Positions 1 through 64,000 of a DNA stretch of 64,000 nucleotides are shown one piece after another (position 1 is the first letter of the stretch; each line of letters opens with the position of its first letter). Source of the DNA: Desulfomonilia bacterium (lineage in GTDB: Bacteria; Desulfobacterota; Desulfomonilia; UBA1062); assembly GCA_036567785.1 (NCBI GenBank), contig DATCTV010000043.1:62001-126000 (forward strand), written 5' to 3'. The position numbers were made by a program, and so were the translations under genes. The notes beneath the pieces were generated by a model, which had not been told where the DNA came from, did no database searches, and saw nothing but the letters and a program-made list of their open reading frames with translations.

Positions 1-822
1 AGCCTCAACGATATCGTATGAATATTTCTGAAGCCGTTTTTGCAGTTCTTCGGAAATCGTAAGCATGGGCGCCGTGCAGTAGGAATCGCCGGTATGGACA
101 CCCATGGCATCGACGTTTTCAATAAAGCATACCGTGATCATGTTGTTCCTTGCATCGCGAACCACTTCAAGCTCAAGCTCTTCCCAGCCGAGAACCGACT
201 CCTCGATAAGTATCTGCCCCACCATGCTCGCGGAAATTCCCCTTGCCGCCACGACCCTCAACTCTTCAACATTATAGACGAGGCCTCCGCCTGTACCTCC
301 CATTGTATATGCAGGTCTGATCACCACAGGATAGCCAAGTCTTGCTGCTATCGACTCGGCTTCTTCAACAGAGTACGCAGGTTCGCTTGCCGGCATTTCA
401 ATGCCCAGTCTGTTCATTGTTTCCTTGAAGGCTATCCTGTCCTCTCCGCGCTCGATTGCATCAAGCTCGACACCGATGACTCTGACCCCGTGCTTTTCAA
501 GCACTCCGGCTTTTGCAAGTTCGGATGTCAGGTTCAAACCGGTCTGTCCGCCAAGATTAGGCAGAATCGCATCGGGTTTTTCCTTTTCAATGATCTCGGT
601 CATCGTCTTAACGTTCAAGGGCTCGATATAAGTTATATCAGCCATTCCCGGGTCGGTCATGATAGTCGCCGGATTTGAATTCACCAGCATTATCTGATAC
701 CCCAGACCTCTAAGGGCTTTGCACGCCTGTGTGCCCGAGTAATCGAATTCGCATGCCTGACCTATTATGATTGGACCTGAACCGATGATCATAACCTTGT
801 TGATATCCGCCTTTTTGGGCAT
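1..822 (-). CDS. carB: Carbamoyl-phosphate synthase large subunit (N-terminal part; runs off the window)
   Basis: The large subunit makes carbamoyl phosphate from bicarbonate, ammonia and two ATP for arginine and pyrimidine synthesis. Reading the minus strand from an ATG at 822 gives MPKKADINKVMIIGSGPIII followed by the family hallmarks GQACEFDYSGTQACKAL, NSNPATIMTDP, NLGGQTGLN and the ATP-grasp segment RPAYTMGGTGGG. About 274 of roughly 1070 residues are present; the C-terminal part lies beyond base 1. A GGAGG stands 6 bases ahead of the ATG. The frame has no stop inside the window. Recognition is by sequence memory and is very secure. Confidence 0.97.
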   Translation of the reverse strand, partial: MPKKADINKVMIIGSGPIIIGQACEFDYSGTQACKALRGLGYQIMLVNSNPATIMTDPGMADITYIEPLNVKTMTEIIEKEKPDAILPNLGGQTGLNLTSELAKAGVLEKHGVRVIGVELDAIERGEDRIAFKETMNRLGIEMPASEPAYSVEEAESIAARLGYPVVIRPAYTMGGTGGGLVYNVEELRVVAARGISASMVGQILIEESVLGWEELELEVVRDARNNMITVCFIENVDAMGVHTGDSYCTAPMLTISEELQKRLQKYSYDIVEA

Positions 823-916
823 CTTGTTTCCTCCATGTGTCTTGAATTAAATTAAATGCATGTGAGATTACAGATAAGCCGGTAACCCAGTCAAGATAAA
901 AGGAGTTTAATACGAC

Positions 917-1477
917 CTATTGCAGACAGAGCCCGCCTATGAGATCTTTTATCGCGCTAAAATATTTTTCAGGAACTTTTCCCGGGTATATGTAACGAAT
1001 GATGCCATTTTTGTCGATCAGGATGAAAACCGACTCGTTGCCGGGCATGCCGTAAGCCTCTTTCATGGACCCGTCCCAGTCACCATATACAGTAACTCTA
1101 TTCTGCTCCGAGTTTCTGATAAAGCCCTTTTTCCATAAGGGTCTTGTAATAAAATTTGCAGGGGTTGCGTCTATTACCGAGAGCATGAATACATTTTTTG
1201 AACTGATTGCAATATTGTCATAATAATATTTCTGGAGGAAGATTTTGAGCTGTTTGTTCTTTTCAATTGTATCCCTGCCTTCATAAAATCCGACTATTAC
1301 CTTTCCTTTGAGGGTATCAGAGTCAAGCATCGCATCATTACCGTCTGATACAGTGAATCCCGGCGCATACTTTCCGGGTTCAGCCAAGGCCCAGATAAAT
1401 GATGAGAAGAGCAGACTTATCATTACAGCCGCAAGTGCTGATAATTTTATTTTTTTCATAAAAAGATTTATCGGCAT
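917..1477 (-). CDS. Exported thioredoxin-fold (YtfJ-like/redoxin) protein
   Basis: A 186-residue protein starting with a signal peptide: a basic start (MKKIK, residues 7-11) and a hydrophobic core ending near SFIWALA. The mature part begins PGKYAPGFTVSDG, has LKGKVIVGFYEGRD where thioredoxin-fold proteins place their active site, and FILIDKNGIIRYIYPGKVP near the end, the strand typical of AhpC/TSA and YtfJ families. No CxxC is seen, so oxidoreductase activity is doubtful. The first ATG is chosen because a GGGGG lies 9 bases upstream; the inner ATG at MKKIK has no ribosome binding site. It is transcribed away from hemB. The function is not known. Confidence 0.7.
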   Translation of the reverse strand: MPINLFMKKIKLSALAAVMISLLFSSFIWALAEPGKYAPGFTVSDGNDAMLDSDTLKGKVIVGFYEGRDTIEKNKQLKIFLQKYYYDNIAISSKNVFMLSVIDATPANFITRPLWKKGFIRNSEQNRVTVYGDWDGSMKEAYGMPGNESVFILIDKNGIIRYIYPGKVPEKYFSAIKDLIGGLCLQ

Positions 1478-1512
1478 AATATTACGCCCCCTTGAAGTCC
1501 AAGCCTAAGGGC

Positions 1513-1541
1513 TTGCACTAATGAAGCACAAATTATATAGG
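1513..1541 (+). promoter_or_regulatory. Candidate sigma-70-type promoter of hemB
   Basis: TTGCAC at 1513-1518 and TATAGG at 1536-1541 are separated by 17 bases, about 27 bases ahead of the hemB start codon, which has a GGAGG. This is a consensus match by eye only. Confidence 0.45.
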
Positions 1542-1567
1542 CTTAAACAAAAAAACCGGAGGCGCAT

Positions 1568-2539
1568 ATGTTCCCGGAAAACAGACCGCGCAGATTAAGG
1601 GCGAATGAGACAATCAGAAGGCTTGTCAGAGAAACAAGGATAAGCCCGGACAACCTGATTTATCCGATATTCGTCAAAGAAGGCAGGACGATCAAGGAAC
1701 CCATAAAATCAATGCCCGGTCAATTCAGATATTCACCAGATACTGCTGCCCAGGTTGCCAGAGATTTATTCGGCAGAAAAATCCCGGCGGTTCTCCTTTT
1801 CGGCATCCCGTCAAGAAAAGACCGGTTCGGGACAGAGGCGCATAAAAGGGACGGCATAGTTCAAAAGACAATCACAGAGATAAAAAATAAAGTGCCGGAA
1901 ATGCTTGTCATAACCGACGTATGCATGTGTGAGTATACCGATCACGGCCATTGCGGCATTCTTGATGAAAATGGGTGCGTCTCCAATGACGAGACCCTTG
2001 ACCTGCTTGCCAAGATATCCCTCTCTCATGCAAAGGCGGGAGCGGGAATGATAGCACCTTCCGACATGATGGACGGCCGCATCGGCGCTATCAGAGAGGC
2101 CCTTGATGAAGGCGGCTTCGAGAACCTGCCGATTATGAGCTACTCGGCCAAATATGCCTCGTCCTTTTATGGGCCGTTCCGCGATGCGGCGGGCTCAGCA
2201 CCTTCATTCGGCGACCGCAAGGCCTATCAGATGGATCCTGCGAATGCACGGGAGGCCATTCGTGAAATTGAGCTCGATATCGAGGAAGGCGCCGATATAA
2301 TAATGGTCAAGCCTGCCATGCCCTGTCTTGATATAATCAGGACTGTCGCCGATGAATTTAACGAACCTCTGGCCGCCTATCAGGTCTCCGGGGAATACGC
2401 CATGATAAAGGCAGCCGCATCCCTGGGTATGCTTAATGAAGACGCTGCAATAATCGAAAGCATTACGGCGATCAGACGTGCAGGCGCTGATATGATCATC
2501 ACCTATTTCGCGGACAGAATTGTCGATCTGATTTCATGA
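1568..2539 (+). CDS. hemB: Porphobilinogen synthase (5-aminolevulinate dehydratase)
   Basis: Condenses two 5-aminolevulinates to porphobilinogen in tetrapyrrole synthesis. The 323 residues match the family length. Visible motifs are RRLRANETIRRLVRET at the start, the metal-binding segment DVCMCEYTDHGHCGIL, the first active-site lysine in SYSAKYASSFYGPFRDA, and the Schiff-base lysine in IIMVKPAMPCLDIIR near residue 246. A GGAGG stands ahead of ATG 1568. The stop codon overlaps the next start (ATGA), so it is translationally coupled to the AhbD-type heme enzyme, which fits a tetrapyrrole operon. Confidence 0.97.
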   Translation: MFPENRPRRLRANETIRRLVRETRISPDNLIYPIFVKEGRTIKEPIKSMPGQFRYSPDTAAQVARDLFGRKIPAVLLFGIPSRKDRFGTEAHKRDGIVQKTITEIKNKVPEMLVITDVCMCEYTDHGHCGILDENGCVSNDETLDLLAKISLSHAKAGAGMIAPSDMMDGRIGAIREALDEGGFENLPIMSYSAKYASSFYGPFRDAAGSAPSFGDRKAYQMDPANAREAIREIELDIEEGADIIMVKPAMPCLDIIRTVADEFNEPLAAYQVSGEYAMIKAAASLGMLNEDAAIIESITAIRRAGADMIITYFADRIVDLIS

Positions 2540-3531
2540 ATGCACCGCTCATACTTGCCTGGGAACTGACAAAGGCGTGCAATCTTGAATGTATGCACTG
2601 CAGAGCCAACGCTTCGCCCGACAGAGACCCTGAAGAACTCACAACCGAAGAAGGGACTGGCCTTCTTAAAGAAATTTCCGCCCTGGGAACTAAAATGGTC
2701 ATTCTTTCAGGCGGGGAAGCGCTGCTGCGGGATGACGCCATGATTTTTGCCCGTTTAGGGACATCACTCGGCCTGCGCATGACGCTCGCAACAAACGGTT
2801 CTACTGTCACCAGTGCTTCAGCGAGCGAAATAAAAGCCTCCGGCATTTCACGGGTATCAGTAAGCCTTGATGGTGTTACACCCGGTATTCATGATGAATT
2901 CAGGGGCAGACCGGGTGCATATGAGCTGGCGCTCTCCGGCATCGAGCATTTGAGAAGCGCGGGAGTGCCCGTACAGATAAACACAACGGTGGCAGCGATT
3001 AACATTTCCCAGATGCGGCTGTTCCCGGATTTTATCAGAAGACTCGGTGCCGTGGCATGGCATGTTTTTTTTCTGGTACCTACAGGCAGAGGGCACGAAA
3101 TGGAACTTGCCACAATGCTGGAATATAAATCCATGCTGACCGACTTCATGGATGTTTATATCTCAGGTGGTATTGAGTGCAAAGCCACCTGTGCCCCGCA
3201 GTTTTACAGAATGATTGCTGAATCGGAAAGCAGACCCCTTGCAAAAGGTTGCCTTGCGGGGGACGGCTTCGGCTTTGTTTCTTCGACAGGAGATGTGCAG
3301 CCATGCGGTTTCCTTGACATTAAATGCGGAAATGTGAAGGAAAAGAGCTTCTCGGAAATATGGAATAAATCCGATATTCTTGTCAACCTGAGAAACCCGG
3401 ATCTCCTTGATGGCAAATGCGGAACATGCAATTATAAAAACATTTGCGGAGGATGCAGGGCAAGGGCTTATGAAACTACCGGGGACATCAATTCCACAGA
3501 CCCTATATGCTGGTTCAAAGATGGACAATAA
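2536..3531 (+). CDS. ahbD: Radical SAM heme-synthesis protein, AhbD type
   Basis: A 331-residue radical SAM protein with the [4Fe-4S]/SAM motif CNLECMHCRA (residues 15-24) preceded by LILAWELTK, the opening typical of AhbD, which turns iron-coproporphyrin III into heme b by oxidative decarboxylation of two propionates. A C-terminal SPASM/twitch-like region carries more cysteines: CLAGDGFGFV, QPCGFLD, CGTCNYKNICGGCRA. It overlaps hemB by four bases and the downstream AhbA/B-type gene by eleven. AhbC/NirJ proteins are the main alternative; I favour AhbD from the AWEL...HCRA opening. Together with hemB this indicates the siroheme-dependent heme route of sulfate reducers and archaea. Confidence 0.8.
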   Translation: MNAPLILAWELTKACNLECMHCRANASPDRDPEELTTEEGTGLLKEISALGTKMVILSGGEALLRDDAMIFARLGTSLGLRMTLATNGSTVTSASASEIKASGISRVSVSLDGVTPGIHDEFRGRPGAYELALSGIEHLRSAGVPVQINTTVAAINISQMRLFPDFIRRLGAVAWHVFFLVPTGRGHEMELATMLEYKSMLTDFMDVYISGGIECKATCAPQFYRMIAESESRPLAKGCLAGDGFGFVSSTGDVQPCGFLDIKCGNVKEKSFSEIWNKSDILVNLRNPDLLDGKCGTCNYKNICGGCRARAYETTGDINSTDPICWFKDGQ

Positions 3532-3964
3532 AGACAGGAAAATCCTTGAATTAATAAGTGAGCGTTTTCCGCTTGATACACATCCCTTGAGAATTATTGC
3601 CGAAGAACTTGATATAGATGAAAATGACCTGCTTCAAAGAATGAATCACCTTAAATCCGATGGAATAATACGCCGGATAGGTGCAACGATCGTTCCCCGC
3701 AGATTGGGATGGTTCTCGACCCTGTGCGCTGCCGATGTACCTCGGCATATTGTTGATAAATTCTCCAGAACGGCAAACAGCTATAAGGAAATTACCCACA
3801 ACTATGAACGGACAGGCACACCGAACTGCTGGTTTACTATAATCGCACCGGATAGAAACGAAGCGCTTAAGATCATATCAGAAATAGAAAACGCCTGCGG
3901 GATAAAGATTATCGAACTTCCCGCAAGGCGCATTTTCAAAATCGGGGTCAAATTTTCCCTTTAG
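3521..3964 (+). CDS. ahbB: Siroheme decarboxylase subunit, AhbA/AhbB (NirDLGH) family
   Basis: A 147-residue protein with an Lrp/AsnC-like N-terminal winged helix (MDNKDRKILELISERFP... EELDIDENDLLQRMNHLKSDGIIRRIGATI) and the ligand-binding half found in AhbA/AhbB, ending in ELPARRIFKIGVKF. These proteins decarboxylate siroheme to 12,18-didecarboxysiroheme, normally as an AhbA-AhbB pair. ATG 3521 is chosen because it matches the family N-terminus and overlaps the end of ahbD; the longer in-frame start at 3407 would read through ahbD. Only one family member is here, so its partner must be elsewhere or it acts as a homomer. AhbA versus AhbB cannot be settled by eye. Confidence 0.78.
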   Translation: MDNKDRKILELISERFPLDTHPLRIIAEELDIDENDLLQRMNHLKSDGIIRRIGATIVPRRLGWFSTLCAADVPRHIVDKFSRTANSYKEITHNYERTGTPNCWFTIIAPDRNEALKIISEIENACGIKIIELPARRIFKIGVKFSL

Positions 3965-4458
3965 GCTTTACCCTTTTTCAGCAGACTGCGGATCAACCCG
4001 CCGTGTCCGGCGTCTTTCATCTGCTTGGCGAGCTCTTCTTCGTAACCGATTGTTACATTAATTATCGCCCTGTCGAAATACAGAACGATCTTGTTGTTCA
4101 GTTCAAGAGCCTTTGTGCTCTCGTAGGTTGTGTCAAGAAGATGATTTTCAAGGACAAACAACCAGATATGTCTTTTGATTAGCATCAGATACATGATTGT
4201 CTCATGAAGGGGAATATCTGCCTGAAGGCGTTTCTTACCCAGTTCTTTGTAAAACTTTTCCATATGGGTTTTCGGCTTCTCTTTCTCAAGCCAGCTGATA
4301 AGGTCACTAAATATATCATTTACCCGTTCAAGATGAAATTCTTCTGTAAATTTCCTGTAACTTTTCGTCTCCTCTCTATTCAAAAAATCTTTTACAACTC
4401 GCTTGGAAAGCTCATTAACATTAGCCTTAATCTGATCCAGAACTCTCATGTAGATCAT
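3961..4458 (-). CDS. RsbRD N-terminal-domain-like protein
   Basis: A soluble, alpha-helical 165-residue protein. The spacing and composition (MRVLDQIKANVNELSKRVVK..., LHETIMYLMLIKRHIWLFVL, NNKIVLYFDRAIINVTIGYEEEL) resemble the RsbRD/RsbR N-terminal sensory domain of stress-signalling and histidine-kinase proteins, here without any output domain. It has no membrane segment. A GGGGG lies 4 bases ahead of the first ATG; a second ATG three codons in is an alternative. It converges on ahbB with a 4-base overlap of the two 3' ends. The assignment is tentative and its partner is unknown. Confidence 0.5.
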   Translation of the reverse strand: MIYMRVLDQIKANVNELSKRVVKDFLNREETKSYRKFTEEFHLERVNDIFSDLISWLEKEKPKTHMEKFYKELGKKRLQADIPLHETIMYLMLIKRHIWLFVLENHLLDTTYESTKALELNNKIVLYFDRAIINVTIGYEEELAKQMKDAGHGGLIRSLLKKGKA

Positions 4459-4625
4459 ATTTCCCCCTAATATTATTATCTGTAATCAATACATCACTGA
4501 AAACATTTTATATTAACAAAACCCACTTATCAACAGGAAGTTGTCTGCTTCAAATTATATGATACCGCTGTCCTTAATCAATATGCCGGCCTTTAATTAT
4601 CAGATTATGATCCGGTGCACTTTTT

Positions 4626-4652
4626 GTTAAATTGCAAAATAAATTATTTAAC
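4626..4652. repeat. Inverted repeat upstream of the atpE promoter
   Basis: GTTAAAT at 4626-4632 is mirrored by ATTTAAC at 4646-4652 with 13 bases between, about 140-160 bases upstream of the predicted atpE transcription start. That is where activators of sigma-54 promoters usually bind. The rest of the AT-rich gap 4459-4854 shows no gene to me. Confidence 0.3.
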
Positions 4653-4762
4653 GATTTGTTAAAACCAGTCAGAGCGGCATCCTCTGCTGAATTAACCCTT
4701 GAAGTATTCATTTCATCGTATTATTAAATGGTTACCACTCATTTCTTGTTGTTTCCGAAATC

Positions 4763-4778
4763 TGGCATGCAGGTTGCT
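4763..4778 (+). promoter_or_regulatory. Sigma-54 (RpoN) promoter of atpE
   Basis: TGGCAT, five bases, then TTGCT: the invariant GG (4764-4765) and GC (4776-4777) are exactly ten bases apart, as the -24/-12 consensus requires. Transcription would start near 4789, giving a leader of about 65 bases before the atpE ATG. Confidence 0.65.
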
Positions 4779-4854
4779 CTGTTAATTTTGAAAATTGAAG
4801 CTTCACTCATATTGGAAATTACAAAAATAAGAAATAAAAGAAAGGAGAAAAATC

Positions 4855-5229
4855 ATGGCAAGTAACACAAAAAAAATTATGTTTTCGTTCTTCGCAATAG
4901 CTGTTCTCTGGCTATTGGGCGCGTCTTCCGCTTTTGCAGCTGATGTCATCAACACCCAGGCCCCGTACACAAAGGTGATCTTCTCGGTCGGCGCAATGAT
5001 CGGCGCAGGTCTGGCAATCGGACTCGGGTGCATCGGTTCAGGCGCAGGAATCGGCAGCGCAACAGGAAGCGCCTGCGAGGCAGTGGGACGTAATCCTTCG
5101 GTTCAGCCAAAGATCATCATGACCATGATGGTCGGTATGGCTCTTGCGGAATCAGTTTGTATCTACTCACTGGTTATTTCTTTCATTCTTCTGTTTGCAA
5201 ATCCATTTAAGACTTTTATACTTGGTTAA
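4855..5229 (+). CDS. atpE: F-type ATP synthase c-subunit with N-terminal leader, orphan gene
   Basis: The c-subunit forms the membrane ring that couples ion flow to rotation. Of 124 residues the first 29 look like a signal peptide (hydrophobic core, then SSAFAAD), as in some deltaproteobacterial c-subunits. The hairpin follows: helix 1 with GAGLAIGLGCIGSGAGIGSA, polar loop EAVGRNP, helix 2 with the ion-binding Glu99 in ALAESVCIYSL. Glu99, Ser100 and Tyr104 match the Na+-type site of Ilyobacter, but its Gln32 is Ile66 here. A strong AAAGGAG precedes the ATG. No other ATP synthase gene is nearby and the promoter looks sigma-54 type. Confidence 0.9.
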   Translation: MASNTKKIMFSFFAIAVLWLLGASSAFAADVINTQAPYTKVIFSVGAMIGAGLAIGLGCIGSGAGIGSATGSACEAVGRNPSVQPKIIMTMMVGMALAESVCIYSLVISFILLFANPFKTFILG

Positions 5230-5284
5230 ACTTGGTCCAGGATGAATTTAACTGAACAGAACAAAAAATAATAAGGGGGAAAAA

Positions 5285-6583
5285 ATGCCTGACTCCAATA
5301 GTAAACCACGTATTTTTACAATTGCAAGGCTGTTTTTCCTGCTTGTCGTAATCCCCTTATTGCTGGTTGCATCGCTAATCGCATTCAGTATCTTTAAATT
5401 TGGAGGCATATCCAAAACTGACACGGCAACATCTCTTGATCAGAAATCCAAGAATGAAATACTCACCCGCGCAATCGATCTTTCACAGAATATTGCCGGT
5501 TTTCTAAGCGAGCGTCAGAAGGATATCCTGATTGCAACCATCTTTCCTGCCAATGCAGAAACTTACAGATCCTTTCTGGATACAAAAACTCAGGAGCTGT
5601 GGATTAAAAAAGATGGCGTAATCGTAAAGGAAGCATTCCCACTATATGTTGAAATGTCACTCACGGACAAGAACGGCCAGGAAATCATCAAGATAAGAAA
5701 CGGCAGAATCGTCGGCGCCAATGAGCTTGTCAACGTAAGTAATCCTCTCAACACATATTACAAATCAGAGGATTATTTCTCAAAGGCAAAAAATCTTAAC
5801 AAGGGAGAAGTTTACTTTTCTCCCGTCACTGGGTGGTATATCAACAAAGCTGAATTCGATAGCGGCAAACGTTTTGAGGGTATCATCAGGATGGCAACTC
5901 CTGTGTTCGACAAACAGGGTTTCTCAGGTGTAATCACACTTGCCTTGGACATAAGACACCTTGCCAAATTCACCGATAATATTGTTCCTACAGAGTCCAC
6001 GTATGTAATCAAAGCCGATGCATCTTCCGGCAACTATGCTTACCTGGTAGACAACAGAGGCTTTGTTATCGCTCATCCGAACGATTATTTCATCGCCGGA
6101 CTTTACAAGGATGGAACAAGAGTTCCGCAGATCAACTCTTCAAATTATCAGGAAATGAAAAAGAAGGGCGAAGAGGTAATCAACTTCAAAGACCTCGGCG
6201 GAATTGAACCAATGCTTCCCGAAATAGAAAAAGAAGCGGAAGCCGGAAAATCCGGCATAAAGACTTACACCTTTGAAGGCAGCACGAAGGTGGTAGCTTA
6301 TGCGCCGATTCCATTCTATTCACAGGAGTTCCCGAAACCGGCAGGATTCGGCTGGGTAGGTATGGGTGTCGATGTGGATAAATTCCACGAACAGGCCCTT
6401 CTTTCTCAAAAGAAGATAGAAAAAGAAGGACAGAAATGGCTGACTACAATCATACTCATCATGTTCATAGCAATGGCCATACTGTTCGCAATCGCTGCAA
6501 TCCTTTCCCGCGGAATCAACCGGTCCATTGAATCTGAGGTTCCTGAGGATTCAGTATCTCCGGGTGAATACGACAAGGATTGA
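5285..6583 (+). CDS. Double-Cache-type sensor protein without an output domain
   Basis: A 432-residue membrane protein: one N-terminal membrane helix (ARLFFLLVVIPLLLVASLIA), a periplasmic region of about 340 residues laid out like a dCache_1 domain (YFSPVTGWYINKAEF, GVITLALDIRHLAKF, YLVDNRGFVIAHPND, KVVAYAPIPFYS), a second membrane helix near residues 385-407, then a short acidic tail. Most dCache proteins continue into HAMP and kinase, methyl-accepting or cyclase domains; here only about 25 residues follow. TAAGGGGGGAAAAA precedes the ATG. It lies 55 bases after atpE on the same strand and could be co-transcribed. The ligand is unknown. Confidence 0.75.
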   Translation: MPDSNSKPRIFTIARLFFLLVVIPLLLVASLIAFSIFKFGGISKTDTATSLDQKSKNEILTRAIDLSQNIAGFLSERQKDILIATIFPANAETYRSFLDTKTQELWIKKDGVIVKEAFPLYVEMSLTDKNGQEIIKIRNGRIVGANELVNVSNPLNTYYKSEDYFSKAKNLNKGEVYFSPVTGWYINKAEFDSGKRFEGIIRMATPVFDKQGFSGVITLALDIRHLAKFTDNIVPTESTYVIKADASSGNYAYLVDNRGFVIAHPNDYFIAGLYKDGTRVPQINSSNYQEMKKKGEEVINFKDLGGIEPMLPEIEKEAEAGKSGIKTYTFEGSTKVVAYAPIPFYSQEFPKPAGFGWVGMGVDVDKFHEQALLSQKKIEKEGQKWLTTIILIMFIAMAILFAIAAILSRGINRSIESEVPEDSVSPGEYDKD

Positions 6584-6594
6584 TCCTTCTACAA

Positions 6595-6630
6595 CATCCT
6601 GTCTCAGGAATATTGTCCTGAGACAGGATG
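6595..6630. terminator. Strong hairpin between convergent genes
   Basis: CATCCTGTCTCAGGA (6595-6609) pairs with TCCTGAGACAGGATG (6616-6630) across a 6-base loop: 15 uninterrupted base pairs. It sits between the Cache gene and the convergent response regulator; a short T-run follows only after ten bases, so it may serve both strands. Confidence 0.7.
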
Positions 6631-6666
6631 GATAACCTTTTTGAATTCACATGAATTATTTTCCGT

Positions 6667-7314
6667 TCAAAGCGATGTGATACCTTCCCTTACAGCGTAT
6701 TTTGTCAGTTCGGCAATGCTTCTGAGGCCTATTTTCTCCTGAATCTTCAAACGGAAAGTCTCGATGGTTTTAATGCTGAGATTAAGATCGAATGCTATCT
6801 CCTTTGTAGATTTGCCTTCCGAGAGCTTTTGGAGGACATCACGTTCCCTCGGGGTAAGAATGGAAAAAGCCGACAGATCAACAGTATCTGCAAGCTGCAC
6901 ATAATCCCTTACCATATCATCGACAAGAGAAGGGCTTATATAGATACGGTTTTTAAGTATTACCTTGATGGCATTCAAAAGTTCATCAGACGCGCAATCC
7001 TTGAGCAGATAACCTTTTGCTCCTGCCTTGAGCATTTTTATAAGGAAACCCCTGTCTGCATACATGGACAGCGCAAGAATTCTTGACCCCGGTATTTCGG
7101 TTATGATTCTTTTTGTTGCTTCAATCCCGTTGAGATCGGGCATATTGATATCCATTATGATAATATCTGGATTGAGCTTCTTCGCCAGGTCTACCGCTTC
7201 AACGCCATTGCCTGCTTCGCCTGAGACAATCATGTTAAAATTCTTTTCGAGGATCGATTTCAGCCCTTCCCTCATGATCTTATGATCGTCTGCAAGCAGT
7301 ATTTTAATATTCAT
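6667..7314 (-). CDS. NarL/FixJ-family response regulator
   Basis: A 215-residue DNA-binding regulator. The receiver begins with MNIKILLADDHKIMREGLK (acidic pair ADDH), has the phosphoacceptor Asp in DIIIMDINMPDLNG, Ser/Thr in LALSMYAD and the Lys in GYLLKDC. The C-terminal LuxR-type helix-turn-helix is clear: LTPRERDVLQKLSEGKSTKE and IAFDLNLSIKTIETF. It starts 7 bases after the histidine kinase on the same strand, so the two form a two-component pair. Its targets cannot be read from the sequence. Confidence 0.93.
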   Translation of the reverse strand: MNIKILLADDHKIMREGLKSILEKNFNMIVSGEAGNGVEAVDLAKKLNPDIIIMDINMPDLNGIEATKRIITEIPGSRILALSMYADRGFLIKMLKAGAKGYLLKDCASDELLNAIKVILKNRIYISPSLVDDMVRDYVQLADTVDLSAFSILTPRERDVLQKLSEGKSTKEIAFDLNLSIKTIETFRLKIQEKIGLRSIAELTKYAVREGITSL

Positions 7315-7321
7315 TATTTAT

Positions 7322-8413
7322 CTAAGCCTCCCCATTGACAGGAACAATTATACTTGCCACGGTTCCCTGCCCGGGACTTGACTTTATATTGAAAAAACCG
7401 CCGATATTGTTCAAACGTTCCTGAATGCTGAATAATCCGAAATTCTGTGATTTTTTTCTTATCGTCTCGCCCACATCGAAACCGATGCCGTCATCCTGGA
7501 TACTTATTAAAATGTGGCTGTCTTTCTTCTTTATCGACACGACTGTTTCATTAGCTTTCGAGTGTTTGGCCGAATTGTTTAAAAGTTCTCGAATTATCTG
7601 AAAAAGGAGAATTCTGATTTTCTGGTTCAGTTTATCTTCAAAATCGTCACTTTCAATCCTGAACAGGATGCCCCTCTTCAACAGGATATTTTCTCCAAGC
7701 CATACGATAGCGGGTTCAAGTCCGAGTTCATATAAAACCGGAGGACTCAATTCGAAGGTCAATGTCCTTATACTCTGGATTGTCCCGGAAATAATTTCCT
7801 TCAGTTCATTTATGGTATTCTCGGACGGCGTGGCTGTACAATCCTTATAGAATTCATCGAGCTTGATCTTACAGTATGCGAGGTTCTGGATAACATGATC
7901 ATGAAGCTCCATGGCAATGCGTCTTCTCTCCTTTTCCTCTGCCAGAGAAAGCTCCAGTGTTAATGCCTGCAGATCATTCTTATATTCATGAAGTTTTTCA
8001 AGGGTTCTCTTATACCCGGTAATGTCGCGCGCGATGCACCCGATCTGTATTGTTTTCCCCTGGCTGTCCCGTATGATGTGCTTCTTGTCGTGAAGCCAGA
8101 CTATTGAACCGTCAGAAACAATAATCCGGTATTCCTTCTGGGAATAACCGGATATGAAAAGCTCATTAAGACTGTCTACTGCAATCTGCTTATCTTCCGG
8201 ATGTACAATGTCGATCCAGAGACCGGGATTCGCCTTGAAATCAAACACTGTCCTCCCATATAGATTTTCGAAAGAGGGATTTATATAATAGAGCTGGTTG
8301 CCATCCAGGGACATTATCCAGACCACATCGTCAGCAATAGATATAAGCTTATAGAAACATTCCGGGGTTACCGACAGGGCTCCTTTTTTAATTTCCGGTA
8401 TAACTGTATTCAT
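7322..8413 (-). CDS. Cytoplasmic PAS sensor histidine kinase (HisKA_3 type)
   Basis: 363 residues without membrane segments. A PAS/PAC sensor domain (about 20-140: DDVVWIMSLDGNQLYYINPS, YGRTVFDFK, GCIARDITGYKR) is followed by a HisKA_3 dimerization domain with the phosphorylated His in RRRIAMELHDHVIQNLAY and a HATPase_c domain (IIRELLNNSAKHSKA as N-box, IQDDGIGFDVGE, FGLFSIQERLNNIGGFF as G-box). This NarX/DegS-type kinase phosphorylates NarL-type regulators, and one follows immediately. A soluble PAS kinase would sense an internal signal or need a membrane partner; the Cache protein encoded on the opposite strand is one candidate, which is an inference from position only. Confidence 0.92.
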   Translation of the reverse strand: MNTVIPEIKKGALSVTPECFYKLISIADDVVWIMSLDGNQLYYINPSFENLYGRTVFDFKANPGLWIDIVHPEDKQIAVDSLNELFISGYSQKEYRIIVSDGSIVWLHDKKHIIRDSQGKTIQIGCIARDITGYKRTLEKLHEYKNDLQALTLELSLAEEKERRRIAMELHDHVIQNLAYCKIKLDEFYKDCTATPSENTINELKEIISGTIQSIRTLTFELSPPVLYELGLEPAIVWLGENILLKRGILFRIESDDFEDKLNQKIRILLFQIIRELLNNSAKHSKANETVVSIKKKDSHILISIQDDGIGFDVGETIRKKSQNFGLFSIQERLNNIGGFFNIKSSPGQGTVASIIVPVNGEA

Positions 8414-8556
8414 ATCTTTCTCGATATAAAAATAATAGCGTTAAGGTTTTATTCAAGGCACCACAGAAAAATTCCACTTGAAATCCACTATCAGGTTTTT
8501 TGAACCGGCAAATAAGGTAATCCCCTATTACAAATTACTGAACCCCGGCAGATTAT

Positions 8557-9123
8557 ATGAAAATGAAAGCTTTAATCATAAGTTTCGACAATTTCGAAGA
8601 CCTGGAACTGCTTGTCCCATACTATCGCCTGAAGGAAGCTGGCATTGAAGTTGACATAGCTTCATTGAACAAGAGAACCATAACGGGCATACATGACTAC
8701 AAGGTGGCGGTGGATATGTCACTTGAAGATGTAAATCCCGATGACTATTCCATGCTGGTCCTGCCTGGCGGAAAGGCACCGCAGACAATAAGGAATGAAA
8801 CCAGGGCAAAGGAAATATCCCGCAGCTTTTTCACACACAACAAGCCGGTTGGGGCTATATGTCATGGGCCACAAATTCTTATAAGCGCAGATCTTCTCAA
8901 GGGCAGGCATGCCACAAGCTATATATCCGTGGCAAAAGAGCTGAAAAATGCAGGCGCCATATACGAAGACCAGGACGTCGTCGTTGACGGTAACCTCATA
9001 ACGTCAAGGGGTCCGTCTGATCTGCCGGCTTTCATGCGTGAGACGATGAAAATTCTCGGAATTAACAATTCTCACGAAAAAGAATCGAGTTGCCATGAAG
9101 TTAAGGATAAGTCCCGGAAATAA
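8557..9123 (+). CDS. DJ-1/PfpI family protein
   Basis: 188 residues. The DJ-1/PfpI fold is shown by MKALIISFDNFEDLELLVP at the start, the strand YSMLVLPGGKAP and the nucleophile elbow VGAICHGPQIL with the reactive Cys, followed by ATSYISVAKELKNAGAIYED and VVDGNLITSRGPSDLPAF. Family members act as glyoxalases, deglycases, chaperones or proteases; which one applies cannot be told. The last 20 residues are polar and poorly conserved. The start codon has no clear ribosome binding site; a second ATG two codons in is equally possible. It stands alone, divergent from the kinase and convergent with wrbA. Confidence 0.88.
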   Translation: MKMKALIISFDNFEDLELLVPYYRLKEAGIEVDIASLNKRTITGIHDYKVAVDMSLEDVNPDDYSMLVLPGGKAPQTIRNETRAKEISRSFFTHNKPVGAICHGPQILISADLLKGRHATSYISVAKELKNAGAIYEDQDVVVDGNLITSRGPSDLPAFMRETMKILGINNSHEKESSCHEVKDKSRK

Positions 9124-9215
9124 AATATATCAGTTGTAACCCGATCTGTTATCTATCATAGAAAAAGCCAGCAAAACCAGCTTTGTGGTTATGGTTACGG
9201 GTTTTTGATTTCAGA

Positions 9216-9827
9216 CTAGCCGAAAAGTTTTCTTGCGATCATCGCAACATGTCTCCCCTGATACCTTGCACCATCGAGTTCATTCGTACTCGGCGAACGC
9301 TCACCCGAAGGACCTGCAATGGTGGATGCGCCATATGGAGAACAGCCGGCAACCTCATCCGTGCGGGATTGACCATCAAAGGAATATGGCAGCCCGACAA
9401 TGATCATGCCGTGATGCAGCAATGTGGTATGAAAACTCAGAATCGTAGATTCCTGCCCGCCATGCTGGGTGCCGGAACTGGTAAAAACACTACCTACCTT
9501 GCCCACAAGAGAACGCTTTGCCCAGAGTCCGCCCGTCGCATCGAGAAACTGCCTCATCTGAGCGCACATATTCCCAAAACGTGTCGGAGTGCCGAAGATT
9601 ATTGCATCGGCCCCGGCCAGTTCGTCCATACTGCAAACCGGAACATCTGCAAACATCTTCCCGGTTTCGATCGCATGCATTTTCTTGAGTATCTCATCAC
9701 TGAGCGTTTCAGGAACACGCCTCAATTTCACTTCTGCTCCGTCCACTTCATTAGCGCCTTCCGCAACAGCCTTTGCCATCTTGTAGATATGGCCATACAT
9801 GGAATAGAAAACGACCAGTACCTTCAT
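9216..9827 (-). CDS. wrbA: NAD(P)H:quinone oxidoreductase, WrbA type
   Basis: A 203-residue flavodoxin-fold enzyme that reduces quinones by two electrons with FMN. Signature segments are [20 protein letters not shown] (phosphate-binding loop SMYGHI), [32 protein letters not shown] and [19 protein letters not shown], then [13 protein letters not shown]. Length and motif order match WrbA. AGGAGG lies 5 bases ahead of the ATG. It is followed at the 3' side by the convergent DJ-1 gene; both are plausible oxidative or carbonyl-stress functions. Confidence 0.95.
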
Positions 9828-9879
9828 ATTATCCTCCTGTCTTTACCAGTCTTGAATGCAGCTTAACATGCATGCTCAA

Positions 9880-10785
9880 TTACTGACGGGATTTATTGAA
9901 AACAGAATACCTCTCTTTTGCCCCATTGCACAGGGGACACTTGTCAGGGGCTTCCCCTTCTATTGTAAAACCGCAGATATTACAGACTACAACATGCCCG
10001 AGTTCGACATCTCTTTCTCTTTCAATCGCCCTCAGCGCCTTTTCAAGGAGTCTTTTATGCTCTTTCCCTGTGTTATACGAATACTCAAACCTGCGCAGTG
10101 CCCCTTTTTCCTCCTGAAATTTAGCAACCTGAATATAGACAGGATACATATCGTCTATCTGACAGGTCTTATCCATGATAGCACATTGCAGATTCTTCCT
10201 AGTGTTACCTGGACCAAAGACAGGCATACAACTGGAAACAACTCCGCCCTTAAGACGGCTGAGTTCCCTGTAATAATTCATGGCATGGACGTATTCGGCA
10301 TGAGCGACGGCCCGGAATAGTCTGGCGGCGTTATGATATTTTTCCTTAACAGCTTGTGTAGAGAAGTAAAGATAGCGGACATACGTCTGAGATTCGCCTG
10401 CAAAGGCATTAACAAGATTCTGCGCGGTCATATGCTTGATTTGATCTGACTTTGCTTCCGATATGTCCATGATCTCATCAATCCCCGCCCTGTCATAATT
10501 GGTAAACCTGATTCCTGTGCCCTTATCCGAAACATGAACGACATTTCCACGCACCCATACCACCTTGCCGTAAACCTCAAGATCCAGGTCTGCCTGGATT
10601 CTTTCACCTATTCTGTGTTCTATTTCCGATTCAAACAACATGCCGCCGGGGCTTATGTCACGAACCTGCCCCATTTGATCACCGTTGGTTTTACTCCTGT
10701 ATCTCATGGGAATGGAGATCTTTCTTCTTGGATATTCCCGGCGTTCATTCATTTCTGTCTGCTTGATATCCGTTACCTGAGCCAT
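9880..10785 (-). CDS. PilZ domain-rubrerythrin fusion protein
   Basis: 301 residues in one frame. Residues about 12-108 form a PilZ domain with the c-di-GMP signature: RREYPRR (15-21) and DISPGG (43-48). Residues about 120-255 are rubrerythrin-like (AFAGESQTYVRYLYF; EYVH at 164-167; YPVYIQVAKFQEEKG; KEH at 241-243) and 268-286 form a rubredoxin-like CxxC...CxxC. Compared with Desulfovibrio rubrerythrin from memory, Glu20, Glu53, His56 and His130 are kept as 131, 164, 167 and 243, but Glu94, Glu97 and Glu127 become Lys206, Gln209 and Gly240. ATG 10785 is chosen since GGAGG lies 5 bases upstream; an inner Met119 matches a normal rubrerythrin start but has no ribosome binding site. Confidence 0.88.
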   Translation of the reverse strand: MAQVTDIKQTEMNERREYPRRKISIPMRYRSKTNGDQMGQVRDISPGGMLFESEIEHRIGERIQADLDLEVYGKVVWVRGNVVHVSDKGTGIRFTNYDRAGIDEIMDISEAKSDQIKHMTAQNLVNAFAGESQTYVRYLYFSTQAVKEKYHNAARLFRAVAHAEYVHAMNYYRELSRLKGGVVSSCMPVFGPGNTRKNLQCAIMDKTCQIDDMYPVYIQVAKFQEEKGALRRFEYSYNTGKEHKRLLEKALRAIERERDVELGHVVVCNICGFTIEGEAPDKCPLCNGAKERYSVFNKSRQ

Positions 10786-10865
10786 CATGCCCTCCACTTC
10801 AGCAATGAAAAAGCTGAAACGCTTTAATGTTAATTTCCTTATTTTTATATGACCAAATTTTTAGA

Positions 10866-10945
10866 GGTTCGGTAATCAGGACTATCCTTAATTACCGGTT
10901 CAAAAAACCTGAAACGGTTCAGTAATCTGTTTTTTACGCTGCTCT
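10866..10945. repeat. Cluster of imperfect repeats and small hairpins between divergent genes
   Basis: GGTTCGGTAATC near 10867 recurs as GGTTCAGTAATC near 10915. Around the first copy a hairpin can form: GGTAAT (10871-10876) with ATTACC (10891-10896), inner AGGA/TCCT. Around the second, CTGAA-ACGG-TTCAG is flanked by A6 and T6 runs. This may be an operator or a terminator-like element in the gap between the PilZ-rubrerythrin gene and the YyaL gene; I see no gene in 10786-11007. Confidence 0.35.
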
Positions 10946-11007
10946 TTGTTTGACAATCAGAAAACGAGACCTTACTGAACAATAAATATGAATGGAGTAA
11001 TAACCTG

Positions 11008-13083
11008 ATGAACAGGCTTTCAAATGAAAAGAGCCCTTACCTTCTGCAGCATGCGCAAAACCCCGTAGACTGGTACCCCTGGGGAGAAGAGGCCTTCGCA
11101 AAAGCCAGGAACGAAGACAAGCCCCTATTCCTTTCAATCGGCTATTCCACCTGCCACTGGTGCCATGTCATGGCTCATGAGTCTTTCGAGGATGAGGAGA
11201 CGGCAAAACGGATGAATGAGGTTTTTATAAATATAAAAGTCGACAGGGAAGAGAGGCCGGATATCGACGGCATATACATGAGCGTTTGCCAGGGACTTAC
11301 AGGCAGCGGCGGATGGCCCTTAACAATTATCATGACCCCCGATAAAAAACCCTTTTTCGCCGGCACATACTTTCCAAGGAAAACCGCACACGGTATTTTG
11401 GGAATGAACGATCTGATCGATAAGATCGAGGACCTCTGGAAAAACGAACGCGACGGCATCATTGAGTCGGCAGAGAATATAACAAACTGGCTCGGGCAGA
11501 AAAGGTATACATCATCAGGGAAAAACCCGGGAACAGACACGCTTAAAAAGGCTTTCAAAGAGCTTGATTCAAGGTATGACAGCAAGAATGGGGGATTCAG
11601 CCCCGCCCCAAAATTTCCCACCCCGCATCAGCTCACTTTTCTTTTAAGATACTACCGGCGCTTCAAGGACACATATGCACTGGATATGGTCGAAAAAACC
11701 TTGAATGCAATGTTTCATGGCGGCATTCACGATCATGTCGGGTCCGGTTTCCACCGCTATTCAACAGATGCAAAGTGGTTTGTCCCGCATTTCGAAAAGA
11801 TGCTCTATGACCAGGCTTTGATCGCTTTCGCTGCGACGGAAACCTTCCTGGCCACTGGCAAGACCATTTTTGCGGATATCGCCAATGATGCACTCACCTA
11901 TGTCATCAGAGATCTGCATTCGGATACAGGCGCCTTCTTCTCGGCAGAAGATGCCGACAGTGAAGGTGTCGAGGGAAAGTTCTATCTCTGGTGCGAACCT
12001 GAAATCAGGGAAGTTCTGAATGAGGAGGAGGCCGGACTCTGGATAAAAGCATATGGAATTGAGACCAAAGGCAACTTGAGGGATGGCATCTCTGATAAAA
12101 CACTTAACATGAATATCCCCTTTTTGAAAAAATCATCAAAGGAACTTTCAGTCGAAACCGGTATTGATGAAGAAGTTCTAAGAAATATTCTTGAGGCATC
12201 AACAAAGAAACTCCTTGCAGTGCGCGGCAAAAGAACCCACCCTCAAAGGGACGAAAAGATCCTGACAGACATGAACGGGCTTATGATTGCCGCTCTGGCA
12301 AAAGGCGCCCGGGGTTTTGATAACCCGGCTTATGTTCATTATGCAGAGAAGGCAGCAGCTTTCATTCTAGGACAAATGCGCATAGACGACGGCGGACTTT
12401 TCCACAGGTACTGCGACGGACAAACTGCAATCCCGGGATTCCTTGACGACTATGCATTTTTCATATGGGGACTCATCGAACTTTATGAGACGACATTCGA
12501 TGTAAAATATCTGGAAGCAGCAATAAGCTTGAACTCATACATGACAGAACATTTTCATGATAATGAGGCAGGCGGTTTCTTTTTTACATCGGATATGCAG
12601 GAAGAAGTCCTTGTGCGGAAAAAGGACCTCTATGACGGAGCAATACCTTCAGGCAATTCGGTTGCAGCACTCAACCTGATCCGCCTCTCGAAGTTAACAG
12701 GAAATCCCGGGCTTGAGGACATGGCCAGTAAGATTGCAGAAGCTTTTTCCCAGCAGATAATGGAAAATCCGTCGGCATTTACTCAATTTCTTGCTGCGCT
12801 TGATTTCATGATCGGGCCTTCACATGAAATCGTCATCACAGGCGACGATGACAGCGATGATGCTTCGGAAATGATCCGTGCACTGAGAAGGCTTTATATG
12901 CCCAACACAAGCATTATGTTTATTCCGGGAGATGACTGCCTTGATAAAATAAAAAAAATCGCACCATTTGTCTCTGATATGAAAATGCAACCTTCGATGA
13001 CGATTGCATATGTCTGTTCAGGAAGCACATGCCTTAGTCCGGTTTATGACATGGAATCATTGAAGGCCTTGCTTGAGCAGTAA
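11008..13083 (+). CDS. YyaL/SSP411-type protein (DUF255 thioredoxin domain plus six-hairpin domain)
   Basis: 691 residues, normal for the family. The N-terminal thioredoxin-like DUF255 domain is unmistakable: [32 protein letters not shown] and the CxxC in [16 protein letters not shown], then [18 protein letters not shown]. The remaining 500 residues are alpha/alpha-barrel-like ([14 protein letters not shown]-like segment [61 protein letters not shown]). Homologues are linked to cellobiose-2-epimerase-like folds but the substrate is unknown. ATG 11008 is chosen from the conserved start; the ribosome binding site is poor. It is monocistronic and converges on tmk. Confidence 0.93.
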
Positions 13084-13151
13084 AGAGACTCATTCAACCT
13101 TGTATATAAGTGCTCTGAATGTAAACCGGTGATAAGGCCGGGAACTGCGAT

Positions 13152-13742
13152 CTATGTTATGAAATCAGGTGGGATTACTTTTTCGATCTCTTCAAATACC
13201 TTTTCTTCAGGCTTTTCCGCATCAATCACATGATGCCTTTTCCCTCTGCATATATCGAGAAATCCCTGCCGGATGATTTTCTGCGTCTCGATGCCTCTCG
13301 TCTCGAGCCTGTCAGCCGGCATGAAACGTGAGTAAGCGATTGCCGGGTCAATATCGAGGAGAAATGTAAGATCTGGTTCAATCAGTGTACCTGTCATTTT
13401 CATCAGGTTCCTGACATTTTCTATCCCCAGCCCCCCGGCGATTCCCTGATAGACAAGCGTTGAATCAATGAAACGGTCTATAACGACAGTTTTTCCGGCA
13501 TCAAGTGCAGGCATTATAACACTCGATATATTATTCCGCCTTGCCGCCAGCAGCAGCATAAGTTCGGTCATCGAATCCATCGGATGGGCAAGGAAGAGTT
13601 TTCTGATATATTCAGAAAGATTTGAACCGCCGGGTTCCCTCAATGAGACAACCTGGCGGCCTTGTTTTTCAAGATATTCTTTGAGCAGGGCGGCCTGGGT
13701 TGTTTTGCCTGAACCCTCGCCGCCCTCGAAAGTTATAATCAC
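13152..13742 (-). CDS. tmk: Thymidylate kinase
   Basis: Phosphorylates dTMP to dTDP. 196 residues with the P-loop [12 protein letters not shown] (residues 5-16), the DR(X) motif [15 protein letters not shown] and the LID region [12 protein letters not shown]. In most tmk proteins the second residue set after the P-loop is LREPGG, seen here as [10 protein letters not shown]. The start codon is GTG at 13742; it overlaps the ppdK stop codon in the four bases GTGA, so the two genes are translationally coupled. Confidence 0.96.
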
Positions 13743-16405
13743 TTCTTGTTTGCTTTCAACGCAGCCTGGGCTGCCGCAAGTCTTGCAATCGGAACCCTGT
13801 AGGGCGAACAGCTTACATAGTTCATTCCGACGCCATGACAGAATTCGACCGATGCCGGATCTCCGCCATGCTCTCCGCAGATTCCCACCTTGAGGTTTTC
13901 CCGTGCAGACCGGCCTTTTGTAATCCCTATCCTTATCAATTCACCCACGCCTTCAGTATCAAGCGTCATGAAAGGATCTGCGGGGAGTATCTTCTTGGCC
14001 ACATATACTGGCAGGAATTTGCCTGCATCATCACGCGACAGGCCGAATGTCGTCTGCGTCAGGTCGTTTGTACCGAACGAGAAAAACTCGGCATGTTTTG
14101 CAATCGTATCCGCAGTGACCGCTGCCCTTGGAAGTTCTATCATCGTTCCCACCATATATTTCAGCTTCAGCTTGTATGTCTTCAGCACCTCTTCACAGAC
14201 GTTTATTGTCATATCCTTCAGCACTTCGAGCTCTTTTGCCGCTCCGACAAGCGGGATCATGATTTCGGGCTCGACCTCGATGCCTTCCTTTTTGCATTCA
14301 CATGCCGCTTCCATTATGGCCCTTACCTGCATTTCATATATTTCAGGGAAGGTAATCCCCAGTCTGCAGCCCCTGTGGCCCAGCATCGGGTTCGCCTCAT
14401 GGAGCTGTTCGTTCTTGGCTTTTATTTCGGCAACAGGCTTTTTCATTGCCTTGGCGACATCGGCCATTTCTTCTTCCGTATGCGGCAGAAATTCATGAAG
14501 CGGCGGGTCGAGGAGCCTTATGGTCACGGGGAAACCGTCCATCTCTGCAAATATGCCCTTGAAGTCGCCCTTCTGCATCGGCGCCAGTTTGGAAAGCGCT
14601 TTTCTTCGGCCTTTTTCGTCTTCGGCCAGAATCATCTCGCGTACTGCAAGGATGCGGTTGCCTTCAAAGAACATATGCTCGGTGCGGCACAGCCCGATTC
14701 CTTCGGCGCCGAATTCGCGGGCAATTCTGGTATCCTTTGGCGTATCGGCATTTGTCCTGACCTTCAATTTCCTGAACTTGTCCGCCCACTCCATGATGGT
14801 GCCGAATGCGCCGGAAAGAGTGGGATCAACAGTCGGACACTGCCCCAGGATGACTTCGCCTTTGGATCCGTCAAGCGTAAGCCAGTCTCCCTTCTTTATC
14901 TTGTTCCCGCCGATGGTGCAGACCTGCTTCTTGTAATCGACAGCAAGATCGCTGCAGCCGGCAACACAGCATTTGCCCATGCCGCGTGCGACAACCGCAG
15001 CATGCGATGTCATGCCGCCCCTTGCTGTTAGAATGCCCTGGGCTACGTTCATGCCGTGGATGTCTTCAGGTGATGTCTCTACGCGGACAAGAATGACTTT
15101 CTGGCCGTGCTTCGCTTCGATTTCAGCATCTTCAGAGGAAAATACCACCTTGCCGACCGCAGCGCCCGGGGACGCCGGCAGGCCCTTGCTGATTACATTC
15201 CTCTTCGCCTTCGGATCTATTGCCGGGTGCAGGAGCTGATTTATCTGTTCCGGATCGATCCTGAGAACAGCCTCTTCCTTGTCTATAAGCCCCTCGTCGA
15301 CCATGTCGGCCGCAATCTTAACGGCAGCCGCGGCCGTGCGTTTTCCGGTCCTCGTCTGCAACATCCACAGGTTGCCTTCCTGGACCGTGAACTCCATGTC
15401 CTGCATATCCTTGTAGTGCTTCTCGAGGGTCTTGTATATTTCTACAAGCTGTTTGTACTGGTCCGGCATGGCCTTTTCCATTGATACCTGGTCCTTGTCA
15501 CGCTTGCCCTTCTCGTTAATGGGCTGAGGCGTGCGTATGCCGGCAACAACATCCTCGCCCTGTGCATTTATCAGGTATTCACCGTAGAATATCTTCTCGC
15601 CCGTTGACGGGTCGCGGGTAAAGCATACGCCTGTGGCGGAGCTTAAACCCATGTTCCCGAATACCATAGCCTGCACGTTTACAGCAGTACCCCATGAGTC
15701 CGGAATGTTGTTCAGTTTGCGATATGTAATGGCGCGCGGTGTGTTCCATGATCTGAAGACCGCATTGATACCCCCCCAGAGCTGCTCCATCGGGTCGGAG
15801 GGTACAGGATTGCCAGTAAGCTTTTCAACTTTCTCCTTGAATATCTTCACAAGCTTCTTAAGATCGTTGGCATCGAGCTCCGTATCAAGCCTGACCCCTT
15901 TTTTCGTCTTCATCTTCTCGAGCTCTTCTTCAAGCTCCTGCGAATCGGCTTCCATGACGACATCGGAATACATCTGAATGAACCTTCTGTAACAATCCCA
16001 TGCAAAACGCTCGTTGCCGCTCATCTTGATGAGTCCCTGTACGGTTTCATCATTTATTCCCAGATTGAGAACAGTATCCATCATACCCGGCATGGACGCC
16101 CTGGCACCCGAACGTACGGAAAACAGGAGCGGTGCTTCCGGGTCGCCAAAGGAAAGCCCCATTATCTTCTCAACCTTTCTGAGGGCATCTTTTACCTGAG
16201 TCTTTATCTCTTTCGGGATCCCGTTCGTCTCATAATAAATCGAACACACCTCTGTAGAGATAGTAAATCCCGGAGGGACAGGGATGCTCAGGTTTGTCAT
16301 CTCAGCCAGATTTGCGCCTTTGCCGCCAAGAAGGGCCTTCATGTCTGCGCTGCCTTCTGCTTTGGTTGCCCTTCCGCCAAAAAGATACACGTATTTTTTA
16401 GCCAT
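13739..16405 (-). CDS. ppdK: Pyruvate, phosphate dikinase
   Basis: Interconverts pyruvate, ATP and phosphate with phosphoenolpyruvate, AMP and PPi. 888 residues from ATG 16405, which has GGAGAACAC directly ahead; an in-frame ATG at 16453 would add 16 odd residues. Motifs: [15 protein letters not shown] and [11 protein letters not shown] in the ATP-grasp domain, [20 protein letters not shown], the phosphohistidine loop [19 protein letters not shown] with the catalytic His, and the PEP-binding barrel [21 protein letters not shown] and [10 protein letters not shown]. The PPi it makes or uses links it to the PPi-type phosphofructokinase encoded at 28.6 kb. Confidence 0.97.
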
Positions 16406-16624
16406 GTGTTCTCCTTCCCAAGGAAGTTTATAGTGGAAAAAATATGTAGGCATACATGGTTATAGAAAGAGGCCCCTTTTATCAAGAAAAAAATTCCGCG
16501 TCGTTCAAGCCCTGTTCATACATGTAATAGTACATTATCATACAAAAACAGAGTGTTACCATGATTCAGATGAAGGCTTAACAACAATTTCCATGCATAG
16601 CTAATTTACTCACGAGCTTGACAG

Positions 16625-16637
16625 ATCAGCAGCTGAT
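16625..16637. repeat. Palindrome upstream of the motA promoter
   Basis: ATCAGC-A-GCTGAT is a perfect palindrome with a central A, about 150 bases upstream of the predicted motA transcription start. It is a possible activator site for the sigma-54 promoter. No gene is seen in 16406-16807. Confidence 0.35.
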
Positions 16638-16759
16638 TTCAGAGCGCCATAATTATTTCATCAAACCGTCAATAAACTGTTGAAGGCTAAACGCCGATAA
16701 GGGATGTAACACTCATGAAATGCTGGCAGATTGAGGCTTTTGTCTCATTTTAAAACAAA

Positions 16760-16776
16760 TGGCATCAGACTTGCTT
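16760..16776 (+). promoter_or_regulatory. Sigma-54 (RpoN) promoter of the motA operon
   Basis: TGGCAT-N5-TTGCTT with GG and GC exactly ten bases apart. The predicted start of transcription, near 16786, falls after the first in-frame ATG (16781), so translation must begin at the next ATG (16808), which has AGGCAGG 7-8 bases ahead and matches the normal start of MotA/PomA proteins. Sigma-54 control of flagellar genes is common in proteobacteria with polar flagella. Confidence 0.7.
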
Positions 16777-16807
16777 AACCATGAGTGAATCCAAGGCAGG
16801 TGTAAAT

Positions 16808-17587
16808 ATGGACCTTGCAACTATTATCGGACTTGTTGTCGCCCTGGGGATGATCCTCTATGGAATCCTCATGGGAAGTCCCTTGAGTCTGTTCTGGGAC
16901 CTGCCGAGTGCGCTTATAGTAATCGGTGGCACACTCGGAATTGTATTCATCAATTTCCCGTTGAAGGACATAGGCGGTGTTGTCGGTGTCATCAAAAATG
17001 CCTTCAAGGCATCGGCTTATGACTCGAAAGGCCTTATAACCACATTTGTAACATTTGCCACGAAGGCCAGACGCGAGGGAATTCTGGCGCTTGAGTCAGC
17101 TGCGGTCGACATAAAAGACCCTTTTCTCAAGCAGGGGCTGGAACTGGTCATAGACGGCCTCGAACCCCAGTCGATACGTGATATCCTCGAAAGCGAGATG
17201 GACAATCTGGTTATCAGACACAGGAAAGGCACGGATATTTTAAACTCAATTGCCACATATGCCCCTGCAATGGGAATGGTAGGGACCCTGATCGGACTTG
17301 TCCAGATGCTGCAGTCCATGAACGACCCGTCGAGCATCGGGCCGGCAATGGCCGTGGCCCTGATGACGACGTTTTACGGCGCCCTTATCGCCAACCTCTT
17401 CGCACTGCCAATGGCAGGGAAACTTTCCTCCCGCTCAAGCGAAGAAATGCTGATAAGGGGCATCATTGTTGAAGGTATCATGTCCATATCTGCAGGCGAC
17501 AATCCGAGAATAGTCGAAAGGAAGCTGCACTCGTATCTGGCGCCAAGGCTGAGGGAACGGGAGAAAGACAAATCCAGGGAAGAATGA
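16808..17587 (+). CDS. motA: Flagellar motor stator protein MotA/PomA
   Basis: Forms the five-subunit ring of the stator that turns ion flow into torque on FliG. From ATG 16808 the protein has 259 residues and opens MDLATIIGLVVALGMILYGI, the PomA-like first helix. Further hallmarks are the second helix SALIVIGGTLGIVFINFPL, the cytoplasmic loop with RREGILALE and, near the C-terminus, APAMGMVGTLIGLVQML and MAVALMTTFYGALIANLFALP, which make helices 3 and 4 around the ion path. It overlaps the next gene by four bases (ATGA). It is the first gene of motA-motB1-motB2-fliM-fliN. Confidence 0.95.
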   Translation: MDLATIIGLVVALGMILYGILMGSPLSLFWDLPSALIVIGGTLGIVFINFPLKDIGGVVGVIKNAFKASAYDSKGLITTFVTFATKARREGILALESAAVDIKDPFLKQGLELVIDGLEPQSIRDILESEMDNLVIRHRKGTDILNSIATYAPAMGMVGTLIGLVQMLQSMNDPSSIGPAMAVALMTTFYGALIANLFALPMAGKLSSRSSEEMLIRGIIVEGIMSISAGDNPRIVERKLHSYLAPRLREREKDKSREE

Positions 17588-18351
17588 TGAATCACAGCGC
17601 ACATAATCTATCTCAAAGAAGAAGATCGAATACTGTAATCATGACATCAATCAGTCTTCTTCTGATGAGCTTCTTTGTCGTGCTTGCATCGATATCCATA
17701 CCAGATGTCAGAAAAGCAAGGCTTGGTATCAGTTCTATAGCGGAAGGCTTCGGCATGGTACCGTCACAGACGATAGGCTTTAAGAGGATTTCCATGACCG
17801 AGGCCGACGTGCTTGATATAATAAGATTCAGAAAAGCCCTTCAGGCAGAAGGAATCATGATGGGCACTGGCGTCTATTCAACCCCTCTGGGAACAACCCT
17901 TGCCATAAAAGGGAGCCTGCTTTTCGACAAGGATTCCGCGGGCCTTAAATCCGATTACCTTGAAAAGATTGATGCCATAGCTTCACTCATCAAAGACATA
18001 CCGAACGAAATCATTATAACAGGTTTTACGGATTCCAGACCTGTCGAAACCGCATCATTCGGGTCAAACTGGACGCTCTCGGCGGCAAGGGCGATGGCTG
18101 TCATGAATTACCTCGCAGAAAAAGGCATAGATTATAAAAGAATGCGGGCTTACGGAATGGGTCCTGAACATCCGATATCGTCAAATTCAACCGAAGCAGG
18201 CAGGAATATAAATTCCCGGGTAGAGATCACCATAGCAGGAGGAACAAAGAGTCAGACTGATGTAAAGATGAAAGAACTCGATAAGGAAAAAATGAACCTG
18301 CCGCCGGTCTATCACTATAAAGGGTATGAAATACCCATCGAGGCAAACTGA
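17584..18351 (+). CDS. MotB-like protein 1: keeps the OmpA peptidoglycan site, lacks the ion-binding Asp
   Basis: 255 residues with one N-terminal membrane helix (residues about 17-38) and a C-terminal OmpA domain (about 100-218). In normal MotB the helix carries an essential Asp in a pattern like SD-(V/M)-(I/M)-TLL. Here the aligned stretch reads MTSISLLLMSFFVV, with Ser22 in place of Asp. The OmpA domain is intact: the two residues that hold the diaminopimelate carboxylate in OmpA are present as Asp150 (TGFTDSRP) and Arg169 (NWTLSAARA). It overlaps motA by four bases and motB2 by one base, so all three are made together. It probably anchors the stator but cannot carry ions itself. Confidence 0.88.
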   Translation: MMNHSAHNLSQRRRSNTVIMTSISLLLMSFFVVLASISIPDVRKARLGISSIAEGFGMVPSQTIGFKRISMTEADVLDIIRFRKALQAEGIMMGTGVYSTPLGTTLAIKGSLLFDKDSAGLKSDYLEKIDAIASLIKDIPNEIIITGFTDSRPVETASFGSNWTLSAARAMAVMNYLAEKGIDYKRMRAYGMGPEHPISSNSTEAGRNINSRVEITIAGGTKSQTDVKMKELDKEKMNLPPVYHYKGYEIPIEAN

Positions 18352-19055
18352 TGCACAGAGTAAGGAATGAAGAGACTTTTCTCAGCATATCCCCTCAGGA
18401 CAGCTGGAGGATTACATTTTCAGACGTAATCACTCTCCTTATGACCTTTTTTGTCATGATAGTGGCGATGAGCGGATTCAACGATAAAACTATAATTAAG
18501 ACGATCAGTCTAAACAAGGATAAGGATATCGTCATGAATCTCCATGAAAAGTTTCTTCCACCTGATGCAGTTATGCTGCAAGCAGCTAAATCAGCTTTTT
18601 CGGTTGATCTTCTTGATAAAATATTATCGTCATTTCCCCAGGACGAAGGAAGATTCTTTATTTCAGAAAGCGAGCGCGGAACGGTTTTAACCATATCAGA
18701 CCCTTTGGTATTTGAGCCGGAAGGGGCAAAACTCAGCAACACTGCATTGAAATACCTGCAGGCAATTGCAGCTTCACTGAAAGAGACTCAGGATTTTATT
18801 TCAATAGAGGGACATACCGCAAGATCAGGAAATGATGAAGCGGATTCGAAGCTAACGCTGCAGATGGCTGCTTCCGTCCTTGATTACTTTATTTACGAAT
18901 CCGGCATGAGCCCTACAAGATTCAGTATTGCAGGCTATGGCAGCAGAAGGCCTGCCATTTACAGGAACAAACAGGCAATGGAATCGCGTCTGGAAATAGT
19001 AATTCTTAAGGTAAGACCTTATACCGAGACAGCCGGTATGGCATCAATACAATAG
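18351..19055 (+). CDS. motB: MotB-like protein 2: has the ion-binding Asp, lacks the peptidoglycan-binding pair
   Basis: 234 residues. The N-terminal helix reads FSDVITLLMTFFVMI with Asp25 exactly where MotB needs it. The OmpA-like C-terminal half is recognisable (FEPEGAKLSNTALKYLQAIA, FSIAGYGSRRPAIYRN) but degenerate: the peptidoglycan Asp of GHTD is Ala157 (GHTARSG) and the partner Arg of LSxxR is Met172 (LTLQM). This is the mirror image of the gene before it. MotB normally works as a homodimer with both functions; here a heterodimer would restore a full set. The stop-start junction TGATG couples the two genes. Asp25 makes it the true motor partner of MotA. Confidence 0.88.
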   Translation: MHRVRNEETFLSISPQDSWRITFSDVITLLMTFFVMIVAMSGFNDKTIIKTISLNKDKDIVMNLHEKFLPPDAVMLQAAKSAFSVDLLDKILSSFPQDEGRFFISESERGTVLTISDPLVFEPEGAKLSNTALKYLQAIAASLKETQDFISIEGHTARSGNDEADSKLTLQMAASVLDYFIYESGMSPTRFSIAGYGSRRPAIYRNKQAMESRLEIVILKVRPYTETAGMASIQ

Positions 19056-19063
19056 AGGGTGGA

Positions 19064-20062
19064 ATGGGACAGATATTGACTCAGGAAGAGGTCGACGCCC
19101 TTTTAAGAGGCATGGAAGGCGGAGATATATCCCGGGAGAGAGCGGACAGCGGGAAACGTAACGAGGCATGGATCACCAGACCATATGATTTTGCATCGCA
19201 TGACAAGATCGTCCGGGGAAAACTGCCGCAGCTGGACGCTGTCAATGAAAGGTATTGCAGACTTTTCAGGGTAAGGCTTTCAAATATGCTCAGAAAGATG
19301 GGAACCATCTCCTATGCCTCTCTTGAAACGCTCAGTCTGGGCAACTTCATGCGCTCAGTTTCAGTACCCTCAAGCATCAACATAATACGCTCTGAAAAGT
19401 TCAATATCAGCGGGCTTGTAATACTTGAAACCAAACTCGTCATTTCCCTTATAGATCTTTTCTTCGGCGGAAAAGGCGGTGCAGGAAGCGGTTATAAAAT
19501 GGAAGGACGGGAATTCACTTCCATCGAGCAGAGCATGCTCGAAAAAGTGGCCGTAGGAGCGGTAAAGGATCTCAACGAGGCATTCAAACCTGTTGCGGAC
19601 CTCGATCTTGTATATGTAAGGAACGAGTCCAATCCTCAGTTTACAGGAATCCTCAAAGATAACGACACTGTAATAGTAGCCGAATTTGAAGCAGGTCTTG
19701 AACATGTCAGCGGTTCGGTCATGGTTTGCCTTCCTTATACGCTGATAGAGCTTATAAAACCGGGTTTCGGCGCAGGGGCGTCAGGTAGTCCATCATCATC
19801 CGCCGACAGAAAATGGACCGAACAATTCATGGGTCATCTCAACTCCGTACCGGTGGAAATATCTGTCAGACTGGGCAATTCCAGACTGACAGGGAGACAG
19901 ATTGCAAACCTCAAGAAAGGTGATGTCATAATGCTTGATAATTCACCCGATGGCGAAGTCGAAGTAAACGTGCAGGGTGAGACCAAATTTTATGGCAGGG
20001 CGGGAACTCTGGGGAAAAATTTGGCGGTTGAAATAATCAGGGCTTGTAAGGGGAAAGCATAA
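19064..20062 (+). CDS. fliM: Flagellar motor switch protein FliM
   Basis: Part of the cytoplasmic C-ring; binds CheY-P and sets the direction of rotation. 332 residues beginning with the diagnostic MGQILTQEEVDALLRGM (CheY-binding N-terminus), a CheC-like middle domain (SLETLSLGNFMRSVSVPSS, VISLIDLFFGGKGG) and a C-terminal SpoA/FliN-like domain (VPVEISVRLGNSRLTGRQIA, LKKGDVIMLD). It starts 8 bases after motB2 with a GGTGG-like site and runs into fliN after 14 bases. Confidence 0.96.
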   Translation: MGQILTQEEVDALLRGMEGGDISRERADSGKRNEAWITRPYDFASHDKIVRGKLPQLDAVNERYCRLFRVRLSNMLRKMGTISYASLETLSLGNFMRSVSVPSSINIIRSEKFNISGLVILETKLVISLIDLFFGGKGGAGSGYKMEGREFTSIEQSMLEKVAVGAVKDLNEAFKPVADLDLVYVRNESNPQFTGILKDNDTVIVAEFEAGLEHVSGSVMVCLPYTLIELIKPGFGAGASGSPSSSADRKWTEQFMGHLNSVPVEISVRLGNSRLTGRQIANLKKGDVIMLDNSPDGEVEVNVQGETKFYGRAGTLGKNLAVEIIRACKGKA

Positions 20063-20076
20063 TCCGGAGGAATATC

Positions 20077-20544
20077 ATGGAAGACGAAGACAGAATATTT
20101 GAGAGCGCGGGAAATGTTGACGAGGTCCAGTCATTGCTGTCGAGGGATCGGGCTGATGAACTGAGCTTCACTGAAATTGACAAGGAATCAGGTGATGCGC
20201 ACCGGATAAGAGAAAAGCTTGACGATACGCTTGAAGAGCCGAAATTCAGGGAACTCAAAAAGACATCCTTAGAAAAAGAGCGGCCTAGAGAGCTGGATTT
20301 CGTTCTGGATATACCCCTTGAAATTTCTGTTGAGATAGGCAGGACCCGGATGCTGATAGGTGATATGCTTAAGCTCGGGCAGGGTTCGGTGATTGAACTG
20401 AACAAGCTTTCCGGCGAACCGGTCGATATATTCGTAAACAGCAGGCTCATTGCACGCGGTGAGGTTCTCGTTTCAGGCGACAAATTCGGCGTAAGGGTAA
20501 TTGATATAATAAGCCCCACGGAAAGGGTGAAAAGACTCGGATAA
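20077..20544 (+). CDS. fliN: Flagellar motor switch protein FliN
   Basis: 155 residues. The C-terminal 80 residues are the SpoA domain of FliN: LDIPLEISVEIGRTRMLIGD, MLKLGQGSVIEL, LSGEPVDIFVNSRLIARGEV and FGVRVIDIISPTER. The first 70 residues are acidic, charged and without recognisable fold, as is common. FliN stacks under FliM in the C-ring. CCGGAGG lies 7 bases ahead of the ATG. Last gene of the motor operon. Confidence 0.95.
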   Translation: MEDEDRIFESAGNVDEVQSLLSRDRADELSFTEIDKESGDAHRIREKLDDTLEEPKFRELKKTSLEKERPRELDFVLDIPLEISVEIGRTRMLIGDMLKLGQGSVIELNKLSGEPVDIFVNSRLIARGEVLVSGDKFGVRVIDIISPTERVKRLG

Positions 20545-20607
20545 ACTCCTATAATATTTCAACTGCCGGCTTGTCCTGACCTGGTCTTTCGTCTATATTC
20601 TTTCTCC

Positions 20608-23181
20608 ATGACCGAAAAGATTACTCCCATGATGCAGCAGTATCATGAGATCAAGAAACAGCATACCGATGCAATACTGTTCTACCGCATGGGAGATTTT
20701 TATGAGATGTTCTATCAGGATGCAATCGAGGCCTCGAAGATTCTCGGGATCGTCCTTACCACCCGAGACAGGGCAAAGGAAAATCCCGTACCGATGTGCG
20801 GGGTGCCTTATCACAGCGCCTCCTCCTATGTCGCAAAACTGATAAAGGCAGGCAGAAAGGTCGCCGTATGCGAACAGGGTGAAGTCGGCGGCAAGGGTCT
20901 TGTAAAGCGCGAGGTCGTGCAGGTCCTCACACCCGGCCTGATAAATGAAGAAACCCATCTTGACAGCAGGAGCTCGAATTATCTGATGGCGGTTTTTCAG
21001 GACGACAAAAATGACTCTTACGGTATTGCATTCACCGACATCACAACAGGTGATTTCCGCGTCACGGAGCTTAACAGCCGTAATGATTTCATAAGCGAGG
21101 TCTGCCGCATTTCGCCGAGCGAGATATTGTGCCAGGATGCATCAGGTGTGCCTCAAGGTTTTTATACGAGCATTATCGATTCCGTACCTTCTTTATCCAG
21201 ATGCCGGGAAATCCTGTGCTCTCATTTCAAGACGGCGTCCCTTGCCGGCCTAGGACTCGAAGGCAATCAGGCGGCAGCCATGGCGGCTGTTATGGTACTC
21301 AATTATGTACTGGAAAAACAGAAATCCTCAGCAGGCAATATCACATCTGTCAGGTTCTATAACCCCGGCCTTTACATGATTCTCGGAGCCAATACGAAAA
21401 AGAATCTCGAACTTTTCGAGTCCTTTTCTAAATCAAAGGAAGACTGCCTCTATAACATCATCAATAAGACAAAAACAGCAATGGGTGCCAGAAGGCTGGC
21501 CGACTGGCTCAATTTTCCCTTAATGGATGAAGCCTCCATAAACGAAAGACTCGATGCGCTGGGTGAGCTTAAAAACAATCCTGAAAAACTGTCTGAAATC
21601 AGGGAAGCCCTGAAAAACGTCTATGACCTTGAGCGCATCCTCGGCAGGATAGTCTCTGACAGGGCAACACCGAGGGATCTGTTCTCCCTTGCCATGGGTC
21701 TCGAGCAGGTCCCTCTGCTTAAATCTCTTCTGAATGAATTTGAAAGCCGCCTGATACAAAATCTGGAACTGGATCCCCTTGAGCATATAAGATCGAGAAT
21801 TATTGAAACCATTGTTGACGACCCTCCCCTCAAGCTGGGAGATTCTCCTGTCATAAGGAGCGGCATCGATGGAGAACTCGACGAATTGCGTGAAATAAGG
21901 AGGGACTCGAGGAAATGGATAGCTGAACACGAAGCCCAGCAGAGATCCATAACAGGGATCACCACACTCAAAATCGGTTATAACCGCGTATTCGGATATT
22001 ATATAGAGGTTACCAGGGCCAATGCAGAAAAGGTCCCGCAGAGCTATATCCGCAAGCAGACACTTGTCAATGCCGAACGCTACATAACGCCTGAACTGAA
22101 AGAATATGAAGTTAAGCTTCTGAATGCGCAGGATCTGATTGCAAAGATCGAGGCCAGGATATTTTCAGAACTTAAGGAGTTTGCAGCATCACATAAGGAT
22201 GGTCTCAAAAAGACTATAAACGGTATAACCGTGCTTGATGCCATATCCTCATTGGCGCAGGCGGCGCTTGAAAACGATTATTCCAGGCCCCTTGTCGAAC
22301 GGGGCCGCATAATTGAAATCAAGGCCGGACGGCACCCGGTTGTCGAAAAGGTACTGAAAGCAGGCGAATTCGTCCCCAATGACTGCAGATTCGATCATAC
22401 CGCGGATAACATTCATATAATTACAGGGCCGAACATGGCCGGAAAATCGACATATATGCGCCAGATAGCCCTTATCGTGATCATGGCCCAGATGGGGTCG
22501 TTCGTGCCTGCGAAATCGGCCACAATCGGGATTGCAGACAGGATTTTCACACGCATCGGCGCATCGGACAACCTTTCGACGGGACAGAGCACCTTCATGG
22601 TTGAGATGAGCGAAACCGCCGATATCCTCAAGAATGCAACCGGATCATCTCTGGTGATCCTCGATGAAATTGGCCGGGGAACGTCCACCTATGACGGCAT
22701 GTCTCTGGCATGGGCCGTTTCAGAATACCTTGACAGGCTTGGAACCAGGACTTTCTTCGCTACCCATTATCATGAGCTTGCCGACCTCGCCCGTAAGAAC
22801 AAGGGGATAAAGAACTACCATATGGCGGTCGAAGAAAGCGGGCATGATGTCGTATTCGTGAGAGAAGTCAGACGGGGGGCAACCGGTAGAAGCTATGGAA
22901 TCCATGTAGCAAAGCTTGCGGGCATACCCGAAGAAGTCATTGCAGATGCAAGAGCCGTTCTGGGAAGCATAGACAAGAAAGCCAGAACAGTTGGAATATC
23001 ATCCGGTTCAGGCGCCATGACGCAGACAAGTATCTTCGATCAGCCGGAACCGGATAACACGGAAAACATTCTGGTATCAGACATAATCAAACAGATCACG
23101 GCAATCGACCTGTCATGCACAACCCCTCTTGAAGCCCTTAACTTTCTTAATCAGATCAAGGAACGAATCAATAAATCCTGA
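20608..23181 (+). CDS. mutS: DNA mismatch repair protein MutS
   Basis: 857 residues, full length. It opens TPMMQQYHEIKKQHTDAI followed by FYRMGDFYEMF, the mismatch-sensing Phe-X-Glu wedge lying in this segment. The C-terminal ATPase has Walker A GPNMAGKSTYMRQIA, the Walker B region LVILDEIGRGTSTYDG and the signature ATHYHELADLA; the end LSCTTPLEALNFLNQIKE resembles the C-terminal family tail. ATG 20608 is fixed by family comparison; no Shine-Dalgarno sequence is evident (TATATTCTTTCTCC precedes it). It follows fliN by 63 bases and may be read through from it. Confidence 0.97.
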   Translation: MTEKITPMMQQYHEIKKQHTDAILFYRMGDFYEMFYQDAIEASKILGIVLTTRDRAKENPVPMCGVPYHSASSYVAKLIKAGRKVAVCEQGEVGGKGLVKREVVQVLTPGLINEETHLDSRSSNYLMAVFQDDKNDSYGIAFTDITTGDFRVTELNSRNDFISEVCRISPSEILCQDASGVPQGFYTSIIDSVPSLSRCREILCSHFKTASLAGLGLEGNQAAAMAAVMVLNYVLEKQKSSAGNITSVRFYNPGLYMILGANTKKNLELFESFSKSKEDCLYNIINKTKTAMGARRLADWLNFPLMDEASINERLDALGELKNNPEKLSEIREALKNVYDLERILGRIVSDRATPRDLFSLAMGLEQVPLLKSLLNEFESRLIQNLELDPLEHIRSRIIETIVDDPPLKLGDSPVIRSGIDGELDELREIRRDSRKWIAEHEAQQRSITGITTLKIGYNRVFGYYIEVTRANAEKVPQSYIRKQTLVNAERYITPELKEYEVKLLNAQDLIAKIEARIFSELKEFAASHKDGLKKTINGITVLDAISSLAQAALENDYSRPLVERGRIIEIKAGRHPVVEKVLKAGEFVPNDCRFDHTADNIHIITGPNMAGKSTYMRQIALIVIMAQMGSFVPAKSATIGIADRIFTRIGASDNLSTGQSTFMVEMSETADILKNATGSSLVILDEIGRGTSTYDGMSLAWAVSEYLDRLGTRTFFATHYHELADLARKNKGIKNYHMAVEESGHDVVFVREVRRGATGRSYGIHVAKLAGIPEEVIADARAVLGSIDKKARTVGISSGSGAMTQTSIFDQPEPDNTENILVSDIIKQITAIDLSCTTPLEALNFLNQIKERINKS

Positions 23182-23259
23182 TTTCACATTATACCTGTTA
23201 AGCAATTCTGATTGACGCCGATACATACCAGTAGGACACGAGAGAGGAGATAAGCGATT

Positions 23260-23448
23260 ATGATGACGACAGAGACTTCAAGCCAGAGCAAAGGAAATTG
23301 GGAAGGCGTAAGGCCTGTTGTAATTTACTTTGCGGGTGAAAGGTTTGTTGTCGAATACGGCGAGCACTACAATCGCATGTCTTCCCCTATCGTTGCCCTG
23401 GTTCATGCATATATTGGCAGTTCCGGAATTACGAACTGTCTCCACTAG
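23260..23448 (+). CDS. Possible 62-residue protein of unknown function
   Basis: A short open frame with GAGAGGAGA 8-9 bases ahead of ATG 23260, a better ribosome binding site than many genes here. The product (MMTTETSSQSKGNW..., VIYFAGERFVVEYGEHYNR) is not recognised and has no motif. Another frame of similar length overlaps it, so it could be chance. The rest of the 362-base gap 23182-23543 shows nothing to me. Confidence 0.35.
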   Translation: MMTTETSSQSKGNWEGVRPVVIYFAGERFVVEYGEHYNRMSSPIVALVHAYIGSSGITNCLH

Positions 23449-23543
23449 AATAAAGCAGCCGTACTGTTTTTCATGTGTCTCATTTCCGGTTAAATCCGAG
23501 ATGCTTCTTGATTTATTGTTAAGCGTTACTTATTGTAATCAAT

Positions 23544-24227
23544 ATGCCCGATAGAAAGAAAAATCAGCCCGCAAAAAAGACCCTGATCATCGAACAGGAT
23601 GATGCGAATGCATGTCTTCTGGAAGAAATACTTATGTCTCAGGGATTGGAAGTAATAAGGGCCGGGGGCGGGAAAGAGGCACTGGAAATCCTTGCCGGGG
23701 AAGATTTCCCGATCGTGATAACAAACCTTGAAATGTCGGATATAGACGGTTTCGGCATTATTGATTTTCTCAAAAAAAGAAAAAGAGACAGCCTGGTCAT
23801 TGTGATGACGGATCATGCCAGTATCGACAGCGTAATCGTAGCCTTAAGGCTCGGGGCGTATGACTATATCATCAAACCCTTTGTTCCGGAATTTCTTCTC
23901 AATACCGTATTGAGGGCGTTTGACTACATTTCCAGACGTGACGACCTGGAGCGCCTGGGGCAGGTAGGCCTTGTAGCAGAGCTTGCAACAACCATGTCAC
24001 ATGAGGTTTTCCAGCCGCTTACCGTTCTGATGGGGCTCGCACATGAAATACAGAGGGCATCACAGAATGAAAGGATAAGGTCAATGGCGGGCGAGATCCT
24101 CAATGAATCCAGAAAGATCAGGGACATCATCCGCAAAATGGATTCTCTGGACCCTTTCGTAACCAAGGAATTTCCCGGCGGCCATGTGATTATAGACATA
24201 GAAAAGGGAACAAAAAAACCGGGGTAA
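23544..24227 (+). CDS. Pseudo-receiver domain fused to an orphan histidine-kinase dimerization domain
   Basis: 227 residues. Residues 12-128 fold like a response-regulator receiver, but the phosphoacceptor Asp is Asn61 (ITNLEMSDIDG) and the acidic pair is Glu17-Gln18 (LIIEQDDAN). Thr89 and Lys111 (YIIKPF) are kept. Residues 135-200 look like a HisKA dimerization helix pair with the H-box ELATTMSHEVFQPLTVL, His153. No ATPase domain follows; the protein ends 27 residues after the helices. It cannot autophosphorylate; it might pass phosphate through His153 or act as a scaffold. No ribosome binding site is visible at ATG 23544. Stand-alone gene, convergent with the next. Confidence 0.8.
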   Translation: MPDRKKNQPAKKTLIIEQDDANACLLEEILMSQGLEVIRAGGGKEALEILAGEDFPIVITNLEMSDIDGFGIIDFLKKRKRDSLVIVMTDHASIDSVIVALRLGAYDYIIKPFVPEFLLNTVLRAFDYISRRDDLERLGQVGLVAELATTMSHEVFQPLTVLMGLAHEIQRASQNERIRSMAGEILNESRKIRDIIRKMDSLDPFVTKEFPGGHVIIDIEKGTKKPG

Positions 24228-24237
24228 TCCCCCCTCG

Positions 24238-26322
24238 CTATTTCAGGATAATCAAAACAGCCATGCCATCAGTAAAATAATTCCTGCCGAAGAGTTTCTT
24301 TTTGTTGATTTTGTCCATTAATTTTATCTTTCCATAAGACTGGACTGCCCCCGACTCATAAAGGGAAGCGAAGAGGGCATCCCTCTCCTCATCTATATCG
24401 GGCTTTATCTTATGGATAAACTTCGATCCGAGGCTGATATCATAAGAGGCGCTGCCAACAAATATTTCCTTTTTGTCGGATGTCCTTTCCCCTGTTCTCC
24501 ATATCCTCACCCAATGCATCTCTGCAATGCCATTTCTGAGCGCAGGCTTTTCAAACGCGACATCCTGGATACGCGAATGCCAGAAAGCAGAAGTCACCGG
24601 TGAATTATAGTAATTTTCATTTGTAACAATAGCCTTCGCCCTTTTGAGAATATTTGAAAAGCTCGTCGGATCCGCAAGATTCCAGCCTGCCCTGACCATG
24701 TAACTTTCAAGTTCGTTCAAGCTGTCCGCGGCAATAATTAAGTTGATCGGTTCCCGGTTCTCCCCGAACAGTGATTCCGAATATATGGGATAATGCTCGT
24801 TCAGGAAAATATCCGCCGGATTTTTCGACTCTTTAAGGCGGGGAGTCTCTTTTTCATGATAAACCTTTGAATATTCGCTCAGGCCGAAGAACAGAAACAG
24901 CACAATCCAGCATGCAGCCAGGGCAGCGCATAAGCCTTTGATTTTTGGAGGCACTGCATGAATATATCCGTGAGGATGGGAATACTCCAGGTATTCGGCA
25001 ATCAGTATCGACAATATAAGCCACAGCATCCCCAAGGCCCATCCCGCCTGAATATCGGTAACATAATGCATACCCAGGTATATCCTTGAGAAGCCTATAA
25101 GAACAATTACAGGTACCAGGAAAAAAACCGCATTAAGTCTGGTCCTTACATTCCTAGACACCTTGAGGACAAAGTAGATAATATAGCCGTAAAATACCAG
25201 CGAGACGCTGGAATACGCACTTGGAAAGTAATAGATGTGTTCATGAACGGCAGGCATTGCAGGTAGAGGCCTTTTGAAAAAAAATCCCCCCGTTAAATTG
25301 CATATATAACTGCCGGCAATCCCCAGCCACATGGGTAATACATATCCGGGCTCTTTGACCAGCCACATCATCACCATTATGGCTATACCCAGGGTAACGA
25401 CAACCCATATATTTCCGAGAACTCCGATCCAGGAGAAGATTTCCACCATAGCTGGTGTTCTGAATATGTACAGATAACTGATGATCCTCAAATCCGAATC
25501 CGCCACGGCATCTGTCCTGACAACACTCAGAACTATCGAAGCAAGAACCGCAAAGCACAGTATAAAAACTGAAATAGCCAGTGTCAGTTTAAGCCCGGTC
25601 AGACGGTTCCTGTCAATTCGCTGGCCGGCGAACCGGATTATACCTGATGGTCTGGATTTGAGATATTTGACAAGCCTGTCCCAGGCACTGCCTGTATGTA
25701 TAAGAAAAATCATGCTTTGATGCGCAATGTATTCACGTAGAAGATATGCGGTAACGACTGTTGCCAGTAGGAGAAGTACGATCACCCCTCCCCTTGTGCT
25801 CCACATCTTTGCCAGTTCCCACAATATCCAGACGGCGTTGCCAAGATATATATACACCATTGACCAGCTCAGTGCGCTTATTGCATCCCAGATGATGAAC
25901 TTTTTTGTGCTCATGCTGAAAAGCCCTGTTACAAAAGGCACAATGGGTCTCAACGGACCGATGAACCTTCCGAACAGAATACTCTTGCTGCCGTGCTTCT
26001 TTACAAATTCCCTTCCCTTCTCGATATATTCTGGTTTAACGAACCGTCCGAACCTGCCAAGGACCCCTTCCCCCTTCCTTCCAAGCCAGAAACTTAAGAC
26101 ATCTCCAACTATGGCCCCGAGCGATGCTGCAATGATAAGGATTTCAGGGTCCATCACCCCTTTTGCAGCCATTGCTCCTACAATTATCAGCAATGTGGTT
26201 CCCGGAATCAGCTCGCCGACAAAGGCGATCGATTCCAGAATACAGATAAGAAACATGGCTATGTAGCCAAGCTCCTTATGCATTTGGACGAACGCCAGAA
26301 ATGCGTCAATATTTTCGTGCAT
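24238..26322 (-). CDS. DedA-PAP2-LssY fusion membrane protein
   Basis: 694 residues with three parts. 1-200: DedA/VTT domain (ESIAFVGELIPGTTLLIIVG, GAIVGDVLSFWLGRKGEG, FGRFIGPLRPIVPFVTG). 235-460: PAP2-type phosphatase helices (FFKRPLPAMP, YYFPSAYSSVS, SRIYLGMHYVTDIQAG). 530-694: LssY C-terminal domain (INLIIAADSLNELESYMVRA, AFWHSRIQDVAFEKPAL, HWVRIWRT). Of the PAP2 motifs, the third with the nucleophilic His is intact, but the second reads PSAY instead of PSGH and the Lys of the first is missing. The family is thought to handle undecaprenyl or phospholipid phosphates at the inner membrane. It starts 3 bases after the upstream nitroreductase-fold gene, so the pair is an operon. Confidence 0.85.
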   Translation of the reverse strand: MHENIDAFLAFVQMHKELGYIAMFLICILESIAFVGELIPGTTLLIIVGAMAAKGVMDPEILIIAASLGAIVGDVLSFWLGRKGEGVLGRFGRFVKPEYIEKGREFVKKHGSKSILFGRFIGPLRPIVPFVTGLFSMSTKKFIIWDAISALSWSMVYIYLGNAVWILWELAKMWSTRGGVIVLLLLATVVTAYLLREYIAHQSMIFLIHTGSAWDRLVKYLKSRPSGIIRFAGQRIDRNRLTGLKLTLAISVFILCFAVLASIVLSVVRTDAVADSDLRIISYLYIFRTPAMVEIFSWIGVLGNIWVVVTLGIAIMVMMWLVKEPGYVLPMWLGIAGSYICNLTGGFFFKRPLPAMPAVHEHIYYFPSAYSSVSLVFYGYIIYFVLKVSRNVRTRLNAVFFLVPVIVLIGFSRIYLGMHYVTDIQAGWALGMLWLILSILIAEYLEYSHPHGYIHAVPPKIKGLCAALAACWIVLFLFFGLSEYSKVYHEKETPRLKESKNPADIFLNEHYPIYSESLFGENREPINLIIAADSLNELESYMVRAGWNLADPTSFSNILKRAKAIVTNENYYNSPVTSAFWHSRIQDVAFEKPALRNGIAEMHWVRIWRTGERTSDKKEIFVGSASYDISLGSKFIHKIKPDIDEERDALFASLYESGAVQSYGKIKLMDKINKKKLFGRNYFTDGMAVLIILK

Positions 26323-26325
26323 GTC

Positions 26326-27444
26326 CTACGAGCTTACGAACCATGAGACGGGCATCCTGAGACTCACAGGCTGAGGATATTTCTTAATGTAACCTGTTCT
26401 CAGAATGAACTGGATTTTCTTCTCAATCCCTAGTTCATTATTGACATTATCCTTAAATGGAACTTCTTCAAGTATCTGGGTCATGGGATGCACTGCAATC
26501 ATTTTTTCTCTTACATTAAGAAACATATCCTGAAATTTCGAGCCGGCAGAGATGAGAGGGGCTATGTCTGATTTTTGAGAAGTTATTATTATCCAGCCTC
26601 CATAGTTTGAAACCTGTCTTGTCACCATATCTATGGATTTCTTTTTGAAATCATCAGTAAGGACTGACTTCCTGTTATAAAAATTCCTTACAAACCATCC
26701 CGCCGCACCTTTGATGTCCATAGATGCCGGGGTAAGGCCGTTTCTGAATTTTCTGGCATCACTATTTGACCACCTTATCCAGTTTGAAAGCTCTTCCCAT
26801 GCCGGCACCCGGCCGGCCTGAATCCGGTTTGCCTCGATTGTTGCCGTCTGAAGATATGACGCCTCTTTCGTTCCCTTTGGAATATAAATGAAGTCGTCTT
26901 TGTTGCCGCCGGTTATAAATGAATAATCCGCCGCTGATATTGGCAGGGTCAACAGGTCTTTTCTCACCGTACGTCTTGAGGTCAGCTTTTCAATGTCAAA
27001 AGGGACAGATTTTCCCTTTTTAAGTGATATTTCTGCAATGGAATTGTCCTTGGGATCAATTGAGAGAATATCTGTATTCACACTGTATCCTCTTGCGCCT
27101 GCTGCGATCTCCAGATTCCGCAGGAAAGCACCCATGGAAAGCATCAGTTCCCTGTTTGCAGGATCGACTCCCGGGAGCCATCTCTGTCTTGCTGAACAAA
27201 GCATCCATTTGCCGGGTTCCATTATTCTGATTTTCCACGGCTGAGTATTATGTCCGCTAGGCGCAAGCGAGGCCATATTCAGTATATCAAATTCCTCCCT
27301 GCTTATAAGTTTTGCAACCCTGTCATAATCATCTTCCCTGATGTCTTTTCTCGTCAGATCACCAAATCCGTAAACAGCCGGCATACTTGAAGCTAGTATA
27401 AGGGTACCGGTTATCCTGATAAAATCTCTTCTTTTCATTTCCAT
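26326..27444 (-). CDS. Tat-exported nitroreductase-fold (Acg-like) protein
   Basis: 372 residues. The N-terminus MEMKRRDFIRITGTLILASS has the twin-arginine export motif (RRDFI) and a hydrophobic core, so the protein is probably exported folded with a flavin. The body has the FMN-binding nitroreductase signature ILNMASLAPSGHNTQPWKI near residue 60 and the Acg-type second half (TPASMDIKGAAGWF, SNYGGWIIIT, HPMTQILEEVP). Substrate unknown. AAAGGAGAC lies 6-8 bases ahead of the ATG. It is followed on the same strand by the DedA fusion, suggesting a shared envelope role. Confidence 0.82.
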   Translation of the reverse strand: MEMKRRDFIRITGTLILASSMPAVYGFGDLTRKDIREDDYDRVAKLISREEFDILNMASLAPSGHNTQPWKIRIMEPGKWMLCSARQRWLPGVDPANRELMLSMGAFLRNLEIAAGARGYSVNTDILSIDPKDNSIAEISLKKGKSVPFDIEKLTSRRTVRKDLLTLPISAADYSFITGGNKDDFIYIPKGTKEASYLQTATIEANRIQAGRVPAWEELSNWIRWSNSDARKFRNGLTPASMDIKGAAGWFVRNFYNRKSVLTDDFKKKSIDMVTRQVSNYGGWIIITSQKSDIAPLISAGSKFQDMFLNVREKMIAVHPMTQILEEVPFKDNVNNELGIEKKIQFILRTGYIKKYPQPVSLRMPVSWFVSS

Positions 27445-27531
27445 AACAGAGTCTCCTTTATTCCTAATTAAGAATTGGGAAAGAAAGACCGGCAGAATTC
27501 ATAAAAAACATTAAAAATTCCGGCGCTGCAT

Positions 27532-27678
27532 CACACTTGCAAGTTCAGGCAATAACGCCGGGTTTCTAAACATATAATAGACTTTGCAGGTCTTCTTCCT
27601 TTTGCAGGAACTCGCACACACCTCCACAGAAATTTTGGGACTGCCTTTTCTCTTCGGACACGTGATGTAATTTTTCAT
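27532..27678 (-). CDS. Small four-cysteine protein coupled to the sirtuin gene
   Basis: A 48-residue frame whose ATG (27678-27676) overlaps the sirtuin stop in the bases ATGA, good evidence that it is translated. It reads MKNYITCPKRKGSPKISVEV, then CASSCKRKKTCKVYYMF. The four cysteines (7, 21, 25, 31) and many Lys/Arg suggest a small zinc- or iron-binding, nucleic-acid- or protein-binding peptide. The family is not named here. It is too short for a routine gene call. The stop codon position depends on the bases at 27532-27534. Confidence 0.6.
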
Positions 27679-28520
27679 TTTATTCTCTTCAACTTTTTAA
27701 TCCTCTCGATAATACTCTGAAGAATCAACCCAGTTGATCCCTGTATGATGAAATCCGATACTCTTTCAGTCAATGAAGTCGGTTCTCTGTTGATTTCGAT
27801 AATCCTGCATTCCTTTATACACGCATTGAAACCGCCGAGCCTTCTTGATGAAGAATGCATCCCCTTTGCAATGAGAGGCAATGAAGCCGCCGGCTCTACC
27901 TGTGCAGATGTCCCCACAACAAGCATGAGATCGCACGCCTCTGCCTCATCGATCGACTTCCTCATCGCTTCGGCCGGAATAGGCTCCCCGAACAGCACCG
28001 CATCAGGCTTTAAGAGTCCCCCGCATGAGCAGACTGGCGGAACTACACGACTCACCTGTTCGACAACCTCTTTGTACCAGATTTTTTTTGAACAGCTCAT
28101 GCACTTCGCAAACAGCATATTTCCATGGAAATCTATGACGTTTCTGCTGCCGGCCTTCTGATGAAGATTGTCGATATTCTGTGTAATGACTGTCTTTATA
28201 AGGCCTGCATGTTCAAGAATCGATAATGCCTCATGCCCCCGGTTCGGCTTTGCATCCCACAGGGGCAGATCGCCTGCGCTGAACATTTCGATGAACGACC
28301 GCCAGACATTCTCTGGATGCGATATAAACCTGTCAAAGAAAAATATCATCGGATCATATCTTTCCCATATCCCTCCCGGTGACCTGAAATCGGGGATACC
28401 GGATTCCGTGGAAATCCCTGCTCCTGTAAGGGCTATGGCATGATGAGAATTTATGATGATATCAGCAGCCTTTTCAATCAGATGTGGGTCCATATTAAGA
28501 TAGAGTTTTAACAGAGACAT
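27675..28520 (-). CDS. NAD-dependent protein deacylase (sirtuin)
   Basis: Removes acyl groups from lysines using NAD. 281 residues with all sirtuin marks: IALTGAGISTESGIPDFRSP (NAD-binding GAGxS), ITQNIDNLHQKAG, the catalytic His in IDFHGNM, a zinc ribbon with CMSC and CSCGG, KPDAVLFGEPIP, and VVGTSAQVEPAASLP. The first 10 residues are unusual; an inner ATG at MDPHLIE (28493) is an alternative, though neither start has a clear ribosome binding site. The C-terminal 60 residues are longer than in CobB. It is coupled to the small four-cysteine protein downstream. Confidence 0.93.
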   Translation of the reverse strand: MSLLKLYLNMDPHLIEKAADIIINSHHAIALTGAGISTESGIPDFRSPGGIWERYDPMIFFFDRFISHPENVWRSFIEMFSAGDLPLWDAKPNRGHEALSILEHAGLIKTVITQNIDNLHQKAGSRNVIDFHGNMLFAKCMSCSKKIWYKEVVEQVSRVVPPVCSCGGLLKPDAVLFGEPIPAEAMRKSIDEAEACDLMLVVGTSAQVEPAASLPLIAKGMHSSSRRLGGFNACIKECRIIEINREPTSLTERVSDFIIQGSTGLILQSIIERIKKLKRIK

Positions 28521-28563
28521 CTCTTTAAATCAATCCTTACAAACAACACCGGATAAGCGCCTC

Positions 28564-28593
28564 TTGACAAAATTTTTCATCTGCAAGTAAACA
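28564..28593 (+). promoter_or_regulatory. Candidate sigma-70 promoter of the phosphofructokinase gene
   Basis: A perfect TTGACA at 28564-28569 is followed after 18 bases by TAAACA, and 30 bases later comes the ATG with GGGAGGGGAAGAT ahead. The -10 element is a weak match. Confidence 0.4.
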
Positions 28594-28623
28594 TAGGCAC
28601 AATTTTTATCGGGAGGGGAAGAT

Positions 28624-29775
28624 ATGAGGATAGGTATTCTGACAGGAGGCGGTGATGTACCGGGTCTTAATCCGTGCATCAAGGCCCTGGTTTACAGAGC
28701 AATCGATGAGGGTCACGAGGTAATAGGAATAAGAAGGGGCTGGTTCGGCATATTGAATTACAATCCGGAACTGAGCCTTAAAGATAATGCCGTCAATGCA
28801 CTCATTCTGGACAAACAGGCCGTAAGAACTGTGGACCGTTCAGGCGGTACGTTCCTTCACACATCGCGCACGAATCCTTCCAAGGTCAAGGCTAAAGACC
28901 TTCCTGCCCATCTGAAAGGCAGCATCCCTGATGGAGACAGGTTTGATATGACACCGCATGCCCTTAAGGTCGTTGAAGCACTTAATCTGGATGTCCTGGT
29001 TCCCATTGGCGGAGATGACACTCAAAGCTACAGCGAACGGCTTCACCGTGAAGGCGTCAGGGTGATTGCAATTCCCAAAACAATGGACAATGACGTGTTC
29101 GGAACAGATTATTGTATCGGCTTTTCAACAGCTGTCAGCCGGAGCGAACAGCTGATTACAAATATGCGCTCAAGCGTGGGCTCCCATGAAAGGATTGCTG
29201 TCATTGAACTCTTCGGAAGGAATTCAGGTGAAACATCTTTGATGGCCGCATATCTTTCCTCTGTTGACAGGGCGCTGATTTCAGAAGTTCCTTTCGATCC
29301 TGATAAACTGGCAAAATTAATCATGGAAGACAAAAGATCAAACCCGAGCAACTACGCAATGCTGACAATTTCCGAGGGTGCAATGCTTATGGGTGGCAGC
29401 ATAGTTGAAAGCGGAGAGGAGGACCCTTACGGCCATAAGAAGCTTGGCGGTATAGGCCAGGTTACAACCGACATCCTGAAAAAAGAAACCGGGCAGGAAG
29501 TTGTATACCAGTCCATCGGATACATGATGAGAAGCGGCGCCCCGGACTCCGTCGACCTCATGGTGGGATTCAATTTTGCAAATCTGGCACTTGACCTGAT
29601 AGGTAAACAAATCTACGGCAGAATGCTGGCCATCAAAAACGGCGTCTACACGCACATTCCGCTAAGCATGGTCACAACAGGCATCAAGAGGGTGAATGTC
29701 GATGAGTTCTATGACATCGAAAAATACAGACCGAACATAAAAAATCTTGAAGGAAAACCACTGTTCCTCTACTGA
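28624..29775 (+). CDS. pfp: 6-phosphofructokinase, probably pyrophosphate-dependent
   Basis: 383 residues of the PfkA superfamily: [20 protein letters not shown] opens the phosphate-donor site. The residue after the conserved GGD, which is Gly104 in the ATP enzyme of E. coli, is Asp132 here (IGGDDTQS), and Gly124 is Lys152 (PKTMDND). Asp and Lys at these sites mark PPi as the phosphate donor, because Asp blocks the ATP alpha-phosphate. Further motifs are [15 protein letters not shown] and [13 protein letters not shown] use by some Lys-type enzymes cannot be fully excluded. It stands alone with its own promoter and terminator. Confidence 0.9.
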
Positions 29776-29778
29776 TTT

Positions 29779-29809
29779 AAAAGGGCGGCATGAAAACCGC
29801 CCTTTTTTC
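29779..29809. terminator. Rho-independent terminator between pfp and aroE
   Basis: AAGGGCGG-type stem AAAGGGCGG (from 29780) pairs with CCGCCCTTT across the loop CATGAAAA; a run of six T follows. AAAA upstream makes it work on the opposite strand for aroE as well. Confidence 0.9.
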
Positions 29810-29810
29810 T

Positions 29811-30680
29811 TTATATTCTAAGCTTATCGAGAACAACCTTTCTCATTACTTCAACTGGGGCCTTGACCCCGGTGAAATGTTCAAACTGAAGGGCTGCCTG
29901 ATTGATGAAAAGTTCAACCCCGGGGATGACTGCAAGACCGCATGACTTTGCTTCTTTGATGAGTTTTGTTTCAAGCGGGTTATAGACTATGTCGAAAACG
30001 ACCTGATCTTTCCTGAATATTTCGGGAGGTATAAGGGATGCATCTTCATTCGGGTGCATTCCGACCGAAGTACAGTTTATAATTATATCCGCCCTTTTAA
30101 CGGCATCAAACACTGTACGATCCGTTATAAGTTGAGCAGTAATAGGGGTTTTTGTCCCTGAGACAAGGTCTCTTTCCAGTCCCCTGAGCAGAGTTTCGTT
30201 TATATCAAGCAGCGTAATTCCCGAGATTCCGGCATTCATTGCCAGCGTGAATGAAATCGCCCTGGAAGCGCCCCCTGCGCCCAGAATCAGGACATCTCGC
30301 CCTTCAAGCTCGACCCCGCCATCAAGAAGTGCCTTCATCGCACCCGGCCCGTCAGTTCCCAGCCCGATAAGCTTCTCTCCCTCATGAATGACGGTATTGA
30401 TGGAGCCTATCGCTTTGTCAGTATCTGAGATTTCATCCACATATTTAATGATCTCAATCTTATGAGGGATGGTGACGCTCAATCCCCTGAGATTGCTCAA
30501 TGCCCTGACACCTGCCAGAGCGTTCCTGATATCCTCCACCCTTGAAGCGACATAGACGAAATCTAGTCCAAGATGCTCGTAGGCGGCATTGTGAATGGCA
30601 GGTGACAGACTGTGAGCAACCGGATTTCCTATTACTGCACAGAATCTGGTACTTGTATTTATTGATGTCAGATTGCCCAT
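29811..30680 (-). CDS. aroE: Shikimate dehydrogenase
   Basis: Reduces 3-dehydroshikimate to shikimate in aromatic amino acid synthesis. 289 residues with the substrate-binding start FCAVIGNPVAHSLSPAIHNAA, LRGLSVTIPHK with the catalytic Lys, IGSINTVI, GLGTDGPGAMKALL, the NADP loop VLILGAGGASRAISFTLA, INCTSVGMHPNEDASLIP and the end VELFINQAALQFEHFTG. GGGAGGG lies 3 bases ahead of the ATG. A TTGACA at 30736-30731 with AT-rich -10 matches near 30710 gives a candidate promoter on the minus strand. Confidence 0.96.
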   Translation of the reverse strand: MGNLTSINTSTRFCAVIGNPVAHSLSPAIHNAAYEHLGLDFVYVASRVEDIRNALAGVRALSNLRGLSVTIPHKIEIIKYVDEISDTDKAIGSINTVIHEGEKLIGLGTDGPGAMKALLDGGVELEGRDVLILGAGGASRAISFTLAMNAGISGITLLDINETLLRGLERDLVSGTKTPITAQLITDRTVFDAVKRADIIINCTSVGMHPNEDASLIPPEIFRKDQVVFDIVYNPLETKLIKEAKSCGLAVIPGVELFINQAALQFEHFTGVKAPVEVMRKVVLDKLRI

Positions 30681-30872
30681 GAACCCTCCCTAGTAATGAA
30701 TTTCTTATATAAAATACCGCCAGCCTCATTTGTCAACATGGCTTGCTTTTTCCTATTGGAAAAAAAGGCGTTGAAATATCCCGTTTCGTTAACGGTTTAT
30801 ACCGGCAGAAACAGGGACAGTAAACAATAACTGTTTATCGTCAAGTTTTTTTCCGGAGAATCTCAAAGAATC

Positions 30873-30901
30873 TTGACAAGGTAGAATCTCTTGCATATAA
30901 A
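30873..30901 (+). promoter_or_regulatory. Sigma-70 promoter of tRNA-Gly
   Basis: TTGACA (30873-30878), 17 bases, TATAAA (30896-30901), followed by a GC-rich discriminator GGGGCGC typical of stable-RNA promoters, 12 bases ahead of the tRNA. Confidence 0.85.
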
Positions 30902-30913
30902 GGGGCGCACGGT

Positions 30914-30988
30914 GCGGGAATAACTCAGTGGTAGAGTGTAACCTTGCCAAGGTTAAAGTCGCGGGTTCGAATCCCGTTTCCCGCTCCA
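30914..30988 (+). tRNA. tRNA-Gly (anticodon GCC)
   Basis: The cloverleaf folds completely: acceptor GCGGGAA/TTCCCGC, D-arm with CTCAGTGGTAGAG, anticodon arm TAACC-TTGCCAA-GGTTA with anticodon GCC, and T-arm GCGGGTTCGAATCCCGT (T-stem with TTCGAAT loop). The CCA end is encoded, total 75 bases. It is a single gene with its own promoter. Confidence 0.97.
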
Positions 30989-31023
30989 GTAAGAAATATT
31001 CCGGAAAAAAATCCCGCAATAAG

Positions 31024-31046
31024 AAATACAAGGTATTTTTGTATTT
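31024..31046 (+). terminator. AT-rich hairpin downstream of tRNA-Gly
   Basis: AAATACAA (31024-31031) pairs with TTGTATTT (31039-31046) over a 7-base loop. It may end the tRNA transcript; the stem is weak and AT-rich. Confidence 0.35.
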
Positions 31047-31188
31047 GCAGTTATGGCTTATCAACCATAAGGCCTTGGTTTGTTTTATGGTCGGTTCACC
31101 TCAACGTATGCCTATTATAAACTGCAGCAAAAGTATTTTTTATGGATTATTAAAGGATTAGTTTTTTTCTCAATATTTTAAAAAAGTT

Positions 31189-31204
31189 TGGCACGCATCT
31201 GGCA
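31189..31204 (+). promoter_or_regulatory. Sigma-54 promoter of the acyl-CoA ligase gene
   Basis: TTGGCACG-type -24 box (TGGCACG from 31189) and TGGCA at 31200-31204; GG and GC are ten bases apart. The -12 box deviates (TGGC for TTGC). The predicted transcription start is near 31215, 55 bases ahead of the ATG. AACC-AT-AAGGCCTT-GGTT (31063-31080), about 140 bases upstream, could bind an activator. Confidence 0.5.
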
Positions 31205-31269
31205 AATAATGCGAATGAAAAAGGGTTGGTTTTCAGATCATATCTTAAACAATAAATGGGGGGATTAAG

Positions 31270-32910
31270 ATGAGCGGTTTTCGCAATATCACAGTCGGCA
31301 AAATTCTACATGAAACAGCGTTACTACACCCTGATCGTGATGCGCTTGTATTTCCTGAATCCGGGATAAGGCTTTCATGGAAGGAGTTCGAAAAAAAGTG
31401 TGTCAGTGTTGCAAAGGGATTCATGGCGCTCGGAGTCGAAAAAGGGGATCATGTATCCGTATGGACTACGAATCTGCCTGAATGGATTTACATGCAGTTC
31501 GGTCTCGGCATGATAGGGGCTGTTCTTGTAACGGTAAACACGAACTACAAATCTAGCGAGCTTGAATATATACTCAGGCAGTCGGATTCCACAACACTTG
31601 TTCTTATGGACGGATACAGGGATTCCAGCTTTGTCGATATGGCCTATGAAGTCCTTCCCGGATTGAGTGAGACCGGCTGCGGAAGATACTCAAATGAAAA
31701 AATGCCTTATCTGAAAAACGTTGTCTACATAGGCCCAAGGAATGACACTCCGGGCATGTTCAGATTCGATGAGCTGCTTATCATGGGAGAGGCTGTAACT
31801 GACATGCAACTTCAGGAGCGTGCTAATTCACTGGATACGCACGATGTTATAAATATGCAGTACACATCCGGCACAACCGGTTTTCCCAAAGGGGTAATGC
31901 TTACACACCACAATGTAGTGAACAATGCAATCATGGTCGGAGATGTCCTTGACCTGACTCATGAAGACAGGCTTCTGATTCACGTCCCTTTGTTCCATTG
32001 CTTCGGATGCGTTATGAGCACACTGAATGCCGTAAGCCACGGTTCGACAATGGTCGTCGTGGAAAGTTTCGATCCCCTGAAGGCCCTTCAGTATATCGAC
32101 AGGGAAAAATGTACGGCGATAAACGGTGTGCCGACTATGTTCATAGCAATGCTGAACCACCCTGACTTCCCGAATTATGACATGTCATCATTAAGGACAG
32201 GCATCATGGCCGGCGCGCCCTGCCCGGTCGAGGTCATGAACGACGTGCGCACGAAGATGCACTGCCCCGAAATCGTCATAGCATTCGGTCAGACAGAAAG
32301 TTCACCTGTAATGACCATGACCAGGAGAAATGACCCGGTGGAACTCAGGGTATCGACCGTCGGTACACTTCTGCCTGACATCGAAGGCAAGATCATCGAC
32401 CCTGCTACAGGAGAAGATGTCGGCCCTGATATACAGGGAGAGATAGTAACCAGAAGCGCCTGCGTCATGAAGGGCTATTACAAGATGGACGATGCGACAT
32501 TGGAAACCATAGACAAAGACGGATGGCTTCACACCGGAGACCTCGGAAAAGTTGACAATAACGGTTATTTCAAGGTGACCGGAAGGATAAAGGAAATGAT
32601 AATCAGGGGCGGAGAAAATATCTATCCCCGTGAGATCGAGGAGTTCCTGCATAAGAATCCCAAAATCAGCGATGTTTATGTTGTGGGAATCCCCGATAAG
32701 AAATACGGGGAGCAGCTTCTCGCGGTTATAAAGCTGACCGATGGTCAGGTGTCCTCGGCTGAAGAGATGGTGGAATTCTGCCAGGGGAAAATCGCCAGGC
32801 ATAAGATTCCCAAATACTGGGAGTTCGTTGACTCCTATCCCATGACCGCAAGCGGAAAGATACAGAAGTATAAAATAGTTGAAGAATACTCCAGCAAATA
32901 CGCCTACTAG
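31270..32910 (+). CDS. Acyl-CoA synthetase, AMP-binding (FadD/AcsA-like)
   Basis: Activates a carboxylic acid with ATP and CoA. 546 residues of the ANL superfamily: P-loop YTSGTTGFPKGVMLTHHNVV, HVPLFHCFGCVMSTLNAV, the A5 motif AFGQTESSPVMTM, A7 DGWLHTGDLGKVDNNGYF, A8 GRIKEMIIRGGENIYPREIE and the A10 Lys in TASGKIQKYKI. The overall pattern is that of medium/long-chain fatty acid ligases, but the exact acid is not readable. GGGGGG lies 6 bases ahead of the ATG. A sigma-54-type promoter precedes and a clear terminator follows, so it is its own transcription unit. Confidence 0.93.
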   Translation: MSGFRNITVGKILHETALLHPDRDALVFPESGIRLSWKEFEKKCVSVAKGFMALGVEKGDHVSVWTTNLPEWIYMQFGLGMIGAVLVTVNTNYKSSELEYILRQSDSTTLVLMDGYRDSSFVDMAYEVLPGLSETGCGRYSNEKMPYLKNVVYIGPRNDTPGMFRFDELLIMGEAVTDMQLQERANSLDTHDVINMQYTSGTTGFPKGVMLTHHNVVNNAIMVGDVLDLTHEDRLLIHVPLFHCFGCVMSTLNAVSHGSTMVVVESFDPLKALQYIDREKCTAINGVPTMFIAMLNHPDFPNYDMSSLRTGIMAGAPCPVEVMNDVRTKMHCPEIVIAFGQTESSPVMTMTRRNDPVELRVSTVGTLLPDIEGKIIDPATGEDVGPDIQGEIVTRSACVMKGYYKMDDATLETIDKDGWLHTGDLGKVDNNGYFKVTGRIKEMIIRGGENIYPREIEEFLHKNPKISDVYVVGIPDKKYGEQLLAVIKLTDGQVSSAEEMVEFCQGKIARHKIPKYWEFVDSYPMTASGKIQKYKIVEEYSSKYAY

Positions 32911-32926
32911 ATGAACTCGGTTCAAA

Positions 32927-32957
32927 GCCTGCAACAAAACAATTGTTGCAGGCTTTT
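32927..32957 (+). terminator. Rho-independent terminator of the acyl-CoA ligase gene
   Basis: GCCTGCAAC (32927-32935) pairs with GTTGCAGGC (32945-32953), 9-base loop, followed by TTTT. Confidence 0.9.
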
Positions 32958-33110
32958 CTACTTGAAAATAACCGATTATGCCCTCCAAAAGATAAACCTT
33001 ATTTAATCTCCGCAGCACATCCGCCTTCTCAGGAAACCAGCTATTTCTGTTCAATATGATAAATTCATATTTCCAGGATTAATCATGTGGACAAAAGATG
33101 ATGAATCTAA

Positions 33111-33136
33111 TATATAGTCATATAGTCATATATATA
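33111..33136. repeat. Tandem TATAGTCA repeat ahead of the GntR regulator
   Basis: TATAGTCA stands twice in a row (33113-33120, 33121-33128) inside a TA-rich stretch, 26-50 bases ahead of the regulator's ATG. It may be an operator or promoter region; it does not have the usual GntR half-site shape. Confidence 0.35.
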
Positions 33137-33161
33137 ACTTAAATACAGAGAGATATGAAAA

Positions 33162-33917
33162 ATGCATAAGTCGGATCATGGAATATTGCAGAGGGAAGGC
33201 GTTCCCTTGCCTGCCTATTACAGGCTGCAGGAGGCGCTGCGCGGAAAAATAGAGGACGGCCACTGGAAGCCGGGAGATGCAATCCCTTCAGAGCGGCTCA
33301 TAACGGAGGAATACAGGATAAGCGCAGGTACCGTTAAAAAAGCCCTGGGCAACCTTGTGGACGAAGGTTACCTCTACCGTGTACAGGGCAAGGGCACATT
33401 CGTAGGAAAAAGCATCCTGAGACAGGAGAGCCTCAGATATTACAGGCTGGTAAGGGAGTTCGGCGACGGCATGGCAGAACTTAACGTGAAGCTCCTCGGC
33501 ATAAGAGAAGTTAAGGGATTCGAACCTGCAAACCGATTCCTCAGGATCGCAGGAGATCATTCCCTGTTCGAAATGAGAAGGCTTTTCAGCTCTAACGAAA
33601 AGCCAGTCGTCTATGCCGTTTCATATATCCCTAAAACTATGTTTCCCGGCTTTGAAACGATTTCCGCATCACGGCTTGAAAACAGTACATTCTATGAGGT
33701 TATCGAAAAGGACTACGGCATTCCCACCATCAGGAATCAGGAACTTTTTGGTGCGGCCTTGGCAGACGCCAAAACTGCTGGAGTTTTAAAGATCGGAAAG
33801 GACGAACCTTTACTTACGATAGAAATGCTCTCTTACACATACAAGAACATGCCATACGAATACCGCCTGAGCTACTGCCTTACATCAGGGCATAGAATAC
33901 TTGCAGAGATAAGATAA
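33162..33917 (+). CDS. GntR-family regulator, HutC/UTRA subfamily
   Basis: 251 residues. The N-terminal winged helix is typical of GntR proteins: PLPAYYRLQEALRGKIEDGH, WKPGDAIPSERLI, EEYRISAGTVKKALGNLVDE, GYLYRVQGKGTFVG. The C-terminal UTRA ligand domain follows (RLFSSNEKPVVYAVSYIPK, FYEVIEKDYGIP, EPLLTIEMLSYTYKNMPYEY). Such regulators respond to the substrate of the genes beside them, so this is most likely the local switch of the catabolic cluster 33981-43067. It lies 63 bases ahead of the flavoprotein gene on the same strand. Confidence 0.93.
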   Translation: MHKSDHGILQREGVPLPAYYRLQEALRGKIEDGHWKPGDAIPSERLITEEYRISAGTVKKALGNLVDEGYLYRVQGKGTFVGKSILRQESLRYYRLVREFGDGMAELNVKLLGIREVKGFEPANRFLRIAGDHSLFEMRRLFSSNEKPVVYAVSYIPKTMFPGFETISASRLENSTFYEVIEKDYGIPTIRNQELFGAALADAKTAGVLKIGKDEPLLTIEMLSYTYKNMPYEYRLSYCLTSGHRILAEIR

Positions 33918-33980
33918 CAGGACAGCCCGTCATTATTGTTTCATGGCGGGCAATTATACATGTTGCATCAAGGAGATTAC

Positions 33981-35654
33981 ATGAAGAAAGATTTTCCCGA
34001 AATTGTTTGCGACGTGCTCGTTATAGGAGGGGGAAGCGCGGGCGCTATGGCAGCCATACGCGCCAAGGAGCTTAATCCGTCTCAGGAGGTGGTCGTATTC
34101 GAGAAGGGTGATATCACCTATTCAGGATGCATTGTGCGCGGTATGGATGCTCTCAATATAGTAGCCGTGCCCGGTATATCGACACCGGATCTGTATGTCG
34201 AATCAAGCCGCATGGCATGCGAAGACATCCTCGACGAACCGCCCAGCTACCTGATGGCAAAGCGGAGCTGGGACATGCTGAAAAAGCTTGAAAACTGGAA
34301 TGTATGCTTCCCTGTTGACGACAAGGGCCAGTACGAGGTTCTTCAGGTACATCCCAAGGGCAGGTTCTGCGTGACCATGAAGGAACCGGAACTCAAGACC
34401 ATCCTGGCAAAACGTCTTACGGATTTGAATGTGCGCGTTCTCAACCGCACCATGGCGCTCGAACTTCTTATGGATGAAGGTCGAGTGAGAGGAGCTGTGG
34501 GAATAAACGTACGCACCGGAGAGATCATTGCATGCGCAGCTAAATCAGTCATCCTCACGGCAGGAGGGACGGCGCGATTCGGCCTTCCGAACAACGGATA
34601 TCTCTACGGCGTCTACGATTATCCCGGCAACACGGGCGACGGATACTGCCTCGCGTACAGGGCCGGTGCAGAACTGAGCGGGTTCGAATACACCCTCATC
34701 TACTATATTGTTAAGGACATAAACGCCCCGCTCCTCTACATTACCCTCACCAGGGGGGCAAAGCTGTTCAATGCATTCGGCTTAGACAAGAGCAGGGAGC
34801 ATCCATCGATAAAATCAATGCTGGTGGACCATTACCGCGAAGGTAGCGGCCCGATGCGCATCGTGATGAACCATCTTCCTGAACAGCGCATTCGTGAAAT
34901 TGAGGAGATACTCTTTACGACCGAGCGGCCTGTGCAGGAGCGCTTCTATGAAGGCCGCGGGGTGAACTTCCGCACCGGCGAGATCGAACTCTGGCCCACG
35001 GAATGCTTCCTGTGCGGCGGCCACGGGCTCACAGGCGTGCGCGTGGATGAAAATGCAGCAAGCACGGTCCCGGGCTTGTTTGCGGCAGGAGACACATCTC
35101 TGGTGGCGCGTGGACACCTCTCCGGGGCCTTTGTATTCGGAGAGATTGCTGCCGAAAATGCAACCACATACGCCGAACGCTCAAGCGGAAAGGCGGATTA
35201 TGACGATGGACAGATAAGAAAGGTGATGAGGGACCGCAACATCAGGCTGGAGCAGAGAGCCAATCCGATACCCGTGGAAGAGTTCGAATACAAGGTTCGC
35301 AGGATAATAAACGACTACATCGTACCTCCGAAAAACGAATACAAGCTCGACCGAGCGATATGGTGGATGGAGCGTTTCAGGCAGGAGCTTGACGAAAAGG
35401 TAAGAGTTGATGACGTTCACGACCTTTTCAAGACTTTTGAAATCGAAAACATCATCCAGTGCGCAGACCTCAGTGCGCGAGCCTCAAAGGCACGCAAGGA
35501 AAGCCGCTGGGGCATGTGGCATTTCAGGACTGATTTTCCGGAAAGAAACGACAGCGAATGGGTGAAGCACATCGTGCTCTCTCAGGGATCTGAGCCTCGC
35601 GACGTCAACATCACATTCAGAGACATCATAAGGCTTCAGGAGGGTTCAAGGTGA
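33981..35654 (+). CDS. FAD-dependent oxidoreductase (fumarate reductase/AprA-like flavoprotein)
   Basis: 557 residues from ATG 33981, which has AAGGAG 6 bases ahead; a longer in-frame start (33936) lacks one. The FAD-binding start is VLVIGGGSAGAMAAIRAKEL and the second FAD contact is TVPGLFAAGDTSLVARGHLS. The layout (capping domain, helical C-terminal domain with many Arg/Glu) resembles the fumarate reductase / adenylylsulfate reductase alpha family. The usual catalytic residues of AprA or FrdA cannot be placed by eye, so the substrate is unknown. It overlaps the next gene by the bases GTGA and probably forms a complex with its product, which brings Fe-S clusters and NAD(P). Confidence 0.8.
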   Translation: MKKDFPEIVCDVLVIGGGSAGAMAAIRAKELNPSQEVVVFEKGDITYSGCIVRGMDALNIVAVPGISTPDLYVESSRMACEDILDEPPSYLMAKRSWDMLKKLENWNVCFPVDDKGQYEVLQVHPKGRFCVTMKEPELKTILAKRLTDLNVRVLNRTMALELLMDEGRVRGAVGINVRTGEIIACAAKSVILTAGGTARFGLPNNGYLYGVYDYPGNTGDGYCLAYRAGAELSGFEYTLIYYIVKDINAPLLYITLTRGAKLFNAFGLDKSREHPSIKSMLVDHYREGSGPMRIVMNHLPEQRIREIEEILFTTERPVQERFYEGRGVNFRTGEIELWPTECFLCGGHGLTGVRVDENAASTVPGLFAAGDTSLVARGHLSGAFVFGEIAAENATTYAERSSGKADYDDGQIRKVMRDRNIRLEQRANPIPVEEFEYKVRRIINDYIVPPKNEYKLDRAIWWMERFRQELDEKVRVDDVHDLFKTFEIENIIQCADLSARASKARKESRWGMWHFRTDFPERNDSEWVKHIVLSQGSEPRDVNITFRDIIRLQEGSR

Positions 35655-37267
35655 GCGGGATCAACCTTTTAACAGCGCTGACAGACAACATAATTGTCGA
35701 AAAGGACAAGTGTGTCGCATGCGGCATATGCGTGGAAAAATGTCCTATGGACAACCTCAGACTCAAGCTCTCGCCGTGCAGGCAGGCATGCCCGCTTGGT
35801 GTCAACTCTCAGGGATACGTCAACCTTGTTGCAAGGGGTGAAGAAGAAAAGGCGATGAATCTCATTCGTGAAAAGCTTCCTTTTCCCGGGATCATGGGAC
35901 GCGTCTGCTCGCAGCCATGCGAAAAGAACTGCCATCATGCCTCTCTCGGCAGCAGCAGTATCGCAATACGCGCACTCAAACGATACCTTGCGGACCGTTT
36001 CACCGAAGAAGGCGAAACGGCGCTGCCGGAAATGGCGTCAGCCTCAGGAAAGACTGTGGCGATAATCGGAGCCGGGCCTGCCGGGCTTATGGCCGCTTAC
36101 GATCTGGCAATGCGAGGACACAAGGTAAGTGTATTCGATTCGGAATCCCGCCCCGGCGGCATGCTGCGCTGGGCAATACCCGAATTCAGACTTCCCGCAC
36201 ACGTTCTCGATAGCGAAATCGCTCTCCTTGAACGCATGGGAATTACCTTCATTTGCGGTACGGTAATCAACTCGGATCGAATTGAATCACTCAGAGAAGA
36301 ATTCGGTGCCGTAATTATTGCCACAGGTTCGTCAGGTCACCGGAAACTTGGTATAGAGGGAGAAAACCTGTCAGGTGTATACCATGCCGTTGTCTTCCTT
36401 AAAGCCATACGCTCAGGAAATCCACCGGCCGTCGGAATGCGTACTGTCGTCATCGGCGGAGGAAACGCGGCTGTGGATGCCGCACAGTCCGCACTCAGAC
36501 TCGGAGCGGCATCAGTGATAATGGTCTGCCTCGAATCGGAACAGGAGATGCCAGCATTCCTCTGGGCACTCGAAGGGGCCCGGAATGAAGGCGTGGCTGT
36601 GATGAATTCACTCGGCCCTTTAAGGTTCCTCTCTGAAAACGGCAGATTAAAAGGCGTGGAGTTCGTCAAATGCGTGAGCGTATTCGATAAATCAGGGAAC
36701 TTCAGCCCTTCATTCGATGCATGCCAAATGGAAACATTGGACGCAGATACAGTCATCATTGCAGCAGGCCAGTCGCCCGTAACAAAGCCTTTTGAAGGGC
36801 TCGGCATTATAAAAAACGGCAGGATAGAGTATGATGAAAAAACTCTCGAAACACTTGAAGAAGGTTTGTTCTGCGCCGGAGATGCGGCCAGCGGCCCTAC
36901 ATCCGTCGTCGATGCCATGGCATCAGGTCGCGTTGCCGCCGAATCGGTTCACCGATATCTCATGGGTGAACACATGCTCTACGGGCGCAGCTACAGGGGA
37001 CCGGTCGTAACTGAATTCGAGATCAAAACAGGCAGCGACATCAGAAGTGAAAGGATTTCCGTTCCGGTACGAAAGTATACGGGAAAAGACGATTTCGCAG
37101 AGATCGAGACCTGCCTCGATGAAAAATCCGCCAGAAAAGAGGCCGGACGCTGCTTTTCCTGCGGTCAGGCTTTCGGGGAATATCGCACATGCTGGTTCTG
37201 CCTGCCCTGCGAGATTGAGTGTCCGCACAAGGCGCTCAGGGTGGAGATCCCTTATCTGTTGAGGTGA
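35651..37267 (+). CDS. Fe-S and NAD(P)-dependent oxidoreductase, GltD-like with added clusters
   Basis: 538 residues, GTG start overlapping the flavoprotein stop. An N-terminal ferredoxin-type motif (CVACGICVEKCPMD) leads into the GltD-type Fe-S domain (CRQACPLGVNSQGYVNL, CSQPCEKNCHH), an FAD loop (VAIIGAGPAGLMAAYDLA), an NAD(P) loop (TVVIGGGNAAVDAAQSALRL) and the closing FAD motif (GLFCAGDAASGPTSVVDAMA). The C-terminus adds another cysteine set (CFSCGQA, CWFCLPCEIECPHKALR). This is the small subunit of glutamate synthase turned into an electron hub between NAD(P)H, Fe-S clusters and, very likely, the flavoprotein before it. The direction of electron flow is unknown. Confidence 0.85.
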   Translation: MSGINLLTALTDNIIVEKDKCVACGICVEKCPMDNLRLKLSPCRQACPLGVNSQGYVNLVARGEEEKAMNLIREKLPFPGIMGRVCSQPCEKNCHHASLGSSSIAIRALKRYLADRFTEEGETALPEMASASGKTVAIIGAGPAGLMAAYDLAMRGHKVSVFDSESRPGGMLRWAIPEFRLPAHVLDSEIALLERMGITFICGTVINSDRIESLREEFGAVIIATGSSGHRKLGIEGENLSGVYHAVVFLKAIRSGNPPAVGMRTVVIGGGNAAVDAAQSALRLGAASVIMVCLESEQEMPAFLWALEGARNEGVAVMNSLGPLRFLSENGRLKGVEFVKCVSVFDKSGNFSPSFDACQMETLDADTVIIAAGQSPVTKPFEGLGIIKNGRIEYDEKTLETLEEGLFCAGDAASGPTSVVDAMASGRVAAESVHRYLMGEHMLYGRSYRGPVVTEFEIKTGSDIRSERISVPVRKYTGKDDFAEIETCLDEKSARKEAGRCFSCGQAFGEYRTCWFCLPCEIECPHKALRVEIPYLLR

Positions 37268-37318
37268 AGGCAGGTTCAGGCCTGCCCGGATATTATAAAG
37301 AACCGACGGAGGTGACGT

Positions 37319-38557
37319 ATGGAGCTTTATTCTTTCGAGAAGTCCTACCAAATGTTCGAGGAAGCGAAAAAAATCATACCTAATGGAATCTACGGACCCA
37401 GAAATCCGTATTTCCTGACGTTTGGCTCCTACCCGTGCTTTTTCAGCAGAGGCAGGGGCTCTCATGTCTGGGATGTGGACGGAAACGAATACATCGACTA
37501 CATGTGCTCATTCGGCACGAACCTTTTAGGCATGTGCAACCCGGAAGTGAACGAAGCAGCGATGGACCAGATGAAACGCGGCGACTCCTTCACTCTGCCT
37601 ACTGACAGGTGGAACGAGCTTGCTGAACTTCTCGTCAGACAAATCAGGGGCATGGACTGGGCCGCCTTCGGCAAGAACGGTTCCGACGTCACTACATATG
37701 CGGTCACCATCGCGCGCCAGCATACTGGCAGGAAGAAGATAATCGCCATTGACGGCGCATATAACGGGGCTCATTTCTGGTGTTCGCACAGCACGAACGG
37801 CGTACCTGAAGAATACAGGGCACATGTGCTATCATTCAGATATAACGACCTTGACGGGTTCAAGAGGCTTGCAGATGAATACAAGGGAGATGTTGCGGGA
37901 GTCATTCTCACACCCCATCACCATCCCGCAATGGAAGACCAGGTACTGCCAGCACCGGGTTTCTACAGCAGCCTGACAGAGTTATGCAGAAATGAGGGCA
38001 TAATAGTCATAATGGATGACATACGCTGCGGATTCCGCATCCACGCAAACGGCTCGCACTGCCACTACGGATTGGACGCCGACATCATCTGCTTTGGCAA
38101 GGCCATGGCCAATGGTTATCCCATCTCGGCCATCACCGGAAAAGAGGCGGTCAAGTTCGCCGCCGAGTCCACCAATTTCACGGGCACTCACTTCTTCTCG
38201 GCAGTGCCGATGGCGGCATCCATCGCGACGATAAGAATCATCAACCGCGAAGGAGTAATCGAAAAGCTCTACGAAACCGGCGTCAGGCTGAGAGAAGGAA
38301 TGCTCGCCCAGGCGAATGCGGCTGGCATCAATGTGCATTACACAGGACACCCCGTGATGCCTTTCATGAGATTCGACAACGATGCCGACTATTCTCTCAA
38401 CCGGCTTTTCTGCGGCGAGGCCGCCAAACGCGGCGTATTCCTGCATCCGCACCACAATTGGTTCGTATGCAGGGAGCACACGAAGGATGATATCGACAGG
38501 ACTATCGATGTCGCAGGCGAATGTTTCAGGATAGTATCCGAACATATGAACAAGTAA
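37319..38557 (+). CDS. Class III aminotransferase, glutamate-1-semialdehyde aminomutase-like
   Basis: 412 residues, PLP-dependent. Hallmarks: IPNGIYGPRNPYFLTFGSYP and VWDVDGNEYIDYMCSFGTNL at the start, IIAIDGAYNGAHFWC, ILTPHHHPAMEDQVL, the Asp holding the pyridine nitrogen in VIMDDIRCGFRIH and the PLP Lys in IICFGKAMANGYPISAI. GSAM-like class III enzymes used in catabolism (for example D-phenylglycine aminotransferase) give 2-oxo acids; classic omega-transaminases give aldehydes. Either product would feed the following TPP enzyme and aldehyde dehydrogenase. GGAGG lies 6 bases ahead of the ATG. Heme synthesis is unlikely as its role given the context. Confidence 0.88.
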   Translation: MELYSFEKSYQMFEEAKKIIPNGIYGPRNPYFLTFGSYPCFFSRGRGSHVWDVDGNEYIDYMCSFGTNLLGMCNPEVNEAAMDQMKRGDSFTLPTDRWNELAELLVRQIRGMDWAAFGKNGSDVTTYAVTIARQHTGRKKIIAIDGAYNGAHFWCSHSTNGVPEEYRAHVLSFRYNDLDGFKRLADEYKGDVAGVILTPHHHPAMEDQVLPAPGFYSSLTELCRNEGIIVIMDDIRCGFRIHANGSHCHYGLDADIICFGKAMANGYPISAITGKEAVKFAAESTNFTGTHFFSAVPMAASIATIRIINREGVIEKLYETGVRLREGMLAQANAAGINVHYTGHPVMPFMRFDNDADYSLNRLFCGEAAKRGVFLHPHHNWFVCREHTKDDIDRTIDVAGECFRIVSEHMNK

Positions 38558-38602
38558 ACGGCATCATTGATTGATGACCGCTGTTTTTTCAGGAGGGGAA
38601 TT

Positions 38603-40297
38603 ATGTTGCAGTCCATTGGAAATGCGGCCGTTCAAACACTTATAGAATGCGGGGTTGAATATGTGTTCGGCATCCCGGGCGGCGGTGCACTCTTTCTTTA
38701 TGACGGGCTCTACGAGCACCAGGGCAGGATAAAGAGCATTACAGTCCGCCATGAAGGTGCAGCTTCATGCATGGCCGACATGTATGGCAGGATGACCGGA
38801 AAACCCGCGGCCGTTATCGCCCAGGGGGCATGGGCAGTCTCCAACGCCGCCTTCGGCATTCTCGAAGCCTATCTGACCGGTTCACCCATGATAATCATCA
38901 CCGACACCAGCGACTACGGCGGACTGACACAATTCGGGCCCTGGCAGAACGGCACCGGCGAATACGGGTCTTTCAACCTGCCTAATATGATGCGCTCCAT
39001 GACCAAGTACACGACTTTTGCAAACAGCCCGGACGAACTGCTGCACGGCATCCGCCTGGCTGTCAAGCATGCCATGACAGGCCGCCCCGGTCCCGCATGC
39101 GTCTGCGCCAGGATGAATGTCTTCGCGCAGCAGTTCGATACGGATAAGGCGAATCCCCCGCTTTATCCAGCAGCAGGCCACTTGAATATCATGAAACCAT
39201 GCATCGATGATGAAACCGCAGGTCGTATCGCAGACATGCTGATAAACGCCTCGGCCCCTGTAATCATAGCGGGATCAGGCATCCACCATTCGAAGGCCCA
39301 CGAAGAACTGCGGATACTTGCAGAGCTTACCGGCATTCCTGTAGCAACGAGTTATATGGGAAAGAGTGCCATTGCCGAAACTCACGCCCTGGCTCTTGGT
39401 ACGATGGGCGGCACCGGACAGAAGATAGCGAACGAGAAAATCATTGGAGCAGATATTATTTTCGCAATAGGCACCGGCCTCTCCCCGGAAAACACCATGA
39501 TGCTCTCCCCTTTTTTCATAAATCCGGCAAAACAAAAGATCATCCAGATGGATATCGAGCCTCTCAATGCAGGCTGGACTTACCCGGTCGAAATCAGCGC
39601 CATAACGGACGCCAAGGCAGGCCTCAACAAGATCATCACGGCTTTGAAGAGAAGAAACTTCGGAAAAGACACCTCAGCCTTCATTGATGCGATGAAAAAG
39701 AGAAAATCCGAAACAGGGTTCTTCACCTGCCCCGAGTTCATATCGGACGAGTCCCCGATAGCCCCCGAACGCATCGTGCACGAAGTGAACAAGGTGCTCG
39801 ACGGCGACGCAGTTCTTTGCCTCGATGCAGGGAACAACCGCCAGTGGACGGCGCGCCATTTCATGTCAAAAGGTGCAGGCCAGGTGTTCGCGCCGGGCGG
39901 AGCAGGAGGAGTCGGATGGGGCCTTCCGGCTGCCCTGGCAGCACAGCTCGTGAGAAAGGATGCAAAAATCGTCTGCATATGCGGCGACGGCGGGATGATG
40001 ATGATGCTTCACTGCCTTGAAACTGCCAGACAATATGAGCTGCCTGTCAATTATGTGGTTCTCAACAATGCGGCATTCGGCAACATACTCGACTTCCAGG
40101 CACCTGACAGGCGCTATTGCACACAATACCCGGCGCCTGATATAGAAGCATATGCGCGCTCCGCCGGATGCGATGCTTTCAAGATCACAAATCCCGGTGA
40201 CCTGGCAGATGCACTTAAAACGGCCACCGAAAGCAATAAACCATCGGTGGTAGAAGTCATCACAAAGATCGACTCGCATTTCAAGCTTATGATGTAA
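38603..40297 (+). CDS. Thiamine-diphosphate-dependent enzyme, acetolactate synthase/2-oxo-acid decarboxylase-like
   Basis: 564 residues from ATG 38603, which has AGGAGGGG ahead; the longer frame start at 38567 has none. Domain order is that of ThDP enzymes: N-terminal Pyr domain with the activating Glu in TVRHEGAASCMADMYGR, a middle domain (APVIIAGSGIHHSKAHEELR) and a C-terminal PP domain with the Mg-ThDP motif GDGGMMMMLHCLE ending in NN (VVLNNAAFG). Close relatives include acetolactate synthase, benzoylformate decarboxylase and glyoxylate carboligase. Between an aminotransferase and an aldehyde dehydrogenase, a 2-oxo-acid decarboxylase is the best guess. Valine synthesis is unlikely as no small subunit follows. 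Confidence 0.87.
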   Translation: MLQSIGNAAVQTLIECGVEYVFGIPGGGALFLYDGLYEHQGRIKSITVRHEGAASCMADMYGRMTGKPAAVIAQGAWAVSNAAFGILEAYLTGSPMIIITDTSDYGGLTQFGPWQNGTGEYGSFNLPNMMRSMTKYTTFANSPDELLHGIRLAVKHAMTGRPGPACVCARMNVFAQQFDTDKANPPLYPAAGHLNIMKPCIDDETAGRIADMLINASAPVIIAGSGIHHSKAHEELRILAELTGIPVATSYMGKSAIAETHALALGTMGGTGQKIANEKIIGADIIFAIGTGLSPENTMMLSPFFINPAKQKIIQMDIEPLNAGWTYPVEISAITDAKAGLNKIITALKRRNFGKDTSAFIDAMKKRKSETGFFTCPEFISDESPIAPERIVHEVNKVLDGDAVLCLDAGNNRQWTARHFMSKGAGQVFAPGGAGGVGWGLPAALAAQLVRKDAKIVCICGDGGMMMMLHCLETARQYELPVNYVVLNNAAFGNILDFQAPDRRYCTQYPAPDIEAYARSAGCDAFKITNPGDLADALKTATESNKPSVVEVITKIDSHFKLMM

Positions 40298-40314
40298 AGA
40301 AGGAGCTATAGGTC

Positions 40315-41742
40315 ATGGAACATTACCAGGTTTATTTGAACGGAACATGGGTGGACAGTCCCAAAAGAATCTCTGTTATGAACCCAGCGACCGGCGAGGC
40401 ATTCGCCGATATAGCAACTGTTGACCGAAACCAGGTCCGCAAAGCATTGGGAGACGCCGAAGAAGCCTTTCCGGCATGGTCAGGGCTGCCTGCAATAAAA
40501 CGGGGTGATTACCTGCTGGCCATAGCCGGGGAATTAACCTCAAGGACAGAGAAGATCGCAAGGGCGATCACCATGGAAAACGGCAAGCCCCTTACCCAGA
40601 GCAAAGCCGAGGTCGCCATGACCATAGACCATTTCCGCTGGTTCGCTGAAGAGGGCCGCCGTGCCTACGGCCGATGGGTCCCGAACCAGACCGACAGCAA
40701 GCGCCACATAATTATGAAAAACCCTGTCGGAGTCGTGGGTGCAATCGCACCATGGAATTTCCCGCTCATGCTGGCGGCCAGAAAAGTAGGGCCTGCCCTG
40801 GCAGCAGGCTGTCCTGTGATACTGAAGCCGTCCAGCCTTACCCCCGTTTCGGCTGTTGAACTTACCAGATGCGTAGAAATGGCTGGCCTCCCGAAAGGGG
40901 CCTTCCAACTTGTGGTGGGCAACTCTTCCGAAATAGCCTCCGAGATGCTTGATAATCCCATCTGCCGCAAAGTGAGCTTCACAGGCTCGAGCGCAGTTGG
41001 CAAGCTCCTGATAGCAGGTGCAGCGAAAACGTGCACCAGCCTTTCCCTCGAACTGGGGGGAAATGCCCCTTTGATTATCTTCGCCGATGCCGATTTCGAC
41101 AAAGCTGTCGAAGGCGCCATGACCGTCAAGTTCAGGAACACGGGCCAGTCGTGCGTTGCGGCAAACCGGATATATGTGGAGCGTTCAGTTTACAGCAGGT
41201 TCGTCGAAGCATTCGTAAAAAAAGTTAAGGTGATGAAGATAGGAAACGGCCTCGAGCCGGGCATTGACATAGGCCCCATCATAAACGAAGAAGGGCTTCA
41301 GACCGCACTCGAATTCATCGACGATGCTTTATCGAAAGGGGCGCGCCTCGTATGTGGAGGAAAGCGCTTGAATGTATCGGGATCTTTCCTTGAACCGGCA
41401 GTTCTGACTGATGTTCCTGATACTGCACTATGTATGAATGAAGAGATATTTGCGCCGGTGGCCGTCTTCGTCCCTTTTGATACCGAAGAAGAGGTCCTCG
41501 CAAAGGCCAACTCTACCGAGTACGGGCTTGCCGCATATGTATACACAAGCAATTTGAATCGCGGCTTGATGATGTCCGAGAGACTGCAGGCAGGCAGCAT
41601 TGGTCTCAATGATGCTGTACCGGCTACCAGTAACTGCCCGTTCGGCGGGTTCAAGCAGAGCGGATGGGGACGCGAACTTGGAATAGAGGGCCTGGACGCC
41701 TATCTGGAAACAAAGCATATATCCATCGGGGGATTCTGTTGA
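40315..41742 (+). CDS. NAD(P)-dependent aldehyde dehydrogenase (GabD-like)
   Basis: 475 residues, oxidises an aldehyde to the acid. Cofactor and active-site motifs are VVGAIAPWNFPLMLAARKVG, LKPSSLTP, VSFTGSSAVGKLL, the general-base Glu in SLELGGNAPLIIF, the nucleophilic Cys in RNTGQSCVAANRI and EEIFAPVAVFVPF. Overall it resembles succinate-semialdehyde dehydrogenases most, including ENGKPLTQSKAEV. GAAGGAG lies 9 bases ahead of the ATG, 17 bases after the ThDP gene. It is the last step of the inferred deamination-decarboxylation-oxidation route. Confidence 0.92.
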   Translation: MEHYQVYLNGTWVDSPKRISVMNPATGEAFADIATVDRNQVRKALGDAEEAFPAWSGLPAIKRGDYLLAIAGELTSRTEKIARAITMENGKPLTQSKAEVAMTIDHFRWFAEEGRRAYGRWVPNQTDSKRHIIMKNPVGVVGAIAPWNFPLMLAARKVGPALAAGCPVILKPSSLTPVSAVELTRCVEMAGLPKGAFQLVVGNSSEIASEMLDNPICRKVSFTGSSAVGKLLIAGAAKTCTSLSLELGGNAPLIIFADADFDKAVEGAMTVKFRNTGQSCVAANRIYVERSVYSRFVEAFVKKVKVMKIGNGLEPGIDIGPIINEEGLQTALEFIDDALSKGARLVCGGKRLNVSGSFLEPAVLTDVPDTALCMNEEIFAPVAVFVPFDTEEEVLAKANSTEYGLAAYVYTSNLNRGLMMSERLQAGSIGLNDAVPATSNCPFGGFKQSGWGRELGIEGLDAYLETKHISIGGFC

Positions 41743-41755
41743 GGGCCTGAATAAA

Positions 41756-41789
41756 AAGAGCGGCTTCGGTAAGTACCGAAACCGTTCTT
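41756..41789. terminator. Terminator hairpin between aldehyde dehydrogenase and MFS genes
   Basis: AAGAGCGG-C-TTCGG pairs with CCGAA-A-CCG-TTCTT (41756-41789), a long stem with one mismatch. It lies between two convergent genes and can serve both. Confidence 0.8.
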
Positions 41790-41804
41790 ACTACTATTTC
41801 TCTA

Positions 41805-43067
41805 TCAGGCTGAGGGCTCAATCAAAGCCTTTTCATCAGCATCTTCCTCAAGCTTGAATCCCTTTGTTTCCGGCAGCAGGAATATCACTATTATTGTAGA
41901 AACTATAGGACCCAGAGCCATCAGCGAGGCTGCATTTCCTGTACCGCCGATTTGAACTGCAAGATATCCGACCAAGCCCGGCGCTACAACCTGGGCAAGC
42001 CTCCCGAATATGTTATTACCCCAGGCCGAGGCATTGGCCCTTATTCTGGTCGGGAAAAGTTCGTTCGTAAATGATGCGCACAGCACCGTGAATACCCCTA
42101 TAAAGAATGTCCCGAAAACAAGGGATGCGAATATCAGATAGTACTGTGACATCTGGAATGTGCATACGGTCCCGAGGGTGCCGCAGATGAAAAATATTAT
42201 CGCGGTTGGTTTTCTTCCTATTGAATCCATAAGCTTGCCGGCCAGGATGTAACCTGCGAATCCGACCAGATATGCAACCGATGTGGTCAGGGATATCATG
42301 CCGGGTGTCCACTGGTGGGTATTGACTACATGGTATGAGAAGAAATTCATCGCCGTCGTATAGCAAAGGTAGGAGAAGAACCATAGCAGAGAAACTGATA
42401 TCATGAACTTGCGGTATTCCGGTTTGAACACTTCGAAAAATTCCGCCTTGTTTTTCTTAGTATCGGCCGCTTTCTGGAAGCTCTGCGTTTCGGTGAAGTT
42501 CTTTTTAAGAAGCAGTATGATCAATAATGGAAGGCCTCCCAATACGAAAAGTCCCCGCCATCCAAAAGACGATTTCATCATCAAACCAAGCAGGGCTGAA
42601 GGGAAGATCGCCCCAATACCGGCAACAAACTGGAACAATGCAAGACCGCGGCCCCTTGTCTCTGCAGGAAATTCTTCCGCAACAACGATGAAACCTGTCG
42701 CCCATTCGGTGACAAGAAACACCCTTGCAAAGAACTGGCAGACGACAAAAAAGTATATATTCGGAGAGAATGCCGTAGCTATGCTCATAATGGCATACAG
42801 ACAAACCGCCCATATGAAGACGGGCCTTCTCCCTATTTTGTCTCCCATCCTTACGAAGAAAAAAGCCGCCAGGGTTCCGATGGCCACGAGGGTAAGAACA
42901 AGACCGGTCGCCTCGACCCCGATATTCATGTCCTTTGCAATATACGGCAGGGTCATGTTTATAACCATCCAGTCAAAACCTTCAAAGAACGAACCGCACA
43001 TCAGAACAGGCATTATCTTTTTCTGCCTGTCCGTAAGCCTGAATTTAACATTTGCTTCAGATGCCAT
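41805..43067 (-). CDS. Major facilitator transporter, organic-acid/sugar-acid type
   Basis: 420 residues with 12 predicted membrane helices. The MFS loop between helices 2 and 3 is clear (RMGDKIGRRPVFIWAV), helix 1 has the SFFEGFDWMVINMTLPYIA pattern of the aromatic-acid/sialate symporters, and the repeat signature GKLMDSIGRKPTAIIF starts the second half. It probably imports a small carboxylate by H+ symport. It points toward the catabolic operon across a shared terminator and is the only transporter in the region, so uptake of the cluster's substrate is a fair inference. GGAGG lies 8 bases ahead of the ATG. Confidence 0.88.
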   Translation of the reverse strand: MASEANVKFRLTDRQKKIMPVLMCGSFFEGFDWMVINMTLPYIAKDMNIGVEATGLVLTLVAIGTLAAFFFVRMGDKIGRRPVFIWAVCLYAIMSIATAFSPNIYFFVVCQFFARVFLVTEWATGFIVVAEEFPAETRGRGLALFQFVAGIGAIFPSALLGLMMKSSFGWRGLFVLGGLPLLIILLLKKNFTETQSFQKAADTKKNKAEFFEVFKPEYRKFMISVSLLWFFSYLCYTTAMNFFSYHVVNTHQWTPGMISLTTSVAYLVGFAGYILAGKLMDSIGRKPTAIIFFICGTLGTVCTFQMSQYYLIFASLVFGTFFIGVFTVLCASFTNELFPTRIRANASAWGNNIFGRLAQVVAPGLVGYLAVQIGGTGNAASLMALGPIVSTIIVIFLLPETKGFKLEEDADEKALIEPSA

Positions 43068-43165
43068 CTGTATCCTCCATTATTGCATTATTGTGAACTG
43101 CCGCCGGTGAAAATAAATTTAATTTAGAATAGTCTTTTTTAATTCATTGCTCAATAATAAAACAG

Positions 43166-44419
43166 TTACAAAGCCCCGTCTGCCCCGGCAATAATACCCT
43201 TTACATCATAAACTACACAGTCCTTGCCCATGAACTTGATAAGGCTCATTTCCTTGAATCTCTGATGGGCAACAGCCGCTACAATGGCATTATATTTTCC
43301 AAGTCCCTTTTCAGAAGAAACAATATGAATGCCGTATTCCTCCATAACCTCTTCAGGTTCGGCATAAGGATCATACACATCAACGGCGCAACCGAAATCC
43401 TTCAGTTCCCTGATAACGTCAACAACCTTCGAGTTTCTGATATCAGGACAGTTTTCCTTGAAGGTGATCCCCAGAACAAGAACCTTCGCCCCTCTGATGT
43501 TGCATCCTTTTTTGATGAGCAGTTTGATTACCTCGGAAGCGACATACGGGCCCATGCTGTCATTGAGTCTGCGGCCTGCAAGGATAATCTGCGGGATATA
43601 GCCCAACCCTTCCGCCTTATGTGTCAGGTAATAAGGATCGACCCCTATACAGTGTCCGCCGACAAGTCCCGGTTCAAAGGGCAGAAAATTCCATTTCGTC
43701 CTGGCAGCTGCGAGCACATCCCTTGTCCTGATACCCATCTTTGAAAAAATAATGGAAAGTTCGTTTATAAAGGCTATGTTTATATCCCTTTGCGAATTTT
43801 CGATGACCTTCGCCGCCTCGGCTACTTTTATTGATGGCGCCTTGTGTGTGCCCGCGGTTATTATCGATGAATAGAGCCTGTCCACGATCGCCGCAATCTT
43901 CGGCGTGGACCCGGATGTCACCTTTTTTATTGTGGGAAGCCTGTGCGCCTTGTCCCCCGGGTTAATTCTTTCCGGGCTGTATCCGCAAAAGAAATCCTTG
44001 TTGAATTTGAGGCCTGATACACTTTCCAGTACCGGAACACAGTCCTCCTCAGTACAGCCGGGATAAACGGTGGATTCATAAACCACGATATCTCCCTTTG
44101 AAAGAACGCTCCCCACCGTTTCGCTGGCCTTCTTGAGCATGGTGATATCAGGCCTGTTGTATGAATCGATCGGTGTCGGCACGGTCACGATATAAATGTT
44201 ACATGTGCTTATATCTTTTTTATCAAGAGTGAAACTAAGGTGTTTTGCAGGCTTGAATTCTTCAGGTTCAATCTCTCTGGTCCGGTCATAATGACCGGAC
44301 AATTCCCTGATTCTCTCCGAATTTATATCAAAGCCTACAGTCGGATATATCTTGCCGAATTCCACTGCAAGCGGCAGTCCAACATATCCGAGGCCTATAA
44401 CAGCAATGCGGTAATCCAT
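43166..44419 (-). CDS. Nucleotide-sugar dehydrogenase (UDP-HexNAc 6-dehydrogenase, TviB/WbpO type)
   Basis: Oxidises C6 of a UDP-N-acetylhexosamine to the uronic acid for surface polysaccharides. 417 residues from ATG 44419, which has AGGGAGG 6 bases ahead; the ATG two codons earlier sits inside that site. Motifs: [19 protein letters not shown] (NAD loop), [39 protein letters not shown], the catalytic Cys in [15 protein letters not shown] and [18 protein letters not shown]. It stands alone, away from the polysaccharide operon at the window end but in the same general pathway as wecB. Confidence 0.92.
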
Positions 44420-44587
44420 TCTCATCCTCCCTTGCAGAATACTCTCAGTCTTCTGATAAAATCGTCGGAATCGAAAAAATACTTTATTCTATTATGATAT
44501 AAACTCTTATAAACCATATTTTGCTGATGAAATGGACTAGGTATATAGGTTATATCTTGGTATATAATTTTTTAAGGTAAAAAGGGT

Positions 44588-46612
44588 ATGAAACCGGACA
44601 GGCTGAGAAAAATTCGAAATATGGGTTTTGTGGCGCACATTGACGCCGGGAAAACCACAGTAACTGAAAGAGTGCTGTTTTATACAGGCCGCATCCACAA
44701 GATGGGAGAGGTGCATGACGGCCAGGCGACAATGGATTATCTGCCTCAGGAACAGGAACGCGGCATCACGATAACATCTGCGGTCACCACCTGCAAATGG
44801 AATGACCACGAAATTCACATAATCGATACACCGGGACATGTCGATTTCACTATAGAGGTGGAAAGAAGCCTAAGGGTGCTGGACGGCGCCGTCATGATCC
44901 TCTGCGGTGTCGGTGGCGTACAGGCGCAGACCGAGACAGTCTGGCATCAGGCGAGAAAATATGAGGTCCCCACACTGGCATTTATAAACAAACTCGACAG
45001 GCCGGGCGCCGATTACAGGTCTGTCCTCTCCCAGATAGAAAAACGCCTGGAGATAAAACCGGTCCCGGTACAGCTGCCCTATTATGATGGCGACTCCTTC
45101 AGGGGCGTAATCGATCTCCTTCGGATGAAGCAGCTCGTCTGGAAAGATGATGATCAGGGCAGCGAGGTCATCGAAACGGATATTTCCGAAGATATTCTGA
45201 GCGAAGCATCGGCGGCAAGGGACCACATGATGGAAACACTCGCTGAACTTGACGATTCTCTGATGGAATCATATCTTTCAGGGGATACAATCAGTGTAAG
45301 AACCATAAAAGACGTCATGCGCAAAGCCACGATTGAAAACAGAATCCTGCCGGTGCTTTATGGAGCGGCACTAAGGAACAAGGGCATCCAGCCACTGGTA
45401 GATGCAATAATAGACTACCTTCCCTCCCCCAATGATATAAGGCCGCCGCTCGGGCATGACAAAAAGACAGGTGAGATAATCACGATACCATCAGACCCTC
45501 AAAGCCCGCTGGTTGCATATGCTTTCAAGGTATACATGGAGGAAGGCAGAAGGCTTGTTTACTTAAGACTTTATTCAGGCGAAATATATACGGGCGATGA
45601 GCTGTTCAATACCACGAGGGAAACCTCCGAGAAGGTCGCCCGGCTCTTCATGATGCATGCTCATCACAAGGAGAGGATCGAAAAAGCCGTGGCAGGTGAT
45701 ATCATTGCCGTTGCTGGCCTGAAAGACGCCGTAACCGGTGACACACTGACCATAGGCAATGAAACCCTTGTGCTTGAACCGATAGAAGTGCTCAAACCCG
45801 TTATATCAATCGCCATTGAACCAAAAAGCGGAGGAGGAGAAGCCTACCAGAGACTGATGACAACCTCTTCAAAGCTCATGGATGAAGACCCGACGATTAA
45901 AGTCAGCGAAGATCCGGATACAGGCCAGGTAATCCTTGCAGGCATGGGCGAACTTCATCTTGAAATTGCCGTGGACAGGCTTAAAAACGCCTTTGGAATC
46001 GATATAAATGTTGGGAACCCGCAGGTACTTTACTGCTCAAGTATAACAGGACAGGCCGATGGAGAATCGATGTTCAGCAAAAAACTGGGAGACACTCTCC
46101 ATTCCGGTCATGTCACACTCCATGTCTCCCCTGCCAGAAGAGGTACGGGAAACACGTTTGATATTATTCCCGATATGAATGACCAGCTGAAATCTTCAAT
46201 CCTTCTCGGGCTTGAAGAGGGCTGTCTGGCCGATCCTGTTAACGGTTACAACATAGTTGATGTTGCAGTTCAGGTAAAAAAAGTTATTATAACAGATGAG
46301 ACGACCGGACAGGGAATGAAGATAGCCTCGCAAATGGCTCTTCAGGAAGCGGTTAAAAATGCAGGTATCCTTGTCCTTGAACCGGTTATGGATATCGAGG
46401 TTATGGTTCCTGAGGAATATGTCGGAGATGTTGTGGGAGACTTGAGCTCTCGCAGAGCGAACATCGAGGGAGTTGTAATAAAAGGTAAATATCATTGCAT
46501 AAAGGCATATGTTCCATTATCAAGGACAGTCGGATACTCCACTCAGTTGAGATCCATGAGCAGAGGAAGGGGCAGCTATAATATGAAATTCTTCCGTTAT
46601 GACAATTTGTGA
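44588..46612 (+). CDS. fusA2: Elongation factor G paralogue
   Basis: 674 residues of the EF-G family with GTPase motifs G1 AHIDAGKTTVTERVLF, G2/G3 ERGITITSAVTT and DTPGHVDFT, and G4 NKLD. The switch region reads MDYLPQEQERG rather than the MDWMEQEQERG of the main factor, so it is probably a second, specialised copy (EF-G2-like), used in ribosome recycling or stress translation in other bacteria. Domains III-V are intact (MGELHLEIAVDRLKNAFG, SRRANIEGVV). It is followed after 8 bases by gspC and heads the type II secretion operon, an unusual place for a translation factor. Confidence 0.9.
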   Translation: MKPDRLRKIRNMGFVAHIDAGKTTVTERVLFYTGRIHKMGEVHDGQATMDYLPQEQERGITITSAVTTCKWNDHEIHIIDTPGHVDFTIEVERSLRVLDGAVMILCGVGGVQAQTETVWHQARKYEVPTLAFINKLDRPGADYRSVLSQIEKRLEIKPVPVQLPYYDGDSFRGVIDLLRMKQLVWKDDDQGSEVIETDISEDILSEASAARDHMMETLAELDDSLMESYLSGDTISVRTIKDVMRKATIENRILPVLYGAALRNKGIQPLVDAIIDYLPSPNDIRPPLGHDKKTGEIITIPSDPQSPLVAYAFKVYMEEGRRLVYLRLYSGEIYTGDELFNTTRETSEKVARLFMMHAHHKERIEKAVAGDIIAVAGLKDAVTGDTLTIGNETLVLEPIEVLKPVISIAIEPKSGGGEAYQRLMTTSSKLMDEDPTIKVSEDPDTGQVILAGMGELHLEIAVDRLKNAFGIDINVGNPQVLYCSSITGQADGESMFSKKLGDTLHSGHVTLHVSPARRGTGNTFDIIPDMNDQLKSSILLGLEEGCLADPVNGYNIVDVAVQVKKVIITDETTGQGMKIASQMALQEAVKNAGILVLEPVMDIEVMVPEEYVGDVVGDLSSRRANIEGVVIKGKYHCIKAYVPLSRTVGYSTQLRSMSRGRGSYNMKFFRYDNL

Positions 46613-46620
46613 GGTCAGGT

Positions 46621-47454
46621 ATGCTTAATCGCTACAAATGGGTTATACCTGTTGTATTCATAACTCTTTTTGCCTGGGTTATCGTAGGAATAATCATGAG
46701 TGTCAGCGGACGGCTTCTGTTCGTAATGCCCGGTCCGCCCAAGCACAGTGAAGTAATCGTAAAAACACCGAAAAGACAGCCTGCACCACTTTCATCCTAT
46801 GACATCATAAAAGAAAGAAAGCTGCTCGGTTCAATCTCCGCAACTCCGCAAGGAGCCCTTACAGGTGATGACAGAGACCGTCCGATCGCCGCACTGGGAC
46901 TTTTATTGAAAGGCACCATCGCCGGATCGGAACTTTACAGCAGGGCTATTATTGAAGACAAGGGCAAACAGCAGATATATAAAATAGGTGATTCGGTATC
47001 GGGAGCAAGCATCATCGGAATCTTCAGAAACAAGGTAATCCTTATGTTGAACGGCCAGGAACAGATGCTCGTCCCGGAGGAGAAAACAGATAAGAAAGGC
47101 CAGAGAGGCGGCCCTGCATCAGGTCCGGCAATATCAATACCCAGCATGGCAGATGGCGGAGATATGTCGGCAGTCATGCAGAATATGGAACAGCTCCTTG
47201 GAAATGCACGGGTTGTCCCCTATTACAAAGGAGGGGAACCTTATGGTTTCAGGGTAACCAACGTTGAGAACAATTCACCGCTCTTCGGCCTTGGCGTACG
47301 TTCGGGAGATGTAATTAAATCGGTTAACGGAACACCCGTGAAATCATCTGAAGACGCAATGAAGTTATACCAGAACATGCAGAATGTATCCTCGGCAAAC
47401 ATCGAGCTTGAACGCCATGGTGTGACAACTTCCGTTAACATACCTTTGAAATAA
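46621..47454 (+). CDS. gspC: Type II secretion protein GspC with PDZ domain
   Basis: 277 residues. One N-terminal membrane helix (VIPVVFITLFAWVIVGIIM), a periplasmic HR domain (YDIIKERKLLGS, IAALGLLLKGTIAGSELYSR, IGDSVSGASIIGI) that contacts the secretin, and a C-terminal PDZ domain (YGFRVTNVENNSPLFGLGVR, SGDVIKSVNGTPVKSSEDA). ATG 46621 is preferred because GAGG lies 6 bases upstream; a GTG at 46609 is also in frame. It links the inner-membrane platform with GspD. Confidence 0.87.
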   Translation: MLNRYKWVIPVVFITLFAWVIVGIIMSVSGRLLFVMPGPPKHSEVIVKTPKRQPAPLSSYDIIKERKLLGSISATPQGALTGDDRDRPIAALGLLLKGTIAGSELYSRAIIEDKGKQQIYKIGDSVSGASIIGIFRNKVILMLNGQEQMLVPEEKTDKKGQRGGPASGPAISIPSMADGGDMSAVMQNMEQLLGNARVVPYYKGGEPYGFRVTNVENNSPLFGLGVRSGDVIKSVNGTPVKSSEDAMKLYQNMQNVSSANIELERHGVTTSVNIPLK

Positions 47455-47510
47455 CTGTTCATATTCCAGGAGATATCGGGATTATAAAAAAAATATCGGG
47501 GCAATGGTAA

Positions 47511-49013
47511 ATGTTTGAGAAATATTTCGGCCTTACTGAAAATCCTTTCAATCTTACACCTGACCCCAAATATCTCTTTTTTTCAAAAGTCCATAAAGAA
47601 GCACTTTCCCATCTGAAATACGGTATCGATGAAAAAAAAGGCTTCGTTCTGATTACCGGTGAAATCGGCGCGGGCAAAACCACACTTTGCCGGGTTCTGC
47701 TGACAACATTGCCGGATACCATAAAAACCGCCCTGATACTGAATCCCACACTGTCCGATATTGAACTTCTGCAGACGATAAACCAGGAATTCGGCATCAG
47801 CTCGACAAGTTCTTCAAAAAAGGCTCTGCTTGACGAATTGTATGGTTTTCTCCTTGATGTCAGGGCAGACAACAAAAACGCGGTGCTGATAATTGATGAA
47901 TGTCAGAATCTTTCCACTGATGTGCTCGAACAGATCAGAATGCTTTCAAATCTTGAGACAGAGAAGGAGAAGCTTCTCCAGATAGTCCTCATAGGACAGC
48001 CTGAACTGAAATCAATGCTGTCAACCCCGAGCTTGAAACAGATAAACGACCGCATCACTGTAAGATACCACATGGGACTTCTTAATAAACCTGATACAAG
48101 AGATTATATCAGACACAGACTTATAATATCAGGCTCTCATGGCGATATAAAATTCTCCAGGGCCGCGCTGAACAGGATCTACAAATTTTCATCAGGGCTT
48201 CCAAGAAGAATCAATTCGGCATGCGAGCGTTCGCTTCTCATCGCATTTACAAAAGGGACAAGTTCAATAACCGGTCCCATTGCCCGTCAGGCAATCGGAG
48301 AGATTACAGGAGAGAGTACAGGAGCTGCATATTTCAGAAAGGCCCTTGCCGTTGCTGCGGTACTCGCAATTATTGCCGGTGTGATGTTCTTCTGGAAGCC
48401 TTTGCTGTCTCTTATCGACGAAAAAACCGGCATGGCGAAACCAAATGAAGAAATATCCCTGACCCGGCAGCCCGATGTAAGGACTCCTGGCCCTCCGGCT
48501 TACGACTGGATCATGAAGGATTATAAAACTGCGATAAACTCCCTTGAACAGCTCCCGGAAAACGCCGGGGCAATTTCTGTTCTGAACCTTCATCCGCCCT
48601 TTGATTTTCTCAAGAGCATCTCGAAACCTTTTGCCGCTTCAGTATGGGGGGGCTATGTCATTGCAGAACGTATCGATAATAATACTGCCGAGCTGATAAA
48701 AGCGGACGGAAGCAGGATAAATATCCCCTTAAAAAACTTTTCAGATATATATCAGGGCCATGCGTTTATGATATACAAGAAAAATCCCTCAGGAAATATT
48801 TTCGGTAAATCATCAAAAGGGAACGGTGTTAAAAAAGTACAGGAAAAACTTAAAGAACTGGGATATCTATCTAACGACCCGAATGGTGTTTACGATAATG
48901 AAACTTATGAGGGCATAAAAAAACTGCAGGGAAAATGCGGTCTGACAGAGGACGGTATTGCCGGCACCGAGACATTGACCCTGATTGATATGCTCAAAGG
49001 TGAAAAGATATGA
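47511..49013 (+). CDS. exeA: ExeA-like ATPase with peptidoglycan-binding domain
   Basis: 500 residues. It opens MFEKYFGLTENPFNLTPDPK as all ExeA/GspA proteins do, with Walker A ITGEIGAGKTTLC, Walker B AVLIIDECQNLS, one membrane helix near residue 285 (AVAAVLAIIAGVMFF), a C39/cystatin-like middle part and a C-terminal PG_binding_1 repeat (GVKKVQEKLKELGYLS, ETYEGIKKLQGKCGLTEDGI). ExeA with ExeB helps place the secretin in the peptidoglycan layer. It overlaps the next gene in ATGA. Confidence 0.9.
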   Translation: MFEKYFGLTENPFNLTPDPKYLFFSKVHKEALSHLKYGIDEKKGFVLITGEIGAGKTTLCRVLLTTLPDTIKTALILNPTLSDIELLQTINQEFGISSTSSSKKALLDELYGFLLDVRADNKNAVLIIDECQNLSTDVLEQIRMLSNLETEKEKLLQIVLIGQPELKSMLSTPSLKQINDRITVRYHMGLLNKPDTRDYIRHRLIISGSHGDIKFSRAALNRIYKFSSGLPRRINSACERSLLIAFTKGTSSITGPIARQAIGEITGESTGAAYFRKALAVAAVLAIIAGVMFFWKPLLSLIDEKTGMAKPNEEISLTRQPDVRTPGPPAYDWIMKDYKTAINSLEQLPENAGAISVLNLHPPFDFLKSISKPFAASVWGGYVIAERIDNNTAELIKADGSRINIPLKNFSDIYQGHAFMIYKKNPSGNIFGKSSKGNGVKKVQEKLKELGYLSNDPNGVYDNETYEGIKKLQGKCGLTEDGIAGTETLTLIDMLKGEKI

Positions 49014-49708
49014 GTTCCATATATGAAGCCCTGAAACGGGTTCAAAACGAAGATAACAGCACATTGCCCCTGACCGACAAACCGAAGGGCTGGAACACCC
49101 CGAAGAACTGGGCGATTATTATCGTTGCGGTAACTCTCAGTTCGCTGGTTACCATGGGTATATATTCTTATGTCTCGACAAATCTCTTAAATAAGAACAT
49201 CCAGAGCAGACTCAAGAACAATCATTCACAGGCACCGTTAAAACCCGAAACCATTCAGAAAAAAGAGGCCCCGGCGGCTCAAATAATACATAAGGCTGAA
49301 GCAGCAGTTCAGGACCCCCTGGCAAGTGCTCCTGACAAAAGCAGAGATGAATATATACAAACTGCAAATCAAAGTTTTGAAAAAGGTGACCTCGATAAAG
49401 CAATTTCCATTTACAAGGAAGCTCTGGGTGTTTATAAAAATGATGCGGGTCTGATAAACAACCTTGGAGCAGTCTTGTTGGCAAAGTCCGATTATGACAG
49501 TGCAATAAAGTATTTTAAAATTGCAATTCAGTGCTCGAAAGGTAATGTTGAACCGGTATATAATCTCGCCTGCGCCTATGCAAAAAAAGGAGACAGTACC
49601 TCTGCCTTGAAAGAGCTTAGAAAGGCGCTTGAGATGAACAGGAAGGATGTCAGAAAATGGGCAAAGGATGATCCTGATCTCAAAAGTCTCAAAGGTAAAT
49701 GGGACTAG
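49010..49708 (+). CDS. ExeB/GspB-like protein with TPR repeats
   Basis: 232 residues. The start MSSIYEALKRVQNED followed by one membrane helix (NWAIIIVAVTLSSLVTMGIY) is the ExeB/GspB pattern. The periplasmic part, however, has tetratricopeptide repeats (YIQTANQSFEKGDLDKAISI, INNLGAVLLAKSDYDSAIKY, YNLACAYAKKGDSTSALKEL) instead of the proline-rich domain of ExeB. It overlaps exeA by four bases. A role together with ExeA in secretin assembly is likely; the TPRs could bind GspD. Confidence 0.75.
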   Translation: MSSIYEALKRVQNEDNSTLPLTDKPKGWNTPKNWAIIIVAVTLSSLVTMGIYSYVSTNLLNKNIQSRLKNNHSQAPLKPETIQKKEAPAAQIIHKAEAAVQDPLASAPDKSRDEYIQTANQSFEKGDLDKAISIYKEALGVYKNDAGLINNLGAVLLAKSDYDSAIKYFKIAIQCSKGNVEPVYNLACAYAKKGDSTSALKELRKALEMNRKDVRKWAKDDPDLKSLKGKWD

Positions 49709-49735
49709 AGTGATGATAATCGTTAAGGGGGAGAA

Positions 49736-51985
49736 ATGAAAACTGTACGATTTTTGGTGATACTGATTATGATTACACTGTTTTCGATAGGCAGTACATA
49801 TGCCGCGAGAATGGTGGATAAAAACTCGACAGTTTCAACAGCACCAGTCGATGTCAAACAACAGGGGAAAGCCGTACAAAAAGAAACAACGAATACACCC
49901 GATGAAGAGGTTTTATCAGCCAAGGACTTCAGTTCTTCCGCTTCCGACACGAACAAATCTGAAGCCAGGAAAGGCACAAAGAATACAAAGGGCAAAACAC
50001 AGTATGTAACAATGGATTTTGACGGCATGGATATCAGCATGCTGGTGAAATTCATTGCCGATATCACCAAGAAAAACTTCATCATCGATAACAATGTGAC
50101 AGGAAAGGTCAGTGTCGTTTCCCCCCGCAAAATGACAATTGACGAGGCCTATAAAGTCTTCGAGAGCATCCTGGAGGTAAACGGATATACGACTGTCAAA
50201 ACCGGCAATATAATAAAGGTGGTGAAATCAGCGGACGCAGTCACCAAAGGAATTGAAACGCAGACTTCAATATCGACATCTGTCCAGGACAAGCTGGTTA
50301 CACAGATCATACAATTGAAGTATGCCGATGCCGAAGACATTAAAAATCTCATTACTCCCCTTATTTCAAAAAGCAGTTCGCAGATAATGTCATATCCACA
50401 GAGCAATATCCTCATAGTTACCGATACCATCTCAAATTTAAAGAAAATCATGGAAATATTGAAGGTGATCGATGTCAAAGGAAATGCTCAGGATGTCAAG
50501 ATACTTCGTCTTGAGCATGCCTCTGCAACCGACCTTTCAAACAAACTGAACCAGATACTGTCAGGTTCCGCCGTTGATCCCAGCACAAGGGCGATATCAA
50601 AACGCATGCCCGGGGCAACTTCATCGAAAGAACCTGCAAAGATCCTACCTTACGAGAGGACAAATTCATTAATAGTTGTAGCAAATGCACAGGACATGAA
50701 AGACATTTCAGCACTGATCACAGAGCTGGATATCCCTACACCAAGCGGAAAAGAAGATATCCATGTCTATTATCTGCAGAATGCGACCGCTGAGGATGTG
50801 GCAAAGGTATTAAGCGGAATGCCTTCCATTACAAGCCCCGACGCTTCAGCAAAGGCCGGCTCCAACGTCCAGCAAAATATTGCCATGTCGAGCACATCTA
50901 GTCAGCAGCAGAATTTCAAGATTTCTCCCGACAAATCGACCAACTCCCTTATCATATTTGCCGATCCCTACACCTATGAAAACATTGTTGAAACAATCCG
51001 TTATCTTGATATTCCCCGCAAACAGGTATTCGTCGAAGCATTCATCATGGAAGTCAATACCAACTACGATTTCGAGATCGGTGTTCAGTGGTCTTTCTTT
51101 AATTCCTTTAAATATGACAGCGGCAAAAAAACAGGGGGATGGTTTGCCAGGACAGGTGACACATCGATAGCATCATTAAGTGACCTGCCGGCAGGACCGC
51201 TTCTCGGTGTTATCGGTCAGGCGATCACAATAAACAAGGGCGATACGTCGATAACACTGCCCAACATGGCCTCATTCATAAATGCCGTAAGCAGTGATAA
51301 GGACATACACATAATTTCCAAACCGCAGATAATCACTATGGACAACAAACAGGCCGAAATAAAAGTCGGCAAGAATGTTCCCTATATTACAAGAGAAGAT
51401 ACAGACTCTACAAATATCAACAGAACGGTCAGGACATACGACTATCGCGATGTCGGTGTGACACTGAAAATCACACCGCAGATAAACCAGGAAGGCGGCG
51501 TCAGAATGGATATATTCCAGGAGATAACAACACTTGTCCCTGGCACCGGCGAAGATAAATATGCTCCCACAACATTCAAACGTTCAGCCACAACTACAGT
51601 ATCGGTTAAAGACAGCGAGACAATGGTTATAGGGGGGCTTATAGGAGACAGCCTGACAGTCGGTAACGCCAAGGTTCCCATGCTCGCCGATATTCCTCTG
51701 ATCGGTTATCTGTTCAAAACAGTCAACCGCTCACGTGAAAAAACAAACCTTTATATTTTTATAACGCCAAGGGTAGTTGACACCATCGAAAAGTCGGATG
51801 ACCTCTATAACAAGAAATACGGCGAAGTAAAGGCTGTTGAGACCAAACTGAGGCAACAATCACCTGACATGTCCAAGACCGAGGAAGCCCCACCCATACC
51901 AAAAAATCCTGAATCAAAGGAACAGGCCGCTCCTCAGGTAAACGTGAAAGAACCGGATGTTAAGATAGAGCAGAAAAGCAATTGA
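49736..51985 (+). CDS. gspD: Type II secretion outer-membrane secretin GspD
   Basis: 749 residues. Signal peptide (FLVILIMITLFSIGSTYAAR), a linker of about 80 Ser/Thr/Lys-rich residues, N0 domain (VTMDFDGMDISMLVKFIAD), N1-N3 repeats (LKYADAEDIKNLITPLIS, RLEHASATDLSNKLNQIL, YLQNATAEDVAKVLSGM) and the secretin barrel (RKQVFVEAFIMEVNTNYDF, ISKPQIITMDNKQAEIKVG, GVTLKITPQINQEGGVRMDI, VPMLADIPLIGYLFK). The tail is Pro/Glu-rich, as where a pilotin may bind. It forms the exit channel. GGGGGAGA lies ahead of the ATG. Confidence 0.95.
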   Translation: MKTVRFLVILIMITLFSIGSTYAARMVDKNSTVSTAPVDVKQQGKAVQKETTNTPDEEVLSAKDFSSSASDTNKSEARKGTKNTKGKTQYVTMDFDGMDISMLVKFIADITKKNFIIDNNVTGKVSVVSPRKMTIDEAYKVFESILEVNGYTTVKTGNIIKVVKSADAVTKGIETQTSISTSVQDKLVTQIIQLKYADAEDIKNLITPLISKSSSQIMSYPQSNILIVTDTISNLKKIMEILKVIDVKGNAQDVKILRLEHASATDLSNKLNQILSGSAVDPSTRAISKRMPGATSSKEPAKILPYERTNSLIVVANAQDMKDISALITELDIPTPSGKEDIHVYYLQNATAEDVAKVLSGMPSITSPDASAKAGSNVQQNIAMSSTSSQQQNFKISPDKSTNSLIIFADPYTYENIVETIRYLDIPRKQVFVEAFIMEVNTNYDFEIGVQWSFFNSFKYDSGKKTGGWFARTGDTSIASLSDLPAGPLLGVIGQAITINKGDTSITLPNMASFINAVSSDKDIHIISKPQIITMDNKQAEIKVGKNVPYITREDTDSTNINRTVRTYDYRDVGVTLKITPQINQEGGVRMDIFQEITTLVPGTGEDKYAPTTFKRSATTTVSVKDSETMVIGGLIGDSLTVGNAKVPMLADIPLIGYLFKTVNRSREKTNLYIFITPRVVDTIEKSDDLYNKKYGEVKAVETKLRQQSPDMSKTEEAPPIPKNPESKEQAAPQVNVKEPDVKIEQKSN

Positions 51986-52022
51986 TATGCTTAACAGGCA
52001 TGATGACAAGGGGTGAATCTTA

Positions 52023-53723
52023 ATGAGAATACCAAGCCTTGAGCAGGTAGTTATCTCGCAGAATCTTGCAAATGAAGAAGCACTTCAGAAGGCGCTGCTG
52101 GCTCAGAAACAGAAGGGCGGCTCTCTAAAGGACGCGCTTGTCGATTCAGGCGCTGTCAATGATGTCGAACTGCTCAAAGCCATATCCAAAGCATGGGGGA
52201 TCGAATTCATGCACATGCTCGGTGACCTTGAGGTTGACCCTGCAATACTTGACAAACTGCCGGTCACTTTTCTCAGACGCTATAATATGGTGCCTTTCAA
52301 ATGGCAGGGGGATACGCTGATAGTTGCAGTGAATGACCCCATGGATCAGGACCCATTCTTTGACATAGGCAAGGAAATGTCTGCCAGAGATATAAAGCGC
52401 ATCCTGGCAACGAAGCAGGAGATCCATTCAGCCATAAACCGGCTCAATGACATGAAAAACGAAAGCGCTCAGGATATCGTCGAGGATATCCGGGAAGAAG
52501 AGGAAGAGGATCTCCTGACAGATATAGAAAATATCCAGGATATAAGCGTCATGGAAAGCGACGCCCCGATAATCAAGCTGGTGAACAGACTCATGATGCA
52601 GGCCTTCCGGGAAAGGGCATCGGATATTCACGTCGAACCTTATCAGTCCGAGGTCAGGATACGATTCAGAGTCGACGGAATCCTGCATGATGTATTGAGC
52701 CTCCCCAAACGCATCCAGTCGGCAGTCATTTCACGAATAAAGGTCATGGCGAATCTGAACATTGCAGAAAAACGCCTGCCACAGGATGGAAGAATAGGAA
52801 TCAAGCTTGGAGACCATTCCGTTGACCTGCGTGTCTCTACGGTCCCGACGGCAAACGGCGAACGGGTTGTAATGAGAATCCTGGACAAGTCCTCGGTGCT
52901 CTATGGACTTGAAGAACTTGGCTTCTATCCTGATGACATGGAAATTGTGAACATGCTGCTCAAGCAGGAACATGGCATTGTCCTTGTAACCGGCCCTACA
53001 GGTTCCGGCAAGACCACATCACTGTATTCAATGCTAAGCAAAATCAACTCTCCGGAGAAGAATATCCTGACAATTGAGGACCCGATTGAATATCAGCTGA
53101 AGGGTATCGGACAGATACCGGTCAATACTAAAGTAGGCGTCACATTCGCTTCCGGGCTCAGGTCAATAGTCCGCCAGGACCCGGACATAATCCTGGTCGG
53201 TGAAATCCGAGACCTGGAGACCGCCGAAATCGCCATTCAGGCCGCACTGACAGGACATCTTGTCTTCTCAACTCTGCATACAAACGATTCCGCAACTGCT
53301 ATTACACGCCTCATAGACATGGGCATTGAACCTTTTCTTGTTACCTCATCCGTTAATGCAATCGTCGCACAAAGGCTTTGCAGAAAGATATGCACCGATT
53401 GCCGCCAGCCCTATTACCCGGAAAGCGAGAGCCTCCTGGAAATCGGGCTTGTCAGAGAAAAACTGCTCTCTGAAGGCCACTTGTACAGGGGTGCCGGCTG
53501 TATGGAATGCCTCAATACAGGCTATAAAGGCAGGATCGGCATTTATGAAATCCTTGTGATGAGCGATTCGATGAAATCAACAGTCCTGAAGACATCCGAT
53601 GCGAATGATATTAAAAAACAGGCAATTGAAGAAGGGCTTCATACGCTGAGAGAAGACGGTGCAAGAAAGGTGAGTGACGGCGTCACCACTATAGAAGAAG
53701 TCATAAGGGTCACTCAGCAATAA
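52023..53723 (+). CDS. gspE: Type II secretion ATPase GspE
   Basis: 566 residues. N-terminal MshEN/GspE-N domain (SLEQVVISQNLANEEALQKA), then the ATPase with APIIKLVNRLMMQAFRERAS, Walker A TGPTGSGKTTSLYSML, Asp box IEDPIEYQ, Walker B RQDPDIILVGEIRDLETA, His box GHLVFSTLHTNDS and the zinc-binding four-Cys module CRKICTDC with GCMECLNTGY. It powers pseudopilus assembly. Its stop codon overlaps the radA start by one base (TAATG). The other type II secretion genes (gspF to gspN) are not in the window. Confidence 0.95.
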   Translation: MRIPSLEQVVISQNLANEEALQKALLAQKQKGGSLKDALVDSGAVNDVELLKAISKAWGIEFMHMLGDLEVDPAILDKLPVTFLRRYNMVPFKWQGDTLIVAVNDPMDQDPFFDIGKEMSARDIKRILATKQEIHSAINRLNDMKNESAQDIVEDIREEEEEDLLTDIENIQDISVMESDAPIIKLVNRLMMQAFRERASDIHVEPYQSEVRIRFRVDGILHDVLSLPKRIQSAVISRIKVMANLNIAEKRLPQDGRIGIKLGDHSVDLRVSTVPTANGERVVMRILDKSSVLYGLEELGFYPDDMEIVNMLLKQEHGIVLVTGPTGSGKTTSLYSMLSKINSPEKNILTIEDPIEYQLKGIGQIPVNTKVGVTFASGLRSIVRQDPDIILVGEIRDLETAEIAIQAALTGHLVFSTLHTNDSATAITRLIDMGIEPFLVTSSVNAIVAQRLCRKICTDCRQPYYPESESLLEIGLVREKLLSEGHLYRGAGCMECLNTGYKGRIGIYEILVMSDSMKSTVLKTSDANDIKKQAIEEGLHTLREDGARKVSDGVTTIEEVIRVTQQ

Positions 53724-55081
53724 TGGCAAAAGCCAGACAGCTCTTCAGGTGTTCATCATGTGGAGGCACATCTGACAGATGGTCGGGCAAATGCAGCCAG
53801 TGTTCGGAATGGAATACACTGGAAGAGATCTTCGTTGAATCAGGTACCATCAATTCAAGTCCGCCAAGGGATACCGTACCGCTGCCCTTTGATGACATTA
53901 CAGGCCAATCCCTTATGCGCCTGCCAACAGGTATTCCGGAACTGGACAGGGTTCTCGGTTCGGGTATTGTCGACGGCTCACTGGTGCTGATCGGCGGGGA
54001 CCCAGGAATAGGCAAATCCACATTAATGCTGCAAATGGCGCATCATCTTTCATCTTCCAGAAAAGTGCTCTATGTCAGCGGGGAAGAATCGGCTGTCCAG
54101 TTGAAAATCCGGGGAGAAAGGCTTGGCGTGAAAGGCAGGTCCCTCCTTATCTATGCTGAAATCATGATGGAAAAGATAGCGGAACAGATCAAGGCCGTTT
54201 CCCCGGATATTATCATAATAGATTCCATACAATCCGTGTTTTCATCAAAAATCGAAGCAGCCCCCGGTAGTGTGGCGCAGATCAGGCATTGTGCGGGTAT
54301 ACTCATGGGTATCGCCAAGGCTACAGGAATTCCGGTTTTTGTGATAGGACACGTAACAAAGGACGGCTGGATAGCAGGCCCAAAAATGCTTGAGCACCTC
54401 GTGGACACAGTCCTTTATTTTGAAGGCGACTCCACCGGTGCATACAGGGTTCTCAGGGCGGTAAAAAACAGGTTCGGCCCTTCCGGCGAAATCGGCATTT
54501 TTGAAATGAAGGAAACAGGTCTCGCCAGTATAAGCAACCCTTCAGGAATCTTCATGGGCCTGGGCGGCAGACTATCCGGCAGTTCAGTCATGCCTGCAAT
54601 TGAAGGCAGCAGGGTTTTTCTGGTGGAGATCCAGTCCCTTGTTAGCAAAACCACATTTTCAATGCCTAAACGGATTTCAATCGGCATCGATCCGTCACGG
54701 GTATCCGTCCTGCTGGCTGTTCTGGAAAAAAGAAGCGGCATGTTCATCTCCGGCTCTGATGTCGTAGTTAATGTTACATCAGGAATAAAGGTAATGGAAC
54801 CCGCAGCCGATCTTGCTGTTGTAATGGCTGTAGCTTCAAGCTCACTCGACAAGCCTCTGCCTCAAGGATTCATCTGTCTGGGTGAAATAGGACTCAGCGG
54901 AGAGATCCGACCGGTCAGTCAGATAGAAATAAGGATGAAGGAAGCAAAAAGACTTGGTTTTACAAGAGCGCTTATTCCAAAGGCAAATTCCGAATCGATA
55001 ATAAAATCCAGAGGAATTGAGATCACAGCTTTATCCCATCTGAGCGAGGCGATATCGGTTATCAGAAAAGTTTCCAATTGA
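53723..55081 (+). CDS. radA: DNA repair protein RadA
   Basis: 452 residues. N-terminal zinc finger (FRCSSCGGTSDRWSGKCSQC), RecA-like ATPase with Walker A LIGGDPGIGKSTLMLQ, the RadA-specific KNRFG motif (AVKNRFGPSGEIGIFEM) and a C-terminal Lon-protease-like domain (VNVTSGIKVMEPAADLAVVM, GLSGEIRPVSQIEIRMKEA). It is a branch-migration helicase acting in recombination. It is translationally coupled to gspE, so it ends an operon that otherwise serves protein secretion. Confidence 0.96.
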   Translation: MAKARQLFRCSSCGGTSDRWSGKCSQCSEWNTLEEIFVESGTINSSPPRDTVPLPFDDITGQSLMRLPTGIPELDRVLGSGIVDGSLVLIGGDPGIGKSTLMLQMAHHLSSSRKVLYVSGEESAVQLKIRGERLGVKGRSLLIYAEIMMEKIAEQIKAVSPDIIIIDSIQSVFSSKIEAAPGSVAQIRHCAGILMGIAKATGIPVFVIGHVTKDGWIAGPKMLEHLVDTVLYFEGDSTGAYRVLRAVKNRFGPSGEIGIFEMKETGLASISNPSGIFMGLGGRLSGSSVMPAIEGSRVFLVEIQSLVSKTTFSMPKRISIGIDPSRVSVLLAVLEKRSGMFISGSDVVVNVTSGIKVMEPAADLAVVMAVASSSLDKPLPQGFICLGEIGLSGEIRPVSQIEIRMKEAKRLGFTRALIPKANSESIIKSRGIEITALSHLSEAISVIRKVSN

Positions 55082-55159
55082 TTATGTATTCTTATAAATG
55101 AAATTATTATTAAATTTCTCTGCATAATCAGCCGATATAGATATGAGGAGAAACAATCC

Positions 55160-55489
55160 ATGCGAAGGTATAATCTTTATTCAACAATGCCTGACACAGG
55201 AAGGTTCGAACTAATTAAAGATGTTTCATTCAACAGAGGAAACCAGGAAACAACATACTGGGCGGAATGCTTTACATGGGAGGATCTGAAAAAGTTGGTG
55301 CCCTACCTGAAAAAATTAGGATGGAAGCTGACTGTCGAGCCTGTTGATGAAGACGACCTTTATGGGAAAATGCATATCTACTCCTTTACCTGTGGAATCA
55401 ACAGCGATGCACAGATAATAAGCATCTGCGGAATCAGAGTTATTCTGGCAAGGGACATCATTATTACCAGAAAACAAAAATCTTATTAA
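55160..55489 (+). CDS. Unrecognised 109-residue protein
   Basis: A small protein with ATGAGGAGAAA 7 bases ahead of its ATG. The sequence is mixed alpha/beta without signal peptide or membrane helix: MRRYNLYSTMPDTGRFELIK, TYWAECFTWEDLKKLVPYLK, KLGWKLTVEPVDEDDLYGKM, then a hydrophobic IISICGIRVILARDIII. I do not recognise the family. Good ribosome binding site and codon use like the neighbours make it a likely real gene. Confidence 0.6.
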   Translation: MRRYNLYSTMPDTGRFELIKDVSFNRGNQETTYWAECFTWEDLKKLVPYLKKLGWKLTVEPVDEDDLYGKMHIYSFTCGINSDAQIISICGIRVILARDIIITRKQKSY

Positions 55490-55558
55490 ATCCAAGCTAT
55501 TGACATAAAACTATTTCGCATTATTCTAAGATAATAATAATTTTTAGGGGAGAGATAG

Positions 55559-55852
55559 ATGGGTACATTGACCAAGAATGTAATTATTGATGAAATTGTT
55601 TCATCAACGGGACTTTCCAGAAAAGAAGCTTCGGAAGCTATTGAGACCCTGCTCGATATCATCAAACTCCAGCTTGAAAAAGGCGATGATGTCTGCATCT
55701 CAGGATTCGGAAAATGGAAAGTCCGAAAGAAAAATTCCCGGAGAGGAAGAAATCCGCAAACAGGTGACGAGATAACAATAACACCTAGAAATGTAGTAAC
55801 TTTTTCTCTTTCGAATGTTTTGCGGGCAAAGCTGACTGAATCAGCGAAATAA
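55559..55852 (+). CDS. ihfA: Integration host factor alpha-type DNA-bending protein
   Basis: 97 residues of the HU/IHF fold: LTKNVIIDEIVSSTGLSRKE, AIETLLDIIKLQLEKGDDVC, ISGFGKWKVRKKNSRRGRNP, then the DNA-intercalating arm RGRNPQTGDEITITPRNVVT with the Pro that kinks DNA. The RRGRNPQTGDEI pattern suits IHF-alpha better than HU. IHF bends DNA between activator and sigma-54 polymerase, which is of note given the sigma-54 promoters in this window. GGGGAGA lies ahead of the ATG. Confidence 0.9.
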   Translation: MGTLTKNVIIDEIVSSTGLSRKEASEAIETLLDIIKLQLEKGDDVCISGFGKWKVRKKNSRRGRNPQTGDEITITPRNVVTFSLSNVLRAKLTESAK

Positions 55853-55872
55853 TTAACCGGGAATAAACTGTT

Positions 55873-55904
55873 AAGGCAGCAACCTTATTCAAGATTGCTG
55901 CCTT
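55873..55904. terminator. Hairpin between ihfA and the ferredoxin gene
   Basis: AAGGCAGCAA (55873-55882) pairs with TTGCTGCCTT (55895-55904), 12-base loop. It stands between convergent genes; the T-run on the plus strand is short. Confidence 0.7.
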
Positions 55905-55942
55905 ATCATCTAAGAGAATTTCTGACTACTGTCGAACGTTTC

Positions 55943-56146
<204 letters not shown>

Positions 56147-56249
56147 CTATCGGAATTATCCTCAAAATGCAATTGGTTTTTTTCATTATTCCAACACCCT
56201 TGACCCGTACATCACAGGCATGTAAGCTGAACAACGGAGGAAAATAAAT

Positions 56250-56585
56250 ATGAACTATCACAATCTCAAAGACTCACCCGAAAAAGAAATACTAAAGGGA
56301 TATCTGGCGAAATATGTCCATACATCTAACATGACAATACAATACTGCAACATTGCTTCCGGCTCGCCGATGCCTGAACATTACCACCCGCATGAACAGA
56401 TATGCATGGTGATAAAAGGAAAGTTCGAAATGAACCTTGACGGTGAAAAGATCCTCCTCGGAGAGGGTTCAGTACTTGTCATTCCGCCTAACATGAAGCA
56501 TTCAGGCATGCCCCTGACAGACTGTTATATCATTGATGTATTCCACCCGAGACGGGATGATTTTGCAGCGGCCGGAAATAAGTAA
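56250..56585 (+). CDS. Cupin-domain protein
   Basis: 111 residues, a single small beta-barrel. Cupin motif 1 is visible as MPEHYHPHEQICMVIKGKFE (metal ligands His, His, Glu/Gln) and motif 2 as SVLVIPPNMKHSGMP with the last His. Family members range from isomerases and dioxygenases to sensor domains; no substrate can be named. CGGAGGAAAATAAAT leads into the ATG. A TTGACC at about 56203 with TAAGCT 17 bases on may be its promoter. The YkgJ-type gene follows after 5 bases. Confidence 0.85.
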   Translation: MNYHNLKDSPEKEILKGYLAKYVHTSNMTIQYCNIASGSPMPEHYHPHEQICMVIKGKFEMNLDGEKILLGEGSVLVIPPNMKHSGMPLTDCYIIDVFHPRRDDFAAAGNK

Positions 56586-56590
56586 AAAAC

Positions 56591-57058
56591 ATGACAGAAT
56601 ACAGACACAGAAAATATTTCTTTGATGATGGAATCCGGTTTGATTGCATCCGGTGCGGTAAATGCTGTAATGGTGCTCCGGGGATAATCATTGTACTGGA
56701 CAATGAGATAGGACCGATTGCTGATTTTCTGGAACTCGACAGGCAGGTGTTTATCGAGCGATGCCTGTATCCCTATCTTGATAATTTCAGCATAAGGGAA
56801 GATGATACAGGAAGGTGCATCTTCTTTGAGAACGGTTGTTCGATATATCCCCTCAGACCACTTCAGTGCAGGACTTTTCCATTCTGGTTCACGAACCTTC
56901 GATCCGAGACGGAATGGGCTCAGGTTCTGAAATCATGTCCGGGAACAGGCAAAGGGAGGCTTTATTCAAAAGAAGAAATCCTTGATATTGTCATGGCGAC
57001 ATTCAGTCTTTATAAACCGTTCTGCCATGCGCTCGGTCTGGATGACTACAGACCCTGA
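56591..57058 (+). CDS. YkgJ-family cysteine cluster protein
   Basis: 155 residues with the CxxCxxCC pattern near the N-terminus (DCIRCGKCCNGAPG) and further cysteines in DTGRCIFFENGCSIYPLRPL and QCRTFPFWF, which together mark the YkgJ/UPF0153 zinc- or iron-cluster family. Its biochemical role is not established; methylation or metal handling have been suggested for relatives. It lies 5 bases after the cupin gene and is probably co-transcribed. The start codon lacks a clear ribosome binding site. Confidence 0.88.
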   Translation: MTEYRHRKYFFDDGIRFDCIRCGKCCNGAPGIIIVLDNEIGPIADFLELDRQVFIERCLYPYLDNFSIREDDTGRCIFFENGCSIYPLRPLQCRTFPFWFTNLRSETEWAQVLKSCPGTGKGRLYSKEEILDIVMATFSLYKPFCHALGLDDYRP

Positions 57059-57089
57059 TGTCTATCTGATTTTTTAAAGATTTTTTCTG

Positions 57090-58166
57090 TTATCCGTAAG
57101 CGCCTCTTTTGACAGTGATGAATATTACCCCGATCCCGAGCGCTGCAATATTGGCTGCCCAGCTTGATACAACCGGATTCATATATCCGGACATCCCCAA
57201 AGAGACCATTCCCGAATGAAAGGCCCAATAGGAAAGGGCGAAAACAAGTCCGAGGGCAATGCCTCTGGCTATTCCGCCTGTTCTGGGAAACCTCATGCCG
57301 AAAGGAAGAACAAGAATAGTCATGATGAGAGGTGCAATTACAAAACTTATCCTGCTGTGAAAATATGTTTCCACATTTTTTGAACTCAGTCCGTCTTTTT
57401 TGATCTGCGCAATGTAATGCCACAGCTCCGGTATTGTCAGGACTTCAGGTTTAGGCCTGGCCATAAAAAGGTCTTGGGGGTTACTCTTGAGAGGGAGCAG
57501 ATTATCGCCCTTGACTGCCGATATTCCTTTATCAGAGAAGCTGTACCTGCTGACCCCCGTAGCAATCCAGGATTTCCCGTCCCATTTCGCCTTGTCCGCT
57601 TTCAAAACACCAGTCAGTCTGCCTTCATTCAGGCTGTAACAGGAGATCTTTTCCATGGATTCGCCATCGATGTCCAGCAGTTCAACATAGTAAATATAAT
57701 CGCCGTCCCTGAACCGGCTTCCGTGGACATCGAATGAACCCTTAATCCCCTCGGTATCGATTTTGAATTTTTCAATCTTCTCGGCCTCCCTCTGGGCAAC
57801 GGGATAAAAATAGAACGACAGAAATGACATGACACCGACTGCTATTATCCCCATGCAAAGGTACGGCAGATAAATTCTCCATACCGGAACAGAACATGAC
57901 TGCATGGCAATCGTCTCTACATGTCTTGAAAATAGTGCCTGGGCTGCTAGGATACCGAGACAAAGCGAAAACGGCAGAACCAGATAGATCATCTCGGGAA
58001 GGCTTAAAATCATGAATGTGAATACAAGGGAACCCTGTGCCTGGCTTCTTGAAAACATTGACATGTTCCCGATAAAATTCGCCATGAATATCATCCCGGA
58101 AAGACTCACAAGCGCGCCTATCCACATGATGAATGCCTTTTTGAATATATAGTTGAAGAGCGTCAT
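57090..58166 (-). CDS. lptG: Lipopolysaccharide transport permease LptG
   Basis: 358 residues from ATG 58166, which overlaps the lptF stop (ATGA); the longer frame to 58247 runs into lptF. Three N-terminal membrane helices (FIMWIGALVSLSGMIFMANF; LPEMIYLVLPFSLCLGILAA; LCMGIIAVGVMSFLSFYFYP), a periplasmic jellyroll (IKGSFDVHGSRFRDGDYIYY...) and three C-terminal helices. With LptF and the LptB ATPase it extracts LPS from the inner membrane, so the organism has an LPS-bearing outer membrane. Which of the two permeases is F or G is set by gene order. Confidence 0.9.
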   Translation of the reverse strand: MTLFNYIFKKAFIMWIGALVSLSGMIFMANFIGNMSMFSRSQAQGSLVFTFMILSLPEMIYLVLPFSLCLGILAAQALFSRHVETIAMQSCSVPVWRIYLPYLCMGIIAVGVMSFLSFYFYPVAQREAEKIEKFKIDTEGIKGSFDVHGSRFRDGDYIYYVELLDIDGESMEKISCYSLNEGRLTGVLKADKAKWDGKSWIATGVSRYSFSDKGISAVKGDNLLPLKSNPQDLFMARPKPEVLTIPELWHYIAQIKKDGLSSKNVETYFHSRISFVIAPLIMTILVLPFGMRFPRTGGIARGIALGLVFALSYWAFHSGMVSLGMSGYMNPVVSSWAANIAALGIGVIFITVKRGAYG

Positions 58167-59218
58167 TTCACTGGCCTTTTCTGATATATGGACCTGACAA
58201 TCCAGACAATACCAATTATCGCGCAAAACACTATATTGGGTATCCATGCACCCAGTACAGGATCAATACTTTCCGCTTTTACAAGCCTGTCTGTCATTAT
58301 GAAAACAAAATAATAAGCAATAACAGCAGATATACCTATTATAAAACCTCCATATTTCGACGCCCTCGGTTTTCTGTAGCCGAAGGTTATGCCGACAAAC
58401 CCGAGGATCAGACTCAGGACAGGAAATGAATATCTGTTGTAGTATTCTTTTATCCATTTGGGATCGGGATCCTCTGTAATAAGCTTTTTCAGCTCCGGCT
58501 GTGATGCCGTCTCCCAGGTCTTTATCCCCAGCTCTCTTGTCAGATTGAAATTGAGCACAAAATCATATTCATCAAAGGTGATATATCTTACAACCTTGTC
58601 CTTCTGCATAAACAGGCTGCCGTTATACAGTTTGAGAACAACCTTCGAATCCCCCATGCCGACTTCGCCCTTTTCCGCCGTCACAACATATGGTGTACTG
58701 CTTTTACTCTCGATAAATATCTGCTTGAGTCTTTTATTTTTCTGATCAACAGATCCAACATAAAAGGTTATCCCTCTGAACGAATCGTCAAAATCCCTTT
58801 CCTTAATGAAGGAATATATTTTCTGGGGCGCTTCTTCAACCAGCCTTTTCTGGATTGTCTCCATGGAAAGCGGCCCAAGCCATATAGAGATAATTATGTT
58901 TACAATCATGCACAGTACGGAAAACCATATGATAGGCATATTGATTGTTCTGCTCTTTACGCCGCATGCCTTAAGGGCAATTATCTCAGAATCTGAAGAA
59001 AGTTTTTCGAGCATAATCAGGATACTGAAAAGAAATGCCATAGGTACGACAAATCTCCCTACAGGCACAAATGCAAGAAGCATCAGATCAGCATCTTCAA
59101 GAGAAATAAACCTTCCCATCTGCACCCACTGGACAATAAGCATCACGCAAAAGAGAACGGCAAGTGCCCCCAGGAAGGTTTTTATAATATTATAAGTTAT
59201 ATATCTCTGGACCAGCAT
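58163..59218 (-). CDS. lptF: Lipopolysaccharide transport permease LptF
   Basis: 351 residues with the same six-helix plus jellyroll layout: LVQRYITYNIIKTFLGALAV at the start, PMAFLFSILIMLEKLSSDSE IIALKACG-type loop (SEIIALKACGVKSRTINMPI), and the C-terminal helices FPVLSLILGFVGITFGYRKP and YYFVFIMTDRLV. The AxKAxG loop between helices 2 and 3 contacts LptB. First gene of the lptFG operon. The ribosome binding site is weak. Confidence 0.92.
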   Translation of the reverse strand: MLVQRYITYNIIKTFLGALAVLFCVMLIVQWVQMGRFISLEDADLMLLAFVPVGRFVVPMAFLFSILIMLEKLSSDSEIIALKACGVKSRTINMPIIWFSVLCMIVNIIISIWLGPLSMETIQKRLVEEAPQKIYSFIKERDFDDSFRGITFYVGSVDQKNKRLKQIFIESKSSTPYVVTAEKGEVGMGDSKVVLKLYNGSLFMQKDKVVRYITFDEYDFVLNFNLTRELGIKTWETASQPELKKLITEDPDPKWIKEYYNRYSFPVLSLILGFVGITFGYRKPRASKYGGFIIGISAVIAYYFVFIMTDRLVKAESIDPVLGAWIPNIVFCAIIGIVWIVRSIYQKRPVK

Positions 59219-59348
59219 ACAGAATTTCTTATATCCGTGAATTCAGGTTATGTCCATCTGCTTGATTTCATATCTAAACGATTTTTTTGTTATTTTCATT
59301 TCTGAAGATTACTCATTACGATTTGAATATTGCACACCGTAATCCAGA

Positions 59349-59371
59349 TTACAATCATGTGATCATTGTAA
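59349..59371. repeat. Inverted repeat upstream of the subtilisin promoter
   Basis: TTACAAT (59349-59355) is mirrored by ATTGTAA (59365-59371) with nine bases between, 115-137 bases upstream of the predicted start of transcription. It is a candidate activator site. Confidence 0.4.
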
Positions 59372-59459
59372 CCGAAATGAAGGAATATCAACACCAGGAT
59401 GTTGTTCTATCATATTGTTTTTACATTATATTTTATAATTCATCTGACTTTGGCACATA

Positions 59460-59474
59460 TGGCACCCGCATTGC
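59460..59474 (+). promoter_or_regulatory. Sigma-54 promoter of the subtilisin gene
   Basis: TGGCAC-N5-TTGCC with GG and GC ten bases apart, a full consensus match. Transcription would start near 59486, so the upstream in-frame ATGs (for example 59399) cannot be used and the protein begins at ATG 59513, which has GGGGGG ahead. Confidence 0.7.
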
Positions 59475-59512
59475 CCTTACTTATTCGGATTCAGAACAAA
59501 AAGGGGGGCAAC

Positions 59513-60862
59513 ATGAAAGGACCGAAAACATTTTTTGCAGCAGCAATTCTCATGGCACTAATTGGTACTCCCGTTTTCTCAGCCGACTACAAACAGGGAG
59601 AAGTAATTGTCAAATTCAAATCCGCTTCACCGTTCATGAGCGCTGAAGCAGGGGCTCCTGCAGCCTACGCAGTTGCTGTGGATGACACACAAAAGGCAAT
59701 CGAGGAACTCAATGCCAGGGACGATGTCGAGTATGCCGAGCCTAATTATATAATTAAGGCGGATGAAATACCTTCAGACTGGCCATATTCCTCTTCAGAA
59801 TGGAAAGATGTGAGCCTGCCAAACGCATGGACCTATGTTTCCACCCATTCAGCCAATGCAAAGGTCAGGATAGCGGTCGTGGATTCCGGTGTCGACCTTC
59901 ACCATTCGGAACTTGCTGATGTCCTGATTCCGGGTTACGATTTTGCAAATGATGACAGTGAGCCGGAAGACGATGCAGGCCACGGCACCAGAGTCACCGG
60001 CATAATAGGTGCAAAAGGCAATAACAACATCAAAGCCTGTGGAGTTGCATGGAACAGCAGCATAGAAATCATGCCGCTCAAGTTCATGAAGCTCAATGGA
60101 TCAAGCACAACAGGTTATACCTCTGATGCAATAGAGGCAATCAATTATGCAGTAAACAACGGGGCCAGGATAATAAATGCCAGCTGGGGATTCGATTCAT
60201 ATTCCCGTTCGCTTGAAGACGCCATTAACTATGCAAGGAGCAAAGGCGTCCTTTTCATCTGCTCGGCCGGAAATAATTCGACGAACAACGATGAGGTTGC
60301 ACACTATCCCTCAAACTATAAAATCGACAACATAATAGCGGTTGCAGCAATGAACAGGTATGGCGAACTGGCCAGCTTTTCAAATTACGGGCACTACAGC
60401 GTCCATGTTGCCGCACCGGGAAGCAGCCTTACAACTACCGACCTGAATAATTCCATTACATCCTATGCATCAGGTACTTCATTCGCTTCACCTTTCGTAG
60501 CAGGAATCGCCGCAATGGTGTTTTCGGAAAATCCATCAATCGGCTATTCCGAGGTCAGGACGAGAATAATCGAAGGTTCGATTATTGATTCATCATACTC
60601 AGAAGAGTTGAACATGAGCGGCGGATGCGTAAATGCCTACAATGCCCTTATGGCTATCAAGAATCATGACATGGTTGACAGTTCTTCCTGGAACGCTCCG
60701 GCAGCGGCAAGTGTTGATGATGAAGAAGCGTCGAGCGAAAGCGGAGGCAAGGGCTGCTTTATCGAGACGACAACATGTTCGCATGCCTCAGGCCTCCTGA
60801 TGATGATATTAATTTCGATGGTCCTGTTCCCGGTGGTTGCCTTCAGGCTGCGCAGGGAATAA
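59513..60862 (+). CDS. Secreted subtilisin-like serine protease with CTERM-like C-terminal anchor
   Basis: 449 residues. Signal peptide (KTFFAAAILMALIGTPVFSA), a short propeptide (QGEVIVKFKSASPF ... DDVEYAEPNYII), then the S8 domain with Asp in IAVVDSGVDLHHSEL, His in DAGHGTRVTGIIGAKG, the oxyanion Asn region SAGNNSTNNDE and Ser in SYASGTSFASPFVAGIAAMV. The C-terminus is a three-part sorting signal: GGKGCFIETTTC around residue 415, a membrane helix (LLMMILISMVLFPVVAF) and a basic end (RLRRE). Such tails are cut by rhombosortase- or myxosortase-like enzymes, usually on type II secretion cargo. ATG choice rests on the promoter and GGGGGG. Confidence 0.92.
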   Translation: MKGPKTFFAAAILMALIGTPVFSADYKQGEVIVKFKSASPFMSAEAGAPAAYAVAVDDTQKAIEELNARDDVEYAEPNYIIKADEIPSDWPYSSSEWKDVSLPNAWTYVSTHSANAKVRIAVVDSGVDLHHSELADVLIPGYDFANDDSEPEDDAGHGTRVTGIIGAKGNNNIKACGVAWNSSIEIMPLKFMKLNGSSTTGYTSDAIEAINYAVNNGARIINASWGFDSYSRSLEDAINYARSKGVLFICSAGNNSTNNDEVAHYPSNYKIDNIIAVAAMNRYGELASFSNYGHYSVHVAAPGSSLTTTDLNNSITSYASGTSFASPFVAGIAAMVFSENPSIGYSEVRTRIIEGSIIDSSYSEELNMSGGCVNAYNALMAIKNHDMVDSSSWNAPAAASVDDEEASSESGGKGCFIETTTCSHASGLLMMILISMVLFPVVAFRLRRE

Positions 60863-60875
60863 TCCATACCCCCCC

Positions 60876-60902
60876 ATGCCCTTCCGGTGGTCGGAAGGGC
60901 AT
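60876..60902. repeat. Hairpin flanked by two C-runs
   Basis: ATGCCCTTCC (60876-60885) pairs with GGAAGGGCAT (60893-60902), 7-base loop; a run of seven C lies on the left and one of seven C on the right. No T-run follows. Just downstream of the subtilisin stop codon. Confidence 0.6.
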
Positions 60903-60940
60903 GCCCCCCCAATTTACAGGGCGGGAGACTCCAAGAAAAT

Positions 60941-60981
60941 AAAAGAACCGGCGGAAATCATATCCGCCGGTTCTTTTATAC
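60941..60981. terminator. Bidirectional terminator between subtilisin and sugar-transferase genes
   Basis: AAAAGAACCGGCGGA (60941-60955) pairs with TCCGCCGGTTCTTTT (60963-60977), 15 base pairs, 7-base loop. A- and T-rich arms let it work in both directions between convergent genes. Confidence 0.92.
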
Positions 60982-61006
60982 TTAAAAAGAAATTCTATTG
61001 TCCTAT

Positions 61007-61747
61007 TCAGTTATAGTCTGAAACTCCTATTTTTGCATCATTGCTCTTTTTTAGTACGGGAGAAACAAATTCTGCACCAGTGACAGAGTCATCTGATCTG
61101 AACTTCCATTGTTCATAATATTTCGCTTTCCTGCTGCCTGTAAACTCGACCATGGTTGCGCATCCTGGATGCTTGATTCCTTCTCTTATAAGAATCTTCC
61201 ATATAGTTATAAACGCTATCTTGACATCCAGCCAGATACTCCAGTTTTCAAGATACCAGGAATCAAGTTCGAATCTCTTCTCCCAGGTAAGTGTATTACG
61301 GCCGTTAATCTGAGCCCAGCCTGTTATTCCGGGTTTTATATTAAAAACCTTTTTCTGCTCGTCTGACAGCAGTTCCCAGTATTTCTCCATCTGCGGCCTG
61401 GGCCCTATTGCGCTCATTTCACCTTTGACAACATTGATGAATTGAGGAAGTTCATCAATACTGAATGACCTTAAAAAATCCCCGAATGGGGTCAATCTGT
61501 CCTTATCCGGAAGCAGATTTCCGTTTTCATCATATAAATCAAGAAGCGTCTTGAATTTATAAAGGGTAAATATCCTGCCGTTCATGCCCGGCCTGTCCTG
61601 CTTGAAAATAACGGGCGAACCGATTTTGAATTTGACAAGCAGGGCGACAACCAACATCAATGGCGAAAGGATAATCAATACAGGTATCGATATCATTAAA
61701 TCCAGAAGCCTTTTTAATATATACCCTACCCCATGAACTGATGGCAT
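61007..61747 (-). CDS. Undecaprenyl-phosphate sugar-1-phosphate transferase (initiating)
   Basis: 246 residues of the bacterial sugar-transferase family (WbaP/PglC type). One N-terminal helix (LKRLLDLMISIPVLIILSPL) carries the Lys-Arg/Asp start motif, then KFKIGSPVIFKQDRPGMNGR, FTLYKFKTL, LRSFSIDELPQFINVVKGEM (catalytic Asp-Glu) and SAIGPRPQMEKY, with KPGITGWAQINGRNT near the end. It attaches the first sugar phosphate to undecaprenyl phosphate. It lies last in the minus-strand operon after wecB and the glycosyltransferase, consistent with building a surface polysaccharide or O-antigen. AAGGAG lies 11 bases ahead of the ATG. Confidence 0.92.
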   Translation of the reverse strand: MPSVHGVGYILKRLLDLMISIPVLIILSPLMLVVALLVKFKIGSPVIFKQDRPGMNGRIFTLYKFKTLLDLYDENGNLLPDKDRLTPFGDFLRSFSIDELPQFINVVKGEMSAIGPRPQMEKYWELLSDEQKKVFNIKPGITGWAQINGRNTLTWEKRFELDSWYLENWSIWLDVKIAFITIWKILIREGIKHPGCATMVEFTGSRKAKYYEQWKFRSDDSVTGAEFVSPVLKKSNDAKIGVSDYN

Positions 61748-61824
61748 TTTTCACTGACTCCTTGATTATATGAACAAAATTATTAATTTTTTTTATAATA
61801 ATACCTGATGCCGATTTGTCAATT

Positions 61825-62928
61825 TTATTCTAAAAAATTATTCAAAGATAAACATATTGTTTCAGCTATGCGCTTCCCTGAAAAACCGTCCCAGAGCTGC
61901 GGAATTGAGCCTTTTCTTACGTTGCCCGTGATAATATTATCAACTTCCGATTCAAGCTTTTCCATGTCCCTGCCAATTAAAATGTTTGTTCCTGAAGTTA
62001 CAGTTACCGGCCGTTCCGTGTTTTCCCTGACGGTCAGGCATGGAACACCCAGGAATGTAGTCTCTTCCTGTATTCCGCCGGAGTCGGTTATCACTGAACT
62101 TGCCTCGGACTGAAGGACAAGGAACTCAATGTAGCCGATTGGCTCAATCAGTTTAATGGTATCTGATATTCTGATTCCTGGAATTCCGGCAATCCTTTTT
62201 CTGGTCCTTGGATGGACAGGAAACAGGACTGGTATCTTTCTGCTTATATTATTGAGCGCATATATTATCCTGCCGAGCATATCGGGATCGTCGACATTTG
62301 ACGGCCTGTGCAGGGTCACCATGACATATCCCTTCCTTTGTATCTGATACTTACCGGATTCCTGAGGCCACAGCAGTTTCGCTTCAGGCAACAGTCTGAT
62401 CAGGGTGTCTATCATTACGTTCCCGACCATATGAATTTTTCCGGGGCTGACCCCTTCACGTATAAGATTTTCATTCCCGTCCTGTGACGGGGTAAACAGA
62501 ACATCGGCGAGAGAATCAGTGACAATGCGGTTTATTTCTTCCGGCATTGTCCTGTCAAATGACCTCAGTCCGGCTTCTACATGGGCGAGCTTTATATGCT
62601 GCTTCGCGCAGACGAGCGAGGCTGAAAGGGTTGAATTTACATCACCATAGACAAAAACCATGTCAGGTTTAAGTTCGCTGAAAATCTTTTCGAGTTTTAT
62701 CATTATCTGACCGGTCTGAAACGCATGCGAACCTGAACCTGTCCCAAGGTTTATATCCGGCCTTTTCATACCCAGCTGAGAGAAGAATATATCGCTCATA
62801 TTGGCATCATAATGCTGGCCTGTATGGATAAGCGTCTGTTCGATGCCTTTCATATCATTTATCGCCCTCATAACAGGGGCCGCTTTCATGAAATTGGGCC
62901 TTGCTCCCACTATATGGATAATATGCAT
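61825..62928 (-). CDS. wecB: UDP-N-acetylglucosamine 2-epimerase (non-hydrolysing)
   Basis: Makes UDP-N-acetylmannosamine. 367 residues with HIVGARPNFMKAAPVMRAI, HTGQHYDANMSDIFF, VYGDVNSTLSASLVCAK, HVEAGLRSFDRTMPEEINR (catalytic Glu/Asp region), MVTLHRPSNVD and ITDSGGIQEETTFLGVPCL. AAGGGA lies 9 bases ahead of the ATG and the upstream glycosyltransferase ends 4 bases before. With a UDP-ManNAc dehydrogenase (a candidate is encoded at 43.2 kb) it would give UDP-ManNAcA for a surface glycan. Confidence 0.95.
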   Translation of the reverse strand: MHIIHIVGARPNFMKAAPVMRAINDMKGIEQTLIHTGQHYDANMSDIFFSQLGMKRPDINLGTGSGSHAFQTGQIMIKLEKIFSELKPDMVFVYGDVNSTLSASLVCAKQHIKLAHVEAGLRSFDRTMPEEINRIVTDSLADVLFTPSQDGNENLIREGVSPGKIHMVGNVMIDTLIRLLPEAKLLWPQESGKYQIQRKGYVMVTLHRPSNVDDPDMLGRIIYALNNISRKIPVLFPVHPRTRKRIAGIPGIRISDTIKLIEPIGYIEFLVLQSEASSVITDSGGIQEETTFLGVPCLTVRENTERPVTVTSGTNILIGRDMEKLESEVDNIITGNVRKGSIPQLWDGFSGKRIAETICLSLNNFLE

Positions 62929-62932
62929 TTAA

Positions 62933-64000
62933 TTATCCCTTTCCTGCCACTTCGAGAATATGTCCCAGCATTTCCGATGCATTGGCATCCCTTCTGTATT
63001 TCTTTGATGCATGAACGCATTTATTTCTTAATTCTTTTCTGAGAATTTCATTATCCTTCAATCTGTTAATCTGTCTGCTCAGATCATCAGGATTCTCGGG
63101 TTCAAAAGTTAACCCCACATCTTCGGATATCACTATTTCGGCAGATTCACCTTCGACACCGAATATAACCGGGATCCCCATGGCCATACATTCAAAAAGC
63201 TTTGAAGGTATAACCGTTCTGAACAAATCCGTTTTCTTCAGATGAATTATTGAAGCATCCAGCAGTGAATAGTATCTGGCTATATCGCTCTTCGGGACCG
63301 TGTCGATGAAAACCACATTGTCGAGATTTCTCATTGCGGCTATTTCTTTCAGATGATCCTTTTGCGCACCGTCCCCGACCATCAGGAATCTGATATCCCG
63401 GTTTTCGGACTTCGACGCCGCTTCAAGTATTGTCTCAAGGGCATGGGCCATGCCGTGTGTCCCCACATAGCCGGCAACAAATCTGCCTTCCAATCCGTAT
63501 CTGGAGCTGATCTCCTCATCTTTTTGCATCGGTTTGTAGTTTGACAGATCCGCTCCGTTCAGAACCACTCTGATTTTATTTCCATCGACCCCCCTCCCCA
63601 TCAAAACCCTTTTGAAGGAATTGGTTACCGATACTATCAGGTCAGCTTTTTTATAAAGATGCATTTCCACCTTTTCCAGAAGGTTTAAAATAAAAGAGTC
63701 CTTCATGGCGCCGACAACTTTTATCGATTCAGGCCAGATATCCCTGAGTTCAAAAATGAACGGTTTCCTCTTGAAGAAGCTGACAATATAAGCTGCGCAG
63801 GCAGTAAAAAACTGCGGCGATGTGCCGATAACAACATCAGGCTTCTTAACAAAAACCGAAGCTATTACAGCAGAAACCATAAAGCTCTGATAATCTATAA
63901 TCCTTTTCAGAAAGCCTTTGTTAGGCGTTATAAAAGTCCACACACGGATGACCCTGATGCCGTTCATATTTTCGATGTCCCATAACTTGTTTTTATACCC
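62933..64000 (-). CDS. Glycosyltransferase family 4, WbuB-like (5' end outside the window)
   Basis: 355 residues are present; the frame is open through base 64000 (GYKNKLWDIENMNGIRVIRV at the edge), which matches the WbuB family from about residue 70, so the N-terminus is cut off. GT4 hallmarks are PDVVIGTSPQFFTACAAYI, FELRDIWPESIKVVGAM, RVVLNGADLSNYKP, FVAGYVGTHGMAHALETILE, RFLMVGDGAQKDHLKEIA and the E-x7-E motif PSKLFECMAMGIPVIFG. It adds a sugar (fucosamine or a related aminosugar in WbuB relatives) to the lipid-linked glycan. The ATG at 63967 is internal. Confidence 0.93.
   Translation of the reverse strand, partial: GYKNKLWDIENMNGIRVIRVWTFITPNKGFLKRIIDYQSFMVSAVIASVFVKKPDVVIGTSPQFFTACAAYIVSFFKRKPFIFELRDIWPESIKVVGAMKDSFILNLLEKVEMHLYKKADLIVSVTNSFKRVLMGRGVDGNKIRVVLNGADLSNYKPMQKDEEISSRYGLEGRFVAGYVGTHGMAHALETILEAASKSENRDIRFLMVGDGAQKDHLKEIAAMRNLDNVVFIDTVPKSDIARYYSLLDASIIHLKKTDLFRTVIPSKLFECMAMGIPVIFGVEGESAEIVISEDVGLTFEPENPDDLSRQINRLKDNEILRKELRNKCVHASKKYRRDANASEMLGHILEVAGKG

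Follow-up and report, generated by a model that had tools for sequence, protein, structure and literature searches.

In flagellar motors MotB is a homodimer whose Asp carries ions and whose OmpA domain grips the cell wall, an Asp/Arg pair of this OmpA-like domain being responsible for peptidoglycan binding, and in models of the rotary motor two equivalent Asp residues alternate in the MotA ring. The 5:2 stator model describes this alternation of the two ion sites as a series of 36-degree steps, with one step per ion (PMC9389320). An operon with two motB genes (motA/motB1/motB2) is known from Aquifex aeolicus, whose cells are flagellated; the periplasmic regions of MotB1 and MotB2 are 23% identical and their N-terminal/transmembrane regions 97% identical, with one Gly/Ser difference (PMC4525482). 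In Myxococcus xanthus, one MotA-like and two MotB/TolR-like proteins (AglR/AglQ/AglS) act in non-flagellar gliding motility; both AglQ and AglS are described with a transmembrane Asp, and it is stated as unknown whether they form a heterodimer (PMC9389320). Partial flagellar systems have also been described. The Chlamydiaceae are non-flagellated and possess a shortened FliF fused to FliG, from which RBM3 (the SpoIIIAG-like domain) and some of the SctJ-like region have been lost and in which FliG is represented by its M region only, FlhA being kept (PMC4768692). Non-motile Buchnera has kept basal body and export genes and has lost motA, motB and fliC (PMC8109811).

The locus described here was found in a 64-kb stretch of DNA (the window, meaning the whole of the stretch analysed) on contig C43 of a 3.96-Mb draft genome of a Desulfomonilia bacterium (64 contigs, 97.0% complete, 1.6% contaminated). 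It consists of motA, two tandem motB genes (MotB-A and MotB-B), fliM and fliN, which all point the same way and lie between ppdK on the upstream side and mutS on the downstream side; motA overlaps MotB-A by 4 nt, and MotB-A overlaps MotB-B by 1 nt. The operon resembles that of A. aeolicus in having a pair of motB genes behind a single motA, but the window's pair has an Asp-less partner and the Aquifex pair has none. The resemblance to AglRQS is one of layout only, namely one MotA-like and two MotB-like subunits, and the window's genome also has a FliG/FliM/FliN rotor, for which there is no counterpart in the description of AglRQS. A short FliF-FliG fusion is shared with the Chlamydiaceae, whereas RBM3, the M and C regions of FliG and a stator are kept here and RBM1/RBM2 and FlhA are missing. 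Like Buchnera the genome has kept a partial flagellum, although as a mirror image, Buchnera having kept export and lost the motor. In the open-access literature, which misses most subscription journals, no account was found of an Asp-less tandem MotB, in agreement with the initial annotation, which knew of no such stator, and no description was found there of a stator and C-ring kept without export genes. A natural and ancient MotB pair with Asp in one subunit would test the need for both Asp residues and the number of ions per turn, and the genome keeps a whole torque module while it appears to have lost everything for building a filament.

The tandem MotB genes and their key residues

The start of motA was placed at 16808, and is probably there rather than at 16781, because of the position of the sigma-54 promoter and because relatives begin at the equivalent Met (Table 1). 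The NCBIfam models closest to MotA are those of sodium-type MotP/PomA, all scoring below cut-off.

Table 1. Positions in the window of the motor genes, key codons, promoter match and sites of absent genes
Feature	Position	Strand	Remarks
sigma-54 (-24/-12) promoter match	16760..16775	+	TGGCATCAGACTTGCT; 5' of motA; exact matches in 64 kb: 2 vs 0.15 expected
motA	16808..17587	+	probable start; ORF opens at 16781; MotA_ExbB 3.3e-32, MotA_N 4.7e-08
motB-A	17584..18351	+	MotB paralogue without Asp; peptidoglycan pair of the OmpA domain intact; short tail at the C terminus
Ser22 codon, MotB-A	17647..17649	+	ion-site Asp position; alignment column shared with Asp25 of MotB-B
Asp150 codon, MotB-A	18031..18033	+	peptidoglycan site, retained; column shared with Ala157 of MotB-B
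Arg169 codon, MotB-A	18088..18090	+	peptidoglycan site, retained; column shared with Met172 of MotB-B
motB-B	18351..19055	+	Asp-bearing MotB paralogue; substituted peptidoglycan pair
Asp25 codon, MotB-B	18423..18425	+	ion site
Ala157 codon, MotB-B	18819..18821	+	Asp in 18/18 relatives
Met172 codon, MotB-B	18864..18866	+	Arg in 18/18 relatives
gap MotB-B/fliM	19056..19063		8 nt; site of fliL in relatives such as L205
fliM	19064..20062	+	FliM 7.9e-48, FliMN_C 2.6e-21
fliN	20077..20544	+	FliMN_C 1.8e-24
junction fliN/mutS	20545..20607		site of fliO-fliP-fliQ-fliR in relatives; FliP just 3' of their fliN

The initial annotation had held that the key residues are divided between the two MotB proteins, and this was confirmed both at the individual codons and in a joint alignment: the transmembrane helix with the ion-binding Asp is present in MotB-B and absent from MotB-A, and the peptidoglycan-binding Asp/Arg pair is present in MotB-A and absent from the window's MotB-B. 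A compensating acidic residue was sought in the MotB-A helix outside the ion-site position and none was found. Both proteins have an OmpA domain (Pfam E-values of 1.7e-18 for MotB-A and 2.1e-14 for MotB-B), and MotB-A keeps a MotB-like helix and a plug-like segment; its MotB_plug score of 16.6 bits is below the cut-off of 24 bits and that of MotB-B (38.9 bits) above it. Predicted models of the two periplasmic domains match MotS/PomB (Z 18-25), the predicted fold of MotB-A matching the periplasmic domain of MotS with Z 25 and rmsd 1.4-1.9 and that of MotB-B still being OmpA-like (MotS Z 20, rmsd 2.5). The pair shares with the B subunits MotB, PomB and MotS a single N-terminal helix, a plug-like segment and an OmpA-like peptidoglycan domain, and differs from them in the missing ion-site Asp of MotB-A and the missing peptidoglycan pair of the window's MotB-B. 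The MotB-A proteins of the family also have a common C-terminal tail beyond the OmpA domain (roughly FxYKGYxFxLEEQ), which in the window is encoded by the last ~15 codons of 17584-18351.

Elsewhere in the genome, no other MotB_plug protein, no second flagellar MotA and no third full-length MotB, on whose absence the earlier reading depended, were found; the conserved A/B pair, in which one subunit bears Asp and the other does not, goes with a single MotA. Two further matches to the MotA/ExbB family lie away from the window locus; one sits in an open frame of 152 codons, and the other has an OmpA-domain gene at a distance of ~3 kb, an arrangement resembling TolQ-Pal. The remaining OmpA-domain proteins of the genome have N termini resembling those of lipoproteins or outer-membrane proteins.

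The tandem MotB pair was found in most members of the family searched. Because all 19 aligned family pairs, the window included, have Ser in MotB-A and Asp in MotB-B at the ion site, the Asp-less first subunit is a fixed family trait. The peptidoglycan Asp/Arg pair is kept by MotB-A in 19/19 of these pairs and by MotB-B in 18/19, both proteins carrying it in 18/18 relatives; only the window's MotB-B has lost both residues, and its substituted pair is private to this genome. What had been presented as one complementary loss is therefore two separate things, of which the missing Asp of MotB-A is conserved and the missing peptidoglycan pair of MotB-B is not, the latter loss being likely a consequence of the absence of a flagellum from the genome. 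In most family members the start of MotB-B overlaps the stop codon of MotB-A by its last base, which suggests coupled translation.

A survey for loci found with the MotB-A profile yielded 70 tandem pairs, of which one comes from a Sumerlaeota MAG and most come from MAGs of Desulfobacterota; these were picked by similarity to MotB-A with near-duplicates included, so that the counts are not estimates of prevalence. The second tandem gene has Asp in 70/70. The first has it in 8 and is without it in the other 62 (Ser 48, Ala 8, Thr 2, Gly 2, Cys 1, and one truncated), meaning that the co-occurrence of an Asp-less first and an Asp-bearing second gene, which the initial annotation had proposed to survey across the Desulfobacterota, is seen in 62 of the 70 loci. 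Judged from these sequences, this order is an ancient and conserved trait of Desulfobacterota tandem MotB operons. The MotB-A proteins form one group in the full-length tree (SH-aLRT 95), with two changes of Asp state needed, in support of one origin for the Asp-less lineage; the tree based on the OmpA domain only needs 10 such changes and does not resolve whether that lineage arose once. Distances among MotB-A and among MotB-B proteins correlate after allowing for MotA (partial Mantel r 0.52, 0/999 permutations), and this mirroring of the two trees is read as a sign of long co-inheritance and not of physical contact.

The peptidoglycan sites follow no such rule. Among the 62 Asp-less pairs both sites are intact in 35, only that of A is altered in 23, only that of B in 2, and both in 2. 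A conserved division of labour, with one wall anchor and one ion site, was accordingly rejected as a rule, 35/62 pairs having kept both peptidoglycan sites. In a large clade (L061-L081, L086) the peptidoglycan Arg of MotB-A has been lost, usually to Met, and MotB-B keeps Asp/Arg, the reverse of the window.

A few loci of the survey are unusual. The Sumerlaeota pair (L085) is Asp-less/Asp-bearing with peptidoglycan sites altered in both proteins. In L133 the first gene carries Asp and its helix almost matches that of its partner, yet it groups inside the MotB-A clade, a possible case of gene conversion. Both tandem MotBs have Asp in L134, L171, L181, L190 and L193, where no MotA was detected alongside; in L134, L190 and L193 the two genes have flgI on one side and further flagellar structural genes on the other. 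Relatives were also sought in viral contigs, where none were found.

Missing flagellar genes and the reduced rotor

No match to FlhA, FliP, Flagellin_N or the Flg_bbr_C proteins of rod, hook and junction was found in the window's genome, although FliP is present in 11/11 relatives and Flg_bbr_C proteins occur in 6-7 copies in 7/7 relatives tested. The genome is thus left with neither the type III export gate (FlhA, FliP) nor the rod, hook and filament proteins of a flagellum. The motA-fliN locus reflects this: relatives, whose genes here were named from position and sequence, have fliK-flgD-flgE 5' of motA, fliL between MotB-B and fliM, and fliOPQR 3' of fliN, all of which are absent from the window. 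The assignment of the two MotBs to a stator is consistent with the adjoining cognate MotA, but it is not a normal flagellar stator, since the genome is missing the genes for export, rod, hook and filament, a point that the initial annotation did not pick up.

All of the C-ring rotor genes (FliG, FliM and FliN) have been kept, FliG being present only as a 552-residue fusion without its N domain (G000:C37:304987-306642, corresponding to L203:12588-14243, minus strand). The N domain is the part of FliG that binds FliF, and would be unnecessary here because FliF is fused to FliG. The fusion carries YscJ_FliF_C, FliG_M and FliG_C regions and is in frame at the domain borders; when compared to relatives, it aligns with residues ~218-459 of FliF, the middle segment being shortened, and with FliG from residue ~109 to the end. 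Its FliG part, with ~62% identity to relatives, retains the EHPQ motif and the C-terminal torque-helix region. In Salmonella, RBM1/RBM2 of FliF form the M-ring housing the export gate and RBM3 is the S-ring domain (PMC8092281); in the fusion the RBM1/RBM2 part is missing and RBM3 is kept. Assembly and rotation are still possible with artificial FliF-FliG fusions in Salmonella (PMC4768692). Of the FliG matches listed for 395 phylum and 42 class genomes, which are the best matches only, none besides the fusion lies in a frame >400 aa.

Synteny with relatives indicates that flgB, flgC, fliE, fliH, fliI, fliJ and one sigma-54 regulator are gone from the fusion locus. A MotE-like protein, a sigma-54 activator and a TPR protein have been kept beside the fusion. 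The last two (L203:14313-17465) are shortened, the activator being without a receiver domain and the N terminus of the TPR protein being signal-like, and both have orthologues in the flagellar locus of relatives. A sigma-54 promoter was also looked for near FliF-FliG and rejected, one-mismatch matches being no commoner there than by chance.

A putative asymmetric stator and competing readings

On balance, we give an even chance to a lopsided MotA/MotB-A/MotB-B stator that drives a reduced rotor stripped of its flagellum. Such a stator would have five MotA subunits around one MotB-A and one MotB-B, with MotB-B as the source of the sole ion-binding Asp and MotB-A contributing an uncharged helix and this genome's sole intact peptidoglycan anchor; the rotor driven would be the FliF S-ring domain fused to FliG, together with FliM and FliN. 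A working motor in this genome would need A and B together, because the ion site is absent from A-A dimers and the customary anchor residues are absent from B-B dimers, and the simplest arrangement is probably a heterodimer of one MotB-A and one MotB-B per MotA ring. The proposal of one anchor and one ion path accordingly suits the window's genome, where only A and B jointly supply both, and does not extend to relatives, in which B is complete (18/18) or, in another clade, A has lost its Arg.

The genes may instead be a well-preserved relic of a flagellum lost fairly recently, in which motor genes are drifting and the peptidoglycan residues of MotB-B have decayed because no anchoring is needed. 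The loss of export, rod, hook and filament genes and the N-terminal truncation of the sigma-54 activator and TPR genes agree with this, as does the faster divergence of MotB-A, MotB-B and FliM in the window than in relatives (identity of 34-47% vs 52-73%), expected where constraint has been partly lost. However, it was the export and filament genes that were lost and the torque genes that were spared, and the least diverged proteins are those of torque transmission, MotA (median identity to family relatives of 70%) and FliG (62%), the MotBs and FliM being the most diverged. All six motor ORFs are without internal stops, against ~10.8 expected if the excess differences were neutral (P(0) ~2e-5), a rough estimate which treats the amino-acid excess over other family members as neutral and ignores indels. 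The in-frame borders of the FliF-FliG fusion also speak against drift, as does the sigma-54 promoter kept 5' of motA, an equivalent element lying ~50 nt 5' of motA in 18/18 relatives. A relic is therefore considered rather unlikely, and a working, altered motor is moderately favoured over decay.

It is less probable still that MotB-B homodimers form the working stator, with MotB-A in an accessory role outside their MotA ring, as a brake, an anchor or a factor in assembly. MotB-B of the 18 family relatives, with its Asp and intact Asp/Arg, could work as a homodimer, and a whole clade has lost the wall-binding Arg of MotB-A. Against this, B-B dimers of the window would be without the usual anchor residues, MotB-A has kept a plug-like segment and a helix like that of MotB, and the co-inheritance of A and B is strong. 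An assembly artefact, with the flagellar genes in unassembled sequence and the fusion misassembled, is very improbable even for a 64-contig draft that is 97% complete, as at both loci the sequence runs unbroken through the sites of loss on long contigs (ppdK|motA, MotB-B|fliM, fliN|mutS, TPR|FliF-FliG, FliG|MotE) and four families are all absent, one of them having 6-7 copies in relatives.

The asymmetric stator and its rotor, known in this reduced form from one draft genome, would no longer turn a flagellum, because genes of the export apparatus, rod, hook and filament were not found, and the motor probably serves some other purpose at the cell envelope, with the retained MotE-like and periplasmic TPR proteins perhaps taking part. 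With somewhat less confidence, and as a tentative view only, we picture a free-standing rotary machine, derived from the flagellar engine but lacking filament, hook, rod and export gate, in which a heterodimeric stator that has just one ion-binding Asp and one wall anchor drives a ring of the S-ring/FliG fusion with FliM and FliN. If only one of the B subunits carries the Asp, each ion would be expected to turn the motor by 72 degrees, so that 5 rather than 10 ions would be used per turn. As a minor observation, an exact sigma-54-type promoter motif is also present at 4763-4778 of the window, ~90 nt 5' of a small ORF resembling the ATP synthase c subunit.
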